A stretch of DNA of 64,000 nt from assembly GCA_021770755.1 (NCBI GenBank), contig JAETQI010000003.1:1-64000 (forward strand), given 5' to 3'. Numbering within the stretch: position 1 is the stretch's first letter; each line of letters opens with the position of its first letter. This document shows, in pieces, positions 1 to 64,000 of the stretch. Below the pieces are notes generated by a model. That model was not told where the DNA came from. It searched no databases and was given only the letters and a program-made list of their open reading frames with translations. The position numbers were made by a program, and so were the translations under genes. This DNA is from Lachnospiraceae bacterium. Lineage in GTDB: Bacteria > Bacillota > Clostridia > Lachnospirales > Lachnospiraceae.

Positions 1-729
1 TTAAACGATCTGCGCAAGGAGATATCAGAACTTGAAGCGGCGATAGACAAAATAAAACAACAGAAAACAGAGTGCGTAATGGATAAAGTGCGTGCATCTG
101 GAAGCGAGTTTCCGTATATAGATGGATTTAAAAGAGATTACGTAGATTTATGGGGCGACGGCAGCAGGGACAGACGGGACGAGCGCACACTTATTACGGC
201 GGGCAACTGGATAATGATTATTAAGAGCCTGCCAGTATCGGACGCAGTAGCGCCGAAGCTTTACGGTATTTACTGGGCTGTACCTTTTGTACGTGAGGGG
301 AAAGCTGGCACTAAGGATAAGCTGGGGCGTTGGAGCGGGACGGAGATAAAAACGCTGGTAGGTGTGGACGAATACGGCAGGCAGTGTGCAAAAATCTATA
401 CGCCGCATGAAGTAAAGATTTTCCCAGACGAGTACAGCATATTAACGCCAGAGCGCTTAGAAGAGTATAAGCAGGCAGGCTGGTATTTGCAGGAAGTAAA
501 TGCAAAAGCAGAGCAGTCGTTAAACATGGATATTATCAACGACGGCAGGGCACTTGTGGAAGAGGAAAGAGAAATAATTTGGGCGCTAATGCTAGAGGGA
601 CTGACAGAGCAGCAGGCTTGCGAAGAGTATTTTTTAACGCATCATACAGATTATCAAAATACAAATATCTGCTATCTGCCTACGAAAGAAATTTTAGCAG
701 AGGCTATGGCTGTATTTGGGGAGAGGTAA
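1..729 (+). CDS. Phage protein of unknown function, 5' end outside the window
   Basis: The reading frame is open from the first base, and 26 codons of a charged heptad-like segment (LNDLRKEISELEAAIDKIKQ) precede the first ATG at 79. The gene therefore almost certainly starts upstream of the window and begins with a coiled coil. The rest is a soluble, acidic protein with no membrane segment and no motif I recognise. The opening coiled coil followed by an 'EFPYI' segment resembles the start of DUF1492-type phage proteins, but the remainder does not let me assign it. It is followed after a few bases by the XF1762-family gene. The function is unknown. Confidence 0.6.
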   Translation, partial: LNDLRKEISELEAAIDKIKQQKTECVMDKVRASGSEFPYIDGFKRDYVDLWGDGSRDRRDERTLITAGNWIMIIKSLPVSDAVAPKLYGIYWAVPFVREGKAGTKDKLGRWSGTEIKTLVGVDEYGRQCAKIYTPHEVKIFPDEYSILTPERLEEYKQAGWYLQEVNAKAEQSLNMDIINDGRALVEEEREIIWALMLEGLTEQQACEEYFLTHHTDYQNTNICYLPTKEILAEAMAVFGER

Positions 730-733
730 AGCA

Positions 734-1216
734 ATGCTGGAATTAGTACCAATTTCATTAAAAGAGGCTAACGCTTTTGTAGAAAGATACCACAGACACC
801 ACAAGCCAGTAGTGGGGCATAAATTCAGTATTGCTGCCAGTAACGGCGAAAAAATAGTAGGCGTGGCGATCGTAGGCAGACCAGTAAGCAGGCACTTAGA
901 TAATGGGCTTACTTTGGAAGTCAATAGACTATGCACAGACGGCACAAGAAATGCGTGTAGCTTTTTATATTCTGCTGCATGGAGAGCGGCAAGGAATTTG
1001 GGATACAAAAAGTTGATTACATACATTTTAAAATCTGAAACGGGCAGCAGTCTTAAGGCGGCTGGCTGGAAATGCGTAGGGGAGTGTGGCGGGCTGCGCT
1101 GGAATGGACGCAGCGCACCAAAAGTAGACTTATACCCTGCACAAATGAAACTAAAGTTCGAGATAGAAAGCGAGGCAGACAATGAGGCGACACAAACGGG
1201 AAAACCAGATACTTAA
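734..1216 (+). CDS. XF1762 family phage protein
   Basis: A protein of 160 residues. The N-terminal run LVPISLKEANAFVERYHRHH, then GHKFSI, VGVAIVGRPV, LEVNRLCTDGTRNACSFLY and a late AGWK segment, are the signature of the XF1762 family. These small proteins of phages and integrative elements have a GNAT-like layout; their role is unknown. I place the start at the ATG at 734, six to seven bases after GAGAGG; a TTG 18 bases upstream is in frame but has no better ribosome site. The 3' end overlaps the next gene by 35 bases, so the two are probably translated together. Confidence 0.75.
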   Translation: MLELVPISLKEANAFVERYHRHHKPVVGHKFSIAASNGEKIVGVAIVGRPVSRHLDNGLTLEVNRLCTDGTRNACSFLYSAAWRAARNLGYKKLITYILKSETGSSLKAAGWKCVGECGGLRWNGRSAPKVDLYPAQMKLKFEIESEADNEATQTGKPDT

Positions 1217-1559
1217 AGGACTGATACGGGCGGCAGCAGGCGTGGCAGCCTGCATAGCAGGGCTGATACTGTTTTTTGTATTTATCTGGTGGAGAGGGCA
1301 GCATACATACCCACAGACCGATACAGAGGCAGCAGTACAGAGGCAGCAGGCAGAGCCGCTGGTTATTGAAACACCAGAGCCAGCCACAAAGGGCAGCATA
1401 AGAGTATATGACTATGACGGCTGCTGCATCTATGCCTATTATGGGGAAATTAAGATAAACAACGACGGCAGGGACGGAAAGCAGATTGATATTGAATGTG
1501 CGGGGTATTTAGAGGGATACCAGCAGCACGGAGAGCCAGAAAGAGGGGTAAGAGAATGA
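1182..1559 (+). CDS. Small single-pass membrane protein, phage early region
   Basis: A protein of 125 residues. A basic N-terminus is followed by one strong hydrophobic segment at about residues 17-38 (AAACIAGLILFFVFIWW). After it comes a Thr/Gln/Glu-rich linker and a polar tail of about 60 residues containing 'YDYDGCCIYAYYGEIKI'. The topology suggests an N-in membrane anchor with an outside domain. It overlaps the XF1762 gene upstream. No family is recognised; it could be a superinfection or envelope-acting phage accessory protein, but nothing in the sequence shows this. Confidence 0.5.
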   Translation: MRRHKRENQILKGLIRAAAGVAACIAGLILFFVFIWWRGQHTYPQTDTEAAVQRQQAEPLVIETPEPATKGSIRVYDYDGCCIYAYYGEIKINNDGRDGKQIDIECAGYLEGYQQHGEPERGVRE

Positions 1560-1698
1560 AATACAAAAAGAAGATGTAACGATCGGGCGTATAAAATTTG
1601 CCAAGGGTACGAAATCATATTGGTGTCCGAATTGTGATAAGGCAATTACTGGTACTGATCATCATTGCAGGTATTGTGGACAAAAAATAGAGTTTTAG
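1556..1698 (+). pseudogene. Zinc-ribbon mini-protein, out of frame with its start
   Basis: An ATG at 1556 overlaps the upstream stop as ATGA but reaches a TAA after seven codons (MKYKKKM). In the -1 frame the sequence continues as a convincing zinc ribbon: CPNC at about 1624 and CRYC about 16 residues later, ending QKIEF and a TAG at 1698. That frame has no ATG, GTG or TTG of its own, because a TAA lies just upstream at 1549. Either a single-base change in the A-rich stretch broke the gene, or it is read by -1 slippage on AAAAAG. A break is the simpler reading. Confidence 0.45.
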
Positions 1699-1716
1699 TC
1701 TGGAATTTAAGTAGCA

Positions 1717-1730
1717 TTGCGACGTCGCAA
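1717..1730. promoter_or_regulatory. Perfect 14-bp palindrome upstream of the recombinase
   Basis: TTGCGACGTCGCAA reads identically on both strands and lies in the 180-bp untranslated region ahead of the recombinase gene. It could be an operator or a recombinase binding site. No second copy was noticed in the window. Confidence 0.35.
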
Positions 1731-1751
1731 AAAATGTAAAACCGAATATGG

Positions 1752-1814
1752 AATAAAAAAATAAGTGGTAACAACCCGCCAAAGTTACCTACCACTTAAA
1801 ACCCGTAAAAGCCT
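1752..1814 (-). ncRNA. Candidate antisense small RNA in the recombinase leader
   Basis: On the minus strand a well-formed promoter, TTGCCT (1849-1844), 17 bp, TATACT (1826-1821) with a TGn extension before the -10, points away from the recombinase gene. About 60 bases on, an inverted repeat (AAGTGGTA 1763-1770 with TACCACTT 1790-1797) is followed on the minus strand by a run of seven T, a typical intrinsic terminator. The product would be an RNA of about 60 bases, complementary to the leader of the recombinase mRNA. I see no coding capacity. Function is inference: it may control recombinase expression. Confidence 0.45.
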
Positions 1815-1820
1815 ATGGAT

Positions 1821-1849
1821 AGTATATCATCATATCAGTCCTTAGGCAA
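1821..1849 (-). promoter_or_regulatory. Extended -10 promoter facing away from the recombinase
   Basis: TTGCCT and TATACT (minus-strand sense) are exactly 17 bp apart, and TGA precedes the -10. It would drive the small RNA ending near 1752. Confidence 0.5.
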
Positions 1850-1879
1850 GCAAAATTTTACACAAGAGGAGGATCTGAC

Positions 1880-2896
1880 ATGAGTGCAAAAGAAAAGCTG
1901 AAAAATGACATTATCGTAGGGATGCATATGCATCTGGATTGTAACACACAGGCGATATTAGAGGCTGTAATTGTAAAGGTGGTACAGAATCTTGATATCA
2001 GAGAACTGGAAACACTGCCGGCTACAGTGGATAACACGAACCAGTACATAATGAGTTTGTTTGATGCAAAGAAGGCTCCCAAGCTGAGTCCTATGACAGT
2101 GGATTTTTATAAAAGCACTTTAAGTGAGTTTATGGCACTTGTTAACAAACCACTCAATACGGTTTGCGAATCCGATATAGAATATTATCTTGCGAAAAAG
2201 AAACCGAATAATACAAATGCGTCTTTAAACAATCTTCGTCGTAATTTATCTGCATTTTTCACATGGATGCGTAAGGAGAAGCTGATCAGCGAAAATCCAT
2301 GTGATGGTGTGGAACCGTATCAGGTGATCGAAAAACCGATTGACCATATGGAAGCGACAGAGGTTGAAAAACTCAAACTGGGCTGTAAATACAAGCGTGA
2401 CCGCGCATTAATAGAGTTTATGCGTTCGACAGCCATGCGGCGTGGGGAAGTGCCGATCGTAAGAATCTGCGACATAGATTTTAGAAGTGGAAAACTGGTT
2501 ATTTTCGGAGAAAAGACGCAGAAGTATCGGACAGTTTTTCTTGACAGTGTGGCAATACACTATATTCAAGAGTACTTAAAAGAAAGAGGCGTGCCAGTGA
2601 ACAGCAGGGAGCCTTTATTCACTTGGCTGCGAGGTGATAAGACAAAGGCGCTCGACAAAGAAGGTGTATATGCAAGTATAAAAGATATAGCAACAAGGGC
2701 AGGCATGGACAGACGGGTTTATCCGCATCTTTTCCGCAAGACTACCGCGACAAACATCTGCAAGCGTGGTGGCAGTGTTGATGCGGCAGGAGAATATCTT
2801 GGACATGCACCTAGAAATGTAACTGACCGGCATTATACCTATAAAGGCGATCAGTACGTGGAGCAGATTTTTCGCAGCTTTGTGGAGGCGGTATAA
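1880..2896 (+). CDS. Tyrosine recombinase, internal to the prophage
   Basis: A protein of 338 residues, typical length for a Xer/integrase-type recombinase. A SAM-like core-binding domain (about residues 65-150, with LRRNLSAFFTWMRKEK) precedes a catalytic domain. The catalytic pattern is complete: Arg187 in TAMRRGE, the Lys hairpin GEKTQKYR, His283 and Arg286 in HLFRKT, His309 in YLGH and Tyr319 in RHYTY. The start follows GAGGAGG. It sits between early genes and the packaging genes, over 26 kb from the right attachment site, an unusual place for the integrase. It may be a second recombinase, for example one that works the tail-fibre crossover sites at 24-29 kb. That role is inferred; it could still be the integrase. 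Confidence 0.88.
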   Translation: MSAKEKLKNDIIVGMHMHLDCNTQAILEAVIVKVVQNLDIRELETLPATVDNTNQYIMSLFDAKKAPKLSPMTVDFYKSTLSEFMALVNKPLNTVCESDIEYYLAKKKPNNTNASLNNLRRNLSAFFTWMRKEKLISENPCDGVEPYQVIEKPIDHMEATEVEKLKLGCKYKRDRALIEFMRSTAMRRGEVPIVRICDIDFRSGKLVIFGEKTQKYRTVFLDSVAIHYIQEYLKERGVPVNSREPLFTWLRGDKTKALDKEGVYASIKDIATRAGMDRRVYPHLFRKTTATNICKRGGSVDAAGEYLGHAPRNVTDRHYTYKGDQYVEQIFRSFVEAV

Positions 2897-2945
2897 GCAA
2901 CACGGATTAAAACAAAGATAGATAAATACTGTAGGGGGAATTTAT

Positions 2946-3398
2946 ATGGTCGATAAGGAGTACTTGAAAAAACACTTAAGAAAGCGTGAGGAGCTAGAAA
3001 CAACTATAATACGGTATAATGCATTGCTTAATAAGGACGATATTTCTTCTCCGACAGGAAAAACAGGTTTATCTATAGGAGGAACATTAGTATCCACGGT
3101 TGAGAATGCTGTATGTAATAAAATATTTACAGAAGAGAAGATTAAAAGACTTGAGAAAGATCTGACAGAACAAAGTAAAATCATAAATTCTATATTTGAA
3201 AAGCTGGAAAATCCGTATGAAAAATTGGTAATGCAGATGCGATACGAGGATAAACTTGAATGGGATGAAATAAGAGGAGAGATATTTGGGAATAGGAGAG
3301 ACTATAGTATAAACGTCGAAAAATACAATGACAAAGTATTTAGGATTCATGGAGCTGCATTGAAGCACATGAAAGAATTGCAAAAAGAGAATTCCTAA
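2946..3398 (+). CDS. Phage late-regulator-like protein (DUF1492/ArpU/RinA-like)
   Basis: A protein of 150 residues: a helical, Lys/Glu-rich N-terminal half (heptads around ELETTIIRYNALL and KIKRLEKDLTEQSKIINSI), then a sigma-factor-region-4-like half (NPYEKLVMQMRYEDKLEWDEIRGEIF, followed by a second helix). Phage proteins of this shape (DUF1492, ArpU, RinA) sit at the end of the early region and switch on the late operon. Position fits: it is the last gene before a strong terminator and the packaging genes. It starts after GGGGG, 45 bp behind the recombinase. DNA binding is inferred from family resemblance; the helix-turn-helix is weak. Confidence 0.6.
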   Translation: MVDKEYLKKHLRKREELETTIIRYNALLNKDDISSPTGKTGLSIGGTLVSTVENAVCNKIFTEEKIKRLEKDLTEQSKIINSIFEKLENPYEKLVMQMRYEDKLEWDEIRGEIFGNRRDYSINVEKYNDKVFRIHGAALKHMKELQKENS

Positions 3399-3553
3399 AA
3401 GCAAGACAACATTATCAAATAAATTATTGGATTATCCAACTGACCTTTCTGTTAATTACGGCAGCAGGATAAAATATAGCAGTAATGCACAGTAAAACGC
3501 ATTGAAATCCAGTGATCAAGTATGATACTGTTATACTGTGATTTAAGCAAAGC

Positions 3554-3591
3554 AAACGAGGCTACCCCATATCTAAGAGGTAGCCTCGTTT
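3554..3591 (+). terminator. Intrinsic terminator before the late operon
   Basis: A perfect 13-bp stem (AAACGAGGCTACC at 3554-3566 with its complement at 3579-3591) and a 12-base loop. The end of the stem supplies the T residues. It separates the early region from the packaging genes, so late transcription must start downstream, read through, or be antiterminated. Just upstream, TTGAAA and GATACT 16 bp apart (around 3502-3530) could be a promoter whose transcript would have to pass this hairpin. Confidence 0.75.
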
Positions 3592-3618
3592 GATTATTGA
3601 ATGGTGGTGTATATTCAG

Positions 3619-4218
3619 ATGGCAGCAGGGACAATGAATGTTATCGTTGAGGGATTTGATAATGTAGTAGATGAGTTACAGGATATGCGCAGCAGAAGTA
3701 GAAAAGTAGCAGAAAGAACAATTGCAGATTTCAAATCACGGGGGCCATCATGGATATCACAGGAAGTAGCGAAAGAATACGGAATTAAAAAGGCAGATGT
3801 CAATGAAGCAAAAACAGGAATCCGGGGGAGAAGCAGTGTCAGGGTGCACGGGACAAGAATAGATGATTTGTCTATCATATACAGGGGCAGGGTGTTGACA
3901 CCTACACATTTTGGTATGAAACCGAAAATCCGGCCAGCCAAGGGACCATATGTAGTGACTGCCATGATTAAAAAAAGTTCGGGCAGGGAGTCGTTAGGGA
4001 AGAAAGTATTCTTGGGAACACCCAACAACGCTAAAGCAGGAACGCCACAACTACCTTTTCAACGTGAAAGTGATGAGAGATATCCGATCAAGGCAATAAA
4101 GACAGTCTCTGTTCCGCAGATGATAACAAATGAGACGGTCTCGGAAAATATTCACAAGCGGATCAATATAGAACTGGGGAAACGTTTGGAACATCACTTA
4201 AAAAGACTGAGTAGGTGA
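3619..4218 (+). CDS. Minor tail protein Z / tail-completion-like protein
   Basis: A protein of about 199 residues, basic. The layout matches the phage minor tail protein Z (GpZ) and gp10-like tail-completion group: VIVEGFDNVVDELQDM at the N-terminus, a helical middle with GIKKADVNEA, a beta-rich part with RGRVLTPTHFG and a C-terminal helix ending EHHLKRLSR. In lambda, gene Z lies after the head genes; here it precedes the terminase genes. I chose the ATG at 3619 because a GGTGGTG sequence sits 9-12 bases ahead of it, while the ATG at 3601 directly follows the terminator with no ribosome site. The assignment is moderate. Confidence 0.6.
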   Translation: MAAGTMNVIVEGFDNVVDELQDMRSRSRKVAERTIADFKSRGPSWISQEVAKEYGIKKADVNEAKTGIRGRSSVRVHGTRIDDLSIIYRGRVLTPTHFGMKPKIRPAKGPYVVTAMIKKSSGRESLGKKVFLGTPNNAKAGTPQLPFQRESDERYPIKAIKTVSVPQMITNETVSENIHKRINIELGKRLEHHLKRLSR

Positions 4219-4237
4219 AAAGGTACTGTGACGCCAG

Positions 4238-4291
4238 TTTTTCCCCTGCGGTGCTTGCGAGCCCAGAAACTGTCTAGCTACTGGGGAAAAA
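4238..4291. other. Inverted repeat in the gap before the terminase genes, possible packaging site
   Basis: TTTTTCCCC (4238-4246) is complemented by GGGGAAAAA (4283-4291) across a 36-base loop, in the only sizeable gap of the packaging region. Lambda-type phages carry cos next to the small terminase gene, so this gap (4219-4331) is the natural place to look. No cohesive-end sequence can be shown from the sequence alone. Confidence 0.3.
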
Positions 4292-4331
4292 TTTAAAGCC
4301 ATTTCGTTACGCGCAGGGAGGGGGAAGGGCA

Positions 4332-4919
4332 GTGCCGGAAATTGCATTTGAGGAAAACTATGTAGATGTAAAATTCATAAAAAGAGTGCTTGGATTTGAA
4401 TCAGTGAGGCGTGTCCAGCAGCTTACACAGGACGGCGTGCTGAATACCTGCGAGGTAAAGGTGGGCGGTCGGAAGGTAAGCCGATATGACTTATGCCCTT
4501 CTGTGTTATCCTATATAAAATATCTGAAAGCGAGACCTGCGAAAGCACAAGGTAATCTTAAAGAACAAAAGATTATCGAGAAGATGCAAGCAGAGATTGA
4601 TTTCAAAAGTGCAAAAGCAAAAATGGCGGAAATAGAGCTTGATGAACTGGCAGGACATATGCACGCTGCCGAAGATGTCGAAAAAATGACTGCTGACCTG
4701 TGTCTGGCTGTCCGATCAATGCTGCTGGCATTGCCCGGACAGCTTGCGGTTGATGTGGCAGCAGTTGGCACAGCGACGGAAGCACAGGTTATTATCAAGG
4801 ATGCTGTATGTCATATTCTGGACGAATTATCCAGATATGAATATGATCCAAAAGAGTACAGGCGCAGGGTTCTGGAAAGGAAAGAATGGCAGGATGCCAG
4901 CGAAGAATCCAGCGAGTGA
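4332..4919 (+). CDS. Terminase small subunit (Nu1-like)
   Basis: A protein of 195 residues. The N-terminal 55 residues form a winged-helix-like DNA reader (VDVKFIKRVLGFESVRRVQQLTQDG), followed by a long charged helix (KEQKIIEKMQAEIDFKSAKAKM) and a C-terminal helical part for contact with the large subunit. This is the Nu1/DUF1441-like layout that recognises the packaging site. Translation starts at GTG 4332 after AGGGAGGGGG. Its stop lies inside the large-subunit gene, giving a 26-base overlap typical of the terminase pair. Confidence 0.8.
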   Translation: MPEIAFEENYVDVKFIKRVLGFESVRRVQQLTQDGVLNTCEVKVGGRKVSRYDLCPSVLSYIKYLKARPAKAQGNLKEQKIIEKMQAEIDFKSAKAKMAEIELDELAGHMHAAEDVEKMTADLCLAVRSMLLALPGQLAVDVAAVGTATEAQVIIKDAVCHILDELSRYEYDPKEYRRRVLERKEWQDASEESSE

Positions 4920-6810
4920 TCCGGAAATCATCAAGCTTAACAGGACAATAAAGAAAGCTGTAGTTTATTTCAAGCCGCCAGAGCGGCTGACAGTGACAGA
5001 ATGGTCAGACAAGTACAGGTGGCTGTCGGCAGAAAACAGCGCCGAACCGGGAAGGTGGAAAACAAGCAGGACACCATATCTGAAAGAGCCCATGGATGCA
5101 TTTACTGATCCTAAGATACATCATATAGTGGTTGTAGCATCATCACAGGTTGGCAAGAGCGAGATGGAGCTAAACATGCTGGGATATGCTATCGATGTAG
5201 ATCCGGGACCGATCATGTTAGTAACTCCAAATATAAAGCCTACAGCCGAAGATTTTTCAAAACGGAGAATCGCTCCCATGATCAGGGACACCAGATCACT
5301 TAGAGACAAGGTGGCAGATGTAAAGAGCAGGGAGTCCAATAATACCATCTTCAATAAATCCTATCCAGGTGGTATGCTCACAATCACAGGAGCCAACTCA
5401 CCGTCGAATCTTGCATCGATTCCCTGCAGGTATGTATTCGGAGATGAAAGAGACCGTTGGCCAAAAAGTGCGGGAAGTGAAGGGGATCCGTGGGGGTTGG
5501 TAGAGGCACGTACCAATACTTTTTACAATTACAAGATGGTCGAGGTATCAACACCGACGATAAAGGGGGCGTCCAATATTGAGGATGCCTTTAACAAAGG
5601 TACGCAGGAACACTGGTGCGTTCAATGCCTACATTGTGGCGAATACTTTTTTATCACCTTCAACAATATCCGTTTCGAAACAAATGTAAAGAAGGTAAAC
5701 GGGAAAAAGCAGTTTAAAGTAACGGATATAAATTGCGTCTGCCCGCATTGCGGGTGCGCATCAACAGAGCAGACCATCAGAAAGCAGCCTAAAAAGTGGA
5801 TCGCGGAGAATCCGGAAGCGTATGACAAGGGAGTGCGCTCGTTCTGGATCAATGCTTTTGCAAGTCCATGGATGACATGGGAAAAGATCATCTTAAAATT
5901 TCTGGATGCGGGAACGGATCCAGAAAAGCTGCAAACAGTCTATAATACACAGTTTGGACAGCTATGGGAAGACCGGAGCTGTGAGACAGATGAGGAACAA
6001 TTGCTTGCAAGAAGAGAAATGTACAATGCTGAACTGCCGGATGGTGTCCTCTGTCTTACCTGCGGGGTTGATACACAGGGAAACCGATTGGAATATGAGG
6101 TTGTGGGGTATGGATTTCATGAAGAAAACTGGGGAATTGAAAAAGGGATCATCATGGGAGATCCTGCAGAAGATGATACGTGGGAACGGTTAGATGGAGT
6201 CATAGACCGTTCTTATTCATTTGCGGATGGTAAGAAGTTAAAAATTTCACTGACATTCGTTGACAGTGGGGGGAATCGTACGCAGAACGTCTATGAGCAG
6301 TGCAATAAACGTCTGCACAAAAAGGTATTTGCAATCAAAGGAAAAGATGCAGACGGTATACCTTATACATCAATACCGACAAAAGTAAATATCTTGAAGG
6401 GAAAAGAGAAAAAAGTTGTAGTAGGCAAGGCATGGCTATATACGCTGGGAGTTAGTGCTGGAAAAGACCATATCATGACAGGGCTGGACGTAAAAGAGCC
6501 CGGAAGCAGGTACTCGCATTTTCCGCTTAATGACGGTCTTGGATATGACGAGACCTATTTTGCCGGACTGCTGTCGGAAAAAGTAACATATGTAAACGGA
6601 AAATGGAAATGGGAAAAAATTCCCGGACATGAGAGGAATGAAGCATTGGACTGCAGAAACTACGCAAATGCAGCATTTAAGGCATTGCGCCCGAATCTTG
6701 ATCGTATTTTCAGGACGCTTAAAGAGCTTGCGCCGGAGGGACAGCCAAAGCCACCGAAGAAAAAATATAGAAAACAAAAACAAAGGCAGTCATTTGATGA
6801 TGACTGGTAG
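4894..6810 (+). CDS. Terminase large subunit (GpA family)
   Basis: A protein of 638 residues, close to the lambda gpA length. The ATPase has a Walker A-like VASSQVGKSE at residues 81-90, the position used by GpA terminases, and a Walker B-like YVFGDE at 180-185. Two CxxC pairs (CVQCLHC and CVCPHCGC) lie mid-protein. The C-terminal nuclease part carries LTCGVDTQGN and TFVDSGGN with acidic metal ligands, and the protein ends in a basic tail. It cuts and pumps phage DNA into the head with the small subunit. I placed the start at 4894 inside the small-subunit gene; longer in-frame starts further back would overlap that gene by 170 bases without need. Confidence 0.93.
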   Translation: MPAKNPASDPEIIKLNRTIKKAVVYFKPPERLTVTEWSDKYRWLSAENSAEPGRWKTSRTPYLKEPMDAFTDPKIHHIVVVASSQVGKSEMELNMLGYAIDVDPGPIMLVTPNIKPTAEDFSKRRIAPMIRDTRSLRDKVADVKSRESNNTIFNKSYPGGMLTITGANSPSNLASIPCRYVFGDERDRWPKSAGSEGDPWGLVEARTNTFYNYKMVEVSTPTIKGASNIEDAFNKGTQEHWCVQCLHCGEYFFITFNNIRFETNVKKVNGKKQFKVTDINCVCPHCGCASTEQTIRKQPKKWIAENPEAYDKGVRSFWINAFASPWMTWEKIILKFLDAGTDPEKLQTVYNTQFGQLWEDRSCETDEEQLLARREMYNAELPDGVLCLTCGVDTQGNRLEYEVVGYGFHEENWGIEKGIIMGDPAEDDTWERLDGVIDRSYSFADGKKLKISLTFVDSGGNRTQNVYEQCNKRLHKKVFAIKGKDADGIPYTSIPTKVNILKGKEKKVVVGKAWLYTLGVSAGKDHIMTGLDVKEPGSRYSHFPLNDGLGYDETYFAGLLSEKVTYVNGKWKWEKIPGHERNEALDCRNYANAAFKALRPNLDRIFRTLKELAPEGQPKPPKKKYRKQKQRQSFDDDW

Positions 6811-6819
6811 GTGATATTT

Positions 6820-7089
6820 ATGAAAATATTGACAAGACCACAAATCATAAGGCGGATTGAGAAAATTAATGAGCGTCTGGAATCCTATTACGCTAAGGAG
6901 AAAGAGATGATGGCGGCAAAAGGGATACAGAGCTACACCATTGGCAGCAGGACGATATCAAGGTATCAATACAGTAGTAACATCAAAGAACAGATTGAAA
7001 AGCTCGAAGATGAGCGTGATGAACTGGAAAATCTGTTAAACGGTATCAGACCGAGGAAAGCAATGGCAATAGTGCCGAGGGACTGGTAG
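6820..7089 (+). CDS. Head-tail joining protein, gpW/DUF6148-like
   Basis: A protein of 89 residues between the terminase and portal genes, exactly where lambda has gene W. The family pattern is visible: a coiled first helix (IIRRIEKINERLESYYAKEKEM), then SYTIGSRTISRYQYSSNI, then a second helix of Glu/Asp/Leu heptads. W-type proteins stabilise filled heads and prepare them for tail joining. The ATG at 6820 follows TAGGTGAT, and the frame ends 9 bases before the portal gene. Confidence 0.7.
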   Translation: MKILTRPQIIRRIEKINERLESYYAKEKEMMAAKGIQSYTIGSRTISRYQYSSNIKEQIEKLEDERDELENLLNGIRPRKAMAIVPRDW

Positions 7090-7098
7090 GAGGAAAAG

Positions 7099-8673
7099 AT
7101 GGTATATAATAACTTGCATATATCTGGCGCAAAAGGATACGGGCAGGCAGGGGCAAGCCATACCAGAAGGGCTTTAAAGGGATTTAATCCTATGTCGGGC
7201 AGTCCGAGAGAAGACATTGACGACAATAATTATACATTAAGGCAGCGTGGGCGTATGCTTACAATGTCGGCTCCAATAGCGGCGTCTGCAGTAAAAACCA
7301 ACCGCACAAATACCATCGGTCTGGGGCTGAAATTAAATCCGAGACCAGACCGTGCGATCCTTGAACTCACATCAGAACAGGCAAAGGAGTGGGAGCGGGG
7401 AGTGAAAGCAGAATTCCGAATGTGGGCAGAGCATAAGCAGCGGTGTGACATTACAGGAATTAATGATTTTTATATGATGCAGCAGTTATGTTTCTACTCA
7501 TGGCTGTCAAGCGGGGATGTGTTTGTAGTGCGAAAAGAAGGTGAAACACCAAACTGTCCATATACCTTAAAATTGCATGTGATAGAAGCAGACAGGTGCA
7601 GCACACCGGCAGATGGGCTTGCTTATACAATAGGGGTCACGGAGGGCAAAAATCCTGATAATTGTAACCGTATATATGATGGAGTGGAAGTAAACAAGGA
7701 GGGTGGAGTAGTTGCGTACTGGTTTCGGAATACATATCCATATCAGATTACGTATGAAAAGACGGACTGGGTAAGGATCGAAGCTTACGGACAAAAAACA
7801 GGTCTCCCCAATGTGATGCATATCATGAATACGGAGCGGCCAGAGCAATACAGAGGTGTGACATATCTGGCGCCGATTATCGAGCCATTATTACAGATCA
7901 AAAGATATACAGATGCGGAAATAATGGCAGCAGTGGCACAGGCATTTTTCTCTGTCTTTATTAAATCGGAGGCGGCGACAGGTATGGATGGAATGCCGTT
8001 TAATGAGGTTGGAGACGGTCAGGAGGCAGATGATCAGGTCAGTTATGATCCAAACGAGTATGAAATGGGATCGGGAAATATAAATGTTATGAATCCGGGG
8101 GAAAGTGTCGAACTGGTCGAGACGAAGAGACCCAATAGCGGTTTTGAACCTTTTTTCAAGGCTATGTGCAAGCAGATCGGTGCGGCATTGGAGATTCCAG
8201 CAGAACTTCTTATAAAGGAATTTACGGCAAGTTATTCCGCGTCAAGGGCAGCGCTGCTGGAAGCATGGAAAGCGTTCAAGATGTATCGGAACTGGTTTAC
8301 ATCTTCATTCTGCAAGCCGGTATATGAGATATGGCTGTCGGAAGCGATCGCACGGGGGCGGGTAAATGCCCCGGGATTTTTCAGCGATCCGCTTGTGAGG
8401 GAGGCGTGGCTGGGTAGTGAATGGATAGGACCGTCACAGGGACAGTTGGATCCGGTCAAGGAAGTAAATGCAGAAATTTTATCCATTCAAAACGGACTGA
8501 CGACTCATGAGGCGGCAGCAGCCAAGATTAACGGATCCGACTGGGATACTAATATAGATCAGTTGGAGATGGAATTTCGAAAAGTAGACGAACTGGAGGA
8601 CAGATTGTCAAGACTGACGATGATGGAAGAGGAGGATAGGGAAGATGATTCGGACAGTGATGAGGAAATATAG
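7099..8673 (+). CDS. Portal protein, lambda GpB family
   Basis: A protein of 524 residues. Hallmarks of the lambda portal family are present: an N-terminal RGRMLTMSAPIAASAVKTNR, GLGLKLNPRPD, WLSSGDVFVVRK, VTYLAPIIEPLLQIKRYTDAE, and PAELLIKEFTASYSASRAAL near the C-terminus. Twelve copies form the ring at the head vertex through which DNA enters and to which the tail joins. Start after AGGAGG. The last 29 bases overlap the protease gene, as in lambda-like phages. The C-terminus is acidic (EEEDREDDSDSDEE). Confidence 0.92.
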   Translation: MVYNNLHISGAKGYGQAGASHTRRALKGFNPMSGSPREDIDDNNYTLRQRGRMLTMSAPIAASAVKTNRTNTIGLGLKLNPRPDRAILELTSEQAKEWERGVKAEFRMWAEHKQRCDITGINDFYMMQQLCFYSWLSSGDVFVVRKEGETPNCPYTLKLHVIEADRCSTPADGLAYTIGVTEGKNPDNCNRIYDGVEVNKEGGVVAYWFRNTYPYQITYEKTDWVRIEAYGQKTGLPNVMHIMNTERPEQYRGVTYLAPIIEPLLQIKRYTDAEIMAAVAQAFFSVFIKSEAATGMDGMPFNEVGDGQEADDQVSYDPNEYEMGSGNINVMNPGESVELVETKRPNSGFEPFFKAMCKQIGAALEIPAELLIKEFTASYSASRAALLEAWKAFKMYRNWFTSSFCKPVYEIWLSEAIARGRVNAPGFFSDPLVREAWLGSEWIGPSQGQLDPVKEVNAEILSIQNGLTTHEAAAAKINGSDWDTNIDQLEMEFRKVDELEDRLSRLTMMEEEDREDDSDSDEEI

Positions 8674-9898
8674 GAATGGACCGGCACCAATGCCGTTTAA
8701 GATGCCGCAGGATATGAAGCCTTATAATATTATTGACAATAATGATGAGGCAGAGGTCAACATGTACGGCGAAGTAGTGTCGGAGATTCCTACTGACTGG
8801 TGGGGAGACAAGATCGAAGGCATGTATATTGTCCTTGCAGATTTTCTGAATGACATGGAACAACTGAAAAGTAAATCAAAGGTAACATTCCACATCAATT
8901 CACCAGGCGGGGAAGTATTTGCGGGTATATCGATATACAACCGCATGAAGGAATTTAAAGGGATCGTCAGCACTGTGGTTGATGGTCTGGCTGCAAGTGC
9001 GGCATCGATCATAGCGCAGGGAGGAACAAAAGGACACAGGAAGGTGTGCAATGGATCATTAACAATGATTCATGGTGCATCTTCTTTTATGTTCGGGAGA
9101 TACAATGCAAATGAATTGAAGGACAGCATAGCGCAACTGAATGCCATCGACAAATCTATTGCGGAAATATACGCAGCATGTACAGGGTTGGATCATGAAA
9201 AGGTGAAAAGCATGCTGGCAAAAACCACCTGGATGTCGGCGCAGGATGCTATTGATAATGGATTTGCGGATGAGATTGCAGATGTGGGACAGCCGGTGAC
9301 AATGAGCATCAATAAAGACAGAAGTATCATGATCGTTAACGGGATACCGATGTCGGTAAGAGGCTTTATGGACATACCGGACTATATACAGGTATGCGAT
9401 GAGGTAACAGCCGGGAAACAGCCGGATGTTATAGATAATAAACAGACAGGAGGAGAGAATCATATGACTTTAGAGGAGCTGATAAAACAGGATCCGGAGC
9501 TTGTTGAACAGATCAGGAATACTGCCATACAGTCAGTGCAGACAGACACACAGCAGGCAGTCAGTGCGGCGGTGGGCGACGAATTAAACCGTCTGAAATC
9601 AATTGATGAGATTGCAGGGAAGATCGCGGATAAGGCGCTGGTAGAGCGGGCGAAGTACGGTGATGAAAAGATGTCTGCCGCAGACCTTGCCCTGGAAGCG
9701 TTGAAGTCCCAGAACGATGTGGGACAGGCATTTCTGAACAACATGAAAGAGGATGTCAAAAATTCCGGGGCGGAAGCGATTGCACCGACGCCTAACAGCA
9801 ATCTTTCCGCAGAAGAGCAGGCACAGAAAGATATCATGGACGGGGCAGCCCTGATCGCAGGGATTGCGCCAGAGATGAAGCAGAGGGGGGAAGTATAA
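8645..9898 (+). CDS. Head maturation protease (ClpP/S49-like) fused to scaffold
   Basis: A protein of 417 residues. The first 210 are a ClpP-type serine protease: FHINSPGGEVFAG, catalytic Ser118 in GLAASAAS and His143 in LTMIHGAS. From about residue 270 the sequence turns helical and charged (MTLEELIKQDPELVEQIRN onward), the scaffold that shapes the procapsid and is then degraded. This is the C/Nu3 arrangement of lambda, where the scaffold is also made separately from an internal start. Here an ATG at 9464 preceded by AGGAGGAGA is a strong internal start for a scaffold-only product. The stop overlaps the next start as TAATG. Confidence 0.9.
   Translation: MIRTVMRKYRNGPAPMPFKMPQDMKPYNIIDNNDEAEVNMYGEVVSEIPTDWWGDKIEGMYIVLADFLNDMEQLKSKSKVTFHINSPGGEVFAGISIYNRMKEFKGIVSTVVDGLAASAASIIAQGGTKGHRKVCNGSLTMIHGASSFMFGRYNANELKDSIAQLNAIDKSIAEIYAACTGLDHEKVKSMLAKTTWMSAQDAIDNGFADEIADVGQPVTMSINKDRSIMIVNGIPMSVRGFMDIPDYIQVCDEVTAGKQPDVIDNKQTGGENHMTLEELIKQDPELVEQIRNTAIQSVQTDTQQAVSAAVGDELNRLKSIDEIAGKIADKALVERAKYGDEKMSAADLALEALKSQNDVGQAFLNNMKEDVKNSGAEAIAPTPNSNLSAEEQAQKDIMDGAALIAGIAPEMKQRGEV
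9464..9898 (+). CDS. Probable internal-start scaffold protein (Nu3-like)
   Basis: Within the protease-scaffold gene, in the same frame, an ideal ribosome site (AGGAGGAGA at 9450-9458) stands ahead of the ATG at 9464. It would give a product of 144 residues, all helical and acidic, like lambda Nu3, which is made from an internal start of gene C. A strong Shine-Dalgarno sequence inside a coding frame at precisely the domain border is the evidence; production is not proven. Confidence 0.55.
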   Translation: MTLEELIKQDPELVEQIRNTAIQSVQTDTQQAVSAAVGDELNRLKSIDEIAGKIADKALVERAKYGDEKMSAADLALEALKSQNDVGQAFLNNMKEDVKNSGAEAIAPTPNSNLSAEEQAQKDIMDGAALIAGIAPEMKQRGEV

Positions 9899-10275
9899 TG
9901 ACCGGAAGAGAAGTAATCGGGAGCTGTATGCTGGAGATGCTTGTTGCAGATGCGGATTTTCCAATGAGCGTAGTTTCTGTAACACTCTCAGCAACACCGG
10001 ACGGTGAGATGCAGCTTGGGAGAGGATCAGTACTGGCAGCAGATGACGTTGATGGAAAGTGTAGTCTGCTGAGTGGTGCGGAAGGAAAAACTGCGTCATA
10101 CATTCTTGCAGAACCTGCTGTGACATCTGCCACGGAAGAGGTGGTTGGTGTGGCGTATGAGACAGGAAAATTCATCACGCAGAGCCTCATTGTTGCAGAC
10201 GGATACCAGTTGTCAGTCAAAGACCGCAAGGATCTTCGGGATGCGGGAATATTGACAGAAGGCGCATTGATGTAA
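9898..10275 (+). CDS. Head decoration protein (lambda gpD-like)
   Basis: A protein of 125 residues, all-beta in appearance with a C-terminal helix (SVKDRKDLRDAGI). It lies between the protease and the major capsid genes, the same place as lambda D. Decoration proteins of this family bind as trimers on expanded capsids and lock them against internal DNA pressure. The conserved flow 'ASYILAEPAVTSATEEVVGVAYETGKF' is typical of the D-like family. Start and upstream stop overlap by one base (TAATG), indicating coupled translation. Confidence 0.8.
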   Translation: MTGREVIGSCMLEMLVADADFPMSVVSVTLSATPDGEMQLGRGSVLAADDVDGKCSLLSGAEGKTASYILAEPAVTSATEEVVGVAYETGKFITQSLIVADGYQLSVKDRKDLRDAGILTEGALM

Positions 10276-10292
10276 AGGAGGATATATAACAT

Positions 10293-11369
10293 ATGGCAAT
10301 TGATATTTACCAGACGCAGACCATGATCGCGGCAATGCAGATCATGCCGAAACGCCCGACCTTTTTACGTGACAGATATTTTGAAACATCAGATGCAGAC
10401 ATGTTTGTCACGGAGGACGTACTGGTCGAGTACAAGGATGAGAAATCAAGAAAGATGGCACCGTTTGTAATGCCCAGAAAGGGAGGAATTGCAGTGCCGA
10501 GGGATGGGTATAGGACAGAACGGCTTACACCGCCGTACATTGCACCCGAACGGACGCTCACGGTAGATGACCTGAAAAAGAAGCAGTTTGGGGAAACGCT
10601 GTTTTCGCAGAAGACACCTGCAGCAAGGGAAGGGCAGATCCTGAAAAATGACCTGACAGAGCTAAACGGAATGATCGACACAAGCGAGGAATGTATGTCA
10701 TCGCGGACGCTTTTTGATAATGGGTATTCATTCCGACAGTATGCGGACAAATACGGGTCGGGAGAATATGAAGAGTATGAGATCCACTTTTATGATGGGG
10801 AGCAGAATACGGCAGTATATACGCCGGCAGCATCATGGAGCAGGACAAATGATGTTATTATCGCAGATTTATACATAATGGCAAAAATGTTAAAAAATCG
10901 CGGACTTAGGGCATCAGATGTAATCTTTGGAGATGAAGTTGGAAATGTGATCATCAACAATGATTATATTCAGAAACTGCTTGATAATAGGCGGTTGAAT
11001 CTTGCAGATATCAACCCACAGCAGCTTCCTGATGGAGCCACATCATACGGAAAAATCAACTGCATGGGAATCGTACTGGAGCTGATCTGTTACTCGGAGG
11101 AGTACGTGGACATTGAAGACGGAAAAACGAAGCCGTTTGTCCCATCAGGGAAAATAACTGTGACTGCGCCTGGGATGGGGAAGTGCATGTATGGATCAAT
11201 CACCCAGATGGAGGAGTCAGATAAGCAGTTCCATACATATGTAAATAAGCGGGTGCCGCATGTTACATACAATACGCATGACAGTGTGCGTACACTGGCG
11301 CAGCAGGCGAGACCATTAATGGCTCCCAAGATCAAAGATTCAGCAATCAGTGCTACAGTCCTTTACTAA
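10293..11369 (+). CDS. Major capsid protein (GpE family)
   Basis: A protein of 358 residues. It carries the lambda-E family landmarks: the N-terminal PTFLRDRYF, VLVEYKDEKSRKMAPFV, GYRTERLTPPYIAPERTLT and a middle DVIFGDEVGN. It forms the icosahedral shell with an HK97 fold. A near-consensus AAAGGAGGA lies 10 bases before the ATG, as expected for the most abundant head protein. It ends in PLMAPKIKDSAISATVLY. No unusual features. Confidence 0.92.
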   Translation: MAIDIYQTQTMIAAMQIMPKRPTFLRDRYFETSDADMFVTEDVLVEYKDEKSRKMAPFVMPRKGGIAVPRDGYRTERLTPPYIAPERTLTVDDLKKKQFGETLFSQKTPAAREGQILKNDLTELNGMIDTSEECMSSRTLFDNGYSFRQYADKYGSGEYEEYEIHFYDGEQNTAVYTPAASWSRTNDVIIADLYIMAKMLKNRGLRASDVIFGDEVGNVIINNDYIQKLLDNRRLNLADINPQQLPDGATSYGKINCMGIVLELICYSEEYVDIEDGKTKPFVPSGKITVTAPGMGKCMYGSITQMEESDKQFHTYVNKRVPHVTYNTHDSVRTLAQQARPLMAPKIKDSAISATVLY

Positions 11370-11398
11370 AGGGTCTTGTGGCAGAAAGGAATGAACGT

Positions 11399-11836
11399 AT
11401 GTTGATTAAAATTTTAGCGGGTGCATATGGGCACAGACCCGATCCGGAGAAAAGTTATATCGAAAAGAAAGATAAAGACAGTGATCCGTTTGAGGTAAAT
11501 GAGAAAGAGGCTGCGAGGCTGATCGGGCTTGGCATTGCCGAAAAGGCTGTTGTGAATATTGAAAAAAAGTCGGATGAAATGTCTGTTCCGACAGATCCGG
11601 GTGGTCAGGATGATGATCTTGAACAGCTTTCAATTCAGAAATTGAGAAAGATGGCGAAAGATCTGGGACTTCCTGCTGATGGAAGCAAGACCGTATTGGC
11701 TGGGAAAATTAGGAATGCGTTAAATATCCAGCAAAATCAGGAAGAAAGTGACGATCAGGAGGAGGAAGGTGATGAAACCAATATCTCTGACAAAGAGGCA
11801 CCCCCGATCTTGCAGGCAGAAGATCCGGAGGTGTGA
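11399..11836 (+). CDS. SAP-domain phage head-tail region protein (FI-like position)
   Basis: A protein of 145 residues. The N-terminal 50 residues (MLIKILAGAYGHRPDPEKSY, DPFEVNEKEAARLI) are a small conserved module seen right after capsid genes in Clostridia phages. It is followed by a SAP-type helix-extended-helix (LEQLSIQKLRKMAKDLGLPA, then KTVLAGKIRNAL) at about residues 77-112, and an acidic tail (EESDDQEEEGDE). SAP modules bind nucleic acid. The position matches lambda FI, which helps packaging, but the sequences are not clearly related. ATG 11399 follows AAAGGA; a GTG at 11378 is the alternative start. Confidence 0.6.
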   Translation: MLIKILAGAYGHRPDPEKSYIEKKDKDSDPFEVNEKEAARLIGLGIAEKAVVNIEKKSDEMSVPTDPGGQDDDLEQLSIQKLRKMAKDLGLPADGSKTVLAGKIRNALNIQQNQEESDDQEEEGDETNISDKEAPPILQAEDPEV

Positions 11837-11838
11837 TC

Positions 11839-12150
11839 ATGTCAGCGTTTCAGGATATGGTCAGACAGGATTTGGAGGTAGTTTTTGATCCTGATGAACT
11901 TGGAGAAGAACACAGCATTGACGGAAAGATAGTGGTATGTATTGTTGACGATCAGACATACCGCGATAGAAAAGGCGGTGCAGAGTATGCCGTTTCCCAG
12001 TCAACAGTATTTCTGTTTGCGCGGAGCGAGGATCTTCCGCCGCGCAGGGAGCCAGGCGAAGAACTTCGTTTTGACGGTGTTCCGTACACGATCGAGACGT
12101 GGGATGAGGACATGGGCGTATCTTCTGTGTCCTTATCCATCAATATGTAA
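11839..12150 (+). CDS. Head-tail attachment protein (FII-like)
   Basis: A protein of 103 residues, mostly beta: VVFDPDELGEEHSIDGKIVVCIVDD, then DLPPRREPGEELRFDGVPYTIETWDEDMG. This resembles the phage ATP-binding-sugar-transporter-like/FII group that sits on the portal-connector face and accepts the tail. It starts at ATG 11839 behind GGAGGTG, overlapping the end of the SAP-domain gene region. Confidence 0.6.
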   Translation: MSAFQDMVRQDLEVVFDPDELGEEHSIDGKIVVCIVDDQTYRDRKGGAEYAVSQSTVFLFARSEDLPPRREPGEELRFDGVPYTIETWDEDMGVSSVSLSINM

Positions 12151-12160
12151 GGGGGGGACT

Positions 12161-12787
12161 ATGGCAATAACGGATTCAATGATCAAAATAGCGGACTGGC
12201 TGAATAAGGAAGTATGTCCGGGTTATAAATTCAAGGTTCCGCCAGAGGGCAGGAAACAGGACAGTGACAGGAAACAGATACTGGCACCGATGGATGATGG
12301 ATACCAGTATCAGGAACTAAGCCCGTATGCATTTGCAATGTTCTTGCCGACAAAGGATAAGATACCGCCGCCAAAACACCCGAATATGCCGTCCGTGTGT
12401 GTACAGCTTGTAAGCGGTTCCGATGATCTGTTAAAAGGAAACAGGGAAATGACAGTCAACCTTGCCTGTTCCTGCTGGAATCCGGGGATCCATGTTCAGG
12501 ACATCTATTTTCCGAAGGGCAGCCGGCCGGAGACGCCGCCGCATTTCGAGCTATCATATACAGGGTGGATGGATGCATGGAATCTTGTGGACGGCATTTT
12601 AATGAAACTAGGGGAAATCAACAGTATTGACGGCTATGTACAAATTGTTAAGGATACCCCGGTTACATTCGGATGCTACAAGGAGCAGGACAATATACCG
12701 GATTTTTACCCATATTGGTTTGCATGGGTACAGTTTAAGGTACGGTCGGCATTTTACAGGAACAACGAAATGGAAAAATTTTTGTAG
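12161..12787 (+). CDS. Putative tail terminator/completion protein
   Basis: A protein of 208 residues between the head-tail joining and sheath genes, where contractile-tailed phages encode tail terminator or completion proteins. An N-terminal ADWLNKEVCPGYKF, a middle VCVQLVSGSDDLLKGNREM and a conserved WNLVDGILMKLGEIN helix can be seen; no catalytic motif. I put the start at ATG 12161, after GGGGGGGA directly behind the previous stop; the frame is also open further upstream, but that overlaps the previous gene fully. Role from position only. Confidence 0.55.
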   Translation: MAITDSMIKIADWLNKEVCPGYKFKVPPEGRKQDSDRKQILAPMDDGYQYQELSPYAFAMFLPTKDKIPPPKHPNMPSVCVQLVSGSDDLLKGNREMTVNLACSCWNPGIHVQDIYFPKGSRPETPPHFELSYTGWMDAWNLVDGILMKLGEINSIDGYVQIVKDTPVTFGCYKEQDNIPDFYPYWFAWVQFKVRSAFYRNNEMEKFL

Positions 12788-12805
12788 GAGGAGGTATTTT
12801 CGGCC

Positions 12806-14305
12806 ATGGCAAATGAATATTTGTATGGTGCATATGGCAGGCTTGGCCAGACCATAGCACGTAATGCCGTACAGACGGGGACTGTCCCTGTTTATGTGGG
12901 GACGGCGCCTGTCAATCTGGTAAAGGGATATAAAACGCATGGCATCATCAACACACCAGTAAAATTAATAAACCTGCCCAATGCACAACAGACAATAGGT
13001 TATTCAGGAGATTGGAAACAGTTTACGCTCTGCGAGGCGGTGTCGGCTCACTTTGACAATATACTGGGAAATATAGGCCCCATATACGTGATCAATGTGC
13101 TGGATCCTGATATTAACAGAAAAATGCCGGAGGATGCTGTTAATATCAGTCTGGTGTTTTCGAATGGGCAGGCAGTGATCAAAAGTACTACGATCATACT
13201 TGATACGCTTGTTCTCGATGGACTTGTTGAAGGCTACGATTATACAGTTGATTACAACTATGCGAGTGGTACTGCGATCATAAAATCAATCGGAGCAAAC
13301 AGGATCACCGGTGCAGTCGATGCGAGCTATCTGGAGGTAGATTTTGATGGAATCAATGCTGATGCGATCATAGGAAGCGTGACGGCAAATGGAGAATATT
13401 CAGGACTGGGGGCGCTGCAGTTGCTTTACCAAGAGCAGTATCAGATCTGCAACCTGTTAATGGCACCCGGATGGAGCCATATACCAAAAGTGTATAATGC
13501 AATGCTGACAGCATCAGAGCAGATCAACGGTCATTGGGATGCGTTCGTTCTTGCAGATATTCCTTTGGAAGCAGGTGAGAACGAAGAAAAAGTATCCATA
13601 GAAACTATTTCCGAGGCAAAGGCATGGAAGAAACAGAACGGATACAACAGTGAACGCAGTAAGGTATTCTGGCCGCAGGGCAGGGATAATATTGGAAAAG
13701 TGTATCACTTGTCTACGCTGGCAGCAGTCGAGTTTATGCGTATAGACCATACCCATGCGTCAGTCCCGTTTGAAACATGCGGAAATAAACAGATACCAGT
13801 CACAAGGCAGTATTTCGGGGATGCGTCCCCAAACAGGGGATTTGACCAGATCACCAGCAAGGAACTGACTTCAAATGGCATAAGTACCTGCGTATTCTGG
13901 GGTGGCAACTGGGTGCTCTGGGGAGACCATACTGCAGCATACACCTATGGCGCAGATGTGGATCCAAGGGCAATATTTGATGTTTCCATGCGTATGCTGT
14001 TTCACATTACAAATAGTTTCCAGCGCGAGTGGGGAACGACAATCGATGAGCCGTTTACGAAACAACTCAGGGACAGGATCATAAACAGGGAGCAGGAAAA
14101 GCTTGATACGCTAGTTGCACAGGGGGCGCTGATCGGGAATCCGTCCGTACTTTTCCTAGAATCCAATAACAGTACCGAAGACATGATGAACGGGGATTTC
14201 AGGTGGGACATTCCGGTGACGCCGACGCCGCCGCTTAAGAGTGCAACGGTATATGTGGCATATACGGAAGAGGGATTTTCCGCATATTTTGATGGGGAGG
14301 GATAA
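12806..14305 (+). CDS. Contractile tail sheath protein
   Basis: A protein of 499 residues. The N-terminus (YGRLGQTIARNAVQTGTVPVYVGTAP, VNTP-like turn, then EAVSAHFDNILGNIGPIYVINVLD) and the C-terminal core (DPRAIFDVSMRMLFHITNSF, QLRDRIINREQEKLD) match phage tail sheath proteins. The sheath contracts on infection and drives the tube through the envelope, so this is a myovirus. Strong AGGAGG before the ATG. The C-terminal 25 residues after PVTPTPP are an unusual short extension ending FSAYFDGEG. Confidence 0.93.
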   Translation: MANEYLYGAYGRLGQTIARNAVQTGTVPVYVGTAPVNLVKGYKTHGIINTPVKLINLPNAQQTIGYSGDWKQFTLCEAVSAHFDNILGNIGPIYVINVLDPDINRKMPEDAVNISLVFSNGQAVIKSTTIILDTLVLDGLVEGYDYTVDYNYASGTAIIKSIGANRITGAVDASYLEVDFDGINADAIIGSVTANGEYSGLGALQLLYQEQYQICNLLMAPGWSHIPKVYNAMLTASEQINGHWDAFVLADIPLEAGENEEKVSIETISEAKAWKKQNGYNSERSKVFWPQGRDNIGKVYHLSTLAAVEFMRIDHTHASVPFETCGNKQIPVTRQYFGDASPNRGFDQITSKELTSNGISTCVFWGGNWVLWGDHTAAYTYGADVDPRAIFDVSMRMLFHITNSFQREWGTTIDEPFTKQLRDRIINREQEKLDTLVAQGALIGNPSVLFLESNNSTEDMMNGDFRWDIPVTPTPPLKSATVYVAYTEEGFSAYFDGEG

Positions 14306-14307
14306 CA

Positions 14308-14823
14308 ATGGCGGTAGTAACAGATCTTAGAGGACCTGTAAACGGTACAACGGTGTATATCAATGGGAGTCTGGTCGCCAGAAATACAACAATCACACTG
14401 CCCGAGATAACGCATGTGACAGCTACGGTAAAAGCAGCATTGGGAGAACATGAAGTACCATTGTTTGGACTTGTGGAAGCAATGGAAGCCATGATCCAAA
14501 AGATCGGGGTGGATGCAGGACTTGCGAAAGCACTGACCATGGAAAACAAAACGTATGAATTCCGGTGGGCGCAGCAGGTGACTCCGGTCAATGGTTCAGA
14601 CAGACTGGAAGGGTGCAAGGCGTTTATCCGTGGTATTCCAAAGGTAGCGGTGCCATCGTTCGAACTGAATCCGGGAGATTCTGTCGAGGTGGATATCCCG
14701 TTGTCCGTAACACGGTATCAGTTGTTTGTAGACGGGAACGAAGTGCTGATGGCAGATAAACTTTCGGGCATCTGTAAGATCAACGGTGTGGATTATGCGA
14801 GCAGACTGAACAGTCTGTTATAA
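14308..14823 (+). CDS. Major tail tube protein (P2 FII-like)
   Basis: A protein of 171 residues directly behind the sheath gene. ITLPEITHVTATVKAALGEHEVPLFGLVEAMEAMI and the regular beta pattern are typical of the P2 FII tube family, which forms the inner tube of contractile tails. The stop is followed by a stem-loop before the chaperone gene. Confidence 0.88.
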   Translation: MAVVTDLRGPVNGTTVYINGSLVARNTTITLPEITHVTATVKAALGEHEVPLFGLVEAMEAMIQKIGVDAGLAKALTMENKTYEFRWAQQVTPVNGSDRLEGCKAFIRGIPKVAVPSFELNPGDSVEVDIPLSVTRYQLFVDGNEVLMADKLSGICKINGVDYASRLNSLL

Positions 14824-14847
14824 GATAATATGGCAAGGCAATCGGGG

Positions 14848-14872
14848 GGACATTCATATGTCCTTATTTTTT
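14848..14872 (+). terminator. Weak terminator/attenuator between tube and chaperone genes
   Basis: GGACAT, a TCAT loop and ATGTCC (14848-14863) are followed by TTATTTTTTT. The six-pair stem is short, so it probably trims expression of the downstream genes relative to sheath and tube rather than stopping transcription. The T run abuts the chaperone's ribosome site (GGAGG). Confidence 0.5.
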
Positions 14873-14885
14873 GGAGGTTTTGTGC

Positions 14886-15293
14886 ATGAGACAGAAAATA
14901 GAGCTTAGACAGCCCATTATGATCAATGGGAAAAATTATAAAGAACTGGAATATGACTTCGAGGAACTTACCTGTGAGGATTATACAACGGCCGCAACTT
15001 ATGCGGACGCCAATGCACTTCGTGCCTCTCGGAGCGGGAAACCCAGCGCGCCCATAATGGAGCAGAATATCAGTTTCCACATGTATCTGGGCATGACAGC
15101 AGTCGTGGCAGCAAACAGGGAGTTGATCGATATTGCTGACATGGAGAGGATCAAGGGGTATGACTTGGTAGAGATTACGCAAGTGGGAAGAAATTTTATA
15201 GCAGGGAGATCGGCGGAACCCTCAAGCCCAAGCAGCTCAGAAGAGCGCTCCGAAGTTACTCCCGAATCTACCATACCGGCATTAAAGAAATAG
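14886..15293 (+). CDS. Tail assembly chaperone, short form (GpE-like)
   Basis: A protein of 135 residues starting at ATG 14886 after TTGGAGG. KIELRQPIMINGKNYKELEYD is the standard opening of P2 E-type chaperones, which bind and hold the tape measure during tube assembly. Residues 102-135 lie beyond the slippery site at 15191-15197 and end in a Ser/Pro/Glu-rich tail (EPSSPSSSEERSEVTPE) unlike the helical tail of the frameshifted product. The ratio of the two forms sets assembly. Confidence 0.85.
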   Translation: MRQKIELRQPIMINGKNYKELEYDFEELTCEDYTTAATYADANALRASRSGKPSAPIMEQNISFHMYLGMTAVVAANRELIDIADMERIKGYDLVEITQVGRNFIAGRSAEPSSPSSSEERSEVTPESTIPALKK

Positions 15294-15424
15294 AACAAAT
15301 GGGGATGATCAGCTTTTTGAAAGAATTTGCGGAAGCTACAGAGGATATCAGGGAGGAGAACGAAAGACAGAAGAAAAACGCCGAGGCAATGCGGACGCAG
15401 GGCAGAAGAAGGAGGAAACACTAA
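14886..15424 (+). CDS. Tail assembly chaperone, -1 frameshift long form (GpE+E'-like)
   Basis: In the frame of the short form, A AAT TTT (15191-15197) is a canonical X XXY YYZ slippery heptamer. Shifting back one base at 15197 opens a continuous frame (YSREIGGTLKPKQLRRALRS, then IYHTGIKEIEQMG and a charged helix ending RRRRKH) that runs to TAA at 15422-15424, three bases before the tape-measure start. The product is about 179 residues and is written as join(14886..15197,15197..15424). This mirrors the conserved -1 frameshift of P2 E/E' and lambda G/T. No start codon explains the second frame otherwise. Confidence 0.85.
15191..15197 (+). other. Programmed -1 ribosomal frameshift site
   Basis: AAATTTT in the zero frame splits as A AAT TTT, so both tRNAs can re-pair after slipping one base back. 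It lies exactly where the second frame becomes necessary. Confidence 0.85.
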
Positions 15425-15427
15425 GCA

Positions 15428-17641
15428 ATGGCGAGAAACAGGACGCTTGAAGCGATAATAAGCATTGCGGGACAGTTGGATCCGTCACTTGCCCAATCGA
15501 TCAGTAGTGCACAGAAGCAGTTTGGAGGCTTAAAGGTTGGTATAGCGGCAGTTTCCACTGTGACAGCGGCAGCTACGGCTGCGCTTGTTAAATTCGGAGC
15601 AGATGCAGTATCGAGTGCGGCCGAATTTGAAACACAGATGGCAAATGTTGCAACCTTGTTGGATGGCAAAGAAGAACAGGTATCAGCGAGAATCAGTGAG
15701 CTAGGCGATGATGTACTGGCGGTGTCAAATAATACAGGAGTTGCGACTGACGAGCTGACAGACGGTCTGTATCAGATCATATCTGCAGTCGGCGATAGCG
15801 AGGATGCGGTCAGCCAGATGGAACTTGCCGCAAAAGCGGCAGCAGCCGGAGGTGCGGAGACTACAGACGCAATCAATCTTTTAACGGCAGTGACAAAGGG
15901 ATACGGAGATACATCTGGTGAGGCATTTCAAAAAGCGTCCGATCTGTCATTTATGACGGTCAAATTAGGACAGACATCTTTCCCAGAACTTGCCAGTTCG
16001 ATGGGAAAGGTAGTTCCGCTGGCGTCTGCATTGGGCGTGGCACAGGAGGAGTTATACGGGGCGTTTGCGACGCTTACAGGTGTGACAGGAAGTACTGCAG
16101 AGGTGTCGACGCAGATGAAGGCTGTCATGTCTGGTCTGATGAGCCCGACGGACGGAATGACAAAGGCATTAAAGTCCCTTGGGTATGAGAATGCAAATGT
16201 GGCTCTGGAATCCCTGGGGCTGCAGGGTACACTGGATGCATTGGGAGGTACTGTCAACGGGGACACGCAGGCGCTTGCCAAGATGTTCTCGTCAGTGGAA
16301 GCACAGACAGCCATTCTTGCATTGTCCGGCGCACAGGCGGATAACTTTACAAAAAAGACAGCGGCGATGTACGAGGCGACGGGGGCGACAGAGGCAGCAT
16401 TTGCAAGACAGACAGATACGCTGGAATACACGATACAAAGCATAAAGAATCTGGGAAAAAATTTTATGACAAGCATTGGCCGCACCATACTGCCTGTAGT
16501 AAAAGATATTGCCCAGAAACTGCTCCCTGTGGTTCAGGATGGTCTGGAGCATATACAGCCTATCATCGAGAACCTCTACTCTGCATTGTCACCGTTTATC
16601 AGTATGATCGGTGACTTTATACTGGGTATTATGCCGGGGGTAGAGGGAAAACTTGACATGATGTGCGGGTTGTGGGAAAGGATGCAGCCAGTGCTGGCGG
16701 AACTGGCAGAGGTGTACATGCCCATATTCCAAAAAATGTTAGGGAAAGTTGGAAGCTTGTTCGAAACGATTGCTCCTGCAGTATCACAATTTGTCGATTC
16801 TCTGCTGCCTGTGTTTGTTCAGTTTCTGGTGGCGCTGGCTCCGATCATAGACACGGTTGTTGATTCGTTGAGTCCGGCATTTGACATGATAGGAAGCCTT
16901 GTGTCTTCAATGCTGCCAGCGTTGGCAGCATTGATAGGAGTTATCGCAGATCTGTTCCAGTGGCTGGCGCCATATATTGCGGAGACAATAGGCGGGTTAT
17001 TGGACACGATCGTTTCCATAATAGGAAATATCATAGGAGTTTTCACGGGATTATGTGATTTTATCTCCAATGTATTTGCAGGGAACTGGGAAGCGGCATG
17101 GAACGGGGTGGTATCAGCGTTTGCGAACATCATCATGGGGATAGCTAAAGTGGCAATCATGTTCATCAGCCCTGTTGTCGATATCATCAATTCGGTCATA
17201 ACAGGAATCAATGGGATCGTAATTCCAGACTGGGTTCCCGGTGTAGGTGGAAAGTCACTTGACATTCCAACAATCCAGCTTCCGCAACTAGCATCAGGTG
17301 GTTTTACAGAAGGGATGTCAATTGCAGGAGAGGCAGGAATGGAGGCGGTCATATCATTTGACCGATCATACAGGGACGAAAATCTCAGCTATTGGGCGAG
17401 AGCAGGACGGATGCTTGGGGTAAATGATTCCCTGCTGGATACATTTGAATCTGGGAACAGCGCGCAGGGGGGAGTAACGATCAATGTTACATTTGCCCCA
17501 CGGATAACGATCAACAACACAGAAACTGTTGAATTCGACCTGATGGAAAGACTTAAGGAGGAAGAGGAGAATCTGGTTGATATGCTGGTGGATATGTTGG
17601 ACAGGAGAGGCGGCGGTCAATATAAGGCAAGTTTTGGTTAA
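15428..17641 (+). CDS. Tape measure protein (TP901 family core)
   Basis: A protein of 737 residues, short for a myovirus and implying a tail of roughly 110 nm if the usual length rule holds. The N-terminal 330 residues carry the TP901 tape-measure core (EAIISIAGQLDPSLAQSI, AEFETQMANVATLLDG, SVGDSEDA-like segments, FPELASSMGKVVPLASALG). The middle is strongly hydrophobic with repeated IPV/LAP/IIG stretches able to form membrane segments (about residues 480-610). The C-terminus has GGFTEGMSIAGEAGMEAVI, typical for this family. It sets tail length and is ejected into the envelope. Confidence 0.9.
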   Translation: MARNRTLEAIISIAGQLDPSLAQSISSAQKQFGGLKVGIAAVSTVTAAATAALVKFGADAVSSAAEFETQMANVATLLDGKEEQVSARISELGDDVLAVSNNTGVATDELTDGLYQIISAVGDSEDAVSQMELAAKAAAAGGAETTDAINLLTAVTKGYGDTSGEAFQKASDLSFMTVKLGQTSFPELASSMGKVVPLASALGVAQEELYGAFATLTGVTGSTAEVSTQMKAVMSGLMSPTDGMTKALKSLGYENANVALESLGLQGTLDALGGTVNGDTQALAKMFSSVEAQTAILALSGAQADNFTKKTAAMYEATGATEAAFARQTDTLEYTIQSIKNLGKNFMTSIGRTILPVVKDIAQKLLPVVQDGLEHIQPIIENLYSALSPFISMIGDFILGIMPGVEGKLDMMCGLWERMQPVLAELAEVYMPIFQKMLGKVGSLFETIAPAVSQFVDSLLPVFVQFLVALAPIIDTVVDSLSPAFDMIGSLVSSMLPALAALIGVIADLFQWLAPYIAETIGGLLDTIVSIIGNIIGVFTGLCDFISNVFAGNWEAAWNGVVSAFANIIMGIAKVAIMFISPVVDIINSVITGINGIVIPDWVPGVGGKSLDIPTIQLPQLASGGFTEGMSIAGEAGMEAVISFDRSYRDENLSYWARAGRMLGVNDSLLDTFESGNSAQGGVTINVTFAPRITINNTETVEFDLMERLKEEEENLVDMLVDMLDRRGGGQYKASFG

Positions 17642-17849
17642 AGATTATCAGGAATATATCACAGGGGAGGGAGATACATACGATGCGCTGGCACTTGACT
17701 TTTACAACGATGAAAGGATGTCATCATACATAATACAGGCAAATCCGCAGTATATGGGGATATTGATATTTGAGGCGGGAATAAAATTGAGGCTGCCGGT
17801 ACTGGATGGATCAGAGCGTCCGGCAACACTTCCGCCGTGGAGGAGATGA
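17634..17849 (+). CDS. Tail protein X (P2 GpX, LysM-like)
   Basis: A protein of about 71 residues with the LysM-like pattern of P2 GpX: YITGEGDTYDALALDFY, then SSYIIQANPQYMGILIFEAG, then IKLRLPVLD. GpX proteins cap the tail tube near the baseplate hub. No ATG is available in a sensible place. A TTG at 17634 overlaps the tape-measure stop and has AAGG 8-10 bases ahead, so I chose it; a TTG at 17577 further back is the alternative. The stop overlaps the hub gene start region. Confidence 0.7.
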   Translation: MVKDYQEYITGEGDTYDALALDFYNDERMSSYIIQANPQYMGILIFEAGIKLRLPVLDGSERPATLPPWRR

Positions 17850-17851
17850 CG

Positions 17852-18772
17852 ATGCAGTTATTTTTTGAAGGGACAGATATCTATCAAAAAGTATCCGTGA
17901 ACACATGCATATATGATTCATACGGAGAGCAGCAGGCAGACACACTGCGGATTGTTTTTAATGATGGAAACGATATGTGGGACAGATGGAAACCGATGAA
18001 GGGTAACAAAATATCTGTTGTACTTGGAGCATGCAACACAGGGGAAATGAATATCACAAGCGTCAGACCTGAAAATGGGAAAATGTGTATCAGGGCAAGC
18101 TCTGTGCCGTTGGATCATAATGACAAAAGCAGTAAATCATGGCAAAATGTACATTTCAAACAACTGTGCGAGGAAATAGCAGGCAGACATTCCGTTTACT
18201 GTAAATTTTACGGGGTAACAGATCAGGTATATGAGTATGTAAACCAGCAGAATAAGGAGGACTTTGTATTTCTGGCAGAGCGCTGCATATTGGAGGGGTG
18301 TGCTTTTCTAATATATGATAAAAAAATGATCGTATACAGCGAAAAGAGCATCGAATCAGCGGGTGCAGATGTGACATTAAGGATAAGAAATGACCACCGC
18401 TTTGAGTACAAGGATGAATCGGATGATATTTATAGCACATGTATCCTTAAAAACGGGAAACTGTCCGGCAGATATACAGCGACCGGAACACCTGAAAAGA
18501 TACTGACAAAGGTGATCAACATCAATATGTCAAGTCAGGGGGAGGCGGACAGATATGCGAAGAACATGCTGCGCTACGAAAACAAGAAGATGTCATCAGG
18601 GGTAATTGATTATGACAGGTTTCTGGGTGCCTATGCAGCCGGAAGCGTGGTCAGTCTGGAAACAACTGGAGTAAGTAGCTGGAATGCGCCCGTATTCTTG
18701 ACGCATGTACGTCAGGATATGGTGCGGGCAAGGACAAAACTGTTTTTCCGAAAAATACTGGAGGGATATTAG
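17852..18772 (+). CDS. Baseplate hub protein (P2 gpD / late control D)
   Basis: A protein of 306 residues. ADTLRIVFNDGNDMWDRWKP and KGNKISVVLGACNTGEMNIT match the gpD/gp27-like hub that joins tube and spike, and the middle QNKEDFVFLAERCILEGCAF is the usual family landmark. The ATG at 17852 is 8 bases after GGAGGAG; an ATG at 17846 is also in frame but too close to the ribosome site. The stop overlaps the next start as TAGTG. Confidence 0.8.
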   Translation: MQLFFEGTDIYQKVSVNTCIYDSYGEQQADTLRIVFNDGNDMWDRWKPMKGNKISVVLGACNTGEMNITSVRPENGKMCIRASSVPLDHNDKSSKSWQNVHFKQLCEEIAGRHSVYCKFYGVTDQVYEYVNQQNKEDFVFLAERCILEGCAFLIYDKKMIVYSEKSIESAGADVTLRIRNDHRFEYKDESDDIYSTCILKNGKLSGRYTATGTPEKILTKVININMSSQGEADRYAKNMLRYENKKMSSGVIDYDRFLGAYAAGSVVSLETTGVSSWNAPVFLTHVRQDMVRARTKLFFRKILEGY

Positions 18773-19092
18773 TGGGTGCGGTACAGAAAGGTATAATCCT
18801 CACACTAGAGGGAGAGAACGATCAGAATGGAAATCCAACAAAGGCGAGGGTGCAGGCTGCATCGTCGGAAGGGACATCAACACTACCGATCACAATTCCG
18901 TGGTATCTCCGGGGAAAAATGGGGAATCTCGAAAAGGGATCGGAAATTGCTTTTATAGTATTTGATGATTATACAGGGATAATCATATCACGCATGGATG
19001 GGAACTGGGATGGTACAATTGAGGATAATATTACAGTCAAGAAGAATCTGACTGTCAGGGAAAATATAGAGATTGGTGGTAATATTACATAG
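18772..19092 (+). CDS. Short baseplate spike-like protein (gpV-like OB-fold)
   Basis: A protein of 106 residues starting at GTG, overlapping the hub stop by one base. An OB-like beta core (GIILTLEGENDQNGNPTKARVQAA, TLPITIPWYLRGKM, GSEIAFIVFDDYTGIIIS) is followed by a short repetitive tail (NITVKKNLTVRENIEIGGNIT) with the hexad pattern of a beta-helical spike. P2 gpV is about twice as long, so the spike must be stubby or continued by another protein. Confidence 0.65.
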   Translation: MGAVQKGIILTLEGENDQNGNPTKARVQAASSEGTSTLPITIPWYLRGKMGNLEKGSEIAFIVFDDYTGIIISRMDGNWDGTIEDNITVKKNLTVRENIEIGGNIT

Positions 19093-19107
19093 CGTGGGGG
19101 GATCCGT

Positions 19108-19629
19108 ATGGCAATGGCATACTGGAACGGTATGATGTGGGAGTGCAGCCCGAGTACAATTACATATCTGGAATCGCTGTCAACATCGTATTCCATGAAA
19201 ACAGACACAAACGCAGATAAGGAAGGGAATGCGCCGACAGAACAGGTGGCATTATCGGACGAAGAAATATCGTTGTCGACAACATATCGTATAGAAACAG
19301 GCACAAGCAATATAAAAGAAGTGATCGGACAGTGGAAGTTGATGATCGGGCTGGCAGCTCCGCTGATCATTGGAAGTGAAGTGTTTGGACCAGACAATGT
19401 GCAACTACAGAATGTATCTGTCGGGAGCGTATCGATGCGGCCTGACGGGACATTTACGGCAGCGTCACTATCGTTTAAATTTAAGGAATTTAGGGAAGAG
19501 GTGGCAGAAGGTGACAGTACTGCTAAAACAGGGGGAAGCGCAGGAAATGCCAGTGCGGTATCTGTCAGGGCGAGCAAGGCTGACCGGGCTTCGAGGAAAA
19601 GGCCAAGATCATATTTGAAAAATGAATAA
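19108..19629 (+). CDS. Tail protein, P2 GpU-like
   Basis: A protein of 173 residues. The pattern SPSTITYLESLSTSYSMKT, LSTTYRIETG, EVIGQWKLMIGLAAPLIIG, NVSVGSVSMRPDGTF resembles the GpU group, in which a beta-rich core with 'PLxIG...G' caps tail structures. In P2, U lies next to D; here it follows the spike gene, so order is slightly rearranged. The C-terminus (SVRASKADRASRKRPRS) is basic and probably disordered. It ends just inside the next gene's upstream region. Confidence 0.55.
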   Translation: MAMAYWNGMMWECSPSTITYLESLSTSYSMKTDTNADKEGNAPTEQVALSDEEISLSTTYRIETGTSNIKEVIGQWKLMIGLAAPLIIGSEVFGPDNVQLQNVSVGSVSMRPDGTFTAASLSFKFKEFREEVAEGDSTAKTGGSAGNASAVSVRASKADRASRKRPRSYLKNE

Positions 19630-19648
19630 ATTAATGGGGGGGGATAAT

Positions 19649-19921
19649 ATGCAGGCGAGTGGAAACGGATCTCCCATGCAATGTGTGGCCAATCTGGTGC
19701 GTATTGTCAGGGGCGAATGCACATATGACAGGGTAAAAGGGATCGATCCATCACTGATCGACCGGCCGGAACCGATAGCTGTTCCACTGCTCATCGCAGA
19801 TACAAGGTGGCTCATAAAAACATATGAGCCAAGAGTGAACGTGGATCAGATAGATTTGAAAGCTTTTCTTGCGCGGGAAGGAAACTTTAGGTTTGACATT
19901 AATGCGGTTGTGAAAGGGTAA
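19649..19921 (+). CDS. Baseplate wedge protein (gp25/GpW-like)
   Basis: A protein of 90 residues, the usual size. NLVRIVRGECTYDRVKGIDPSLIDRP, then LIADTRWLIKTYEPRVNVD and a final FRFDINAVVKG fit the gp25/GpW lysozyme-like baseplate family. It forms part of the wedge around the hub. ATG 19649 follows GGGGGGGG at a good distance; an ATG at 19622 also reads in frame. Confidence 0.8.
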   Translation: MQASGNGSPMQCVANLVRIVRGECTYDRVKGIDPSLIDRPEPIAVPLLIADTRWLIKTYEPRVNVDQIDLKAFLAREGNFRFDINAVVKG

Positions 19922-19927
19922 TGTGGT

Positions 19928-21280
19928 ATGGAAGAGATATCATTTATAGAGACGGATTCCGAGAAAATATATCATACAGTTATAACTACGTTGGAAAAAA
20001 CGGTGGGTGAGCCCCTGTATCCGGGAGATGAGAGAAGGATATTTGGAGATGCGCTTGTTGCAGTGGTATTGGCTGTTTACAGTAGGGCAAATGATGCCTG
20101 CAAACAGAAAATGTTAAGGTATGCACGCGGTAAAGTGCTGGATGCCCTGGGCGAAAGATATGAGTGTTACCGCATTCCGGCAAGTTCAGCCAAAACAACA
20201 CTTCGTTTTATCCTGAATTCCGCAATAACGACGAATATAATTATTCCAGAAGGGACGCGGGTAACGCCGGACAACGAAGTGTATTTTAAGACCATGGAAA
20301 CGGTAGTATTACAGGCAGGGTCTGTATATGTGGATTCGCTGGCAGAATGTACTATAACGGGTGAAGCATACAACGGATACCTGGCAGGAAGCATAAACAG
20401 GCTGGTTGATTTAATACCGTACATAGATTCCGTGAAGAATATCACCACTACATATGATGGTAATGATGGAGAACCCTATCCGGAAGAGGATGGTGGAACA
20501 GGTGACGAACACTATCGTGAAAGAATAAGGCTGGCGCCAACGTCTCTGTCGGTAGCCGGTCCGAGAGATGCATATGAGTATCATGCCAAGTCTGCCGATG
20601 CGTCAATTGCTGATGTGGCAATCATATCAGACGTGCAAAGGATCAGTAAAACATTAAATATTCTGGGAGGGTATGCATATCTTGGTGGAAAGGGATACGA
20701 TGCGGAGTCGGTGAACATTGAAGATGCAGAGTATGGAGTTGATTATCATGTTACGTATGAAGATGAGATTTTAAAAATAATAATATCGCCAGAAGGGGCA
20801 CTGCAGCAGAAAACACAGATTGATGTATCTGTTAAACGGGATATGGCAGGAATCGTGTTGATTGTGCCGATCCTGTATGGCGGGAAGATACCGGGAGATG
20901 ATATTATCCAGAAGGTACATGAAGCGTGCAATGCGGAGGATGTACGTCCTATGACAGACCTTGTGATCGTCCAGCCGCCTACGGCAGTATTGTATGATAT
21001 TAACATAAAGTATTATACCACTGCTGCCGAAGAATCGGAATGCATCGAAATGATTGAAGGGAAAAATGGGGCGCTTGACCAATATAAGGAATGGCAGGGG
21101 ACGAAAATGGGAAGAGCCATAAACCCGGACAAACTCCGCTCTTTTTGTCTGTCTCCGAAAAACGGAATAGGGTGCACAAGGATCGAGGTGATTTCACCGA
21201 CATATAGGGAACTGATCAATACGCAGATAGCCCTGTTTAACACATTGACAGTATCGCATGCAATAGAGAGGGACTGGTAA
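19928..21280 (+). CDS. Baseplate assembly protein J
   Basis: A protein of 450 residues. The family run of baseplate J proteins is clear: LGERYECYRIPASSAKTTLRF, PEGTRVTPDNEVYFKT, GEAYNGYLAGSINRLVD, EDGGTGDEHYRERIRLAP, AGPRDAYEYHAKSAD, and VLIVPILYGGKIPGDDI later. J proteins link wedges and control the contraction trigger. Gene order W-J-I is that of P2. Confidence 0.92.
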   Translation: MEEISFIETDSEKIYHTVITTLEKTVGEPLYPGDERRIFGDALVAVVLAVYSRANDACKQKMLRYARGKVLDALGERYECYRIPASSAKTTLRFILNSAITTNIIIPEGTRVTPDNEVYFKTMETVVLQAGSVYVDSLAECTITGEAYNGYLAGSINRLVDLIPYIDSVKNITTTYDGNDGEPYPEEDGGTGDEHYRERIRLAPTSLSVAGPRDAYEYHAKSADASIADVAIISDVQRISKTLNILGGYAYLGGKGYDAESVNIEDAEYGVDYHVTYEDEILKIIISPEGALQQKTQIDVSVKRDMAGIVLIVPILYGGKIPGDDIIQKVHEACNAEDVRPMTDLVIVQPPTAVLYDINIKYYTTAAEESECIEMIEGKNGALDQYKEWQGTKMGRAINPDKLRSFCLSPKNGIGCTRIEVISPTYRELINTQIALFNTLTVSHAIERDW

Positions 21281-21281
21281 T

Positions 21282-21842
21282 ATGGACCTGAAAAATATGG
21301 ATTTTATAAAGCTGCTGCCATCTTTCATGAGGACAGACGCAGCGAATATCGGATTATCAGTGTCTGTGGATGCGATAGCAGAGGAACTATACTCAAAAAT
21401 CGTCCTGTTCACGACGTGGGATAAGATTGATTTATTACAATCGGATGAGTTGGACGTGCTCGCAGAGGAACTGCATATAAGTTGGTACGATAAGACTGCC
21501 GCTATTGATGTAAGGCGCAACATAATCAAGGAATCAGATCTTGTACACGCAAAAATGGGTACGAACTGGGCGGCGAAACAGGTAATCAACAAATATTTTG
21601 GAGAGGGAGAGATCGTAGACTGGTACACATACGGTGGCGAGCCCGGACACTTTAAGGTTCAGACATTGAATCAGAGTATACTCAAAGACAGATATGAACA
21701 ATTTATATCGATTCTGGACAAGGTAAAAAGGAAGAGTGCGCAGATAGATTCAATTGAACTTATCTTGGACGGGCTGATGGAGGTAAGGACGTATCTGGCG
21801 CATACTAACAGTGAGTTGATGACTACATATGTGAGGAGGTGA
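21282..21842 (+). CDS. Tail protein I (P2 gpI)
   Basis: A protein of 186 residues directly behind J, in P2 order. FIKLLPSFMR and LDVLAEELHISWYDK, IKESDLVHAKMGTNWAAKQV and GEGEIVDWYTYGGEPGHFKV are the family landmarks. It is a baseplate component to which tail fibres are anchored. The start is separated from the previous stop by one base. Confidence 0.85.
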   Translation: MDLKNMDFIKLLPSFMRTDAANIGLSVSVDAIAEELYSKIVLFTTWDKIDLLQSDELDVLAEELHISWYDKTAAIDVRRNIIKESDLVHAKMGTNWAAKQVINKYFGEGEIVDWYTYGGEPGHFKVQTLNQSILKDRYEQFISILDKVKRKSAQIDSIELILDGLMEVRTYLAHTNSELMTTYVRR

Positions 21843-21846
21843 GGGA

Positions 21847-22959
21847 GTGGCGTTTCAGGATTATCTGACTATGGAAGGAGAGAGGATGCTTGCGAAAGCG
21901 GCAGCAGGATATAAGATCAGGTTTACAAGGCTTATAATGGGATCAGGAGAAATTACAAATGGCATTTCAGAACGGGATATTAAGGAGGTGATAGTTCCCG
22001 AGCATACTGTAGATATTGGTGGAGTGTTTCTAAATGGAAATGATTCTGTGCTTGTTGCGGCAGTGTTTACAAATGCAGAAATAACAGAAGGATTTTATTT
22101 TCGGGAGAAAGCGCTTTATATTTCAGACGGAACGGAGGATGTCCTGGCTGTCTACGGCAATGCCAGGGAGCAGGCGGAATACATTGATACAGCGTCATTT
22201 ACGGTGATTGAGAAGCGGATACGGTCTATCATAAAGCTCACACAGTCAGAACTAAGTAACATTGTCCTATCAAGTGCTATCTGTGCAGTGGCGCCGATCA
22301 CTGTCGATGCTCCACTGGAAGCGTACATCAAAACCGCCAAAGCTGATATTATCGAGGTTGGACAGGTATTGATCGCAAACAGGGAGGTGTATACATATAT
22401 TGGAGACGATCCGCACAGTGAAGATTGTTATCGTGGTTGTGGTGGGCGGAAAGACATAACGATTGATCTGGACGAAATCCAGAAAGCGTTTGATGAGGTG
22501 TTCTGCTTCCGCTACATACCGTACTATAGCGTGATAGAGGCATGCTTCCGACAGACTTATACGCACGATCCTGACCGTATCACTACAGATACGGGACTGA
22601 CATGTGAAGACTATGGCATGGAGATAACAGCGGAGGAAATCAGGGACATGATCTGTGCTGGTTGGGACGGTGAGGATGCTTCGTACTATGACAACTGTGC
22701 GGAGACGGCGGAGGAGCAGTATCATATTGTATTTGGGTATTTCGGGGATCTTCCTGATAGCGCAATAATGACATCAGAAGATATAACGGAGGCTTTAAAC
22801 ACACCGTGGAGCGGGCAGACGTCCACGGATCCGGCAGCAATGACATCAGAAGATATAACGGAGGCTTTAAACACACCGTGGAGCGGGCAGACGTCCACGG
22901 ATCCAACAGTGTTGAGTGCCACGGAGATAGCAGAAGCAATCAAAAATTCAGTTTTATGA
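21847..22959 (+). CDS. Tail fibre/collar protein with C-terminal tandem repeat
   Basis: A protein of 370 residues from GTG 21847, after GGAGGTGAGGGA. The N-terminal 170 residues are the fibre-attachment module found behind gpI (AFQDYLTMEGERMLAKAAAG, FYFREKALYIS), followed by an unrecognised Cys-rich, acidic middle. The C-terminus has an exact 24-residue tandem duplication (MTSEDITEALNTPWSGQTST, starting at residues 308 and 332) and a third, degenerate unit (VLSATEIAEAIKNSVL). The duplication is nearly perfect in DNA, so it is recent or maintained by slippage. Confidence 0.75.
   Translation: MAFQDYLTMEGERMLAKAAAGYKIRFTRLIMGSGEITNGISERDIKEVIVPEHTVDIGGVFLNGNDSVLVAAVFTNAEITEGFYFREKALYISDGTEDVLAVYGNAREQAEYIDTASFTVIEKRIRSIIKLTQSELSNIVLSSAICAVAPITVDAPLEAYIKTAKADIIEVGQVLIANREVYTYIGDDPHSEDCYRGCGGRKDITIDLDEIQKAFDEVFCFRYIPYYSVIEACFRQTYTHDPDRITTDTGLTCEDYGMEITAEEIRDMICAGWDGEDASYYDNCAETAEEQYHIVFGYFGDLPDSAIMTSEDITEALNTPWSGQTSTDPAAMTSEDITEALNTPWSGQTSTDPTVLSATEIAEAIKNSVL
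22768..22904 (+). repeat. Two-copy 72-bp in-frame tandem repeat
   Basis: Copy one spans 22768-22839. Copy two starts at 22840 and is identical for 65 bases, up to 22904. 72 bases are 24 codons, so copy number can change without breaking the frame of the fibre gene. Confidence 0.95.
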
Positions 22960-23045
22960 TGCCTGCATACAGGACTGTTTTCAGAGGCCGCCCCAGACCT
23001 TACTAGAAACATATAAAAATCACTTTAAAACGAGGAGGTACGATT

Positions 23046-23483
23046 ATGGGAACAACACAGGAGAATATTGGAACGACACAGGAAAATACGGGAACACCGA
23101 AGTATCTGGACAAAACAGGTCTGGCCCAGGTCTGGACTAACGCAGTGGATAATTTCGCGTCAAAGAAAGAATTGACAGATACAGTGGCACAGGCAGTGTC
23201 TGGAGTGTACAAATTTATCGGCAGTGTTAACTTTTCTGAATTGCCTACAGAGGGCATGAAGGCAGGGGATACTTACAATATTAAAGATGAATTTGAGACG
23301 ACGGAGAATTTTGTCGATGGATCGGGAAAAACATATCCGGCGGGAACCAATGTGGCCTACACGGAAAATGGCTGGGACTGCCTTGCAGGTATCTTTGATT
23401 TCTCAAATTTTTTGATGAAAGGCGATATCAGAAACATTACCGCAGAAGAGATCGACGCAATCTGTGTGATCCCTGTGGAATAG
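23046..23483 (+). CDS. Short tail-fibre-associated protein
   Basis: A protein of 145 residues behind AGGAGGT. It opens with a GTTQENI/GTTQENT tandem hexapeptide-like repeat, then KYLDKTGLAQVWTNAVDNFASKKELTD, a motif found at the start of fibre-type proteins. A compact beta module follows (GVYKFIGSVNFSELPTEGMKAGDTYNIKDE to the end), similar to phage fibre head domains that display receptor contacts. No catalytic residues are recognised. It precedes the switching fibre gene. Confidence 0.6.
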   Translation: MGTTQENIGTTQENTGTPKYLDKTGLAQVWTNAVDNFASKKELTDTVAQAVSGVYKFIGSVNFSELPTEGMKAGDTYNIKDEFETTENFVDGSGKTYPAGTNVAYTENGWDCLAGIFDFSNFLMKGDIRNITAEEIDAICVIPVE

Positions 23484-23564
23484 TAATATGACATAACTGG
23501 ACGAGATAATGGGGCGGCCGCTGGAAGCAGTCCGGCGGATAGAAAAAGAAAGGAGATTGTATAA

Positions 23565-24446
23565 ATGAATGACGAAAAATTGGACAAGAATGGACTTATC
23601 AAGGTCTGGCTTAAATTCTGGACATTGGTCAAGTTGCTTGTCGGTGATGTTGATATAGCAGGCAAAGGAGACCTGCAAACACAGATCAACCATATTGACA
23701 ACAGAGTAGATGAGTGTTTTCGAAATGCCAGTGATGGAAAGAAATTACTTGCAAACGCCATTACTGGCAAGGGGGTGCTGACAAAGGCGTCCGATACGTT
23801 TGCAACGATGGCAGAAAATATAGGCAATATAAAAGAAGTTGATGACAGTGTAAATGTGGAAAGCTTAAATTATCGAACTGGGTATAATGCTGGTGTGGCT
23901 GCGACTAAAAAAGGTACGGCTGGGACGGGGGACGTGCTGACTGGAAAAACCTTTACCAACGCAAGCAGCGTCGGGGCAAATGGGGGTATGGCAAACAAGG
24001 GGGCAGTAACCGTCGACTCCGGTCCTGTAACGCAGGATGATACATACACGTATCTTGCGGTACCAGCCGCAGCTTTTTACAACACCAATTCAAAACTTAG
24101 GACGAAAAATAGCAATATATTGCCTAAAAAAGTAGCACGAGTCGATAAAACAACAGGCAGACTGACTATGACCGTTCCGGCTGGAGCTAAAAGTGGTATA
24201 TTGATACTTTGTGCATCATACTGGAACGGGGAAAAAATAGTATTCGACGCCCCGTCTGGAGACGGCATTGTCTCCGCCACAAAGGTGCATGGTGCCTATA
24301 TTAGTGATAGCGGATTAAACACTTCCGCTAATGTGAATGTAGTTATTTATACAGTATCTTTAACTTCAAACGGCACCATAACGGCAGAAAATAACTATGA
24401 GAGTAATCAACATGGCGGTAAAAGTATGATACTGCTATACAGCTAA
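23565..24446 (+). CDS. Tail fibre with exchangeable C-terminal domain (expressed copy)
   Basis: A protein of 293 residues. The N-terminus repeats the fibre-opening motif (EKLDKNGLIKVWLKFWTLVK), followed by a helical shaft and a Gly/Ala-rich stretch (GTAGTGDVLTGKTFTNASSVGANGG-like). From residue 182 (NSNILPKKVARV) a separate beta-rich receptor-binding domain begins; it has a homologue on the opposite strand just downstream. The 12-bp crossover sequence AAATAGCAATAT (24107-24118) lies exactly at this border, in frame. The receptor specificity is therefore likely to change by DNA inversion. It starts after AAAGGAG. Confidence 0.75.
   Translation: MNDEKLDKNGLIKVWLKFWTLVKLLVGDVDIAGKGDLQTQINHIDNRVDECFRNASDGKKLLANAITGKGVLTKASDTFATMAENIGNIKEVDDSVNVESLNYRTGYNAGVAATKKGTAGTGDVLTGKTFTNASSVGANGGMANKGAVTVDSGPVTQDDTYTYLAVPAAAFYNTNSKLRTKNSNILPKKVARVDKTTGRLTMTVPAGAKSGILILCASYWNGEKIVFDAPSGDGIVSATKVHGAYISDSGLNTSANVNVVIYTVSLTSNGTITAENNYESNQHGGKSMILLYS
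24107..24118 (+). repeat. Crossover site A (AAATAGCAATAT) in the expressed fibre gene
   Basis: Forward copy of the 12-bp site, encoding the Asn-Ser-Asn-Ile joint at residues 182-185. It shares a further ATTGCC/CTTGCC flank with site B. Confidence 0.7.
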
Positions 24447-24456
24447 ACCGGCATTT
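24445..24456 (+). repeat. Junction repeat between convergent cassettes (pair 1)
   Basis: AAACCGGCATTT separates the ends of the two convergent fibre cassettes. Its exact reverse complement separates the second pair at 29011-29022. Confidence 0.6.
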
Positions 24457-24458
24457 AG

Positions 24459-24788
24459 CTAATACAGCAACACCATACTTGTACCGGAGTAAACATCTTC
24501 CGATCCAATCAAACCTGTGCTAGAATTGTTGACCGTTATAGCACCGCCTGATTTTAGAGCTACCTCGTAAATAACGATATGCAAGTTGGCATGTGCACCT
24601 CCATAAGCATCATGTAACTTTGTGGCAGAAACGATTCCTGCACCAGTCGGATCCGTAAACTTAATTTGATAAGCGTTCCAGTGTGACCCACAAATCACTA
24701 AAATTCCACTTTTGGCGCCAGCCGGCACAGTCATTTGTACGCTTTTGGGTGTTCCTGTGACGTTTACACGCTCAACATGTTTGGGCAA
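24459..24788 (-). CDS. Silent tail-fibre C-terminal cassette B
   Basis: Reading leftward, the frame runs from the crossover site at 24801 to a stop at 24459 and encodes about 113 residues homologous to the C-terminus of the expressed fibre. Shared parts include NSNILPK, MTVPAGAKSGIL, SxWN, GIVSATK and the final MVLLY. There is an internal ATG at 24788 but no ribosome site, and a TAA lies a few codons before the site, so it is most likely a spare domain that is expressed only after inversion of 24107-24801. Divergence from the expressed copy is concentrated in loops. Confidence 0.7.
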   Translation of the reverse strand: MPKHVERVNVTGTPKSVQMTVPAGAKSGILVICGSHWNAYQIKFTDPTGAGIVSATKLHDAYGGAHANLHIVIYEVALKSGGAITVNNSSTGLIGSEDVYSGTSMVLLY

Positions 24789-24789
24789 G

Positions 24790-24801
24790 ATATTGCTATT
24801 T
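24790..24801 (-). repeat. Crossover site B (AAATAGCAATAT), inverted
   Basis: Minus-strand copy of the 12-bp site, in the same codon phase (Asn-Ser-Asn-Ile) as site A. A and B bound a 695-bp invertible segment. Confidence 0.7.
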
Positions 24802-24865
24802 AGTCGATCAAGAAATTTTTAAAACAAGCCCGGAAGGGCATCAAAATCGAAAGGAGATTTTCATT

Positions 24866-25228
24866 ATGTATAATGTTATCATCGTTTTGGACGATTCCAG
24901 AGACAGGAGTTACTACTACTCTTATGTTGCCGAAAACGGCAACATAACATGCGAAGAGCTGCCTTCGTATGCAGACATCAACAAAGCACACGCATGCTAT
25001 TGGAACGGAGATAAGTGGGTGTTTGATGCGGACAAGTATGCCGAGATCGAGGCGGTTCTGGCAGCAGAAAAAGAAGCGGCTGACAAAGCAGCGGCAGAAG
25101 CAGCAGCAACGCCGACAAACGCTGAACTGGCATTGGCAGTAATGGATATCGGGGATAATCTGAATGCCGTTATGGATGCTGTTGCAGAACTTGGAAAAAC
25201 AGTAGCAACGATGAAGGGAGGTGAGTAA
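24866..25228 (+). CDS. Fibre-associated small protein with alanine-rich helix
   Basis: A protein of 120 residues after AAGGAG. The N-terminal 60 residues (MYNVIIVLDDSRDRSYYYSY, then ACYWNGDKWVFDADKY) form a small beta module. An Ala/Glu-rich helix (EAVLAAEKEAADKAAAEAAA) and a C-terminal helical part follow. Such proteins are common directly behind fibre genes in Clostridia phages and may be fibre assembly or tip proteins; the role is not known. It lies just outside site B, so an inversion between A and B leaves it intact. Confidence 0.6.
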   Translation: MYNVIIVLDDSRDRSYYYSYVAENGNITCEELPSYADINKAHACYWNGDKWVFDADKYAEIEAVLAAEKEAADKAAAEAAATPTNAELALAVMDIGDNLNAVMDAVAELGKTVATMKGGE

Positions 25229-25229
25229 T

Positions 25230-25340
25230 GTGGCAAAGATTTACTACAAAAGGATTAAGGCGGATCTCATGAAGATCACAGATGTGCCAGCACTCTGGCG
25301 TGCACAGGTGCAGAAACTTATTGACGCAGAGGCGGAATAA
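25230..25340 (+). CDS. CD1375-family mini-protein
   Basis: A protein of 36 residues from GTG 25230, preceded by GGGAGGTGAG that overlaps the upstream stop. MAKIYYKRIKADLMKITDVP and a C-terminal ALWRAQVQKLIDAEAE are the pattern of the tiny CD1375-type phage proteins found between fibre and lysis genes (XkdX-like place). Function unknown. It is followed at once by a terminator. Confidence 0.65.
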   Translation: MAKIYYKRIKADLMKITDVPALWRAQVQKLIDAEAE

Positions 25341-25349
25341 GTACATGGG

Positions 25350-25386
25350 AAACAGCCCTTCTGATAAAGGCAGCGGGGCTGTTTTT
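25350..25386 (+). terminator. Intrinsic terminator after the tail genes
   Basis: AAACAGCCC and GGGGCTGTTTTT form the stem, and the run of T follows within the stem end. It separates tail and lysis genes. Confidence 0.75.
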
Positions 25387-25414
25387 ATGATATGGGAAAG
25401 AGAGGCAAAACAAA

Positions 25415-25732
25415 ATGGATCCTACAATTATTCTTGCAATGGGAATACCATCAGCGATTACAGCTTTTTGTTTCTGGTGGATCGAAAGGAAGATAGAGAG
25501 AAGACAGGCAGAGCAGGACAAAAAAGACGATGCACGCAAGCAGAATGAAATAATTGTCCTGAAGGGAGTCAATGCAGCCATTGCATTGGGAGAAGCGACT
25601 GCGAGAGCTGTACAGCGCATTCCCGACGCACACTGCAACGGGGACATGCATCAGGCTCTTGAATATGCGGAAAAGATCAAGCACGAACAGAAAGATTTTC
25701 TCACGGAGCAGGGGGTCGAAGCAATTTATTGA
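25415..25732 (+). CDS. Small membrane protein of the lysis region
   Basis: A protein of 105 residues: one N-terminal membrane segment (IILAMGIPSAITAFCFWWI, residues 4-23) followed by a highly charged helix (ERKIERRQAEQDKKDDARKQNE). This is the XhlA/haemolysin-like topology often found before holin genes. It could anchor or time lysis; not proven. Its stop lies 11 bases before the next start. Confidence 0.5.
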   Translation: MDPTIILAMGIPSAITAFCFWWIERKIERRQAEQDKKDDARKQNEIIVLKGVNAAIALGEATARAVQRIPDAHCNGDMHQALEYAEKIKHEQKDFLTEQGVEAIY

Positions 25733-25742
25733 GGGTGGTCAG

Positions 25743-26033
25743 ATGAAACCGAAGAATAGCAGACAAAGAACATATACCAAAAATATGATGAACCGCATAA
25801 TAACGGTGGCATTGGTAGATATACAGTTTCCGTTTGTCCTGGCTTTGCTGGGACGTGATCAGATTGCCGAAACAATGGGAGGGCTGATTGTGACAGAAAT
25901 TGTCGGTGTATTTCTTGTCTATTGTGCAAAATCGTTTTTCGAAACAAAAGAATCGGAAAAAATAAGACTTAAGGAAATGCAGATCGCTGAAAAAGAAATG
26001 GAAGGAGAAAACTATGAACGAGATTGTATTTGA
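25743..26033 (+). CDS. Two-segment membrane protein of the lysis region, possible holin partner
   Basis: A protein of 96 residues with two hydrophobic segments (about residues 20-38 and 46-64: IITVALVDIQFPFVLALLG and GLIVTEIVGVFLVYCAKSFF), a basic N-terminus and a charged C-terminus. Two spans and small size are compatible with a class II holin or antiholin. It overlaps the LLH holin gene by 20 bases. The start at 25743 has GAGGGTGG ahead of it. Confidence 0.5.
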   Translation: MKPKNSRQRTYTKNMMNRIITVALVDIQFPFVLALLGRDQIAETMGGLIVTEIVGVFLVYCAKSFFETKESEKIRLKEMQIAEKEMEGENYERDCI

Positions 26034-26331
26034 GATATTGAGACTGCTTGTGCTGCTTGCAGTTTTCATAGTAACATGCTACCTGTTGCCTTTAATAAAA
26101 AGTAAGATCGGACAGGACAAACTGGAGGAGATCATAAAGTGGGTGAATGCGGCGGTTCTGATGGCACAGCAGGTTTACCATGCAAAAACGGGAGCCGAAA
26201 GGAAAGCTATCGTTATAGATCTGATGAAGGGCATTCTGATCGCAAAGAAAATCTCCATCACTGATGAGCAGCTTGACCTATTGATCGAGGCAGCAGTCAA
26301 ATCCATGAAAATACAGGAAGGTGAAAGTTGA
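26014..26331 (+). CDS. Phage holin, LLH family
   Basis: A protein of 105 residues. One N-terminal membrane segment (ILRLLVLLAVFIVTCYLLPLI) is followed by a helical soluble part with KIGQDKLEEIIKWVNAAVLMAQQ and a C-terminal KKISITDEQLDLLIEAAV. This is the LLH holin pattern. It permeabilises the membrane so that the endolysin, the next gene, can reach the wall. GGAGAAA stands before the start and its stop lies next to the endolysin start. Confidence 0.85.
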   Translation: MNEIVFEILRLLVLLAVFIVTCYLLPLIKSKIGQDKLEEIIKWVNAAVLMAQQVYHAKTGAERKAIVIDLMKGILIAKKISITDEQLDLLIEAAVKSMKIQEGES

Positions 26332-26333
26332 CG

Positions 26334-27611
26334 ATGAAGATAAGCGAACAGGGGATTACCCTGATAAAATCTTTTGAAAGTTGTAAACTGACCGCATATA
26401 AAGCATTAAATACCGAGGAACATTATACGATCGGCTGGGGGCATTATGGAGCAGATGTCAAAGCAGGGCAGACCATTTCAAAAAATGAGGCGGATGCCCT
26501 GTTTTTATCTGATTTACAGCGGTTTGTGAAGTATACCAATACTTATACAAAAAACATCACACTGAATCAGGATCAGTTTGACGCCCTTGTGTCGTTCTGC
26601 TATAACTGCGGTCCCGGAGCCCTGAAAAAACTTGTAAGCGGCAGGACAGTAAGGGAAATTGCAGAGCATATTACAGATGGATCATATACCCGGTCCAAAG
26701 GGAAGATTATTAAAGGACTGGTGCGGCGCAGACAGGAAGAAAAAGAACTGTTCTGCAGGGGAAGCGAGGTAAGACGTATGGCTGTCAAAATAGGGAGCGC
26801 AAGGATTGATGAAAACGGAAAACTGTCTGGGGGAAAAGCGGGTGACCAGACTGGGAAAGAGGTCAGCACACAGGATTATTATATGCACGCTAAAGGCTGG
26901 TATCTTCTTCGCCCGAAGAGTGTAGAGGACGCAGGCAAATTGGCAGCGGCAATGTTGGCTGCCTGCAATAATGACAATATCGGATATGACCAGAGCAACC
27001 GCCTGGATGTGATCTCCAAGCTGGGAAGATACGGTAGCATGGCAAAGATTGCGGAAAAGACAGAAGCAGATTGCGGAACGCTTGTCAGGGGGTGTTGTAT
27101 CGAGGCAGGGTTTGATCCAGGAAACTTCACGACAGCGGGAGAGGGAACGGCGCTTGCCAATACAGGCAGATTTGAAAGCAAAATTGTGGTCACAGCCACA
27201 ACAGTTCTTTATAATGGAGACGTTCTGGTTACCAAAACTAAAGGGCATACGGTGATCGTGGTTAGCGGAAATGCACGATCAGGTTCTGCAGTCCCTTCTG
27301 GGCGCCCAAATGGCTCCACAGCAGGTGCGTCGGTCAAAGCGTCCGCTAATCCATATCCAGAACCAACACGGACGATATACTACGCTCCAGGCAAAACCAA
27401 TATGCGTGGGGATGATGTTAAGTGGGTGCAGTGGCATATGTGGCGGTTTGGCTTGTTTTTGGATGGCGCAGGGCATCCGGATGCCAGCCAGATAGACGGA
27501 GTATGGGGGGCGGCATCGGATAAAGCTCTTGGGGAGGCACAGGGATTACTGGGACTGACACAGGACAAAAAGTGCGGACCGAAGTCAAGACAGGCATTTA
27601 AACGGATCTGA
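26334..27611 (+). CDS. Three-domain endolysin (GH24 muramidase, NlpC-like middle, PG-binding)
   Basis: A protein of 425 residues. Residues 1-140 are a T4-type lysozyme (GH24): catalytic Glu15 in SFESCKLTAY, then YTIGWGHYG. After a short link a second module (KEVSTQDYYMHAKGWYLLRP to VLYNGDVLVTKTKGHTVIVVSG) has DCGTLVRGC as a probable catalytic Cys and GHTVIVV as a probable His site, like the amidase/NlpC-type peptidases of phage lysins. A C-terminal peptidoglycan-binding domain (DDVKWVQWHMWRFGL, IDGVWGAASDKAL) completes it. Two catalytic domains cut both glycan and peptide. No signal peptide, so it needs the holin. Confidence 0.9.
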   Translation: MKISEQGITLIKSFESCKLTAYKALNTEEHYTIGWGHYGADVKAGQTISKNEADALFLSDLQRFVKYTNTYTKNITLNQDQFDALVSFCYNCGPGALKKLVSGRTVREIAEHITDGSYTRSKGKIIKGLVRRRQEEKELFCRGSEVRRMAVKIGSARIDENGKLSGGKAGDQTGKEVSTQDYYMHAKGWYLLRPKSVEDAGKLAAAMLAACNNDNIGYDQSNRLDVISKLGRYGSMAKIAEKTEADCGTLVRGCCIEAGFDPGNFTTAGEGTALANTGRFESKIVVTATTVLYNGDVLVTKTKGHTVIVVSGNARSGSAVPSGRPNGSTAGASVKASANPYPEPTRTIYYAPGKTNMRGDDVKWVQWHMWRFGLFLDGAGHPDASQIDGVWGAASDKALGEAQGLLGLTQDKKCGPKSRQAFKRI

Positions 27612-27629
27612 TCATTTAAACGCGAATCA

Positions 27630-27662
27630 AGAAAAGGGGCTGTGATTAACAGCCCTTTTTCT
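27630..27662 (+). terminator. Intrinsic terminator after the lysis genes
   Basis: GAAAAGGGGCTGT and ACAGCCCTTTTTC form a strong stem with T residues at its end, closing the late operon. Confidence 0.85.
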
Positions 27663-27693
27663 TATTAAACAGCAAATTTGCATAACATACATA

Positions 27694-27735
27694 ACGCACA
27701 TATGACTTGAAAATTTTACGCACATATGATATAAT
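27694..27735 (+). promoter_or_regulatory. Promoter with two ACGCACATAT operators ahead of the RHH gene
   Basis: TTGAAA (27707-27712), 17 bp, TATAAT (27730-27735). ACGCACATAT occurs at 27694-27703, upstream of the -35, and at 27718-27727, inside the spacer. Binding of a repressor there would block the promoter. Confidence 0.8.
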
Positions 27736-27761
27736 AAAAAAAACATATGGAGGTGTGGCAC

Positions 27762-27968
27762 ATGGCAAAAGAATATACACCAGAGCAAAGAGCCGCAAGG
27801 CAGAAGGCAGTTAGGGAATATGAAAACCGAAATTATCGGCTGAATATTGTTTTTCCCAATGGGACAAAGGAACGCATAGAAAATCTAGGGTTGAATAAGA
27901 CAGCAAGTGCGTTTGTGCGTGATACGGTTTTAACTAAACTGGATGAACTGGAAAAAATCTTGAAATAA
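27762..27968 (+). CDS. Ribbon-helix-helix regulator, probably autoregulatory
   Basis: A protein of 68 residues. A basic helical N-terminus (TPEQRAARQKAVREYENRN) is followed by the RHH core: a strand YRLNIVFPNGTKERIENLG and a helix KTASAFVRDTVLTKLDELEK. GGAGGTG precedes ATG 27762. The same 10-bp box ACGCACATAT lies in its own promoter and in the promoter directly behind it, so it most likely represses both. It is a separate unit from the late operon and might be expressed in the lysogen. No toxin partner of known type is recognised. Confidence 0.7.
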   Translation: MAKEYTPEQRAARQKAVREYENRNYRLNIVFPNGTKERIENLGLNKTASAFVRDTVLTKLDELEKILK

Positions 27969-28021
27969 CGCACATATTTCAAGGAAAAGAGCTTGACATT
28001 ATTACGCACATATATTATACT
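27968..28021 (+). promoter_or_regulatory. Second promoter with two ACGCACATAT operators
   Basis: TTGACA (27993-27998), 17 bp, TATACT (28016-28021). Boxes at 27968-27977 (starting on the stop codon of the regulator gene) and 28004-28013 (in the spacer) repeat the layout of the first promoter, one box before the -35 and one in the spacer. Confidence 0.8.
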
Positions 28022-28075
28022 ATAATTAGTCCAAGAGATAAAGGGCTAATAACCCGAAAGGGAGAAAGGAGAAAT

Positions 28076-28246
28076 ATGCAAGGGATGACAGATAAGCAGA
28101 TGCAGTTTATCGCATGGCTGATTACCACGGCAACGGATAAATGCCAAAGCTTGGAAGAAGTCAAAGAGATGAACAAGGAAATCCGTAAACATTCCACTGG
28201 ATTCCAGCCGGAAGCAGAAACGGATGAAAAGGAAAAGGCTGAATAA
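28076..28246 (+). CDS. Small protein controlled by the RHH boxes
   Basis: A protein of 56 residues after AAAGGAG: MQGMTDKQMQFIAWLITTAT, then a short charged helix and an acidic, probably disordered C-terminus. It is the first gene behind the second box-carrying promoter. I recognise no family; the pairing with a DNA-binding partner is reminiscent of small regulatory or toxin-antitoxin-like units, without further evidence. Confidence 0.55.
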   Translation: MQGMTDKQMQFIAWLITTATDKCQSLEEVKEMNKEIRKHSTGFQPEAETDEKEKAE

Positions 28247-28266
28247 ATCAGCCCAAAAACAGAAAA

Positions 28267-28290
28267 GGGCGGCAGGCACATAAGCCGCCC
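28267..28290 (+). terminator. GC-rich hairpin behind the small gene
   Basis: GGGCGGC and GCCGCCC enclose a 10-base loop. No T run follows, so it may be a partial terminator or an mRNA-stabilising end. Confidence 0.45.
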
Positions 28291-28356
28291 GATTCACAAA
28301 GTAATTATAGCAGATAACAGGATGAAAAGCAAATAGATTCAGAAAGGGTGAAAATT

Positions 28357-28587
28357 ATGGTGACATACTGGTATAAGGGCGAAGAAAGAGAAGTAACAGA
28401 GGAAATTGCTGATGCGGCCATGAATGAATTTGAAGAACGTTTTTTGGAGGAAGAAGATAGAAGCGCATGGGAAGATGTAAGGGAAGAGGGATTTGACGAA
28501 GCAATCGGTTTTGCAAGTGAAAAATACAATGTAAATCTAGAACAGTTCTTCCCAGAGGACTGGAGAGCGGAACATAAGACTTTTTAA
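28357..28587 (+). CDS. Acidic small protein, last gene before the silent fibre cassettes
   Basis: A protein of 76 residues, very acidic (runs such as EEREVTEEIADAAMNEFEER and FLEEEDRSAWEDVREEG). ATG 28357 is 8 bases after AAAGGG; a GTG at 28348 is an alternative. No motif recognised. High negative charge in a phage accessory gene could suggest a DNA mimic, but that is speculation. A terminator follows. Confidence 0.5.
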   Translation: MVTYWYKGEEREVTEEIADAAMNEFEERFLEEEDRSAWEDVREEGFDEAIGFASEKYNVNLEQFFPEDWRAEHKTF

Positions 28588-28616
28588 GCTGTTTAGGAGA
28601 TTATTAAGAAAAAACG

Positions 28617-28645
28617 AAAAAAGGCTGCTAATTACAGTCTTTTTT
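28617..28645 (+). terminator. Intrinsic terminator
   Basis: AAAAAAGGCTG and CAGTCTTTTTT form a stem with one G-T pair and a T run. It isolates the downstream cassettes from transcription, in keeping with their silence. Confidence 0.7.
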
Positions 28646-28672
28646 ATGTATGTGATCTTCAGATAGTAAAAT

Positions 28673-28684
28673 AAATAGCAATAT
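28673..28684 (+). repeat. Crossover site C (AAATAGCAATAT)
   Basis: Forward copy of the 12-bp site at the head of cassette C, again in the Asn-Ser-Asn-Ile phase. Confidence 0.7.
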
Positions 28685-29012
28685 ATCGAACATCTGTAAA
28701 AAAGGAACCTTTACAGGAACAGGGCAAGGAACCACAAACACAATTAATGTTGGGTTTAAGCCTAGCGCGGTGTTTTTGGTGGCGCCATGTCCTGGGTATG
28801 GCGTTAATGTTATGACAAAAATTGATGGAGAGGATAAAGTCAGCGGTACAATTGCAGATTTTTTTCTAAACATGACTAACCTGGCGTCGGGAGGTGTAAT
28901 CACTGATCCGTCAAAATGTTCTATTGAGCTGACAAGTACCGGATTTAGTTTTCATCAGGAAATAACTTCCAGATATACAGGACAGACAATTAAATATTTT
29001 GCGATAAAGTAA
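28674..29012 (+). pseudogene. Silent tail-fibre C-terminal cassette C
   Basis: From the crossover site the frame reads NSNISNICKKGTFTGTGQGT and continues for about 112 residues to a TAA at 29010-29012, ending RYTGQTIKYFAIK. The fold type (GTFTGxGxxTxxINxGFxPxAVFLV) is a common phage-fibre receptor-binding tip and differs from the A/B pair. Upstream the frame is closed by a TGA at 28653 and has no start codon or ribosome site. It would be expressed only after joining to the fibre gene. 'Silent reserve' is a better term than decayed gene. Confidence 0.65.
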
Positions 29013-29022
29013 ATGCCGGTTT
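29011..29022 (-). repeat. Junction repeat between convergent cassettes (pair 2), inverted
   Basis: AAATGCCGGTTT is the exact reverse complement of the junction of pair 1 (24445-24456). This shows that the two pairs derive from one ancestral unit, now in opposite orientation. Confidence 0.6.
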
Positions 29023-29029
29023 AGATCAG

Positions 29030-29299
29030 CTATGCCCACCAATACTCAAAATTACTTGCGTTTCCCGCGCTATTTGTTATGTTGTACGATGTATCATTAT
29101 TTTTAGTGATGATTACAGCATATCCAAGCCGTGCGCTAGTTGCCACAATGTATCCTCCGAGGAATGCGTCATTACTTGTTTCGTGCGCCACTATGATACT
29201 TGGTTTTCTGCTGGTCGTAATCGTTTTTGCTCCGCCAGTAAGAGTTCCAGTGTTGACCTTTGCTATATTGCTATTTAAAATAGGAAGTAGTTCGAACAT
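29030..29299 (-). CDS. Silent tail-fibre C-terminal cassette D
   Basis: Reading leftward, the crossover site at 29276-29265 encodes NSNI and continues AKVNTGTLTGGAKTITTSRK to the stop at 29030, ending NASNFEYWWA, a typical aromatic fibre-tip terminus. Its GTLTGGAKTI opening is related to cassette C rather than to A/B. An ATG lies eight codons before the site (MFELLPIL) but no ribosome site is seen. The cassette is convergent with C and is the last phage sequence before the attachment site. Confidence 0.65.
   Translation of the reverse strand: MFELLPILNSNIAKVNTGTLTGGAKTITTSRKPSIIVAHETSNDAFLGGYIVATSARLGYAVIITKNNDTSYNITNSAGNASNFEYWWA
29265..29276 (-). repeat. Crossover site D (AAATAGCAATAT), inverted
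   Basis: Minus-strand copy of the 12-bp site heading cassette D. An inversion between A and D would flip about 5.2 kb and join D to the fibre gene. Confidence 0.7.
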
Positions 29300-29322
29300 A
29301 AAAGAGTTATTGTAAAAGTCGA

Positions 29323-29340
29323 TGACTCATTTTTGACTCA
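29323..29340 (+). repeat. TGACTCA direct repeat near the prophage end
   Basis: TGACTCA at 29323-29329 and 29334-29340, 11 bp apart, about 60 bp inside the attachment core. Short direct repeats at this position are typical integrase arm-binding sites. Confidence 0.4.
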
Positions 29341-29395
29341 CACTGATGGCTAAAAACGCTACATTTAATAGGACTAACGTACCTTATATTACTTG

Positions 29396-29439
29396 ACTTT
29401 TAATCAAGTTGTCCGGGGTTCGAGTCCCCGATGTCTCAT
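29396..29439 (+). other. Prophage right attachment site: 3' part of tRNA-Lys(TTT)
   Basis: The sequence from the anticodon loop (CTTTTAA, stem CTTGA/TCAAG) through the T arm to the acceptor strand ATGTCTC is a tRNA-Lys 3' half. No matching 5' half (D arm, GAGACAT acceptor strand) lies upstream, so it is an attachment core, not a gene. The 5' half should be at the left end, outside the window. It matches 30414-30457 in 42 of 44 bases. Confidence 0.8.
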
Positions 29440-29446
29440 CAGAACA

Positions 29447-29487
29447 GTGGATTTCTACAATAAATGTGTAGGAATCCGCTTTTTTTG
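29447..29487 (+). terminator. Intrinsic terminator behind the first tRNA-Lys fragment
   Basis: GGATTTCTACA and TGTAGGAATCC form an 11-position stem with one mismatch, followed by GCTTTTTTT. Confidence 0.8.
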
Positions 29488-29954
29488 TGCGGTATATCTA
29501 AAAAATGAAGAAAACATTGGATTTATGGCCGGTATACCGGGTGTCAGGAGGGGGCATTGCTGTAAGGAAACGCTCATTGTCCTAGAGTGCGTTTGATGAA
29601 TAAAAAATGCATAAAAAATATGTTTATATCTCACTTATTATGGTAAAATGATAACACACCATGTCAAGAAAATAGTCTGAAAGATTCCCCATCAGATACT
29701 TATCCCTTTTTTGCACTGGTTATAAATGATTTCAGCGTAAAAGGTGACGGGACTGTGGAAGAAAAATATATAAAACGGTCGTGGAAGAAGAAAATGTATC
29801 AGAGTTTAACCCGTAATACGAAAACGGCGGTCTGTGAGAACAGCTCAAAGCTTTTTGACAGGATCAGGGATTCAGAGAGTGAATAGAAGTATATGCCACG
29901 GACAGCGTATGAACACCACGGCTGTTCATGGCATAAAAATATTAAAAGAGCCGC

Positions 29955-29983
29955 TTGCAAAACAGGCGGCTCTATTGTATAAT
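29955..29983 (+). promoter_or_regulatory. Promoter of the antitoxin RNA
   Basis: TTGCAA (29955-29960), exactly 17 bp, TATAAT (29978-29983). It points toward the toxin gene from its 3' side. Confidence 0.65.
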
Positions 29984-29989
29984 CTACTT

Positions 29990-30087
29990 AGAAGTGATCG
30001 GAATTGATTTTCCGATTGCCCTCTGTGAAAAATTAAGTTAAAGAAGTAGCATTCACTTTAGGCGGTGGGATGCTATTTCTTTTTATG
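29990..30087 (+). ncRNA. Antisense RNA antitoxin (type I)
   Basis: An RNA of about 95 bases expected from the promoter at 29955-29983. It contains a small hairpin (around 29999-30016) and ends at TAGCAT/ATGCTA (30047-30052 with 30070-30075) followed by TTTCTTTTT. Its last part is complementary to the 3' end of the toxin gene (30073 onward). Convergent transcription with overlap at the terminator is the known layout of Fst/TxpA-type systems. Exact ends are estimated. Confidence 0.6.
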
Positions 30088-30153
30088 ATTGTCTATGTAA
30101 GACAGAGCCGCAAAGATTACTAACAATAAAGTCAAGACTTCGATTGTGTTCAT
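30073..30153 (-). CDS. Type I toxin: 26-residue holin-like hydrophobic peptide
   Basis: The peptide has a short N-terminus, one membrane segment (VLTLLLVIFAALSYI) and a basic tail (DNHKKK), the pattern of putative holin-like toxins and the TxpA/Fst group of Firmicutes. GAGGGTGG stands ahead of the ATG. A minus-strand promoter (TTGAGC, 17 bp, TACAAT at 30262-30234) lies about 80 bases upstream, giving a long leader. A convergent RNA overlaps its 3' end. It would insert into the membrane when the RNA is lost, so it may stabilise the old element. Confidence 0.75.
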   Translation of the reverse strand: MNTIEVLTLLLVIFAALSYIDNHKKK

Positions 30154-30233
30154 ATGGCACCACCCTCTTTCGTAAGACTAGAGGGCATCGTCAGAAAACC
30201 GCATCCATTTTTCCGTTCAATCATACAAGACCT

Positions 30234-30262
30234 ATTGTAGCATAAAGATGTCTGCTGCTCAA
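30234..30262 (-). promoter_or_regulatory. Promoter of the type I toxin gene
   Basis: Minus-strand TTGAGC (30262-30257), 17 bp, TACAAT (30239-30234). Confidence 0.55.
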
Positions 30263-30413
30263 TAAGAAAATAATTTCAGGACAGACGTTGTCAAAGGGGT
30301 ATTGATAATGATAGGAAATGAATTGATTAATCCGCTCAAAATCAGCGCTCATAAAAAATATGAAAAACCCGGAACCTGGGAAATATAAGGGTTTCAGGGT
30401 TCGCGCTTACCTA

Positions 30414-30457
30414 ACTTTTAATCAGGTGGTCCGGGGTTCGAGTCCCCGATGTCTCAT
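30414..30457 (+). other. Second tRNA-Lys(TTT) 3' fragment, older attachment site
   Basis: Same 44-base core as at 29396-29439, with two changes. It also lacks a 5' half. It is followed by the probable original tRNA terminator (30518-30547). It marks the right end of an element that entered before the present prophage. Confidence 0.75.
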
Positions 30458-30517
30458 GAAAGAGTTTGCCTGGAAACTTGCAGAACAGATTTTTAGGCAA
30501 TTTCATCATGTTTCAGA

Positions 30518-30547
30518 AAAAGTGCAACAAACAGGTTGCACTTTTTT
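30518..30547 (+). terminator. Intrinsic terminator of the original tRNA-Lys locus
   Basis: AAAAAGTGCAAC and GTTGCACTTTTTT form the stem and T run. The TTGCAC in its descending arm doubles as the -35 of the next promoter (TTGCAC 30536-30541, 17 bp, TAATAT 30559-30564). Confidence 0.75.
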
Positions 30548-30670
30548 GTGCGTTATGATAATATGTATTGCAGTGACGCACAAATGTCTTTGCTGGGGAT
30601 ACAAGCAAGCCGTTTGAGCGGTAGCAAGGGTAATCATTCATATTTTAAGGTGTAAGGGAAAGATAGGGAT

Positions 30671-31111
30671 ATGGAAGAGACAACAGCTTACTTCGTTGTA
30701 AAAAAGAGAGCTCTGCCGGAAGTGCTATTGAAGGTGGTCGAGGTGAACCGGCTTTTGGAGACACAGAAGGCGGCATCGGTGCAGGAGGCGGTCGATCGCG
30801 TCGGTATCAGCAGGAGCTCTTATTATAAGTACAAAGACGATGTTTTTCCATTCCAGGATTCCACGCAGGGCGCGACGTTTACACTGGCGTGCAGGATGGA
30901 TGACGAACCCGGGCTTTTGTCGGAGGTATTGAAGGTAGTTGCGGATTTTGACGCAAATATCCTTACGATCCATCAGACGATACCGATCAACGGGATTGCA
31001 ACACTGTCACTGAGCATACAGATGCTGGACACGGCGGGAGATGTGTCCGGGATGGTGACAGAGATGGAGAAGAAAAGCGGAGTGCATAATGTAAAAGTGC
31101 TGGGAAAATAG
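30671..31111 (+). CDS. ACT-domain protein (PheB/UPF0735 type)
   Basis: A protein of 146 residues. An N-terminal helix-turn-helix-like part (SVQEAVDRVGISRSSYYKYKDDVFP) precedes an ACT domain (GATFTLACRMDDEPGLLSEVLKVVADFDANILTI, residues about 68-140). This is the PheB-like family, which in Firmicutes precedes homoserine dehydrogenase. Binding of an amino acid and control of the pathway are assumed from the ACT domain. Thirteen bases separate it from hom, so they form one operon with lysC. The promoter at 30536-30564 fits. Confidence 0.85.
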   Translation: MEETTAYFVVKKRALPEVLLKVVEVNRLLETQKAASVQEAVDRVGISRSSYYKYKDDVFPFQDSTQGATFTLACRMDDEPGLLSEVLKVVADFDANILTIHQTIPINGIATLSLSIQMLDTAGDVSGMVTEMEKKSGVHNVKVLGK

Positions 31112-31124
31112 GAGGTCAGGGAAC

Positions 31125-32327
31125 ATGACAAAGATAGCGATATTGGGATACGGTACGGTGGGAAGCGGTGTTTACGAAGTCGTCAAAAAGAATAAGGATG
31201 TCATCGCAGGTAAGCTTGGTGATGAGATACAGGTGAAGTATGTGCTTGACTTGCGTGAGTTTGAGGGGGATCCGGTACAGGAAGTGCTGGTTCATGATGT
31301 CGATGTGATCCTCAATGACGCAGAGGTGGCGATCGTGTGCGAGACGATGGGCGGCGAGCACCCTGCATATGAGTTTACAAAGCGTGCGCTCGAGAGCGGC
31401 AAGAGTGTGTGCACGTCGAACAAGGAGCTGGTGGAAAAGCATGGTCCGGAGCTGATCCGGATCGCTGAGGCGCACGATTGCAGTTATCTGTTTGAGGCGA
31501 GTGTCGGCGGCGGCATTCCGATCATCAGACCGCTGCGGACATCGCTCGCGCAGGAGGAGATTCTGTCGATCACAGGGATCCTGAACGGGACGACCAACTA
31601 TATACTGACCAAGATGGAGACGGAGGGACTTGCGTTTGATACCGTGCTCGCGCGGGCGCAGGAGAAGGGATATGCGGAGAAGAACCCGGATGCGGATGTC
31701 CTGGGGCTGGACGCGTGCAGGAAGATCGCGATCCTGACCTCGCTCGCCTACGGCAAAAAGGTCGATTTCGAAGATATCGTCACGGAGGGGATCACAGCGA
31801 TCACGGATGTGGATTTTGCCTATGCGAAGAAGATGGGAGCGACGATCAAGCTCTTTGCAAAGAGTGTCAAGAAGGGTGACAAATACTATGCGATCGTGGC
31901 GCCGTTCATCGTGAAACCCGAGAATCCTCTTTATGCTGTCAAAGGCGTGTTCAACGCGATCCTGATCAACTGCAATATGGGTGGTGAGACGATGTATTAC
32001 GGCAAGGGTGCAGGAAAGCTTGCGACAGCGAGTGCGGTAGTGGCGGATGTCCTTGACTGTGCGCGTCATATCGGCAAGCATCTGGATATCAGGTGGGAGG
32101 ATCAGAAGCTTGCGATCTCACCGGTCGACGGCGCAGTCAGAAGATTTTTTGTGCGCGTGCCTCTGGCTGATGAACCGCGGATCAAAGATATTTTTGGCGA
32201 GGTCGAGATGTATACAGATATAGCCGCCGGAGAGTGCGGATTTGTCACGGAGGAGATGACAGAGGCGGAATACAGAGACAAGGCTGCAGGATTTGGCAGC
32301 GTATTGTCGATGATCAGGGTAGATTAA
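31125..32327 (+). CDS. hom: Homoserine dehydrogenase
   Basis: A protein of 400 residues. It reduces aspartate semialdehyde to homoserine in threonine and methionine synthesis. Visible marks are the NAD(P)-binding GYGTVGSG at residues 8-15, CTSNKELV, EASVGGGIPIIRPLR and GILNGTTNYI, and the catalytic-region EKNPDADVLGLDACRK. The C-terminus is about 30 residues shorter than B. subtilis Hom and the usual ACT regulatory domain is reduced; the separate ACT protein upstream may take its place, which is inference. AGGAGG precedes the start. Confidence 0.95.
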   Translation: MTKIAILGYGTVGSGVYEVVKKNKDVIAGKLGDEIQVKYVLDLREFEGDPVQEVLVHDVDVILNDAEVAIVCETMGGEHPAYEFTKRALESGKSVCTSNKELVEKHGPELIRIAEAHDCSYLFEASVGGGIPIIRPLRTSLAQEEILSITGILNGTTNYILTKMETEGLAFDTVLARAQEKGYAEKNPDADVLGLDACRKIAILTSLAYGKKVDFEDIVTEGITAITDVDFAYAKKMGATIKLFAKSVKKGDKYYAIVAPFIVKPENPLYAVKGVFNAILINCNMGGETMYYGKGAGKLATASAVVADVLDCARHIGKHLDIRWEDQKLAISPVDGAVRRFFVRVPLADEPRIKDIFGEVEMYTDIAAGECGFVTEEMTEAEYRDKAAGFGSVLSMIRVD

Positions 32328-32424
32328 CGCTTCAGAAGACAGCACACGGGTGGTGTTCCTGAATATGAATATAGTAGGAGATACGCTGTGGAATACTTTG
32401 GTTGTGGGAAAGGAATAGTGTGAG

Positions 32425-33744
32425 ATGAAAAAGGTAGTTAAATTTGGCGGAAGTTCACTGGCGAGCGCAGAACAGTTTGTGAAGGTCGGCAACATTATCC
32501 ATGCGGATGAGGACAGAAAGTTTGTCGTTCCGTCGGCGCCGGGAAAGCGGTTTGACAAGGATACAAAGGTGACGGATATGCTCTATGCGTGCTATGCGCT
32601 GGCAGAGAGGGATCACAATTTTAATGCGGAGATCGCCCAGATCGAGAAGCGGTACCAGGAGATCATCGACGGATTGAGGCTTGACCTGGATCTTTCATCT
32701 GAATTTGACAGGATCATTGACAATTTCAAGAGAAAGGCGGGGTCTAACTATGCAGCGAGCCGCGGGGAGTACTTAAACGGTATCATCATGGCGGAATATC
32801 TCGGGTATGAGTTTGTCGATCCTGCGGAGGCGATCCGGTTCAATGAGGCGGGCGTGTTCGACGCCGATGTGACGCAGGTGCTCCTGTCTAAGCGCCTCGA
32901 GGGCGTAGAGCGGGCGGTCATTCCCGGATTTTACGGAGCGATGGAGGACGGGACTGTCGTGACGTTCTCAAGAGGCGGTTCCGACATCACGGGCTCGATC
33001 GTGGCAAAGGCGATCCAGGCGGATGTGTATGAGAACTGGACAGATGTGTCGGGGTTTCTGATCGCGGATCCGCGTATTATCGAGAACCCAAAAGGGATCG
33101 ATACGATCACGTATGGTGAGCTGAGGGAGCTTTCCTACATGGGGGCAGGTGTTCTTCATGAGGATGCGATATTCCCGGTGAGAAAGCAGGGGATCCCCAT
33201 CAATATCAGAAACACGAACCAGCCCGAGGATGAGGGGACATGGATCGTCGGGAATACCTGCAAGAAGTCGAAGTATACGATCACGGGCATCGCGGGCAAG
33301 AAAGGGTTTGCTTCCATCAATATTGAGAAGGATATGATGAATGCGGAGATCGGTTTTGGGAGAAAAGTGCTCCAGGTATTTGAGGAGTATGATATTTCGT
33401 TTGAACATATGCCCTCCGGGATCGACACGCTGAATGTGATGGTTCATCAGACGGAGTTTGCCGACAAGGAGCAGAATATCCTGTCCGGCATCAGCAAGGC
33501 GGTGAATCCCGATCACATAGAGATCCAGTCGGACCTTGCGCTGATCGCTGTCGTGGGGCGGTGCATGAAGTCGCAGAGAGGGACGGTGGGCAGGATCTTC
33601 GCCGCGCTGGCGCATGCGAATGTGAACGTCAGGATGATCGACCAGGGTTCGAGTGAACAGAATGTCATCATCGGTGTTTCCAACGAGGATTTCGAGACAG
33701 CGATCCGGGCGATTTACACGATCTTTGTGGAGACGAGGGTCTGA
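32425..33744 (+). CDS. lysC: Aspartate kinase
   Basis: A protein of 439 residues. It phosphorylates aspartate, the first step toward lysine, threonine and methionine. KFGGSSLASAEQF at the N-terminus, the kinase part with GFYGAMEDGTVVTFSRGGSDITG, and two C-terminal ACT domains (AIAGKKGFASINIEKDMMN-like, and LIAVVGRCMKSQRGTVGRIF) are present, so feedback control by lysine or threonine is likely. It lies 97 bp behind hom in the same direction. A terminator follows. Confidence 0.94.
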   Translation: MKKVVKFGGSSLASAEQFVKVGNIIHADEDRKFVVPSAPGKRFDKDTKVTDMLYACYALAERDHNFNAEIAQIEKRYQEIIDGLRLDLDLSSEFDRIIDNFKRKAGSNYAASRGEYLNGIIMAEYLGYEFVDPAEAIRFNEAGVFDADVTQVLLSKRLEGVERAVIPGFYGAMEDGTVVTFSRGGSDITGSIVAKAIQADVYENWTDVSGFLIADPRIIENPKGIDTITYGELRELSYMGAGVLHEDAIFPVRKQGIPINIRNTNQPEDEGTWIVGNTCKKSKYTITGIAGKKGFASINIEKDMMNAEIGFGRKVLQVFEEYDISFEHMPSGIDTLNVMVHQTEFADKEQNILSGISKAVNPDHIEIQSDLALIAVVGRCMKSQRGTVGRIFAALAHANVNVRMIDQGSSEQNVIIGVSNEDFETAIRAIYTIFVETRV

Positions 33745-33773
33745 CCGGGGGATCATATACAGGAACGCTCTTC

Positions 33774-33822
33774 AAAACAAGGTCATATCTGCGGTCTGGC
33801 GCAGGTATGGGCTTGTTTTTTA
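33774..33822 (+). terminator. Intrinsic terminator after lysC
   Basis: AAAACAAG..CATA and TATG..CTTGTTTTTT form a long interrupted stem with T run. Confidence 0.75.
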
Positions 33823-33871
33823 GGGATTGGACATACTACAATACTGACAAAAGGAAAACGGAGGAGAACGA

Positions 33872-35257
33872 ATGAGCAATAAAGTAGGTGCAGAGTCACA
33901 GGAAAACAAGATGGGCGTCATGCCCGTCAACAGATTACTGTTAAATATGTCGCTGCCAATGATGGTGTCCATGCTGGTTCAGGCGCTCTACAATATCGTG
34001 GACAGTATTTTTGTGGCAAAGCTGAGTGAGAACGCGCTGACCGCGGTGTCGCTTGCGTTTCCGATACAGACGCTTCTGATCGCACTCGGTACGGGTACAG
34101 GCGTGGGTGTTAACTCCCTGCTCTCAAAGCAGCTGGGGGAGAAAGACTTGAAGCAGGTGAGCAAGACGGCTATGAATGGCATCTTCCTGGCAGTACTGAG
34201 TTATATCGCGTTTGTGATTGTCGGGATCGTCGGGGTCAGGCCGTTCTATGCGAGTCAGGTGAAGGGCGCGGATCCCGAGATCCTCACGCTGGGTGTACAG
34301 TATCTTACGATCGTGTGCGTGTGTTCTTTTGGACTGTATGCGCAGCTGATCTTTGAGAAGCTGCTGCAGTCAACCGGAAAAACGCTGTACTCCATGATCA
34401 CACAGGCGGTCGGGGCGGTGACGAACATTATCCTGGATCCGATCCTGATCTTCGGACTGCTGGGTATGCCCAAAATGGGCGTGGCCGGCGCGGCGATCGC
34501 GACTGTCATCGGGCAGATCGTGGGCGGGACGCTCGGATTGATCTTTAACATCAGGGTAAATAAGGAGATCACGCTCTCTGTAAAGGGCTTTCGACCGGAC
34601 GCGGGCACGATCGGCAACATCTATAAGGTCGGAGTGCCGTCCATTATCATGCAGGCGATCGGTTCGGTCATGACATACGGAATGAATCAGATCCTGATCA
34701 CGTTCTCTTCGACGGCGACTGCCGTGTTTGGCGTTTATTTCAAGCTGCAGAGCTTTTTCTTTATGCCGGTGTTCGGACTGAACAACGGTCTGATACCGAT
34801 CGTGGCGTTCAATTACGGAGCCGGGAAAAGGAGCCGGGTGATCAAGGCGATCAAGTGCAGCCTTGTGTACGCATTTACACTGCTTCTTGTCGGATTTATC
34901 GTGTTTGAGACGATACCGGGAGTGCTACTTGACATGTTTGAGGCATCGGATGAGATGCTTGCCATCGGTGTGCCTGCGCTGCGCATCATCGGCTTCCATT
35001 TCCTGATCGCATGGTTCTGCATCATAGCAGGTTCCGTATTCCAGGCGCTTGGAAACGGCGTGTACAGCCTTGTCGTATCGGTTGCCAGACAGCTTGTGGT
35101 ACTGCTGCCAGCCGCATTTATCCTCGCGAGGCTCGGGGGACTCCATGCGGTATGGTGGGCATTTCCGATCGCGGAGCTGATGTCCTTTTGCGCCTCAACG
35201 CTCTTTATGATAATGATCAACAGGAAAGTCATCAGCACCATTCCCGACAATGTCTGA
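33872..35257 (+). CDS. MATE family efflux transporter
   Basis: A protein of 461 residues, standard length, with about 12 membrane segments. NRLLLNMSLPMMVSMLVQALYNIVDSIFVA is the classical N-terminal MATE motif, repeated in weaker form at the second half (IYKVGVPSIIMQAIGSVMTYGMNQ). It exports cationic drugs or metabolites in exchange for Na+ or H+. AACGGAGGAG precedes the start. It is a single transcription unit between two terminators. Substrate unknown. Confidence 0.92.
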   Translation: MSNKVGAESQENKMGVMPVNRLLLNMSLPMMVSMLVQALYNIVDSIFVAKLSENALTAVSLAFPIQTLLIALGTGTGVGVNSLLSKQLGEKDLKQVSKTAMNGIFLAVLSYIAFVIVGIVGVRPFYASQVKGADPEILTLGVQYLTIVCVCSFGLYAQLIFEKLLQSTGKTLYSMITQAVGAVTNIILDPILIFGLLGMPKMGVAGAAIATVIGQIVGGTLGLIFNIRVNKEITLSVKGFRPDAGTIGNIYKVGVPSIIMQAIGSVMTYGMNQILITFSSTATAVFGVYFKLQSFFFMPVFGLNNGLIPIVAFNYGAGKRSRVIKAIKCSLVYAFTLLLVGFIVFETIPGVLLDMFEASDEMLAIGVPALRIIGFHFLIAWFCIIAGSVFQALGNGVYSLVVSVARQLVVLLPAAFILARLGGLHAVWWAFPIAELMSFCASTLFMIMINRKVISTIPDNV

Positions 35258-35287
35258 GGGGTAGTTTTTCACCTCTTAGCGGGCAAA

Positions 35288-35333
35288 TCGAACCACTTGA
35301 TGTAAAACGGTTTACATCGGTGGTTCGTTTTAT
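35288..35333 (+). terminator. Intrinsic terminator after the MATE gene
   Basis: CGAACCAC..GATGTAAA and TTTACATC..GTGGTTCG form a long stem, followed by TTTTATT. Confidence 0.8.
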
Positions 35334-35452
35334 TATGATAGAGAAAAGCTGGTGATGAGAGCAGTATATCAGGCGGCGGAGTGGAAGCGGTGTGCCAGCG
35401 CGCGGGAAATATCAGTATGCATTTCAGCCGGGAGCATACAGGGAGTAAATGA

Positions 35453-35914
35453 ATGAAAATAAAAATTGAGATCGAGGAGACCCTGGAGGAGGACGAGGTG
35501 CTGATCCGCTGCCGGAGGCTGACAGAGGAAATCTCTGCAATTCAAAAAGCGGTGAGCGAGGCTTCCGGGGGGACGCAGAAATTTGTTTTTTACAAGGGAA
35601 ATACCGAGTATTATCTGATGTTGGATGAGATCTTGTTCTTTGAGACGGACGAAAAAGGCATCAGCGCACATACGAGATCGGAGGCATATCAGATTAAGTA
35701 CAAGCTCTATGAGCTGGAGGACATTCTTCCGGGATTTTTTATGAGAGTGTCAAAGTCGACGATCCTGAATACGAACCATATCTATTCTATCAACCGGAAC
35801 CTGACGGCATCGAGTGTGGTGGCGTTTGCGGACACCCACAAGCAGGTCTATGTCTCGCGGTATTACTATAAACCATTGATCAGTAAATTGGAGGAAAAGA
35901 GGTTGCATCGATGA
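35453..35914 (+). CDS. LytTR-type DNA-binding regulator
   Basis: A protein of 153 residues. The N-terminal 50 residues are a charged helical part (KIEIEETLEEDEVLIRCRRL). Residues about 52-150 are a LytTR domain: LDEILFFETDEKGISAHT, FMRVSKSTILNTNHIYSI, and VYVSRYYYKPLISKL. There is no receiver domain, as in the small LytTR regulators that pair with membrane proteins. It overlaps the next gene by four bases (ATGA), so it probably controls or is controlled with it. Confidence 0.88.
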   Translation: MKIKIEIEETLEEDEVLIRCRRLTEEISAIQKAVSEASGGTQKFVFYKGNTEYYLMLDEILFFETDEKGISAHTRSEAYQIKYKLYELEDILPGFFMRVSKSTILNTNHIYSINRNLTASSVVAFADTHKQVYVSRYYYKPLISKLEEKRLHR

Positions 35915-36624
35915 GAAAACGAAAAATATTTTGGGGTATCTTTTTTATAATGATGGCAATGATCGTCGTTGCCAGCAAGATCGGCATACTGCCGGATGTG
36001 GGCGTGTTCTCCCTTCTGGCGACGGTGTTTCTGGTCTGGATGGCAGCGGATGGCGTCCGGCACAGGAACTTTTATGAGATGCTGTTTGCCGTGGCGTTTC
36101 TGTGCATCATCTATGACGGGCCGCTGGGGATCGAGGCGCTGACGCCGTGGACGGTTCTGGCTGCGGCGCTGCTGCTGAGTATCGGGCTTTCCCTGCTGTT
36201 TGGCGGAAAAAAGGAGAGAAAGCATGGTATTGAGTTTGAGTGGGACAGCGACGGCGTCAGGGGGATCGGAAACAGCAGTGAACAGTGCAGCGGAGAGCAG
36301 ATCCGTTGTGAAAATACCTTCGGTTCAGCGATCCGCTACATTCATTCGGACAATTTCTGCAAGGCGCGTCTGGAGAATAATTTTGGCAGCATGACGATCT
36401 ATTTTGACAATGCAGTCATTCAGGGGGGGACCGCGACAGTGAAGGTCGACAATAATTTCGGGGAGACGGTTCTCTACATTCCAAAGGAATGGAAAGTGCA
36501 CAATGAGCTGGAGCACGTTTTCGGCAGCGTCAATGAGCACGGGAAGAGCGTGGGCAGCAGTAGCGCCGAACTGTGCTTGAAGGGCGAGACGAACTTTGGT
36601 AACATTGAGATCTATTATGTATAA
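35911..36624 (+). CDS. LiaF-like membrane protein
   Basis: A protein of 237 residues. Four membrane segments in the first 100 residues (IFWGIFFIMMAMIVVASKIGI, FSLLATVFLVWMAADGV, MLFAVAFLCIIYD, LAAALLLSIGLSLLF) are followed by a soluble beta-repeat part (IRCENTFGSAIRYIHSDNF, RLENNFGSMTIYFDNAV, VDNNFGETVLYIP). This is the LiaI-LiaF layout, where the cytosolic beta domain restrains an envelope-stress response. Translation is coupled to the LytTR gene. Here the partner is LytTR rather than LiaRS. Confidence 0.82.
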   Translation: MRKRKIFWGIFFIMMAMIVVASKIGILPDVGVFSLLATVFLVWMAADGVRHRNFYEMLFAVAFLCIIYDGPLGIEALTPWTVLAAALLLSIGLSLLFGGKKERKHGIEFEWDSDGVRGIGNSSEQCSGEQIRCENTFGSAIRYIHSDNFCKARLENNFGSMTIYFDNAVIQGGTATVKVDNNFGETVLYIPKEWKVHNELEHVFGSVNEHGKSVGSSSAELCLKGETNFGNIEIYYV

Positions 36625-36652
36625 ACATTGTATCAGGAAAAGGAGCATGGCT

Positions 36653-37393
36653 ATGGGAGATTTTGAAAAGGAACTGCGGGTGAATACTTTTGCGGCGCAC
36701 GATGTGAGGAAACTGGAGCTGCGGATCGCGGCTGCGTCTGTCTGGACGGAGGAGTCGGTGGACGGGGAGATCCGGGTAGAGGCAAGGAATCTGCAGACGG
36801 ACAGATATACGTGTGAGCTGAGGGCGGGAAAACTTGTGATCGCCTACAAAATGGAAGGGTTCGTGAACCTGCCCCGGTTTGGCAGTGACGAGACAAAGAT
36901 CACGATCTATCTGCCGGCGGGGCTGTCGCTGGAACATGCGGTGCTGGAGATCGGCGCGGGTTCCATGGATCTGGATGCGGTTCCGGTCGCCTGTGAGGAA
37001 ATGGAGGTAGAGATCGGCGCGGGCAAATGGAAGGCGGCGCAGTTATCCGTTCGAGGAAGCCTTCATGTGGAGATCGGCGCCGGAAAGGCAAAGATGAAAG
37101 GTGTGACGGCAGGCAGCCTTGACATCGAGTGCGGCGTGGGCTCAATGGTCTACAAGGGGAGCGTCAACGGAGATATCCGGGTGAACTGCGGAGTGGGAAA
37201 CTGCAGTTTTCATCTGGACAATAAGGAGAGCGATTTCAATTATGATGTTTCCTGTGCGGTGGGCAGTGTCAGGATCAATGGCGGCAAAGTGGGAAGTTTT
37301 GCGGCAAGGAAGTCTTTTAAAAGCAGCGTGGCGCTGGGAAGGGCAGTATTGGAGTGTGCTCTTGGAAGCATCGAACTGAGGACACAAGACTGA
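36653..37393 (+). CDS. DUF4097-type beta-repeat protein
   Basis: A protein of 246 residues. Repeats of about 20 residues (LEIGAGSMDLDAVPVA, VEIGAGKWKAAQLSV, VEIGAGKAKMKGVTAGS, IECGVGSMVYKGSV, VNCGVGNCSFHLDN) build a right-handed beta solenoid as in DUF4097 proteins. No signal peptide, so cytosolic. It is the third gene of the LytTR/LiaF-like operon. ATG 36653 is 7 bases after AGGAG; an ATG at 36647 is closer than normal to it. Confidence 0.8.
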   Translation: MGDFEKELRVNTFAAHDVRKLELRIAAASVWTEESVDGEIRVEARNLQTDRYTCELRAGKLVIAYKMEGFVNLPRFGSDETKITIYLPAGLSLEHAVLEIGAGSMDLDAVPVACEEMEVEIGAGKWKAAQLSVRGSLHVEIGAGKAKMKGVTAGSLDIECGVGSMVYKGSVNGDIRVNCGVGNCSFHLDNKESDFNYDVSCAVGSVRINGGKVGSFAARKSFKSSVALGRAVLECALGSIELRTQD

Positions 37394-37419
37394 GTTGGGA
37401 TCTGTGTTCAAAAAATCAG

Positions 37420-37448
37420 TTGACTTTTGCCTTCGTATTTGTTAAAAT
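37420..37448 (+). promoter_or_regulatory. Promoter of the tRNA-Leu locus
   Basis: TTGACT (37420-37425), 17 bp, TAAAAT (37443-37448), 30 bp ahead of the first tRNA sequence. Confidence 0.7.
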
Positions 37449-37477
37449 ATAGAAGCATGTCTGATGAGATGCAGAAT

Positions 37478-37519
37478 GCGGATATGGCGGAATTGGCAGA
37501 CGCGTTAGATTTAGGTTCT
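37478..37519 (+). repeat. Truncated tRNA-Leu 5' half, direct repeat with 39318-39359
   Basis: From the acceptor strand GCGGATA through the D arm and anticodon loop (TTTAGGT, anticodon TAG) this equals the tRNA at 39318, then breaks off at GGTTCT. The 42-bp direct repeat brackets about 1.8 kb with integrase and helicase remnants. It is the footprint of an integration or of recombination between tandem tRNA genes. Confidence 0.8.
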
Positions 37520-37535
37520 TCCCCATACCCCAGAT

Positions 37536-37615
37536 GCGGAATTGATGGAATTGGCAGACATGCAGGATTTAGGTTCCTGTGGGCAACCGTGAGGGTTCAA
37601 ATCCCTCATTCCGCA
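37536..37615 (+). tRNA. tRNA-Leu (anticodon TAG)
   Basis: The acceptor arms GCGGAAT/ATTCCGC pair, the anticodon stem CAGGA/TCCTG encloses TTTAGGT (TAG), a short variable arm follows (TGGGCAACCGT), and the T arm GAGGG-TTCAAAT-CCCTC is perfect. Without encoded CCA. It sits only 16 bases behind the truncated copy and shares its promoter. Confidence 0.88.
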
Positions 37616-37618
37616 TAA

Positions 37619-37657
37619 GACTCCTTGTAAATACAACGTTTACAGGGAGTCTTTTTC
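37619..37657 (+). terminator. Intrinsic terminator after tRNA-Leu
   Basis: GACTCCTTGTAAA and TTTACAGGGAGTC form the stem, followed by TTTTTCT. Confidence 0.85.
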
Positions 37658-37674
37658 TATATTGTAGCATTTTT

Positions 37675-37839
37675 ATGACTAAAATATCTTTTCAGAACAC
37701 GAGGGATTTAACAGTAGCTGATGCTTTCGGAGACTTCCTTGAACACTGTAAAACCAAAAATCTGAGAGCCGACACTATCAAAGGCTATAAGGGACACTTC
37801 GCCATTTTCAATCGACCGTACTGTTGCCCCGAATGGTAA
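37675..37839 (+). pseudogene. Integrase remnant, N-terminal fragment
   Basis: 54 residues. TVADAFGDFLEHCKTKNLRADTIKGYKGHF is the start of the core-binding domain of a tyrosine integrase; then the sequence changes and stops (NRPYCCPEW). All catalytic parts are missing. It lies right beside the tRNA-Leu repeat, where the integrase of a tRNA-targeting element is expected. A deletion fused it to the end of the XRE gene on the other strand. Confidence 0.65.
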
Positions 37840-38214
37840 TCGGAAACTGACGATGACGCTGTAGGGAAAGGTGGTATTCTGTGGATAGAGCGATAACGGA
37901 TTTGATTTACTGCCGGACGGGCCGTGATTGGCTGATTCCTTTTCTTCTGCAGTTTTACCGCTAAAAAGCTGTCTCATCAGGTCAAGGCTGTTATCGTCAT
38001 TCGGGGTAAGGTATTCGGCTAGTAAGAAATCTACGCTTACTCCCAGTTTGTTCGCCAGAGGTATCAGCTTATCCAGCGTAACGCTCCGTTTCCCACGTTC
38101 TATCTGTCCGAGATAGGCGGTTGAGATATTGACCTCTTCCGCAAGACGCTCCTGTGTCTTTCCCAGCCGTAGGCGTTCTTCCCTTATCCGTTTTCCCAGA
38201 AGTCTGTAGTCCAC
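37708..38214 (-). CDS. XRE-family repressor with altered C-terminus
   Basis: 168 residues from GTG 38214 (AGGAG ahead). Residues 1-70 are a clean HTH_XRE domain (LGKRIREERLRLGKTQERLA, TAYLGQIERGKRSVTLDKLI). After about residue 110 the frame runs antisense through the integrase fragment, so the C-terminus is likely a product of the deletion. Its promoter carries two copies of a 14-bp box, in keeping with an element repressor controlling itself. Confidence 0.7.
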   Translation of the reverse strand: MDYRLLGKRIREERLRLGKTQERLAEEVNISTAYLGQIERGKRSVTLDKLIPLANKLGVSVDFLLAEYLTPNDDNSLDLMRQLFSGKTAEEKESANHGPSGSKSNPLSLYPQNTTFPYSVIVSFRLPFGATVRSIENGEVSLIAFDSVGSQIFGFTVFKEVSESISYC

Positions 38215-38255
38215 AGTATCACTCCTTTTCTTGAAACTATCAGCTAAAGAAAAGG

Positions 38256-38319
38256 ATACTCACGGTTGCTTTTTTATATGAATATGCGGTATGCTTTTAT
38301 TATCTATACTTACAGTTGC
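38256..38319 (-). promoter_or_regulatory. XRE promoter with paired operator-like boxes
   Basis: ATACTCACGGTTGC (38256-38269) and ATACTTACAGTTGC (38306-38319) are 12/14 identical and 50 bp apart. On the minus strand TTGCTC, 17 bp, TATAGA overlaps the second box, so binding would shut the promoter. Confidence 0.55.
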
Positions 38320-38378
38320 ATTTGTGAGCAAAGTATAGGGGTAATTAGACGAAACGGAGAAAAGGGAGGGTGGATTGT

Positions 38379-38645
38379 ATGAAAGTGACAATGGAATCCG
38401 TAAAAAATTTTGCTTGGAACCAAATGGACGCTATATGGCATGACGGTTCTGGACAGGCTACGGTTGATATGGTTAAATTCGAGTTTAACGGTTATTGGGT
38501 GGTGAATCCGTGGATGGACGAAAAGACGGAGAAAAGCGTAAATCCTTATGAGTATTATGGTAAACGGAGAACGGAACGCTTTATTGAAGAAGTAATCGAA
38601 AAGATAAAGGAATTGGGAGATTGTGATATATCCCGCAGAGAATGA
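38379..38645 (+). CDS. Small protein of the remnant element
   Basis: A protein of 88 residues from ATG 38379 (GGGAGGG ahead): KVTMESVKNFAWNQMDAIWH, then a compact Trp-rich part (YWVVNPWMDEKTEKSVNPYE) and a C-terminal helix. Divergent from the XRE gene across the operator boxes. No family recognised; its place is that of an early gene of a small integrative element. Confidence 0.5.
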   Translation: MKVTMESVKNFAWNQMDAIWHDGSGQATVDMVKFEFNGYWVVNPWMDEKTEKSVNPYEYYGKRRTERFIEEVIEKIKELGDCDISRRE

Positions 38646-38660
38646 GAGACGGCGGTTTGA

Positions 38661-39134
38661 ATGTATGTTTTGCAGAAAGAGAAGGCATTAATTGACCCTA
38701 TGGCTGATAATAAACCAAGTCTGTTTCCGAAAAATGATGCCGATTTGGCTTTGGTGTTTCGAGATAACTATTTAATGGCATTTGATAATCTTCAAACACT
38801 GAATGCAAGACTGAGTGATAAATTATGTACGACAATCACAGGAATTACGGAATCACACAGGAAACTTTATACAGATGATGAAATGGTGCACTTTGACTTG
38901 TGCCAGCCTATTATTCTGAATGGTATTCACGATATCGTAAAACGTGAGGATATGCTTAGCCGCTGTATTATTATGAATTTAGAGAAGCCTGTTGGTAAGG
39001 AAGGCGTAAGTGAAAAGGTTTCTCTAATGGAAGAATTTGTGAATGACAGAGCAATTATCCTGGATGGAATCGTTGATATATTGAAAGAGATACTGTATTT
39101 TTACCAGCCTAATTACGCCTCAAGAATGGGATAA
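38661..39134 (+). pseudogene. Helicase/primase-associated ATPase remnant
   Basis: 157 residues. YLMAFDNLQTLNARLSDKLC, RKLYTDDEMVHFDLCQPIIL, NGIHDIVKREDMLSRCIIM match the second half of the ATPase found in plasmid and integrative-element replication proteins (LxFDNLxxLPxWLSDxLC, RPVILNGI, RxDLLxR). The Walker A part is absent and the start is abrupt, so it is a truncated fragment. It belongs to the same decayed element as the integrase piece. Confidence 0.55.
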
Positions 39135-39317
39135 TTTCATTCGGAAAGTTAATAATCCGCTTTACTTTTCCCGTAAGATTAGAGATAATAGAGTTGTCCA
39201 GGAAATAAGCAGACAACTCGTCCGATTTTCCACAGCCGAAACTGGGAACCTGCGAGTGTAAATTGAGAAAAATCCTACGAGACAGAAGTAGTACCCTGTT
39301 ATTTACAAGGCTTTTAT

Positions 39318-39397
39318 GCGGATATGGCGGAATTGGCAGACGCGTTAGATTTAGGTTCTGGTGGGTGACCGTGCAGGTTCAAGTTCTGTTATCCGCA
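39318..39397 (+). tRNA. tRNA-Leu (anticodon TAG), second copy, possibly weakened
   Basis: The acceptor arms GCGGATA/TATCCGC pair, and the anticodon loop is TTTAGGT. The anticodon stem contains two G-T pairs, and the T arm (GCAGG-TTCAAGT-TCTGT) has a G-T at the normally invariant G53-C61 pair. It may be poorly functional, a trace of an element-driven exchange with a foreign 3' half. No clear terminator directly follows. Confidence 0.65.
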
Positions 39398-39644
39398 TTA
39401 GATGTTTAGTATATCTTTAGTGTCATACGTTCCTTTTCTTTTCTGCTTCCATTGCCCTCGGTGCTTTCCATTCTTCAAATTCTTTTTTACCGTTTGGGTT
39501 TTTATTAAGTGCAGTGCCGCCATGCTGCGGCGTGTGTTCTCCGCCGGTACGCAAATGCGGTGAAAGCAGCGACCAGTTCCGGCAGTTGATGAAGAAAAGG
39601 GTAGAACAAATGGGAAAAGTACAAATTCTCAAGGAGGAAAAACA
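39398..39644. other. Gap before the ceramidase-like gene, possible gene remnant on the minus strand
   Basis: Nothing complete is coded. On the minus strand a frame without a start ends as TPQHGGTALNKNPNGKKEFE, then WKAPRAMEAEKKRNV and a stop at 39423; it looks like the C-terminal end of a protein from a mobile element, but I cannot name it. An AAGGAGG for the next gene lies at the right end. Confidence 0.35.
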
Positions 39645-40904
39645 ATGAAAATGGGATTTGCCGAAACGGATATTACCCCCCAAATGCCTGTTACTATGGT
39701 TGGATTTAATCGCACAGATAACATTTCCAGAGGTATATTGGATAGTTTGATGGCACAGGTTTCTGTTTGGGAGAATCATGGGACCGCTTGTCTGGTGACT
39801 ATAGACAATATTGGCTTTAATAAAAGAGAAGCGGATTTACTTCGGGATATGATTGGCGCAGTTGTAGGCACACCCAGAGAAAAGATAATGTTATCATTTT
39901 CCCATACCCATGCGGCTGCTAATACCGATGTTGAAAAAGAGTATTTTCACAAAATTTGCCAGAAGATTTGCAGTGCCGCTGAAAAAGCAAAGGCATCGAC
40001 GAGCGAAGTGTCGGTTGGATGGGATAATGTTGAAGCGGATATTGGTAATAACAGGCGCAGATCTTCTGACAAAATCGACCGCAGAGTCGGGATACTTAAA
40101 GTCTGTTCCAGCGATAAGAATGATTTAAAATTGATCATATTGCGCCTTACAGCACACTGTAATGTCCTAAAGAGGGATAATTACCTTATCTCCGCAGATT
40201 ATTTTGGCGCTGTCCGAAAAATGTTTGCAGAAGAATATCATTGCCCAATTATGATTGTACAGGGATCAGCCGGGAACATTGCTCCCAAATATTACAGAGC
40301 TTCTTTTACTCCTGTTGACGGACAAGGTGAGGAATATATAAACTGTGAAAATGCGTTCGGACAAATGGCACAGGAAGTGAGCAAAAAAGTCAAACCAATA
40401 TTTCACGCCATAAACACGGAATCTTCGGCTGGTGTTTGTGCGTATTCAAAATATATCGCGCTTCGATCAAAGGTTCCGGATCTAACGGAAGCTGCTCAAA
40501 TAGCGGATGAAGCGCTAAAATACTGCGGCATAAACGGGCAAAAATGGATTGAAAAGGTTAAAAGTTTGCACAACAGCGGTATTTCTTTTCAAGAAGAACG
40601 CCTGGAGATACAATATTTTTGTATTGGCGGCTGGTGCCTGTGCGGCATACCAAATGAAACTATGACAGAGTTTGCACTTGAAACCGTACAGCTTCTGGAC
40701 AATCCCTTTTTTTATTTTAATGGATATACAAATGGATGCAGTTCATATTTTCCGACAAAGGAAGAATATGATTTGGGAGGATATGAGGTCTATTGGGCAA
40801 TGCTGATATATTTTGTCTATTACGGACGAGTATATCCATACAACCGTGAAGCGATCGATACAGTGATATCCTTTGCCGCTGAAAACTTAATAACGGATTT
40901 TTGA
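39645..40904 (+). CDS. Neutral ceramidase-like hydrolase (N-terminal domain family)
   Basis: A protein of 419 residues. GFAETDITPQMPVTMVGFNR, a HTH (SFSHTHAAANTD), LTAHCNVLKRDNYLISADY, IVQGSAGNIAPKYY and a late GIPNETMTEFALE follow the neutral/alkaline ceramidase N-terminal family, whose His residues hold zinc. No signal peptide, so it is probably intracellular; the natural substrate may be another amide. Base composition is more AT-rich than the host genes, and it lies between the tRNA-Leu element scar and a serine-recombinase remnant, so it was likely acquired. Confidence 0.75.
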   Translation: MKMGFAETDITPQMPVTMVGFNRTDNISRGILDSLMAQVSVWENHGTACLVTIDNIGFNKREADLLRDMIGAVVGTPREKIMLSFSHTHAAANTDVEKEYFHKICQKICSAAEKAKASTSEVSVGWDNVEADIGNNRRRSSDKIDRRVGILKVCSSDKNDLKLIILRLTAHCNVLKRDNYLISADYFGAVRKMFAEEYHCPIMIVQGSAGNIAPKYYRASFTPVDGQGEEYINCENAFGQMAQEVSKKVKPIFHAINTESSAGVCAYSKYIALRSKVPDLTEAAQIADEALKYCGINGQKWIEKVKSLHNSGISFQEERLEIQYFCIGGWCLCGIPNETMTEFALETVQLLDNPFFYFNGYTNGCSSYFPTKEEYDLGGYEVYWAMLIYFVYYGRVYPYNREAIDTVISFAAENLITDF

Positions 40905-41045
40905 TATACAAAGCGTATAACAAACGTTCTCCCAAATGCAAAATAAGCGGTTGCGATCTGCTGTAAAACCACAGTCCTATATGGGCGGGTACAGTTATCG
41001 TGATGTAGTCAGGGAGGACGCAGAAGAAAGAAAACACCGCCCTGC

Positions 41046-41130
41046 CCCTTTTGAAAAAACAGCTTGCAGAAACGGAAAAAGGTATTAACAATATATTACG
41101 AAATATTAAATCAGATTCCATTTCTTGACA
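41046..41130 (+). pseudogene. Serine recombinase remnant (C-terminal fragment)
   Basis: One frame reads LLKKQLAETEKGINNILRNI, the coiled C-terminal segment common in large serine recombinases of Clostridia mobile elements (KKxLAETEKGIxNxLxxI). It has no start and the rest of the gene is missing. It marks a further lost element, just before the promoter of the next gene. Confidence 0.5.
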
Positions 41131-41153
41131 ATAAACTGCAAAGCTGATACTAT
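41125..41153 (+). promoter_or_regulatory. Promoter of the surface-protein gene
   Basis: TTGACA (41125-41130), 17 bp, TACTAT (41148-41153), 33 bp ahead of the start codon. Confidence 0.7.
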
Positions 41154-41185
41154 TTTTTAAAAATCTTAAGATAAAGGGGAGTAGG

Positions 41186-44100
41186 ATGATGAGACGAACG
41201 AGAATCTTTGCTGTCATTCTTGCCCTGCTGCTGGTACTGTCATATGGCATGGCAGGCATGGGCGGCAGTGTCAGTGCGGCAAACACGAACGCAAGTCGCT
41301 ATTATTACAGTCAGTTGAATGACGATGCGAAAAAATTTTATGATGCCATGTACGAGATGTATGTACAGGGCATTTTTCAGACGGGCAGTCAGGCGTATGA
41401 CCTGGTGGAGAAGGGGCATATGACCAGCGAACAGCTTGCGGTCTACGACGGAAAAGAGGAGGAGCTTCTGAAAGTGTTCGGGGCGGCAAGAGACGCATTT
41501 TATGCAGATTACCCGGATATTTTTTATGTGGATTTCTCCAATCTGTCGGTTTCGATGTCCAGGAACGGCGCGTCGCCGGAGGAATCTGGCAGTGACACCG
41601 CAGTGTATCAGGTCACTCTGGGAACCGGCAGGACCGATACTTATTTTGTGGAGGGATTTTCCAGTCAGGAGCAGGTAGCGGGTGCGGTCAAAGAGCAGGA
41701 CGGCAGGGTGAGCAAGATCGTTCAGGAGGCGAAGGCGCATTCCTCGTCCGTGCGGGAACAGGTAATCTATGTGCACAATGCCATCATAGACAATACAGAG
41801 TACAGGCTGGACACGAACTGCGATGCGGGCAACGCCGGACATGTGAGGACTTCTTACGGTGCGCTTGTCAAGGGACAGAGTCTGTGCGAGGGCTATGCCA
41901 GGGCGGTCAAGACCGTTCTGGATGCCATGGGAATTAAGAGCGTGCTGGTGCAGGGAAATTATAGGGCGCCGGATGGCAGCGATAATCTTCACATGTGGAA
42001 CTATGTACAGATCGACGGGAAATGGTACGGTCTGGATGCCACAGCCGGAGACGGTATGAAGGGGACTGTTGACAGCGGTAAGTACCTGCTGGCTGACAAG
42101 TCGGTGATGGCTGAGAACCACTTTCCGAACGGTGTCATGTCCGGCAGCGGTTTTCGGTTTACGTATCCGCAGCTTGCAGGCGCGGACGAGGGCGCCGGAG
42201 ACGGAGAACAACAGAAGCCGGATACGGGGAACACGGACAGCAGCGGATACAGGACGCTCTTTGACAAAGAAGGATTCCTGGTGCAGTACAGGGATGGAAC
42301 GGAGTCGGAAGGGGAAGTAGGTGTATTCAAAGCCAGCTACAAGGGCATGGGGTATCAGGAGGCTGTCGACAGTGAGGGCGTGTATATCCTGATGCGCTTT
42401 TATCAGTACCTGCCGGGGGCTGGCGATTATGAAGTCGGAAGCTGGGGGTACGCGGATCCAAAGCCTTTTGTCATGCCGCAGCTTGCGGACGCACTGGTCG
42501 TTGCCAATGGAAACAGCAGGTATATTGAGTTTGCGATCACGAAAAAGGCGCCTGCAGGCCCGCTGTACGGAGAGAGTCTGACGCCGGAGGAACTGGAGAA
42601 AAACTGGACGTTTCAGGGAACAGAGGGGGATTTTATCGTCTCCACGGGAAAACTGGACAATCCGATGGGGACATTTATCCCGTCGCCCTATGCAGTGAAA
42701 TTTACGCCGGGTAATACGGGTTTTATTACCTGCGGAAAGAAATATCACATCACAGTGAAGTTCAACGAGCAGCTCGTGCCGGTCAACGGGCAGAGCGTCG
42801 GGTATGAGGTTTCTGTAAAGAATGGATGGAGTGCGGAGCAGTACAGCAAGATCGAGAATTTTAAGTGGGATCATGACCGCACGGTGGAGTTTGACTTCAC
42901 GCCGAGTGACCAATTGGCGGACAATTACGCTGATTATGTATTTCAGGTCACCGGGCTTCAGGGGAAGGGAAGCCTGAAAGCACCGGACAGCTTTATCTAC
43001 AGTGCGAAGAAAAGCATATCGATCTGCAGATACAGAGCCGAGGGAATCTATCTGAACCTGGGGGCAAAGCCGAAGCTGCTTGAGCCGATGGACATTTTCT
43101 GCGGCGACTGGGTGAATGAGAACGAAGAGAAATTGAAGGATGTGAAGAATATCGTTCTGACGGCGTCGAAACCGGAGGTCGTGGTGGAGAGCGATCCCGC
43201 AAAACAGAGCGGGGAGATGCTGGACCGGATCGAGAAAGAGCTTCCCAGCGGGTGCAGCATACAAAAGAGTGCTACCTACGATCTCAAGCTGATGACCTGC
43301 AACGAGACTATCTTAAGGACAGGCGACAGTGTCAGGCTGCATATCGGTTTTCCGGAAGGCTTTGGACCGGAGAATGAAGGGGTGAGCTACAAGGCGTACC
43401 ACTTTACGAGGGACAAAGCTGGAAAGATCATTAAGACGGAGGAGCTTGACTGCATCGTGACGGACAAGGGTCTGATCGTCACCTGCTATTCGTTCAGTCC
43501 TTTTGCGGTCGTGGCGATAAACGGAGAGCCGGCGGAAGATAAGATCACCCAGAAACTTCTGATCATGAATACCGAGGGCGGCGAGGCTGTATTTCAGGAA
43601 GACAAAAGCAGCAAGATCTGCACCGTGTCGGAAAAAGGCCAGACGCGCACGGTTGTCATAAAAGCGAAGGACGGCTATCAGATCAGCGGGCTGTACCTGA
43701 ACGGTGAAGCGCGGAAGGTGACTGACAGCAGTTCCATGAAGTATACAGTCAGGGCGGAGGATCTAAACGGCGGGGGCAATATTCTGGACGTGATGTTTGC
43801 AAAGGAAACGCCAAAGCAGGAGACAGCACCGCAGGAAAAGCCCGCGGCGTCTTCACAGAACGGCTCCGGGAATGCGTCTGCAAGCAGTTTCGGCAACGAT
43901 AATACTGCAGGCAGTTCCGGCAGCAATAGCACTGCCAGCAGCTCCAGCAGCAAGCCGGCAGATCCAAAAACAGTTGATACGCCGGTGGCAGTGCTTCCGC
44001 CGGGAGCAGGGAATAATGCTGTGCCAGACCAGACATCGGTAGCTACAGTACCCGCGGCATCCACAGCAGCCCAGCCGGCTGCGTCAGTGCCTTCGGCCGC

Positions 44101-44428
44101 ACCGTCATCGCCAAAGCCGTCGGCGACAACGATAACGGGCGAGATTGCGGCAGACGCCAGTGTGACTTCATCGGAACCGGCAGACGAACAGGTTCCGATG
44201 ATAACGCCGGACACGGATATGGAATTGGAACACATCGTGTTATCAACGGGGGAGGACGGTATGGATCTGGTCGTTTTGCCGGCAGAACCCGCTGAGCCTA
44301 AGGAGAATGGATCGGGGATGAACAGCATCCTTCTGACAATTCTGATCGGTGCGGTCGTTATCGGCATGATCGCCGTGGCAGTTGCCGGTCTTGTACAGAT
44401 GAGACGGGACAGGTATGATTCGGAGTGA
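41186..44428 (+). CDS. Secreted membrane-anchored transglutaminase-like surface protein
   Basis: A protein of 1080 residues. Signal peptide (RRTRIFAVILALLLVLSYGM, cut near SVSA-AN), then a transglutaminase/cysteine-protease-like domain with Cys at about 234 (GQSLCEGYARA), His at about 269 (LHMWNYV) and Asp at about 284 (GLDATAGDG). Several beta domains follow (residues 370-880). A long Ser/Ala/Pro-rich stalk (residues about 880-1040, for example SSQNGSGNASASS) spans the wall. A C-terminal membrane segment (LLTILIGAVVIGMIAVAVAGL) and a basic end anchor it. A wall-remodelling or cross-linking role is likely. Start after GGGGAG. Confidence 0.88.
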   Translation: MMRRTRIFAVILALLLVLSYGMAGMGGSVSAANTNASRYYYSQLNDDAKKFYDAMYEMYVQGIFQTGSQAYDLVEKGHMTSEQLAVYDGKEEELLKVFGAARDAFYADYPDIFYVDFSNLSVSMSRNGASPEESGSDTAVYQVTLGTGRTDTYFVEGFSSQEQVAGAVKEQDGRVSKIVQEAKAHSSSVREQVIYVHNAIIDNTEYRLDTNCDAGNAGHVRTSYGALVKGQSLCEGYARAVKTVLDAMGIKSVLVQGNYRAPDGSDNLHMWNYVQIDGKWYGLDATAGDGMKGTVDSGKYLLADKSVMAENHFPNGVMSGSGFRFTYPQLAGADEGAGDGEQQKPDTGNTDSSGYRTLFDKEGFLVQYRDGTESEGEVGVFKASYKGMGYQEAVDSEGVYILMRFYQYLPGAGDYEVGSWGYADPKPFVMPQLADALVVANGNSRYIEFAITKKAPAGPLYGESLTPEELEKNWTFQGTEGDFIVSTGKLDNPMGTFIPSPYAVKFTPGNTGFITCGKKYHITVKFNEQLVPVNGQSVGYEVSVKNGWSAEQYSKIENFKWDHDRTVEFDFTPSDQLADNYADYVFQVTGLQGKGSLKAPDSFIYSAKKSISICRYRAEGIYLNLGAKPKLLEPMDIFCGDWVNENEEKLKDVKNIVLTASKPEVVVESDPAKQSGEMLDRIEKELPSGCSIQKSATYDLKLMTCNETILRTGDSVRLHIGFPEGFGPENEGVSYKAYHFTRDKAGKIIKTEELDCIVTDKGLIVTCYSFSPFAVVAINGEPAEDKITQKLLIMNTEGGEAVFQEDKSSKICTVSEKGQTRTVVIKAKDGYQISGLYLNGEARKVTDSSSMKYTVRAEDLNGGGNILDVMFAKETPKQETAPQEKPAASSQNGSGNASASSFGNDNTAGSSGSNSTASSSSSKPADPKTVDTPVAVLPPGAGNNAVPDQTSVATVPAASTAAQPAASVPSAAPSSPKPSATTITGEIAADASVTSSEPADEQVPMITPDTDMELEHIVLSTGEDGMDLVVLPAEPAEPKENGSGMNSILLTILIGAVVIGMIAVAVAGLVQMRRDRYDSE

Positions 44429-44435
44429 GGCTCAT

Positions 44436-44942
44436 TTAATCAAATCTGTGCTGGCTCATGACTGAGTTGTGATACTTAGGATCATTGGTGACGTCCTCGT
44501 CAAACCATTCGGGCGGGATGAAAGCCTCTGCCATCCCAACCTCCGGAAACTCCACCTCCGCCATGATGAGGGGCGCAAAGGGCGGGGCAAAGATGTCCAG
44601 CTCGATGCAGAGCCTGGGGTCGGTCAGCGGGATATAGGTATCATCAAACTGAGGATTTTCGATGGGAATGACATATCTTTTCTTGGATATGACATTCCCA
44701 TCAGCTTTTTTGAGCAGGTGGCGGTAGGATGTCTCGTCGAGCGGCAGGTTGTATTCCTCCCGCGCCATCAGACCGCTTCCCTTGTAGGTCAGATAGTAGG
44801 CGTCGTCGGACTTGCGGACCCGCACGACAGGGGCAGTGTTGAGATATGCCTGCTCGATGATCCTGCAGGGGTAGTTTTCCAGGTTATCGGGCAGTTTCTT
44901 GATGGTGTACTTCTTTTCAATCTCCATATTTTCCATGATCAT
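44436..44942 (-). CDS. CYTH domain protein
   Basis: A protein of 168 residues. The ExExK signature is present as Glu7, Glu9, Lys11 in MEIEKKY, followed by RVRKSDDAYYLTYKG and RLCIELDIFAPPFAPLIMAEVEFP, which supply the basic and acidic residues lining the CYTH tunnel. These enzymes hydrolyse triphosphates (thiamine triphosphate, tripolyphosphate) or make cAMP in a few cases; the small size favours a triphosphatase. Convergent with the surface-protein gene, 7 bases between the stops. Confidence 0.85.
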   Translation of the reverse strand: MIMENMEIEKKYTIKKLPDNLENYPCRIIEQAYLNTAPVVRVRKSDDAYYLTYKGSGLMAREEYNLPLDETSYRHLLKKADGNVISKKRYVIPIENPQFDDTYIPLTDPRLCIELDIFAPPFAPLIMAEVEFPEVGMAEAFIPPEWFDEDVTNDPKYHNSVMSQHRFD

Positions 44943-45015
44943 TCAGTCCTTTCTGGTTTTTAGAGTGTTTTTCAGATAGTTTTTAGGATTGTCTATTGTT
45001 ATTAACAATTCTTAA

Positions 45016-45591
45016 TCATAATAAGCGATTTGCAGTAAAAAAGCAAGGAGCGAAAGTGCTGATATGCTCTCCTGTGTGGGGCCGCATGGCGGAGTAAGCG
45101 GCATCGGCGATAAAGATCAGTGTGAACACGATGCACAGTGTCACGCGCGCAGCGATCGTCATGCGATGGTAATATCTGTTGAAGACGGGCTGAAAGACGC
45201 AGATGAGGAGCATGCCGCCAAGACCGAAACCGACTGTGCCTGCCAGGCAGATGTGCCCGTTTATATTCAATAGATGCCCGCTGTAATCCCACCAGCGAAT
45301 GCCCCATTTCCGCATGAGCCACACGCCGGAGAAATATTCCAATACAGTGCAGAGAAGGCAGGAGCACACAAAAACAACCGCCGGATGTCTGCGCAGCCTG
45401 TGGAGCAGCAGGATCAGAAGCACGCAGCCAACGCCGTAGACGGGCAGATAGGGTCCCCGGTATACGCCGCGGTTCACAAAGGCGTGCGCCGTCGCCAGAT
45501 AGAGCAGTACCTCCCACAGCCAGCCGGCGAAGGCGGTCGTGAAAAATAACAGCGCATAGTAGTCAAATGGGCGGATGATTTTTTCTTTCAT
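45016..45591 (-). CDS. Putative ABC transporter permease (CmpB/DUF1113 type)
   Basis: A protein of 191 residues with about five membrane segments. FAGWLWEVLLYLATAHAFVNRGVYRGPYLPVYGVGCVLL is the hallmark of this family (W-E-V, NRG, GPxxPVYG). The TAVLEYFSG-like motif appears as CTVLEYFSGVWLM. The biochemical role is not known despite the name. ATG 45591 with AGGAG upstream is used; a TTG further back is in frame. It is transcribed apart from the CYTH gene. Confidence 0.82.
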   Translation of the reverse strand: MKEKIIRPFDYYALLFFTTAFAGWLWEVLLYLATAHAFVNRGVYRGPYLPVYGVGCVLLILLLHRLRRHPAVVFVCSCLLCTVLEYFSGVWLMRKWGIRWWDYSGHLLNINGHICLAGTVGFGLGGMLLICVFQPVFNRYYHRMTIAARVTLCIVFTLIFIADAAYSAMRPHTGEHISTFAPCFFTANRLL

Positions 45592-45792
45592 AACGGAAAT
45601 GGAACTCCTTTTGGCTGTCACATATTTTTACAGGATAGTATCTCCCGAAAAAGCGCGAATGGACATTTCTTTTTTTTGAAAATTATGGTATTATGATAAA
45701 TATGTAACATTCAGAAGGAACTGTTCCTTTTATGGGCATTTCCAAAAGTAGGCAGTTCTGTTTTGGAACTGGATTTCACGGAGGAATACGAG

Positions 45793-47295
45793 ATGACGGA
45801 TATTATGAAGCTTCAGAATGGAAGCGATATACGCGGGATCGCGTGTGAGGGGATCGAGGGGGAGCATGTGAATCTCACCGAGGATGCGGGAAATCTGATC
45901 GGCGGTGGCTTTGTCAGATGGCTTGCGCACAAGAAGGGAAAGCGGACGGAGGAACTGCGGATCGGGATCGGCCACGATTCGAGGATCACGGCGGACAGCC
46001 TGTTTGCGGCAGCGGCAAAGGGGATCGCGGCGGCAGGGGCTAAGGTTTACGACTGCGGCCTGGTGTCGACGCCCTCGATGTTCATGACGACGGTGTTTGA
46101 GGAGTTTGCGTTTGACGGCGCGATCATGATCACGGCAAGCCATCTTCCGTTCAACAGAAACGGATACAAGTTCTTTGACAGGGACGGCGGTCTGGAGCAT
46201 GACGATATCACGAAGGTGCTCGAGACGGCGTCGGGACTTGCGGTGGTGGATGCGGACCTCTCCGGTGTGGAAAAAGTTGACTCCATCTCTGTATATTGTG
46301 GATTTTTGCGGGAGAAGATAAGAAAGAGTATCAATGCCGGCGATTATGACAGACCGCTCACGGGGCTGCATATCGTGGTGGACACGGGAAACGGCGCGGG
46401 CGGATTCTTTGTGGAAAAGGTTTTGGAACCGCTTGGCGCGGACACGGCGGGAAGCCAGTTTCTGGAGCCGGACGGTCATTTCCCGAACCATATACCAAAT
46501 CCTGAGAACAGGGAGGCGATGGAGGCGATCAGACAGGCTGTGCTGAAAAACAAAGCGGACTTAGGGATCATCTTCGATACGGATGTGGACAGGATGTCGG
46601 CTGTGCTTCCAAACGGCGACGAGGTGAACCGGGACGCGATCATTGCGATGATGACAGCGATCATTGCCGCGGACTACCCTGGCGGAACGATCGTGACGGA
46701 TTCCGTTACCAGCGACAGGCTGACGCGCTTTATCGAGGGCATCGGCATGAAGCATCACAGATATATGAGAGGGTACAAAAATGTCATCAACGAGTCCATC
46801 CGCCTGAATAACGAGGGTGTGCTGTCGCCGCTTGCGATCGAGACTTCCGGTCACGGTGCGCTCAGTGAGAATTACTTCCTCGACGACGGCGCGTACATGG
46901 CGGTGAAGCTGCTGATCGCGCTCGCAAAGGCGGCGCAGGAAGGCAAGGCGCTTGCGTCTTTTATCGAAAAGCTGGAGAAAGGATTTGAGGAGCGGGAGTA
47001 CCGCTTTAAGATCCAGGGGGATGATTTCAGAACATATGGGAAGAACGCGCTGGATACCTTTGCGGAGCGGGCAAAGGCGAAAGGGTACCAGATCGCGCCA
47101 AACTCCTATGAAGGGATCCGCATTACTTTTGACACGGACGAGGTGAAGGGCTGGCTGCTGCTGCGCATGTCGCTCCACGATCCGCAGATGCCGCTCAATA
47201 TCGAAGGCGTCAGGGAGGGCGACTGCGATAGGCTCTTTGACATCGTGCTGGCGCTTCTGGACGGGTTTGACAGGCTGGTGATACCTGCAAAATAA
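45793..47295 (+). CDS. Phosphoglucomutase/phosphomannomutase
   Basis: A protein of 500 residues with the four-domain alpha-D-phosphohexomutase layout: substrate Arg region at the start (LQNGSDIRGIA), the phosphoserine loop TASHLPFNRNG (Ser about 119), the Mg site DTDVDR, the sugar loop ETSGHGA and a C-terminal phosphate-binding part. It interconverts hexose 1- and 6-phosphates for wall and glycan precursors. GGAGGA lies 8 bases before ATG 45793; the frame is open to 45763. Confidence 0.9.
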   Translation: MTDIMKLQNGSDIRGIACEGIEGEHVNLTEDAGNLIGGGFVRWLAHKKGKRTEELRIGIGHDSRITADSLFAAAAKGIAAAGAKVYDCGLVSTPSMFMTTVFEEFAFDGAIMITASHLPFNRNGYKFFDRDGGLEHDDITKVLETASGLAVVDADLSGVEKVDSISVYCGFLREKIRKSINAGDYDRPLTGLHIVVDTGNGAGGFFVEKVLEPLGADTAGSQFLEPDGHFPNHIPNPENREAMEAIRQAVLKNKADLGIIFDTDVDRMSAVLPNGDEVNRDAIIAMMTAIIAADYPGGTIVTDSVTSDRLTRFIEGIGMKHHRYMRGYKNVINESIRLNNEGVLSPLAIETSGHGALSENYFLDDGAYMAVKLLIALAKAAQEGKALASFIEKLEKGFEEREYRFKIQGDDFRTYGKNALDTFAERAKAKGYQIAPNSYEGIRITFDTDEVKGWLLLRMSLHDPQMPLNIEGVREGDCDRLFDIVLALLDGFDRLVIPAK

Positions 47296-47315
47296 TAGGA
47301 ACAGGGAGACTTTAG

Positions 47316-47873
47316 ATGAGAATAGGAATGGGTTATGACGTGCACCGCCTCGTGGAAGGGAGAGCGCTTGTCATGGGCGGTGTGACGATACCGTATGAGC
47401 TGGGACTGTTGGGACATTCCGACGCGGACGTGCTGCTGCACGCGGTCGCGGATGCCCTGCTGGGTGCCGCGGCGCTCGGCGATATCGGAAAGCATTTTCC
47501 GGATACGGATCCTGCTTACAAGGGGATCTCCAGCATGATCCTGCTGGAAAAGGTCGGGAAATTGCTGGAAGAAAATATGTTCTATATCGAGAATATCGAC
47601 GCGACGATCATCGCGCAGGCGCCCAAAATGCGTCCGTATATTGACCAGATGCGCGAGAATATCGCCAGGGCGCTTGGGATCAGTGCGGATCAGGTCAATG
47701 TCAAGGCGACGACAGAGGAAGGGCTTGGATTTACGGGCGAGGGAAAGGGAATCTCCGCGCAGGCGGTCTGCCTGCTCACAAGTCCGCGGGAGATGGCAAC
47801 GATGGAGGCTGCGGATACAAAGGGGCAGCGTTCCTGTGAGGGATGTCCCGGATGCAGCGCCCTGACACAATGA
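47316..47873 (+). CDS. ispF: 2-C-methyl-D-erythritol 2,4-cyclodiphosphate synthase
   Basis: A protein of 185 residues. It cyclises CDP-ME 2-phosphate in the MEP isoprenoid pathway. Metal ligands Asp8 and His10 (YDVHRL), the [18 protein letters not shown] segment, and [20 protein letters not shown] are all present. The normal enzyme ends near residue 157; here about 25 extra residues follow, including a CEGCPGC cluster. GNAT-type gene downstream overlaps this tail. Confidence 0.95.
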
Positions 47874-48928
47874 TGAAAAAAGGGGACCGCATCATCTTTT
47901 CCGATGAAGAGATGTGCTCCAGGCTCGAGCTTGTGTCCCGCGCTGCGGCGCTTCGCCGGAATCCGCCGGTTTCCGGCGCAAGGCGTTTTCCGTGCATGGC
48001 AGATGTCGAGCGTGTGGAGACGGGGCTGATCAGTGCGGTGTCAACGAAGGAGGAGCATCGGGGGAAGGGGCTGATGCGCCGGAGGATGACAGACGCGCTC
48101 GCGTATCTGGACCAGACGCGGGTGCCGCTTTGTCTTGTGGAAGATCCGGGAGATCTGCCCGGCACAGATCTTTTTGGCCGATTTGGATTTCAAACGATTT
48201 ACGACAGGCCGCACTATGCGCTGAACACAGAGACGATATCGGCGGAAATGCTGCGGCGGGCAGCGGCAGGAGAGACTGTCCGGCTTGATATTCCGGATCT
48301 GACCCTGCAGGCTGCTGCGCCGGCAGAGCTGCTCTCGCTCGCCCATTTTGTCAATGCGAGGTTGTGCAGGAGTTATGGGTTCTTTACGGTCAGAAGTGCA
48401 GCGTATTATGAGTGCGAGCAGAGCAGGCTGCTTGCCAGCGGGGGAAATCTGTTTCAGATCATGGAGAACGGTGTGCGGAAAGGGTGCTTTGCCTGTACGG
48501 GCAATGGGGCTGACAGCATCAGGGAGGTGGTGTTTGACCAGGCATTTGACAAGGAATGCTATATACTGACGGCCAAGGCGGAAAAAAGCGGCAGGAATCC
48601 GGCTGTCATGGCGAGGATCGTCCATATGCCCGAGATGTTAAAGCATGTCACAGGAAACGGCAGGATCACGATCGCGATCCGGGTTCACGATCCGGTGATC
48701 GCGGAGAATGACGGGCTTTTCAGATGGTATATCGATGGGCAGGGGAGCCGTATGGAACGCGTGGACGAGCCGGGGACAGAGCAGGAAAAAGACGCTTCCA
48801 TGCGCCCGGAGGTCACGGTGACGATCGGTGAGCTGACGGCATTTCTTTTTGCGTATATCCAGTTGAAACGAAATACGAAATTTGATAGTATATACTTGAC
48901 AGGTCCGGCATGGCTGGACGATCTATGA
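47852..48928 (+). CDS. Eis-like GNAT acetyltransferase with SCP2-like C-terminus
   Basis: About 358 residues. The first part has a GNAT core with the acetyl-CoA site [17 protein letters not shown]; then comes a second GNAT-like part and a C-terminal sterol-carrier-like domain ([35 protein letters not shown]). This three-part layout is that of the Eis family, which acetylates amines including aminoglycosides. The start is uncertain: ATG 47852 has GAGGG 9 bases upstream, while ATGs at 47843 and 47870 are also in frame. It overlaps ispF by 22 bases. Confidence 0.78.
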
Positions 48929-48949
48929 TGAAAACAGGAGGGATGTAGT

Positions 48950-49687
48950 ATGTCACTTGTCACAACGCCACACATCAATGCAGAGAAGGATGCCTTTGGA
49001 AAGACCGTGCTGATGCCCGGAGATCCGCTGCGGTCAAAGTTTATCGCTGAAAATTTCCTGGAGAACGCGGTCCTGGTGAACAATATCCGGGGTATACAGG
49101 GCTACACGGGAACCTACAAGGGGACAAAGATCAGCGTGATGGCAAGCGGGATGGGAATGCCGACGATCGGGATCTACTCGTACGAGCTGTTTCATTTCTT
49201 TGATGTGGAGAATATCATGCGGATCGGCTCGACGGGTGCGATGCAGGAGGATGTGAAGATCCGCGACATCGTGTTTGGCATGGGGGCGTGTACCAACTCC
49301 AATTATGCAAGCCAGTATGGGTTAAACGGCACGTTTGCCCCGATCGCAAGCTACGCGCTGTTAAAGGAAGCGATCGCGCAGGCACAGCAGGCAGGCGCGC
49401 GCTATCATGTGGGAAATGTCCTGTCTTCCGATGTATTTTACAACGATGATGCGGCCGCCAATGAGGGATGGCAGAAGATGGGCGTGCTCTGCGTCGAGAT
49501 GGAGGCTGCGGCGCTGTACATGAATGCGGCGCGGTGCAGAAAGAATGCGCTTGCCATGTTCACGGTCTCGGACAGTCTGGTGACGGGCGAGGCGACGACG
49601 GCACAGGAGCGCCAGAATTCCTTCACGCAGATGATGGAGATCGCGCTCAACACGGCAGTGAACGCAGAAGCAATTTCCGGGTCATGA
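48950..49687 (+). CDS. deoD: Purine-nucleoside phosphorylase
   Basis: A protein of 245 residues of the hexameric DeoD type. VLMPGDPLRSKFIAENFL, MGMPTIGIYSYELF, the phosphate-site RIGSTGAM, VEMEAAALYMNA and SDSLVTGE are the family marks. It cleaves purine (deoxy)nucleosides with phosphate for salvage. GGAGGG precedes the start 22 bp after the Eis-like gene; probably one operon. Confidence 0.95.
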   Translation: MSLVTTPHINAEKDAFGKTVLMPGDPLRSKFIAENFLENAVLVNNIRGIQGYTGTYKGTKISVMASGMGMPTIGIYSYELFHFFDVENIMRIGSTGAMQEDVKIRDIVFGMGACTNSNYASQYGLNGTFAPIASYALLKEAIAQAQQAGARYHVGNVLSSDVFYNDDAAANEGWQKMGVLCVEMEAAALYMNAARCRKNALAMFTVSDSLVTGEATTAQERQNSFTQMMEIALNTAVNAEAISGS

Positions 49688-49728
49688 CATAATCTAAATT
49701 AAGCGAGCAGTCCAGGCGGAGGCACAAG

Positions 49729-50406
49729 ATGGGATTTATTAAGAATATTCAAAATGAGATAAGGGTCATAAGGGAGCGAGATCCGGCGATCCATTCCAAC
49801 ATGGAAGTCTTTCTGTACCCAAGCTTTAAGGTGATGCTGCACTATCGTGTGGCGCACAGACTGTACAAGAGCGGACATTATTTCCTTGCCAGATGGATCT
49901 CCCAGCGCGCGGTCAGAAAGACTGGTATCGAGATCCATCCTGGTGCGGAGATTGGCGAAAACTTTTTTATCGATCATGGAAATGGCGTGATCATCGGTGA
50001 GACGGCGGTGGTCGGCAACAATGTCACGCTCTATCAGGGAGTGACGCTTGGCGGAACGGGCAAGGAGCACGGAAAGCGCCACCCGACGATTGGCGACAAT
50101 GTGATGATCAGCGCGGGCGCCAAGATCATCGGTTCTTTTAAGGTGGGTGAGAATTCCAAGATCGGGGCGGGGAGCGTGGTGATCGAGGAGGTGCCCCCAA
50201 ACTGTACGGTGGTCGGTGTGCCGGGAAGGGTGGTGCGTCGCAACAACCAGAAGCTCGTGCGCGAGGAGCTCAACCAGGTGGATCTGCCCGATCCTGTCAG
50301 CGAGGATATCCGGAACCTGCAGTATGCCAACAGCGAGATGACCAACCGGATCCTGGAGCTCGAACGGCAGATCAGACAGTTGCAGAAGGGAATCGATACA
50401 GAATAA
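49729..50406 (+). CDS. cysE: Serine O-acetyltransferase
   Basis: A protein of 225 residues. The left-handed beta-helix repeats are clear (GAEIGENFFIDHGNGVIIGE, GNNVTLYQGVTLGGTGKEHG, GAKIIGSFKVGENSKIGAGS), and HPGAEIG, DHGNG and HPTIGDNV hold the catalytic His/Asp. It makes O-acetylserine for cysteine synthesis. A C-terminal coiled coil (ILELERQIRQLQKGI) follows. It precedes cysS by 26 bp, as in Bacillus and other Clostridia. Confidence 0.95.
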   Translation: MGFIKNIQNEIRVIRERDPAIHSNMEVFLYPSFKVMLHYRVAHRLYKSGHYFLARWISQRAVRKTGIEIHPGAEIGENFFIDHGNGVIIGETAVVGNNVTLYQGVTLGGTGKEHGKRHPTIGDNVMISAGAKIIGSFKVGENSKIGAGSVVIEEVPPNCTVVGVPGRVVRRNNQKLVREELNQVDLPDPVSEDIRNLQYANSEMTNRILELERQIRQLQKGIDTE

Positions 50407-50432
50407 TACATAGAGCTGGAGGTTATGAAAAA

Positions 50433-51854
50433 ATGGAAAACAAAGTGTCCTTTTACAATACACTGACGAGGAAGGTGGAGCTGTTTGTCCCCAATGAGGA
50501 TGGAAAAGTGGCGATGTACACCTGCGGACCGACCGTGTACCACTATGCGCATATCGGAAACCTGCGCAGCTACATCATGGAGGATCTGCTGGAAAAGACG
50601 CTCCGCTATGTGGGATACGACGTGAAGCGCGTCATGAACATCACGGATGTGGGACATCTCTCGAGCGATGCCGACACCGGCGAGGATAAGATGCTCAAGG
50701 GCGCAAAGAGAGAGCACAAGACGGTGATGGAGATTGCCAGATTCTACACGGACGCGTTTTTTGACGACTGCGGCAAATTGAATATCAAGACGCCGGATGT
50801 GGTGGAGCCGGCGACAAACTGTATCCCTGAGTTTATCCATATGATCGGGGAGCTGATCAAAAAGGATTACGCGTATGAGAGCGGCGGGAACATTTATTTT
50901 GATACCGCAAAGCTTGACGAGTACTATGTGTTTTCCAGCCAGAGCGAGAAAGAACTGCTGGTCGGTGTGCGCGACGATGTGGACGAGGACACGAACAAGC
51001 GAAACAAGAGCGATTTTGTGCTGTGGTTCACGAAATCCAAGTTTGACGATCAGGAGTTGAAATGGGACAGTCCGTGGGGCGTAGGGTATCCGGGCTGGCA
51101 TATCGAGTGCTCCTGCATCAGCATGAAGCATCTTGGCGGGTACATGGATATCCACTGCGGCGGCGTGGATAATATCTTTCCGCACCACACCAATGAGATC
51201 GCGCAGAGCGAGGCGTATCTGGGGCATAAGTGGTGCAATTACTGGTTCCATGTGCATCACCTGAACGACAAGTCGGGAAAGATGAGCAAATCAAAGGGCG
51301 GTTTTCTGACGGTCTCCCTGCTCGAGTCGGAGGGATACGATCCGATCATATACCGTCTCTTCTGTCTGCAGTCGCACTACCGCAAGCCGCTCGAGTTCTC
51401 ATACGAAGTGCTCGACAACATGAGCGCCGCATATGAGAAGCTGGTAAAGCGGATCGGCACGCTCGACAAAAACGGCGCGGTCGACAAGGCAAAATTTGAC
51501 GACTACAGGGCAAGATTTGAGGCGGCGCTGTGCGACGACTTAAACTCGTCCATGGCGGTCACCGTGCTGTACGATATGCTCAAGGACGACATGTCAGACG
51601 CGACCAAGTATGCGCTGGCGGAGAGCTTCGACGAGGTGCTCTCGCTGAACCTGACGACGGCATACGCTTCCAGACAGGCTGGAAACGATGTGGACGCGGA
51701 GCTGGAGAGCTATGTGCTCGCAAAGATCGAGGAGAGGAAGGCGGCAAAGAAGGAGAAGGATTTTGCCAGGGCTGACGCAATCAGAAACGAGCTGCTTGAA
51801 AAAGGTATCGTTCTGGAAGATACGCGCGAGGGTGTGAAATGGAAGAAAGCATAG
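50433..51854 (+). CDS. cysS: Cysteinyl-tRNA synthetase
   Basis: A protein of 473 residues. The class I signatures are HIGN (in TVYHYAHIGNLRSY) and KMSKSKGG. Zinc ligands include Cys in MYTCGP, CSCISMKHLG and the HHTNEIAQSEA His. It charges tRNA-Cys. TGGAGG precedes the start. It overlaps mrnC by 16 bases. Confidence 0.97.
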   Translation: MENKVSFYNTLTRKVELFVPNEDGKVAMYTCGPTVYHYAHIGNLRSYIMEDLLEKTLRYVGYDVKRVMNITDVGHLSSDADTGEDKMLKGAKREHKTVMEIARFYTDAFFDDCGKLNIKTPDVVEPATNCIPEFIHMIGELIKKDYAYESGGNIYFDTAKLDEYYVFSSQSEKELLVGVRDDVDEDTNKRNKSDFVLWFTKSKFDDQELKWDSPWGVGYPGWHIECSCISMKHLGGYMDIHCGGVDNIFPHHTNEIAQSEAYLGHKWCNYWFHVHHLNDKSGKMSKSKGGFLTVSLLESEGYDPIIYRLFCLQSHYRKPLEFSYEVLDNMSAAYEKLVKRIGTLDKNGAVDKAKFDDYRARFEAALCDDLNSSMAVTVLYDMLKDDMSDATKYALAESFDEVLSLNLTTAYASRQAGNDVDAELESYVLAKIEERKAAKKEKDFARADAIRNELLEKGIVLEDTREGVKWKKA

Positions 51855-52303
51855 GGATAACGGGTGTCAGCGGATCTGGCCTGCTCGCGCAGATCCACGG
51901 CACGTTTGGCGGCGGGGAGGTTGATATCAGGACGTACTCGCCGCTCACGCTCGCGTATATCGGCGATGCGGTGTTTGAGGTCATTGTAAGGACATTGATC
52001 GTGGAAAAAGGTCAGCGCGCCGCCAATACGCTCCACAGGCACACGACCAGGATCGTCTGCGCGCAGACACAGGCAAAACTGATCGATGCAGTCTATGATC
52101 ATCTCACGGAGGAGGAGCAGGATATCTACAGGCGCGGGAAGAACACCAAGCTGCACTCGACTGCAAAGAACGCAAGTCTGTCGGATTACCGCAAGGCGAC
52201 AGGGTTCGAGGCGCTCTGCGGATATCTTTTTCTGCGGGACGACACGGAGAGGATCCTGCAGCTTGTCAGACAGGCGGTCGAGATGGCACAGATCGGGCTG
52301 TGA
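51839..52303 (+). CDS. mrnC: Mini-ribonuclease 3
   Basis: A protein of 154 residues. An RNase III catalytic domain without the dsRNA-binding domain: LAYIGDAVFEVIVRTLIVEK carries the acidic signature, and AKNASLSDYRKATGFEALCGYLFL the second. It trims 23S rRNA ends. An N-terminal extension of about 30 residues precedes the domain. It overlaps cysS, matching the conserved cysS-mrnC-rlmB order of Firmicutes. Confidence 0.93.
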   Translation: MEESIGITGVSGSGLLAQIHGTFGGGEVDIRTYSPLTLAYIGDAVFEVIVRTLIVEKGQRAANTLHRHTTRIVCAQTQAKLIDAVYDHLTEEEQDIYRRGKNTKLHSTAKNASLSDYRKATGFEALCGYLFLRDDTERILQLVRQAVEMAQIGL

Positions 52304-52340
52304 GAAATAAAACGGAAAGGATACAGGTGATGCGGTTTAC

Positions 52341-53093
52341 ATGAAAGACGAGGAATTTGAAATACGATCGGAGATCATCGAGGGAAGGAATGCTGTCATC
52401 GAGGCGTTTCGCGCCGGCAAACCGATCGACAAGCTTTTTATACTGGACGGCGCGCAGGACGGACCGATCCAGACGATCAAGCGGGAGGCAAAGAAGCACG
52501 GCACGTTTGTCAGGTTCGTGACAAAGGAGCGGCTTGACCAGATGAGTGAGACCGGAAAGCATCAGGGGGTGCTCGCGTACGCGGCGGCGTATGAGTATGC
52601 CCAGGTCGGGGATATCCTCGCAGCCGCTCGCGCGAAAAATGAGCCGCCGTTCATCATTCTGCTGGACAATATCGAGGATCCGCACAACCTTGGGGCGGTC
52701 ATCAGGACGGCAAATCTTGCGGGAGCGCACGGCGTCATCATTCCAAAGAACCGGGCGGTGGGGCTTACTGCGGCAGTCGCGCGGACTTCCGCGGGGGCAC
52801 TGAACTATACGCCGGTCGCGCGGGTCACAAACCTTGGCAAGACGATGGAGGAGCTTAAGAAGGAAGGGGTATGGTTTGTCTGTGCGGATATGGACGGCAC
52901 GACGATGTATGACCTTGATCTCACAGGGCCAATCGGACTTGTCATCGGGAGCGAGGGAGCGGGCGTTGGCAGGCTGGTGAAGGAAAAGTGTGACCTGGTG
53001 GCGTCGATCCCGATGAAGGGGAATATCGATTCCCTGAATGCTTCTGTGGCGGCGGGAGTGCTCGCGTACGAGATCGTGAGACAGCGCGCATAA
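52341..53093 (+). CDS. rlmB: 23S rRNA (guanosine-2'-O-)-methyltransferase
   Basis: A protein of 250 residues of the SPOUT/TrmH family. A small substrate-binding N-domain (EGRNAVIEAFRAGKPIDKLF) precedes the knot domain with motif 1 LLDNIEDPHNLGAVIRTANL, motif 2 GLVIGSEGAGV and motif 3 SIPMKGNIDSLNASVA. It methylates G2251 of 23S rRNA. Operon partner of mrnC. Confidence 0.93.
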   Translation: MKDEEFEIRSEIIEGRNAVIEAFRAGKPIDKLFILDGAQDGPIQTIKREAKKHGTFVRFVTKERLDQMSETGKHQGVLAYAAAYEYAQVGDILAAARAKNEPPFIILLDNIEDPHNLGAVIRTANLAGAHGVIIPKNRAVGLTAAVARTSAGALNYTPVARVTNLGKTMEELKKEGVWFVCADMDGTTMYDLDLTGPIGLVIGSEGAGVGRLVKEKCDLVASIPMKGNIDSLNASVAAGVLAYEIVRQRA

Positions 53094-53122
53094 GCGGCAT
53101 TCCGGCAATGTGGAGGTATTGA

Positions 53123-53746
53123 ATGTCAGATGTGTACGAAGGACTAACGGACGAAGAGCTGATCGACAGGCAGAGGAGCGGTGAACGCCAGATCACGGAC
53201 TATATCATGGACAAGTACAAGAATCTTGTCCGCAGAAAGGCAAAATCCATGTATATTCTCGGCGCGGACAACGACGATCTGATACAGGAGGGCATGATCG
53301 GGCTCTTCAAGGCGGTGCGGGATTACGATCCGGGGCGGGATGCCAGCTTTTATACATTCGCGGATCTGTGCATATCGCGTCAGATGTACAATGCGGTGCA
53401 GGCGTCGCGCAGGGAGAAGCACACGCCGCTCAACACCTATGTCTCCCTCTATGCGGATATGGCGGAGGCGGAGAGTGACGGGAACAGCACGGAGCTTGTC
53501 AATGTGATCGCATCGGCAGTGGAGACCAATCCGGAACAGCTCATGATCGACAGGGAGAATGTGGCGGATATCGAGGCGATCATCGAGAAGGAGCTGAGCG
53601 GCTTCGAGAAGCAGGTTCTCGACCTGTACATAACGGGGATGAGCTACTCCCAGATCGCGCGGGTGCTGTCCAGGGATGTCAAGTCAACGGACAATGCGCT
53701 GCAGAGACTGAAAGCAAAAATTAGGAAAGCAGTAGATAAAAAATAA
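53123..53746 (+). CDS. sigH: RNA polymerase sigma-H-type factor
   Basis: A protein of 207 residues. Region 2 (NLVRRKAKSMYILGADNDDLIQEGMIGLFKAVRDYDPG, ASFYTFADLCISRQMYNAVQ) and region 4 (LSGFEKQVLDLYITGMSYSQ, IARVLSRDVKSTDNALQR) are complete. Sequence and place behind rlmB match Spo0H/SigH, which starts sporulation in Bacilli and Clostridia. The yacP gene usual between rlmB and sigH in Bacillus is missing here. Confidence 0.92.
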   Translation: MSDVYEGLTDEELIDRQRSGERQITDYIMDKYKNLVRRKAKSMYILGADNDDLIQEGMIGLFKAVRDYDPGRDASFYTFADLCISRQMYNAVQASRREKHTPLNTYVSLYADMAEAESDGNSTELVNVIASAVETNPEQLMIDRENVADIEAIIEKELSGFEKQVLDLYITGMSYSQIARVLSRDVKSTDNALQRLKAKIRKAVDKK

Positions 53747-53765
53747 CGGGACAGGCATTTGAGGG

Positions 53766-54215
53766 ATGGATTTACAGATGAAGAGAAGAGAGGAATTACA
53801 GATTCAGAGACCGAAAATGTTAATTGTTGACGATAAGGCAGTCAACCGATTTGTTTTAAGGAGTATATTTGAGGAAGATTATGAGATCGTGGAGTGCCAG
53901 GATGGCAGGGGGGCGATCGAGATCTTAGGGGACAGGCGCGACGAGGTGGCGGCGGTGCTGCTCGACATCGTCATGCCGGTGTGTGACGGTTTTGCGGTGC
54001 TCAAGTACATGAAGGATACAGCGCTCCACACAGTGCCGGTGATCCTCATAAGCTCAAACGTAAATGACATCAATATCCACAAGGCACACGACTATGATGT
54101 TGCAGATTACATACAGAAGCCGTTTCAGGAGAATGTGGTCCGCCAGCGCGTGCAGAGAATGATCGATCTGTATCAGATCAGAAAAGAGAATGTCGAATAT
54201 GAACGGGCGGAATAA
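53766..54215 (+). CDS. Stand-alone response-regulator receiver protein
   Basis: A protein of 149 residues. A single receiver domain: acidic pair in MLIVDDKAVNRF, phospho-acceptor Asp in AVLLDIVMPVCDGFA, Thr/Ser in ILISSNV and Lys in YIQKPF. No output domain follows, only a short helix. It may serve as a shuttle for hybrid kinases such as the one at 61 kb, or as an adaptor. Behind sigH by 19 bp, so perhaps read with it. Confidence 0.88.
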   Translation: MDLQMKRREELQIQRPKMLIVDDKAVNRFVLRSIFEEDYEIVECQDGRGAIEILGDRRDEVAAVLLDIVMPVCDGFAVLKYMKDTALHTVPVILISSNVNDINIHKAHDYDVADYIQKPFQENVVRQRVQRMIDLYQIRKENVEYERAE

Positions 54216-54244
54216 GCCGGAAATAGAAAGGAAGATAAGATTTT

Positions 54245-55075
54245 ATGATATATGAGAAGATCCCTGTGGCAGTGGAAGGGACAGTGCAGGCAGAGCTGGC
54301 ACTCTACATACAGGATGACCATCCCGAAACCTACGGGGAGCGGAGACGTTCGATGATCCTGATCTGTCCGGGCGGCGGGTATGAACATGTGTCCGTCCGG
54401 GAGGGGGAGCCGGTCGCTTTTCATTTCCTGACAGCGGGATGCCACGCGGCAGTGTTATCTTACGATATCTCACGGCAGGGCGTCGTGCACCCGCAGGCGC
54501 TAAAGGAACTGGCGTGGTCTGTGGCGTACATCAGGGAACATGCGGCGTGCTATGCGATCGATCCGGACAAAATACTGGTCGCAGGTTTTTCGGCAGGTGC
54601 GCATCTCACGGCGAGCCTTGGGTGTTTCTGGGACAGGGCGTGGCTGGCAGATATGATGCGGATGCCCGGGACCTCGTATCAGCCAAACGGTCTGATCCTC
54701 GCCTATCCTGTCATCACATCAGGCGAATTCGCACACCGGGGAAGCTTTGAGAACCTGTTGGGCGGGAATGCCGGAGTGGAGTCGGCAAGCGATCTGAGTC
54801 TTGAAAACCAGGTGACAGACAAGGTGCCTCCTGTCTTTATGTGGCATACTGCCGAGGACGCCGCAGTGCCGCTTGAAAATTCCCTGCTGTTTGCGAATGC
54901 GCTCAGGAGGGCGGGCGTGAATTTTGAGTATCACGTATTTCCGCACGGCGGCCACGGCTACGCGCTTGCCACGAAGGAGACGGCGATGAAGGGCGGCGTG
55001 GGGATCGATCCGCAGTGCGAGCAGTGGATCGGCCTGTGCAAAAACTGGCTGAAATATAATTTTGTGCAATTATAA
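54245..55075 (+). CDS. Alpha/beta hydrolase (acetyl-esterase-like)
   Basis: A protein of 276 residues. Oxyanion-hole GGGYEHVS near residue 42, nucleophile Ser116 in GFSAGAHLTASLG, Asp205 in HTAEDAAVP and His237 in HGGHGYALA form a full catalytic triad. The group includes carbohydrate acetyl esterases and lipases of the BD-FAE/Aes type. No signal peptide, so cytosolic. AAAGGAAG precedes the start. A terminator-like hairpin (AAGCCTGA/TCAGGCTT, 55097-55116) follows. Confidence 0.88.
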   Translation: MIYEKIPVAVEGTVQAELALYIQDDHPETYGERRRSMILICPGGGYEHVSVREGEPVAFHFLTAGCHAAVLSYDISRQGVVHPQALKELAWSVAYIREHAACYAIDPDKILVAGFSAGAHLTASLGCFWDRAWLADMMRMPGTSYQPNGLILAYPVITSGEFAHRGSFENLLGGNAGVESASDLSLENQVTDKVPPVFMWHTAEDAAVPLENSLLFANALRRAGVNFEYHVFPHGGHGYALATKETAMKGGVGIDPQCEQWIGLCKNWLKYNFVQL

Positions 55076-55096
55076 ATATTACAAAGCAAAACAAAG

Positions 55097-55116
55097 AAGC
55101 CTGATCGCTCAGGCTT
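55097..55116. terminator. Hairpin downstream of the esterase gene
   Basis: AAGCCTGA and TCAGGCTT enclose a TCGC-type loop between convergent genes; without a clear T run. Confidence 0.55.
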
Positions 55117-55272
55117 CCTGTTGTGTAAAAGGGGAATTCTTCCGGAATTGCTAATTAGCAAGTCTAACATCTCTGCTAAACATAATACTACTATACAATG
55201 AAACAAGTCATTTATCTATAACTATATTGCGAAAAACTAACAGTATATTAGCCAAAATGTTTTGCTTCTGGC

Positions 55273-55797
55273 TCAATGCCGGCTCAATGGCTCAAAGATC
55301 GTCTTTCTGCCGATATACCCGAAGATCCGGACAAACAGGATCCCGGTCAGTGATCCGCAGCTATCGATGACCACGTCGCGCACAGAGCAGCTCCGGCCGC
55401 TGACAAAGTGCTGGTGAAGCTCGTCGAGCGCGGCAAAGCCGACGCATAGGATCCCCGCGGCAAGCACCAGCCAGATCCCGCGCACGCCGTACACATACAG
55501 CGGGAATGCCACGGTGACCGCAAGCAGGAAGTATTCGGAAAAGTGTGCGAGTTTTCGCACATAAAAGTGTATCTTACGGATACAGCGCGCCACCTGCTGG
55601 TCTGTCAGTTCCAGATCGAGTGCCCGGTCGGCGATGGATACAGCCTTGTGGGATACCTTGTAGCTTAAGTTGGCGCTGGCAGTACCGTCCTGCGCCGAGA
55701 AGGAAAAGATGATGTACATCATCACCAACGCCGGGATAAAGGACAGGGGCTTGAGCAGGAAGCGCAGCAGGGCTTTTATCAATTTTTGAAATGTCAT
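55273..55797 (-). CDS. VanZ family membrane protein
   Basis: A protein of 174 residues. KPLSFIPALVMMYIIFSFSAQDG, KLAHFSEYFLLAVTVAF and ALDELHQHFVSGRSCSVRDVVIDSCGSLTGI are the VanZ marks, with four membrane segments. VanZ proteins can lower teicoplanin susceptibility; the usual role is unknown. Convergent to the esterase gene; the start lies some 170 bp from the divergent gene at 55969. Confidence 0.9.
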   Translation of the reverse strand: MTFQKLIKALLRFLLKPLSFIPALVMMYIIFSFSAQDGTASANLSYKVSHKAVSIADRALDLELTDQQVARCIRKIHFYVRKLAHFSEYFLLAVTVAFPLYVYGVRGIWLVLAAGILCVGFAALDELHQHFVSGRSCSVRDVVIDSCGSLTGILFVRIFGYIGRKTIFEPLSRH

Positions 55798-55968
55798 GTT
55801 GAATCTCCTAAATATGTATTGTTATTGTGCCGCATCTTTATAATAAACGCAAACCATGGCAATAGGCAATAAATTTTTTATTTAACTGTACATTTTTCCG
55901 TTTTATGGTAGAATGGAATAGAGAAATACCACAGAGGATCGTGGAAAAGATGCAGGGGAGGAACGCAT

Positions 55969-56433
55969 ATGCAGGACAGTTTGAGGCTTTCAAGGGATGA
56001 GATTATCATATGTTACAAGGATGACGTGGCGCGGTTGATGCGGTATCTGTCATGGCTCCAGGAGAAGAGCGGCACGAGCGCGACCGGGATATATAGCGGC
56101 GAGGGGATCGAGAAGACTTCCATGGCGGTTCCGACCTACGACTCCACGCTGCTTGGCTTTATCAGGGAGGCGAAAACGACAGATTTCATCAACAGGAATT
56201 ATGTGTATACGTTTTCGCGTTACCGCATCAGGACGGCGGCGGATGAGCTGCGCGTGATCGCGGCCTGTTCGCTGCAGGAGATCACTGTCCTGGGAGATAT
56301 TCTGTCCAAATATGTCCTCAAGGGGGAAGTGAAGGGTGCTGTCTGGGCGGAAGGTGTCCAGAACGGCGTCTACCTCGCACTCCTGTTAAAGCTGAAAGAG
56401 CTGATGGAGATCAGAAGGCCGTTGGAGTACTAA
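55969..56433 (+). CDS. Conserved-looking protein of unknown function
   Basis: A protein of 154 residues, mixed alpha/beta, with no signal or membrane segment: an N-terminal helix (LSRDEIIICYKDDVARLMRYLSWLQ), a Gly/Ser loop (GTSATGIYSGEG), VYTFSRYRIRTAADELRVI and a C-terminal helix (GVYLALLLKLKELMEIRRPL). Start after GGGGAGGA. I do not recognise it. It stands as a single gene between VanZ (divergent) and the thioesterase. Confidence 0.65.
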   Translation: MQDSLRLSRDEIIICYKDDVARLMRYLSWLQEKSGTSATGIYSGEGIEKTSMAVPTYDSTLLGFIREAKTTDFINRNYVYTFSRYRIRTAADELRVIAACSLQEITVLGDILSKYVLKGEVKGAVWAEGVQNGVYLALLLKLKELMEIRRPLEY

Positions 56434-56481
56434 AGCATTTATTATAAAAGCATTTATTATAAAGGAACGGTAGGAGGTATT

Positions 56482-56877
56482 ATGGAGGAGATGACATTTG
56501 AGGAGGTGCGGGAACGGTTTGCGCAGGATCGTTTTGCGACGGTGAACGGGGCAGTGATCGATGAGATCGGCGAGGGGTTTGCGAAATGCTCCATGGCATT
56601 AAACGACACACATCGGAATGCGCTGGGCGCTGTCATGGGCGGGGCGATCTTCACGCTGGCGGATTTTTCATTTGCGGTGGCATCCAACTGGAACAAAGGA
56701 CCGCAGGTGTCGCTTTGTGCCTCGATCAGCTTTCTCGGGCGCGCAAAGGGAGACCGGCTGATCGCGGAGGCACACAGGATCAGGGAGGGAAGGAAGACCT
56801 GCTATTATGAGGTGACGGTCAGCGATGAACTCGGAAATCAGGTGGCGCATATGACTTCCAATGGATTTGCAGTGTGA
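56482..56877 (+). CDS. PaaI-type hotdog thioesterase
   Basis: A protein of 131 residues. GFAKCSMALNDTHRNALGAVMGGAIFTLADFSFAVASN is the classical hotdog helix with catalytic acidic residue (Asp in LADF), followed by VSLCASISFLGRAKGDRLIAEAHRIREGRKTCYYEV. It hydrolyses small acyl- or aryl-CoA. GTAGGAGG stands before the start. Confidence 0.88.
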   Translation: MEEMTFEEVRERFAQDRFATVNGAVIDEIGEGFAKCSMALNDTHRNALGAVMGGAIFTLADFSFAVASNWNKGPQVSLCASISFLGRAKGDRLIAEAHRIREGRKTCYYEVTVSDELGNQVAHMTSNGFAV

Positions 56878-56941
56878 ATCATATTGATAAAAATGGAAAC
56901 GATATATTACATAATGATCTAGTAGACAAGGAGGAAGTAAT

Positions 56942-57898
56942 ATGAAGGATGTAGTGATCAACAATAGAAAGGTGGCGGTCGTGGGCTGCGGTTTTGTGGG
57001 TTCGGCGACTGCGTTCTGCCTGATGCAGAGCGGATTGTTCTCGGAGATGGTACTGATCGACGCGGATCATGACAAGGCGGAGGGAGAGGCGCTTGACATG
57101 GCGCACGGCATTCCGTTCATCGGTCATGTGGATATCTACGCGGGCGGTTATGATGATATCGTGGATGCGGCGATCGTCATCATCACAGCCGGGGCAAACC
57201 AGAAACCGGACGAAACCAGACTCGACCTGGTGCACAAGAATGTAGGGATCTATAAGAGCATCATCCCGGAGATCGCAGCCAGAAATTACCAGGGGATACT
57301 GCTGATCGTCTCCAATCCGGTAGATATCCTGACCTATGTCGCATGCAAACTCAGCAATATGCCGGAGGACAGGGTGATCGGATCCGGAACAGTGCTTGAC
57401 AGTGCGCGGCTCAAATACAAGCTTGGAGAACATCTCGATGTGGACAGCAAGAGTGTGCACGCTTTTATCATCGGTGAGCACGGGGACAGCGAGATCGCGG
57501 CGTGGAGCAGTGCGAACGTATCCGGCGTTCCGCTGAATGATTTCTGTGAGCTGAGAGGTCATTTCCAGCACGAGGAGTCCATGGAGCGGATCGCGGCGGA
57601 GGTTAAGAACTGTGCCTATGAGATCATCTCCAAGAAGCGGGCGACGTATTACGGCATCGCGATGTCGGTAAAGCGGATCTGTGAGTCGATCGTGCGCAAT
57701 GAGCGGTCGATCCTGCCGATCTCGCGCATGATCCACGGCGAGCATGGCATCGAGGGCATCGCGCTGAGTATGCCTGCTGTGCTGGGTGAGGACGGTGTGC
57801 AGACGAGGGTTCCGATCTCGCTCAACGAGGAGGAGCAGGCAAAGCTGAGGCAGTCGGCGGACACGCTCGCGTCGGTGATCAGGGGACTTGATCTGTAG
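56942..57898 (+). CDS. ldh: L-lactate dehydrogenase
   Basis: A protein of 318 residues, standard length. NAD site VVGCGFVGSATAF, ITAGANQKPDETRLDLV with the substrate Arg, IVSNPVDILTYVA, GSGTVLDSARLK and the catalytic His in IIGEHGDSEIAAWS. It reduces pyruvate to lactate with NADH. AAGGAGGAAG stands before the start. The 3' end overlaps the convergent MATE gene by 20 bases. Confidence 0.95.
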   Translation: MKDVVINNRKVAVVGCGFVGSATAFCLMQSGLFSEMVLIDADHDKAEGEALDMAHGIPFIGHVDIYAGGYDDIVDAAIVIITAGANQKPDETRLDLVHKNVGIYKSIIPEIAARNYQGILLIVSNPVDILTYVACKLSNMPEDRVIGSGTVLDSARLKYKLGEHLDVDSKSVHAFIIGEHGDSEIAAWSSANVSGVPLNDFCELRGHFQHEESMERIAAEVKNCAYEIISKKRATYYGIAMSVKRICESIVRNERSILPISRMIHGEHGIEGIALSMPAVLGEDGVQTRVPISLNEEEQAKLRQSADTLASVIRGLDL

Positions 57899-59246
57899 CA
57901 GGGGGGATCTGTGTGGGCACCGCGGTCACATGTCTGTAGAAGTACACGGACATCCCAGTCGCAACGGTCCATCCGATCGGCCATGCGCACCAGATGCCGA
58001 TCGCGCCAAACAGGCTCGAGAAGCCAAAGGCAAGTACGACGCGCAGGATCAGGTCCGTGAAGGTGGCGGCCATAAATGCTTTCATGGCGCCGGCGCCCCG
58101 CAGTACCCCGTCTGTCATCAGTTTTGCGGACACGACGAAATAAAAGGGCGACAGGATCCACAGGAACTGTCTGCCTGTGAGCAGGGCTTCGGCGGAGGCT
58201 GCGTCCATGAACAGCAGGAGCAGGTATTGCCCCAGACAGACGTACAGGAGTACGATCGGAACGCAGAGGCACCAGACCAGTCTGAGCCCGGCGCGCAGCC
58301 CGCTCCTTACCCTGTCGGGGATACCGGCGCCGATATTCTGCGCTGTGAAGTTCGACACGCCGTTTCCGAGTGTGGTGAAGGATGTGATCACCAGATTGTT
58401 GAGCTTTACCGCCGCAGAATACCCGGCGGTGACGCTGATGCCGAAACTGTTGATGACACTCTGGATAAAGATGTTTCCGACAGAGATAAAGGACTGCTGC
58501 AGGATGCTTGGCACGGCGATCACTGCAAGCTTTTTGAGCAGGGCTGATGAGAACAGCGCTGCTTTTTTGTCTGTCCGGATCGCAGAGAGCCTTTTTAAGA
58601 TCAATACGACCGACAGGATGCAGCTTATCCCCTGGCACAAAAAGGTCGCCCATGCAACGCCCGCGATGCCCATGTGAAAGTACTTGACAAACAGGATGTC
58701 AACCGCGATGTTGGCGGTTGACGAGAAGGCGAGAAAATAAAACGGCGTCCTGGAGTCCCCGAGTGCGGAGAAGATCCCGGTCGCAATATTATAGAAGAAA
58801 AGGAACGGAAGCCCCAGTATGTAAATGTCCATGTAGAGGGCGGAATCCGCCAGGATCTCGGGCTGGGTCTTCATCTGCGCCAGCAGCGGGTCGCAGAACA
58901 CAAAGCCCAGGAGCATCAGCAGCGCACATACGGCGGCGCTCGAGACCAGGGTCGTGTAGACGGCGGTCTTCATCTGGCAATAATCCTTCGCCCCGAAGAA
59001 CTGGGACACGATGACGGAACAGCCGATGTTGCAGCCAAAGGCAAACGCGATGAAGATGAGCGTGACATTGTAGCTGTTGCCGACAGCGGCGAGGGCGTTC
59101 TCACCGATAAATCTGCCGGCGACGAGGCTGTCTGCGATGTTGTAGAGCTGCTGGAAGATAATGCTGCCAAACATCGGGAGGCAGAATTTCCAGAGCACTG
59201 TCTGCGGGTCTCCTACAGTCAGATCTTTGGTTAAGGTTTTGTTCAT
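57879..59246 (-). CDS. MATE family efflux transporter
   Basis: A protein of 455 residues with about 12 membrane segments. LWKFCLPMFGSIIFQQLYNIADSLVAGRF and LLKKLAVIAVPSILQQSFIS are the paired MATE motifs. It differs from the protein at 33.9 kb (DinF/NorM-like) and belongs to the group common in gut Clostridia. Divergent from a LysR regulator over a 126-bp region with a long AT-rich inverted repeat, so that regulator is a likely controller. Substrate unknown. Confidence 0.92.
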   Translation of the reverse strand: MNKTLTKDLTVGDPQTVLWKFCLPMFGSIIFQQLYNIADSLVAGRFIGENALAAVGNSYNVTLIFIAFAFGCNIGCSVIVSQFFGAKDYCQMKTAVYTTLVSSAAVCALLMLLGFVFCDPLLAQMKTQPEILADSALYMDIYILGLPFLFFYNIATGIFSALGDSRTPFYFLAFSSTANIAVDILFVKYFHMGIAGVAWATFLCQGISCILSVVLILKRLSAIRTDKKAALFSSALLKKLAVIAVPSILQQSFISVGNIFIQSVINSFGISVTAGYSAAVKLNNLVITSFTTLGNGVSNFTAQNIGAGIPDRVRSGLRAGLRLVWCLCVPIVLLYVCLGQYLLLLFMDAASAEALLTGRQFLWILSPFYFVVSAKLMTDGVLRGAGAMKAFMAATFTDLILRVVLAFGFSSLFGAIGIWCAWPIGWTVATGMSVYFYRHVTAVPTQIPPATDQVP

Positions 59247-59323
59247 AAGACCATCAGTCCTTTCTCAAATCAGTTTACGAATCGCTCATTCCATATTATA
59301 ATGAGAAAAAAACAATATGAAAA

Positions 59324-59360
59324 ATATATATTTTATATATCTGCAATATAAAATATATAT
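59324..59360. promoter_or_regulatory. 15-bp inverted repeat between the MATE and LysR genes
   Basis: ATATATATTTTATAT (59324-59338) and its exact complement (59346-59360) lie 7 bp apart, just ahead of the LysR start. This fits a LysR-type binding site that would serve both divergent genes. Confidence 0.6.
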
Positions 59361-59372
59361 GGCAGGTGCGCG

Positions 59373-60269
59373 ATGAATATTAATTATGAGTACTACAAGG
59401 TTTTTTATTATGTCGGGAAATACCGCAATATCACTAAGGCTGCACAGGCGCTGGGAAGCAACCAGCCGAATGTCACGCGCGTGATGAAGCTGCTGGAAAG
59501 TGAGCTTGGGTGCCAGTTGCTTCTGCGGAGCAATAAGGGCATAACCCTCACAGAGAAGGGAGCGCTTCTGTATGAGCGCGTTTCCGCGGCTTTTTTTCAG
59601 ATACAGGCTGCGGAGGAGGAGCTGAACCATGACGGGAAGCTGATCGAGGGAACGATCATCCTGGGGACGACAGAGACAGCGCTGCACCTGACGCTGTTCC
59701 ATATGCTGAAAGAATTCAAGAGGGACAATCCCAAAGTCCGTTTTAAGATCTATAATTACAGCACCAAGGACGCTGTCAATGAACTTACGAAGGGAGCGAT
59801 CGACATCTGTGTCGTGACCAGTCCGTTTCATGTAAAAAAGAATATCAGGAGTGAGAAACTGCTTGAATTCAGGGATATACTGATATGCGGAAACGTGTAT
59901 GCGGATCTGGCTTCCGGGAAAAGACATCTGGCGGAGCTTGCCGGTTATCCATGGGTCTGTCTCGGGAAAAATACAGTGACCTACGACATGACAAACGATT
60001 TTTTCCTGCGGAACGGAGTCGTGTTAAAACCGGACATCGAGGTGGCAACCTCTGACCTGGTCATACCGATGATACAGAACGGTCTCGGGATCGGATACGT
60101 GCCGGAACAGCTGGCGCATCCGGGGCTGGAGGCTGGAACCGTGCACCGTGTTCCGGTGTACGAGGAGATGGAGACGAGGGCAGTCTGTGTTCTCTACGAC
60201 GCAAAACGAGGGCAGAGCAGGTGCGAGAAAGAGTTTCTCGGGTACGTATTGTCATTTCCGTCAAAATAA
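59373..60269 (+). CDS. LysR family transcriptional regulator
   Basis: A protein of 298 residues. The winged helix-turn-helix is YEYYKVFYYVGKYRNITKAA, QALGSNQPNVTRVMKLLESELGCQLLLRSNKGITLTEKGALL. The remaining 210 residues form the periplasmic-binding-like effector domain (GTIILGTTETALHLTLFHML, then DICVVTSPFHV). Divergent from the MATE gene, which it probably controls. The inducer is unknown. Confidence 0.92.
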   Translation: MNINYEYYKVFYYVGKYRNITKAAQALGSNQPNVTRVMKLLESELGCQLLLRSNKGITLTEKGALLYERVSAAFFQIQAAEEELNHDGKLIEGTIILGTTETALHLTLFHMLKEFKRDNPKVRFKIYNYSTKDAVNELTKGAIDICVVTSPFHVKKNIRSEKLLEFRDILICGNVYADLASGKRHLAELAGYPWVCLGKNTVTYDMTNDFFLRNGVVLKPDIEVATSDLVIPMIQNGLGIGYVPEQLAHPGLEAGTVHRVPVYEEMETRAVCVLYDAKRGQSRCEKEFLGYVLSFPSK

Positions 60270-60294
60270 AATATAATGGTAAGGAACAGGCTTG

Positions 60295-60424
60295 AAATAA
60301 CTTGCGCATCTGACTTGTCTAAATGTTCATAGTCGTCGTTGTCATCCGTCGCCGTAGCCCGCTACGGCTCCTTCTTCCGCCTGGCTTATGAACATTTATC
60401 CTGTGTCACCTGCACAAGTTATTT
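60295..60424. repeat. 130-bp nested palindromic repeat element
   Basis: Three nested inverted pairs: AAATAACTTG (60295-60304) with CAAGTTATTT (60415-60424), TAAATGTTCATA (60320-60331) with TATGAACATTTA (60387-60398), and GCCGTAGC (60351-60358) with GCTACGGC (60361-60368). No coding frame. This is the form of a small palindromic interspersed repeat or miniature mobile element. Only one copy in the window. Confidence 0.6.
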
Positions 60425-60479
60425 TACGACAGTTTCTTAGAAGCGGTTTTAAGATATGATGGAAAAGGGGAGGATGACA

Positions 60480-60944
60480 ATGACGATCAGACGTGCGCAG
60501 GAGCGGGATATGGACGGGATCAACCGTCTGCTTTGCCAGGTATTGACGGTGCATCACGAGGGCAGGCCGGATCTGTTTAAGGGAGATACAAAAAAATATA
60601 CGGACGATGAACTCCGGGTGCTGATCCGCGACGACGCGAGACCGGTTTTCGTGGGAACCGACGCGGAGGAAAATGTTGTAGGTTATGCGTTCTGTGTATT
60701 TCAGCAGCATTTGGATGACAATATCCTGACAGATATCAGGACGCTGTATATCGACGATCTGTGTGTCGACGAGGACAGGCACGGACAGCATATCGGGAGG
60801 AGGCTGTATGAGTATGTCCTTGATTTTGCGAGGAGTCAGGGGTGCTATAATGTAACGCTGAACGTGTGCAACGAAGGCGCCAGGCGGTTTTATGAGCGCT
60901 GCGGACTGGTTCCGCAAAAGTTCGGGATGGAAAAACGATGTTGA
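60480..60944 (+). CDS. GNAT family N-acetyltransferase
   Basis: A protein of 154 residues. IRRAQERDMDGINRLLCQVL opens the fold, and the acetyl-CoA site is LYIDDLCVDEDRHGQHIGRRLYEYV (V-D-x-x-x-R/H-G-x-x-I-G). It ends with LNVCNEGARRFYERCGLVPQ. GGGGAGG lies 6 bases before ATG 60480. Acceptor unknown. Confidence 0.88.
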   Translation: MTIRRAQERDMDGINRLLCQVLTVHHEGRPDLFKGDTKKYTDDELRVLIRDDARPVFVGTDAEENVVGYAFCVFQQHLDDNILTDIRTLYIDDLCVDEDRHGQHIGRRLYEYVLDFARSQGCYNVTLNVCNEGARRFYERCGLVPQKFGMEKRC

Positions 60945-61034
60945 CTTTGTATGAATATATTGTATAATTTTAATTGAAGTCATATTATCATAGGTGAGAT
61001 TAGGGGAATTCTGCTCACAAAAAGAGGAATTGCG

Positions 61035-63572
61035 ATGAAAAGGAATACAAAGAAGTTTTTGATAATCAGTTTTTCACTGTTGGTGATCGCGTGCATTGTG
61101 CTGATCACGGTCACGTCGTCAGTCATAGCGAAAAAAAGCGATTTGGCGCTTAATGAGATCGGCTCGCTCTATATGTCCGCGATGGCGAAGCAGATGCATG
61201 AGAAGTTCGACACAGTAGTGGACATGCAGATTTCCGAGTTAAACGGTATTATCGAGAGACATCCGCCCGAGTCAGTGGAGTATGACCAGGATATGTTTGA
61301 CCAGCTGGCACTGAGTGCGCAGGTGCGTGATTTTATCTATCTGGGACTCTACACGGTGGACGGGGAGAGTGAGACGATCTATGGTTCCAATGTGGAATAT
61401 GACAGTGAGATCACTTTCCGGAATGTGCTGGATGACAGCAGCCTCCGCGTATTTGTGGGAACGAGCGCGGAGGGTGAGAAGGTGATCTGTATGCTGGTCA
61501 ATGCCCAGTATCCTATGAGGAATGGCAAGACAAGCTGGGCGATTGTTGCCGCGACGCCTATGGAAGCGCTGGAAAAGGTTCTGACACTGGATGAGGAGGA
61601 GGCATTGATGTATTCCTTTATCATCCGGGCCGACGGCACTTATGTGGTGAGGAACAGAGAGGAAACGGACTTTTTTACCTATATCAGGCAAAATTTTTCG
61701 GATTATAATGGAAAGACCGCGGAGGACTATGTGGAAGAGCTGCGCGCTGCGATGAGCCAGAACGCAGGGTATTCTACGATGTTTCGGGAAGGCGATAAGA
61801 ACAATTACCTGTTGTGTACGGATCTGACCAATTCGGAATGGTTTCTGATTTCCGTGATGCCGCATGGAACGCTGGATAAGATTCTGGAAGATCTGGGATT
61901 TGAGCGCCAGCTCATCACACTGATCATGGCAGGCTTCATACTTGCAGGTGTGATGGTTATCTTTATCCTGTATTACAGACTGTCACAGCAGCAGATGCAG
62001 GAGCTGGAGGAGGCAAGGAAAGAGGCGACGAAGGCAAACAGGGCAAAGAGCGAATTCCTCTCCAGCATGAGCCATGATATCCGCACGCCGATGAACGGTA
62101 TCGTCGGCATGACGACGATCGCGATGTCCAATATTGACAATACAGAGCGTGTCAAAGACTGTCTGGCAAAGATAACATTGTCCAGCAAGCATCTGCTGGG
62201 ACTGATCAACGATGTGCTCGATATGTCTAAGATCGAGAGCGGGAAGCTGACGTTGAATATGAGCCAGATTTCGCTGCGCGAGGCGATGGACAGCATCGTC
62301 AATATTGTGCAGCCGCAGGTGAAGTCAAGACAGCAGCACTTTGACGTCTTTATACAGAACATTATCACCGAGGAGGTACGCTGTGACAGTGTGCGCCTGA
62401 ACCAGGTGCTGATCAATCTGCTGTCTAATGCGCTGAAATTTACGCCGGAGGGCGGTGTGATCAAAGTTTTTCTGTCGCAGGAGGAATCGCCTGTGGGAGA
62501 AGATTATGTGCGGTGTCATTTCCGCGTGAAGGATAACGGCATCGGTATGACAAAAGAGTTCCAGGAAAAGATATTCGATACATTTACCAGGGAAGAGAAG
62601 GCGCAGATTGACAAGATCGAGGGAACCGGTCTTGGCATGGCGATCACGAAAGCCATCGTGCAGGCGATGAAGGGAACGATCGATCTGCAGAGTGCGCCGG
62701 GCGAGGGCAGTGAATTCCATATTACGCTCGATCTGGAGAAGGCGGACACGAAGGAGGCGGATATGATGCTTCCATCGTGGAGGGTGCTCGTGGTCGACAA
62801 CAATGAGGATCTGTGTCTGAGTGCAGTCTCCTCCTTAAAGGAGATCGGGATCAGTGCCCACTGGGCGACGAGCGGGCAGAAAGCGGTTGAGATGGTCAGA
62901 AAATGCCACGATGAGAACAAGAATTATGAGGTGGTGCTGCTCGACTGGAAGATGCCGGATATGGATGGCCTGCATACTGCGCGTGAGATGCGAAAGCTTC
63001 TGGGGCAGAAAGTTCCGATCCTGATCATTTCCGCGTACGACTGGAGCGATATTGAGGAGGAAGCCAGGGAAGTCGGGATTCAGGGCTTTATATCCAAGCC
63101 GTTGTTCAAGTCCAATCTGTATCTGGGATTGAAACGCTATATGCTGGATGAGGTGGACGAGGAGAAGCACAAAGATGCTAAGATACAGAAGTTTGTCGGA
63201 AAGAAGATCCTGCTGGCGGAAGATAACGACCTGAACTGGGAGATCGCGGAGGATCTTTTGTCGGAAGCCGGGTTTGAGCTGGAGCGGGCAGAGAACGGCA
63301 AGATCTGTGTTGAGAAGTTCGAGCAGTCGGCGATTCGGTTCTATGATGTGATACTGATGGATATCCGGATGCCTGTGATGAACGGATATGATGCGGCGAA
63401 GGCGATCCGTGCCCTGCCGCGTGAAGATGCCAGCCTGCCGATCATCGCCATGACGGCGGATGCGTTCTCGGACGATATCCAGCATTGTCTCGACTGCGGC
63501 ATGAACGAGCATGTGGCAAAGCCGATCGACGTGAACAGGCTGACGCAGTTGCTTAAGAAATATCTGAGATAG
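61035..63572 (+). CDS. Hybrid sensor histidine kinase with two receiver domains
   Basis: A protein of 845 residues. Membrane segments at about 8-31 and 292-314 enclose a Cache-like sensor of 260 residues outside the cell. A coiled coil leads to HisKA (His about 347 in SMSHDIRTPMNG), HATPase (N box NLLSNALKF about 461; GTGLGMAI), receiver 1 (about 584-705, Asp in LDWKMPDMDG) and receiver 2 (about 725-843, Asp in LMDIRMPVMNG). No Hpt domain or DNA-binding output, so a separate Hpt or receiver is needed. The signal is unknown. A terminator follows. Confidence 0.93.
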   Translation: MKRNTKKFLIISFSLLVIACIVLITVTSSVIAKKSDLALNEIGSLYMSAMAKQMHEKFDTVVDMQISELNGIIERHPPESVEYDQDMFDQLALSAQVRDFIYLGLYTVDGESETIYGSNVEYDSEITFRNVLDDSSLRVFVGTSAEGEKVICMLVNAQYPMRNGKTSWAIVAATPMEALEKVLTLDEEEALMYSFIIRADGTYVVRNREETDFFTYIRQNFSDYNGKTAEDYVEELRAAMSQNAGYSTMFREGDKNNYLLCTDLTNSEWFLISVMPHGTLDKILEDLGFERQLITLIMAGFILAGVMVIFILYYRLSQQQMQELEEARKEATKANRAKSEFLSSMSHDIRTPMNGIVGMTTIAMSNIDNTERVKDCLAKITLSSKHLLGLINDVLDMSKIESGKLTLNMSQISLREAMDSIVNIVQPQVKSRQQHFDVFIQNIITEEVRCDSVRLNQVLINLLSNALKFTPEGGVIKVFLSQEESPVGEDYVRCHFRVKDNGIGMTKEFQEKIFDTFTREEKAQIDKIEGTGLGMAITKAIVQAMKGTIDLQSAPGEGSEFHITLDLEKADTKEADMMLPSWRVLVVDNNEDLCLSAVSSLKEIGISAHWATSGQKAVEMVRKCHDENKNYEVVLLDWKMPDMDGLHTAREMRKLLGQKVPILIISAYDWSDIEEEAREVGIQGFISKPLFKSNLYLGLKRYMLDEVDEEKHKDAKIQKFVGKKILLAEDNDLNWEIAEDLLSEAGFELERAENGKICVEKFEQSAIRFYDVILMDIRMPVMNGYDAAKAIRALPREDASLPIIAMTADAFSDDIQHCLDCGMNEHVAKPIDVNRLTQLLKKYLR

Positions 63573-63575
63573 ATC

Positions 63576-63600
63576 AAAAGGGGACGCAGTCCCCTTTTGT
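63576..63600 (+). terminator. Intrinsic terminator after the hybrid kinase
   Basis: AAAAGGGGAC, GCA loop, GTCCCCTTTT, with T run at the end of the stem. Confidence 0.85.
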
Positions 63601-63616
63601 TATGCGGAGGAATATT

Positions 63617-64000
63617 ATGGAGTGGAATCAGTTAGGGCGCATCACTGCGCCGCTTTTGGAATGGTATCATGAAAATCAGAGGTGTCTGCCGTGGCGGGAG
63701 AACAGGGATCCATACCGCGTGTGGGTGTCAGAGATCATGCTGCAGCAGACGCGCGTGGAGACGGTGATACCGTATTTTGAGCGTTTTATGGAGCGTTTTC
63801 CCACGATCGCATCGCTCGCAGCGTGTGCGGACGAGGAGCTTTTCAAGCTGTGGGAGGGACTGGGATATTATTCGCGCGCGCGGAATCTAAAGAAGGCGGC
63901 ACAGGTGATCTGCGAGTGCCATGACGGACAGTTTCCGGAGGAGTATCAGGAGATCCTCGAGCTTCCCGGGATCGGCGCTTACACGGCGGGGGCAGTCTCG
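63617..64000 (+). CDS. mutY: A/G-specific adenine glycosylase, 3' end outside the window
   Basis: 128 codons are present. PWRENRDPYRVWVSEIMLQQTRVETVIPYFERF, with the catalytic Glu in SEIMLQQT, and the helix-hairpin-helix LPGIGAYTAGAV mark MutY, which removes adenine opposite 8-oxoguanine. GCGGAGG precedes the start. The iron-sulphur cluster and the MutT-like C-terminal part lie beyond the window end. Confidence 0.93.
   Translation, partial: MEWNQLGRITAPLLEWYHENQRCLPWRENRDPYRVWVSEIMLQQTRVETVIPYFERFMERFPTIASLAACADEELFKLWEGLGYYSRARNLKKAAQVICECHDGQFPEEYQEILELPGIGAYTAGAVS

Follow-up and report, generated by a model that had tools for sequence, protein, structure and literature searches.

The tail-fibre array and its surroundings

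The window, that is the whole 64-kb stretch of DNA analysed here, carries a prophage whose left end lies on another contig. It holds a tail-fibre gene in which a constant body runs into a first 3' tip (A), and three further tip-coding frames (B, C and D) that are silent (Table 1). The tips form two convergent pairs, A/B and C/D, which are separated by a middle block (24802-28672) containing the lysis genes and small ORFs, and the pair C/D adjoins the attachment site. No cassette-clade recombinase is encoded in this block, nor does any tyrosine recombinase lie between or beside the cassettes of the window. One of the small ORFs, located after site B, has a counterpart in the relative L010, where it sits ahead of the recombinase. 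The contig is unbroken through all four sites, which indicates that a single arrangement dominated.

Bodies homologous to that of the window fibre are present in loci L009-L022. In the phage collection, the body has one weak match, to a Clostridioides phage over 62 residues, and tips A and C have no relatives. Tips A and B resemble each other (69% DNA identity over 201 bp); B, C and D, each searched alone, match no Pfam or PHROG family. The AlphaFold2 model of the fibre has a mean pLDDT of 36.8, which is too low to use, and the comparison with solved structures returned a chance match only (E 0.66). The lysis block contains 10 predicted promoter sites versus 9.3 in shuffles, an excess from which nothing can be inferred.

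Table 1. Features of the tail-fibre array, its surroundings and a candidate recombinase gene in the window
Feature	Position	Strand	Basis
Tyrosine recombinase of the "pre-terminase" clade, candidate invertase	1880..2896	+	homology, Pfam, tree
Tail-fibre gene, constant body (181 codons ahead of the crossover)	23565..24106	+	open frame; PHROG tail-fibre match at residues 38-96, E 6e-7
Active crossover site A: conserved left flank TTAGGACGAA plus AAATAGCAATAT (24107-24118)	24097..24119	+	repeat search, junction codon conservation
Tip A, joined to the body	24107..24446	+	open frame
15-bp spacer where the stops of A and B converge	24443..24457	.	inverted copy within the C/D pair
Tip B (silent), including site B at 24790-24801	24468..24801	-	open frame, site search
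Small ORF, 120 aa, after site B	24866..25228	+	open frame; 74% DNA identity over 487 bp to a relative
Holin (Holin_LLH)	26014..26331	+	Pfam PF09682, E 3.5e-19
Endolysin (Phage_lysozyme + ELLD + PG_binding_1)	26328..27611	+	Pfam, E 6.4e-29, 3.6e-44 and 1.8e-4 (the last below its cut-off)
Tip C (silent), including site C at 28673-28684	28673..29012	+	open frame, site search
15-bp spacer, second copy, inverted	29010..29024	.	repeat search
Tip D (silent), including site D at 29265-29276	29033..29276	-	open frame, site search
Probable attR: 51-bp copy of the tRNA-Lys 3' end, 92% identical	29389..29439	+	intact tRNA-Lys at 30380-30456

The crossover site

The first-pass annotation had described a 12-bp sequence that occurs four times in two convergent pairs, encodes N-S-N-I in one phase at each copy and opens a tip frame there, with only copy A joined to the fibre body. 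An exact search for AAATAGCAATAT recovers these four copies, two on each strand, and all of them are read in the frame AAT-AGC-AAT-AT. (N-S-N-I), followed by 112, 113, 112 and 81 open codons at A, B, C and D, respectively. The in-frame run upstream of the site comprises 181 codons at A versus 6 at B, 6 at C and 17 at D. The description is thereby confirmed. Site D has an in-frame ATG at 29299, for which a ribosome site was not evident by eye.

With up to one mismatch allowed, the 12-mer matches 5 times in the 64 kb versus 0.39 expected, and none of 100 shuffles reaches 5. The genome (4.74 Mb, 122 contigs) has 8 exact copies. Besides the four in the window, all at tips, a second prophage contributes one (C38:105), and the remaining three, one on C46 and two on C120, have other surroundings. 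The 12-mer by itself is thus also found without tips elsewhere in the genome.

Although the exact repeat measures 12 bp, conservation of the DNA at the active junction extends further. In a comparison of 12 such junctions, the codon choice in TT-AGG-ACG-AAA-AAT-AGY-AAT is almost fixed, while most adjacent codons drift. The same-codon frequency is 0.83-1.0 over the seven site codons, with the exception of the AGC/AGT codon (0.52). Of the 26 codons preceding the site, 24 have frequencies of 0.29-0.78 and two have 0.89 and 1.00. The window phage is 90.5% identical to its relative G002 over 21.3 kb, and this match stops at 24119. Alignment of 70 sites gives a common grammar of approximately TAAAY-NNN-AATTTA, which the window sites fit: the silent ones read TAAAT-AGC-AATAT., with a single departure in the right arm, and the active one has the left arm AAAAT, like other active sites of the same junction type. 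The point of strand exchange by the recombinase would be a site of about 14 bp, an imperfect dyad (TAAAT-AGC-AATATA at the silent tips) translated in frame as N-S-N-I.

Array layout and tip exchange in relatives

The arrangement in two convergent pairs is also seen in relatives, where the pairs mostly enclose a tyrosine recombinase; what does distinguish the window is the lack of a recombinase in the array, the presence of lysis genes in the middle and the position of C/D beside the attachment site, a placement that had been considered unusual. With four alternating sites in convergent pairs, the window shares the site layout, but not the central recombinase, of the Lachnospiraceae arrays of the form "A> <B [recombinase] C> <D". 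Two full pairs flank the recombinase in L077; in L010 and L013, it follows the first pair and precedes the next tip. Among 20 loci around homologous recombinases, 9 have four alternating sites, 6 have three, and 5 have none or chance-like repeats. Where the active site is clear, the recombinase is oriented like the fibre in 7 of 11 loci and opposite to it in 4, a mixture that is expected if the middle block flips. Close homologues of this cassette-invertase family occur in 50 of 397 sampled genomes, and some of the loci are HsdS genes rather than tails.

Sequence comparison indicates that tips have been swapped at the site in near relatives. A search of related prophages for the same site with other tips, as proposed in the first-pass annotation, found alternative joints in L013/L014, in L017/L092, in G001/L009 versus G002/L010 and in L016 versus L084 and L018. 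The bodies of L013 and L014 are 99.2% identical over 5,269 bp, up to the site, and the start of the active tip of L014 corresponds to an inverted silent tip of L013 (97.6%, 83 bp), and the third tip of L013 begins alike as well (98.2%, 56 bp). A single tip occurs in both L017 and L092, contigs from the same MAG, joined either to the body or to a silent flank, and divergence begins exactly at the site. Both cases are evidence of the inversion type. The right flank of L016 is 91% and 94.5% identical to those of L084 and L018, respectively, starting at the site, and the tips in between differ, which points to exchange.

G001/L009 and G002/L010 differ by 3 mismatches over 20,082 bp (99.985%), and this identity stops at base 10 of the site, with unrelated tips beyond. 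L009 has the L010 phage body, but the two tips and the flank that follow from the site onward were not found in the circle formed by G002 and L079; since its tips are absent from G002, the pair documents exchange at the site and not inversion inside one phage. A search for the origin of these foreign tips matched 9 of 378 family genomes, all weakly and over short lengths (27-52 bases), and a 24-mer from the L009 flank matched only the L009 contig in viral_contigs. Assuming uniformly distributed contig ends, 0.154 contigs would be expected to stop no more than 110 bp from the active site, and 6 of 14 do so (P 2.3e-9); without L009, which is the same phage as L010, and L084, the count is 5 of 12 (P 2.4e-8). 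For the four tips of the strain itself, no alternative joints were found, and viral_contigs contains no relative of any of them.

A site shared between co-resident prophages

The second prophage, C38, has an exact 22-bp junction in common with the window prophage. Its contig breaks 104 bp past the junction, and the start of its tip occurs only once in the assembly, so the presumed second joint was not seen. There is no further DNA match between the two prophages and only a single translated match, of 56 residues, at the junction. One MAG harbours a pair of cassette phages that share the site; L022, a member of this pair, has no recombinase beside its tips. Together with the foreign tips of L009, the C38 junction and this MAG can be regarded as hints of tip trading.

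On a speculative reading of low probability, the site would act as a shared currency, the recombinase of one prophage reshuffling or trading the tips of an unrelated co-resident one. The window phage would be a user devoid of a recombinase of its own, with lysis genes on its invertible block.

Inversion model and alternative explanations

The window array is probably a tail-fibre shufflon of the tyrosine-recombinase type with four tips; it may be active in this strain, and the tips may have a receptor role. Inversion between A and B would let the two near tips trade places and would be the main harmless switch; inversion between C and D would do the same for the far pair. An A-D inversion would swap the pairs and flip the intervening block, which a B-C inversion would flip by itself. 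In relatives, this block contains the recombinase gene, in contrast to the window prophage, where it contains lysis genes and no recombinase; the array is therefore most likely served rarely, in trans or by the recombinase encoded at 1880-2896. The A-D inversion of about 5.2 kb that had been proposed to carry the lysis genes along would leave these genes antisense until a further inversion, between B and C, turned them back. The A-D inversion is probably rare, depends on this second flip, or does not happen.

The array might instead be a frozen remnant of a working ancestor that lost its recombinase, with lysis genes between the pairs, no switching, and B, C and D as dead stock. This would agree with the intact contig at all four sites and with the cost of large inversions around central lysis genes, and loss has a precedent in L018, whose recombinase is reduced to about 60 aa. 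A homology search and tree of the incomplete assembly also found no cassette-clade recombinase in this genome. Decay, however, would erode both the tip frames and the sites, whereas all four tips remain open over 81-113 codons in the right phase behind four exact 12-mers, and the identical junction of C38 with the nearby contig break, although its partner joint was not found, also argues against a remnant, which is considered rather unlikely.

It is unlikely, too, that the tyrosine recombinase of gene 1880-2896 has replaced the cassette-borne gene as the invertase of the array. Its product is the closest homologue of the cassette invertase found in the genome (34% identity, E 4e-42, ahead of an Xer-like gene with 1.9e-24), the catalytic R, HxxR, H and Y seem intact by eye, and G002 lacks the gene at a clean junction but has the cassette gene. 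Nevertheless, it belongs to a clade separate from the cassette clade (support 99/95 in a midpoint-rooted tree with long-branch warnings), whose members in the inspected relatives lie upstream of genes read by eye as terminases. Clade and location thus weaken its case as an obvious invertase. In six of these relatives (L152-L157), the sequence within 3.5 kb of the gene contained no array of comparable sites; L152 has just chance-like 10-mers, and the L154 sequence stops at the gene. The fragments G003, G004, G006 and G008 have the same junction and no cassette recombinase, and the 1880-type gene is absent from them as well. A serine invertase was also considered: the genome has 17 Resolvase-family matches, none on the contig of the window, which lacks the left end of the prophage. 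One small Resolvase-family frame (223 aa, C57) lies on another contig.

That there is no recombination site at all, only a short coding motif (a KNSN linker) ahead of tips that are swapped by ordinary homologous recombination, is highly improbable: the motif does lie in coding sequence, and those L009-L022 fibres that reach the linker conserve its peptide, but the silent copies at B, C and D keep the motif without the linker, copies are inverted, identity breaks inside the site, and codon choice is more constant at the site than before it.

Implications

The literature search returned no report of Lachnospiraceae phages with such tail-tip shufflons. The combination of one recombinase family and one site grammar provides a sequence rule for spotting them, by which the tip variation of these gut phages becomes testable from existing reads. 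The grammar is common to tail-tip and restriction-specificity (HsdS) shufflons. The window raises the question of whether lysis genes can sit on the invertible block of a shufflon that is itself served in trans.

Comparison with known systems

The PilV shufflon of plasmid R64 relies on a tyrosine recombinase (Rci), which inverts several silent 3' cassettes; it varies the pilin tip of a conjugative plasmid and has longer conserved sites. The loci L146 and L148-L151 are HsdS arrays, with a Pfam Methylase_S match in L146 and L151; in them, two site pairs of the same grammar, read in the same frame (I-N-x-N-L), flank a recombinase from a neighbouring clade. HsdS shufflons switch DNA specificity subunits, as opposed to phage tips in the window, and the likeness is drawn from these loci rather than from PsrA itself, the tyrosine recombinase of the type I restriction shufflon (PsrA/cod locus) that PMC7096588 describes in S. 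pneumoniae.

Gin of Mu, Cin of P1 and Min of p15B likewise exchange the 3' ends of tail-fibre genes by inversion, but they are serine recombinases, encoded beside the fibre genes and aided by a Fis-dependent enhancer (partly after PMC6109161). The relatives of the window array carry a tyrosine enzyme, so the G-segment model invoked in the first-pass annotation is not apt, and Rin-like and HsdS-like systems are the appropriate models.

In the Rin shufflon of Bifidobacterium prophages, as presented in PMC6109161, an RBP gene has a constant 5' part and exchangeable 3' cassettes, each with an 11 bp site; the recombinase is an XerD-like tyrosine enzyme, and inversions were seen between related prophages. 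The rix site is TTCCCTAACCC, and the Rin recombinase lies at one end of the cassette block (same source). The window array has the different site AAATAGCAATAT and no adjoining recombinase, and its convergent pairs are far apart with lysis genes between them. A tyrosine recombinase does accompany the cassettes in the relatives L010, L013 and L077. Like Rin, the window array combines a constant fibre body with alternative 3' tips, all of which begin at a short repeat and are read from it in one common phase.

Organisation of the fibre-tip array

The prophage lies in a host genome of 4.74 Mb in 122 contigs; the window starts at base 1 of contig C113, and the left end of the prophage is on a different contig. 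The first-pass annotation had described four copies of a 12-bp site in the same phase, arranged as two convergent pairs, and this is confirmed in the sequence. AAATAGCAATAT starts all four tips in identical phase, with alternating orientations (A forward, B reverse, C forward, D reverse), and tip A is the only one that continues a gene. The fibre gene is followed, in order, by the convergent tip B, small ORFs, the holin and endolysin genes, three small ORFs, the pair C/D and a 51-bp copy of the tRNA-Lys 3' end, which is likely to be attR. This fragment sits 1 kb ahead of an intact tRNA-Lys gene, and no clear gene was seen between the two.

A perfect 15-bp inverted repeat has one copy between the convergent stops of each pair, A/B and C/D. 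The expectation for such a match in 7.6 kb is near 0.03 (hand calculation). A chance origin at both junctions is very unlikely, which argues that the two pairs have a common origin or have swapped parts. The repeat may also serve as an additional point of exchange where the tips end; its 10-bp core was absent from all 11 relatives searched.

Farther downstream, two tRNA-Leu(TAG) genes 1.7 kb apart may bracket the remnant of a small element: by eye, the interval holds a regulator-like ORF and a primase-like fragment, and the fragment has no Pfam match.

Features of the window in and around the fibre-tip array
Feature	Position (nt)	Remark
Tyrosine recombinase gene	1880-2896	homologue of the cassette enzyme of relatives
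Tandem repeat, about 66 bp	22770-22900	inside tail gene 21847-22959 (by eye)
Fibre gene	23565-24446	joined to tip A
15-bp inverted repeat	24443-24457 / 29010-29024	between stops of A/B and of C/D
Middle block	24802-28672	3.87 kb
Small ORF with flanking 13-mers	27691-28013	ORF of 73 aa, ribbon-helix-helix-like by eye
tRNA-Lys 3' fragment	29389-29439	
tRNA-Lys	30380-30456	intact
tRNA-Leu(TAG)	37535-37616	
tRNA-Leu(TAG)	39317-39398	

The site as a crossover point

Of the relatives found, virus record G002, the contig of L010, is the closest, at 90.5% identity to window positions 2904-24119; homology stops one base past site A and starts again at 24849, beyond site B. Two phages from different IMG/VR samples, G001 and G002, differ at 3 positions in 20,082 bp (99.985% identity). 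The match stops at base 10 of the site, and their tips and flank past that point are unrelated. The bodies of L013 and L014 are 99.2% identical over 5,269 bp and diverge at the site; the start of the active tip of L014 is the inverted silent tip of L013 and also matches the start of the third, cut-off tip of L013. The same boundary is seen from the opposite side in L016, which shares a 1.9-kb lysis flank with L084 (91% identity) and L018 (94.5%), starting at the site. In the MAG JAIEEY, contig L017 stops 61 bases beyond the site, inside a tip that is fused to a silent flank in contig L092, and the two diverge at exactly AAATAGCAATT; a sample containing that tip twice would give an identical picture.

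An active junction of this type is carried by 14 contigs, six of which end at most 110 bases from the site, where 0.154 would be expected (P 2.3e-9), supposing uniformly distributed contig ends. Dropped from this count were L021 and L022 (copies of L014 and L011), L015 (match short of the site) and, for differing linkers, L077, L078 and L132-L151. Such clustering is the assembler behaviour expected where several joints coexist. Among 12 active junctions, the seven codons TT-AGG-ACG-AAA-AAT-AGY-AAT retain the same codon in 0.83-1.0 of synonymous comparisons, with the exception of AGC/AGT (0.52); values for the 26 preceding codons are 0.29-0.78 in 24, and 0.89 and 1.00 in two.

A second prophage and possible tip exchange

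Contig C38 of the same genome carries a second tailed phage. The identical 22-bp junction lies at the end of its fibre, and the contig stops 104 bp beyond it. Against window positions 1-29440, its DNA matches only over 24 bp at the junction, with a single translated match of 56 residues around it. The assembly contains a single copy of the start of its tip and hence shows no second joint for C38. A search of 397 family genomes for the junction 22-mer, allowing two mismatches at most, gave two exact occurrences in the source genome and one with two mismatches in genome G091; the latter is background, since a reversed control pattern matched in 18 genomes. The junction is also present in Lachnospiraceae contigs from another collection (L017-L022).

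At L009:8543-9416, in the G001 phage, a body 99.985% identical to that of G002 is fused at the site to foreign sequence, two tips plus a flank that opens the ORF MVEKPDYVLNFVRPA (by eye). These tips and flank were not found in the G002 circle, nor was a 24-mer of the flank in other viral_contigs, and 378 family genomes gave weak short matches alone, in nine. Together, the C38 junction and the L009 results allow, without proving, an exchange of tips between co-resident elements.

Recombinase-bearing arrays in relatives

A tyrosine recombinase (331-341 aa) separates the first tip pair of L010 and L013 from a third tip, at which the contig stops; in L077 it lies between two complete pairs. Contig L079 matches both ends of G002 at 100%, closing a circle, and supplies the fourth tip; the ORFs after this tip appear, by eye, to encode a holin, an endolysin and an integrase. 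Homologues of this enzyme (E <= 1e-60; at most five candidates scored per genome) occur in 50 of 397 family genomes. Repeats were sought without a preset sequence around 20 of the 58 places found: nine loci have four alternating sites, six have three (in L142, none opens a tip frame), and five have none or chance-like ones. Eight of nine active bodies tested match a tail-family PHROG; for that of L132 no such match was found. Seventy sites align to about TAAAY-NNN-AATTTA, mostly read as [I/L/K]-N-x-N-[L/I], an alignment in which agreement between phages is the only informative part because sites were chosen with a per-phage core; some sites (L143, L144) deviate on the right.

The active site is clear in 11 loci: in seven of them the recombinase has the direction of the fibre (L010, L013, L078, L133, L135, L140, L143) and in four it opposes it (L077, L132, L137, L141), as expected if the middle block flips. 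Within the tip array of L018 the recombinase is reduced to its C-terminal 57-60 residues (L018:8778-8951), a decay of the switch in a relative, and no recombinase lies beside the tips of L011/L022 or L016.

Five of the nine loci with four alternating sites encode HsdS, the type I restriction specificity subunit (L146, L148-L151; Pfam Methylase_S established for L146 and L151, the others assigned by eye). They share the two-pair layout and site grammar of the phage tail arrays, and their recombinases form a neighbouring clade.

Departures of the window array

The middle block of the window array carries lysis genes where relatives carry the recombinase; it measures about 1.1-2.3 kb in those tail-like recombinase arrays with both inner sites seen. 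The block also contains the 73-aa ORF, which has no Pfam match and is flanked by three 13-mer copies like ATAACGCACATAT, near promoter-like sites.

The best match to the cassette enzyme in the genome is the product of 1880-2896 (34%). In a midpoint-rooted tree with long-branch warnings, it belongs to a separate clade (support 99/95); this clade, the cassette enzymes and the HsdS enzymes are united at 100/98, to the exclusion of the other tree rows. Members of this clade (window; L091, L152-L157) occur in several different Lachnospiraceae-family phages and, in those inspected, lie 5' of genes that by eye look like terminases. The gene is missing from G002, with a clean junction there.

An A-D inversion would place the two lysis genes, holin and endolysin, opposite to the direction of late transcription, and a B-C inversion would then be needed to right them. 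For this reason, A-B is expected to be the working switch, if there is one, and large inversions are expected to be infrequent or selected against. As a shufflon lineage, the four-cassette switch proposed in the first-pass annotation is better supported than before; the case for an active four-way switch in this strain is weaker.

Relation to known systems

A literature search, which covered few subscription papers, found no description of such an array in Lachnospiraceae phages. The window array is real and is a variant, not previously described in the literature searched, of the known shufflon kind, in which a body gene has exchangeable 3' cassettes at short sites. The closest published system found is the Rin shufflon (PMC6109161; further references: PMC5903667, PMC7096588, PMC11323893).
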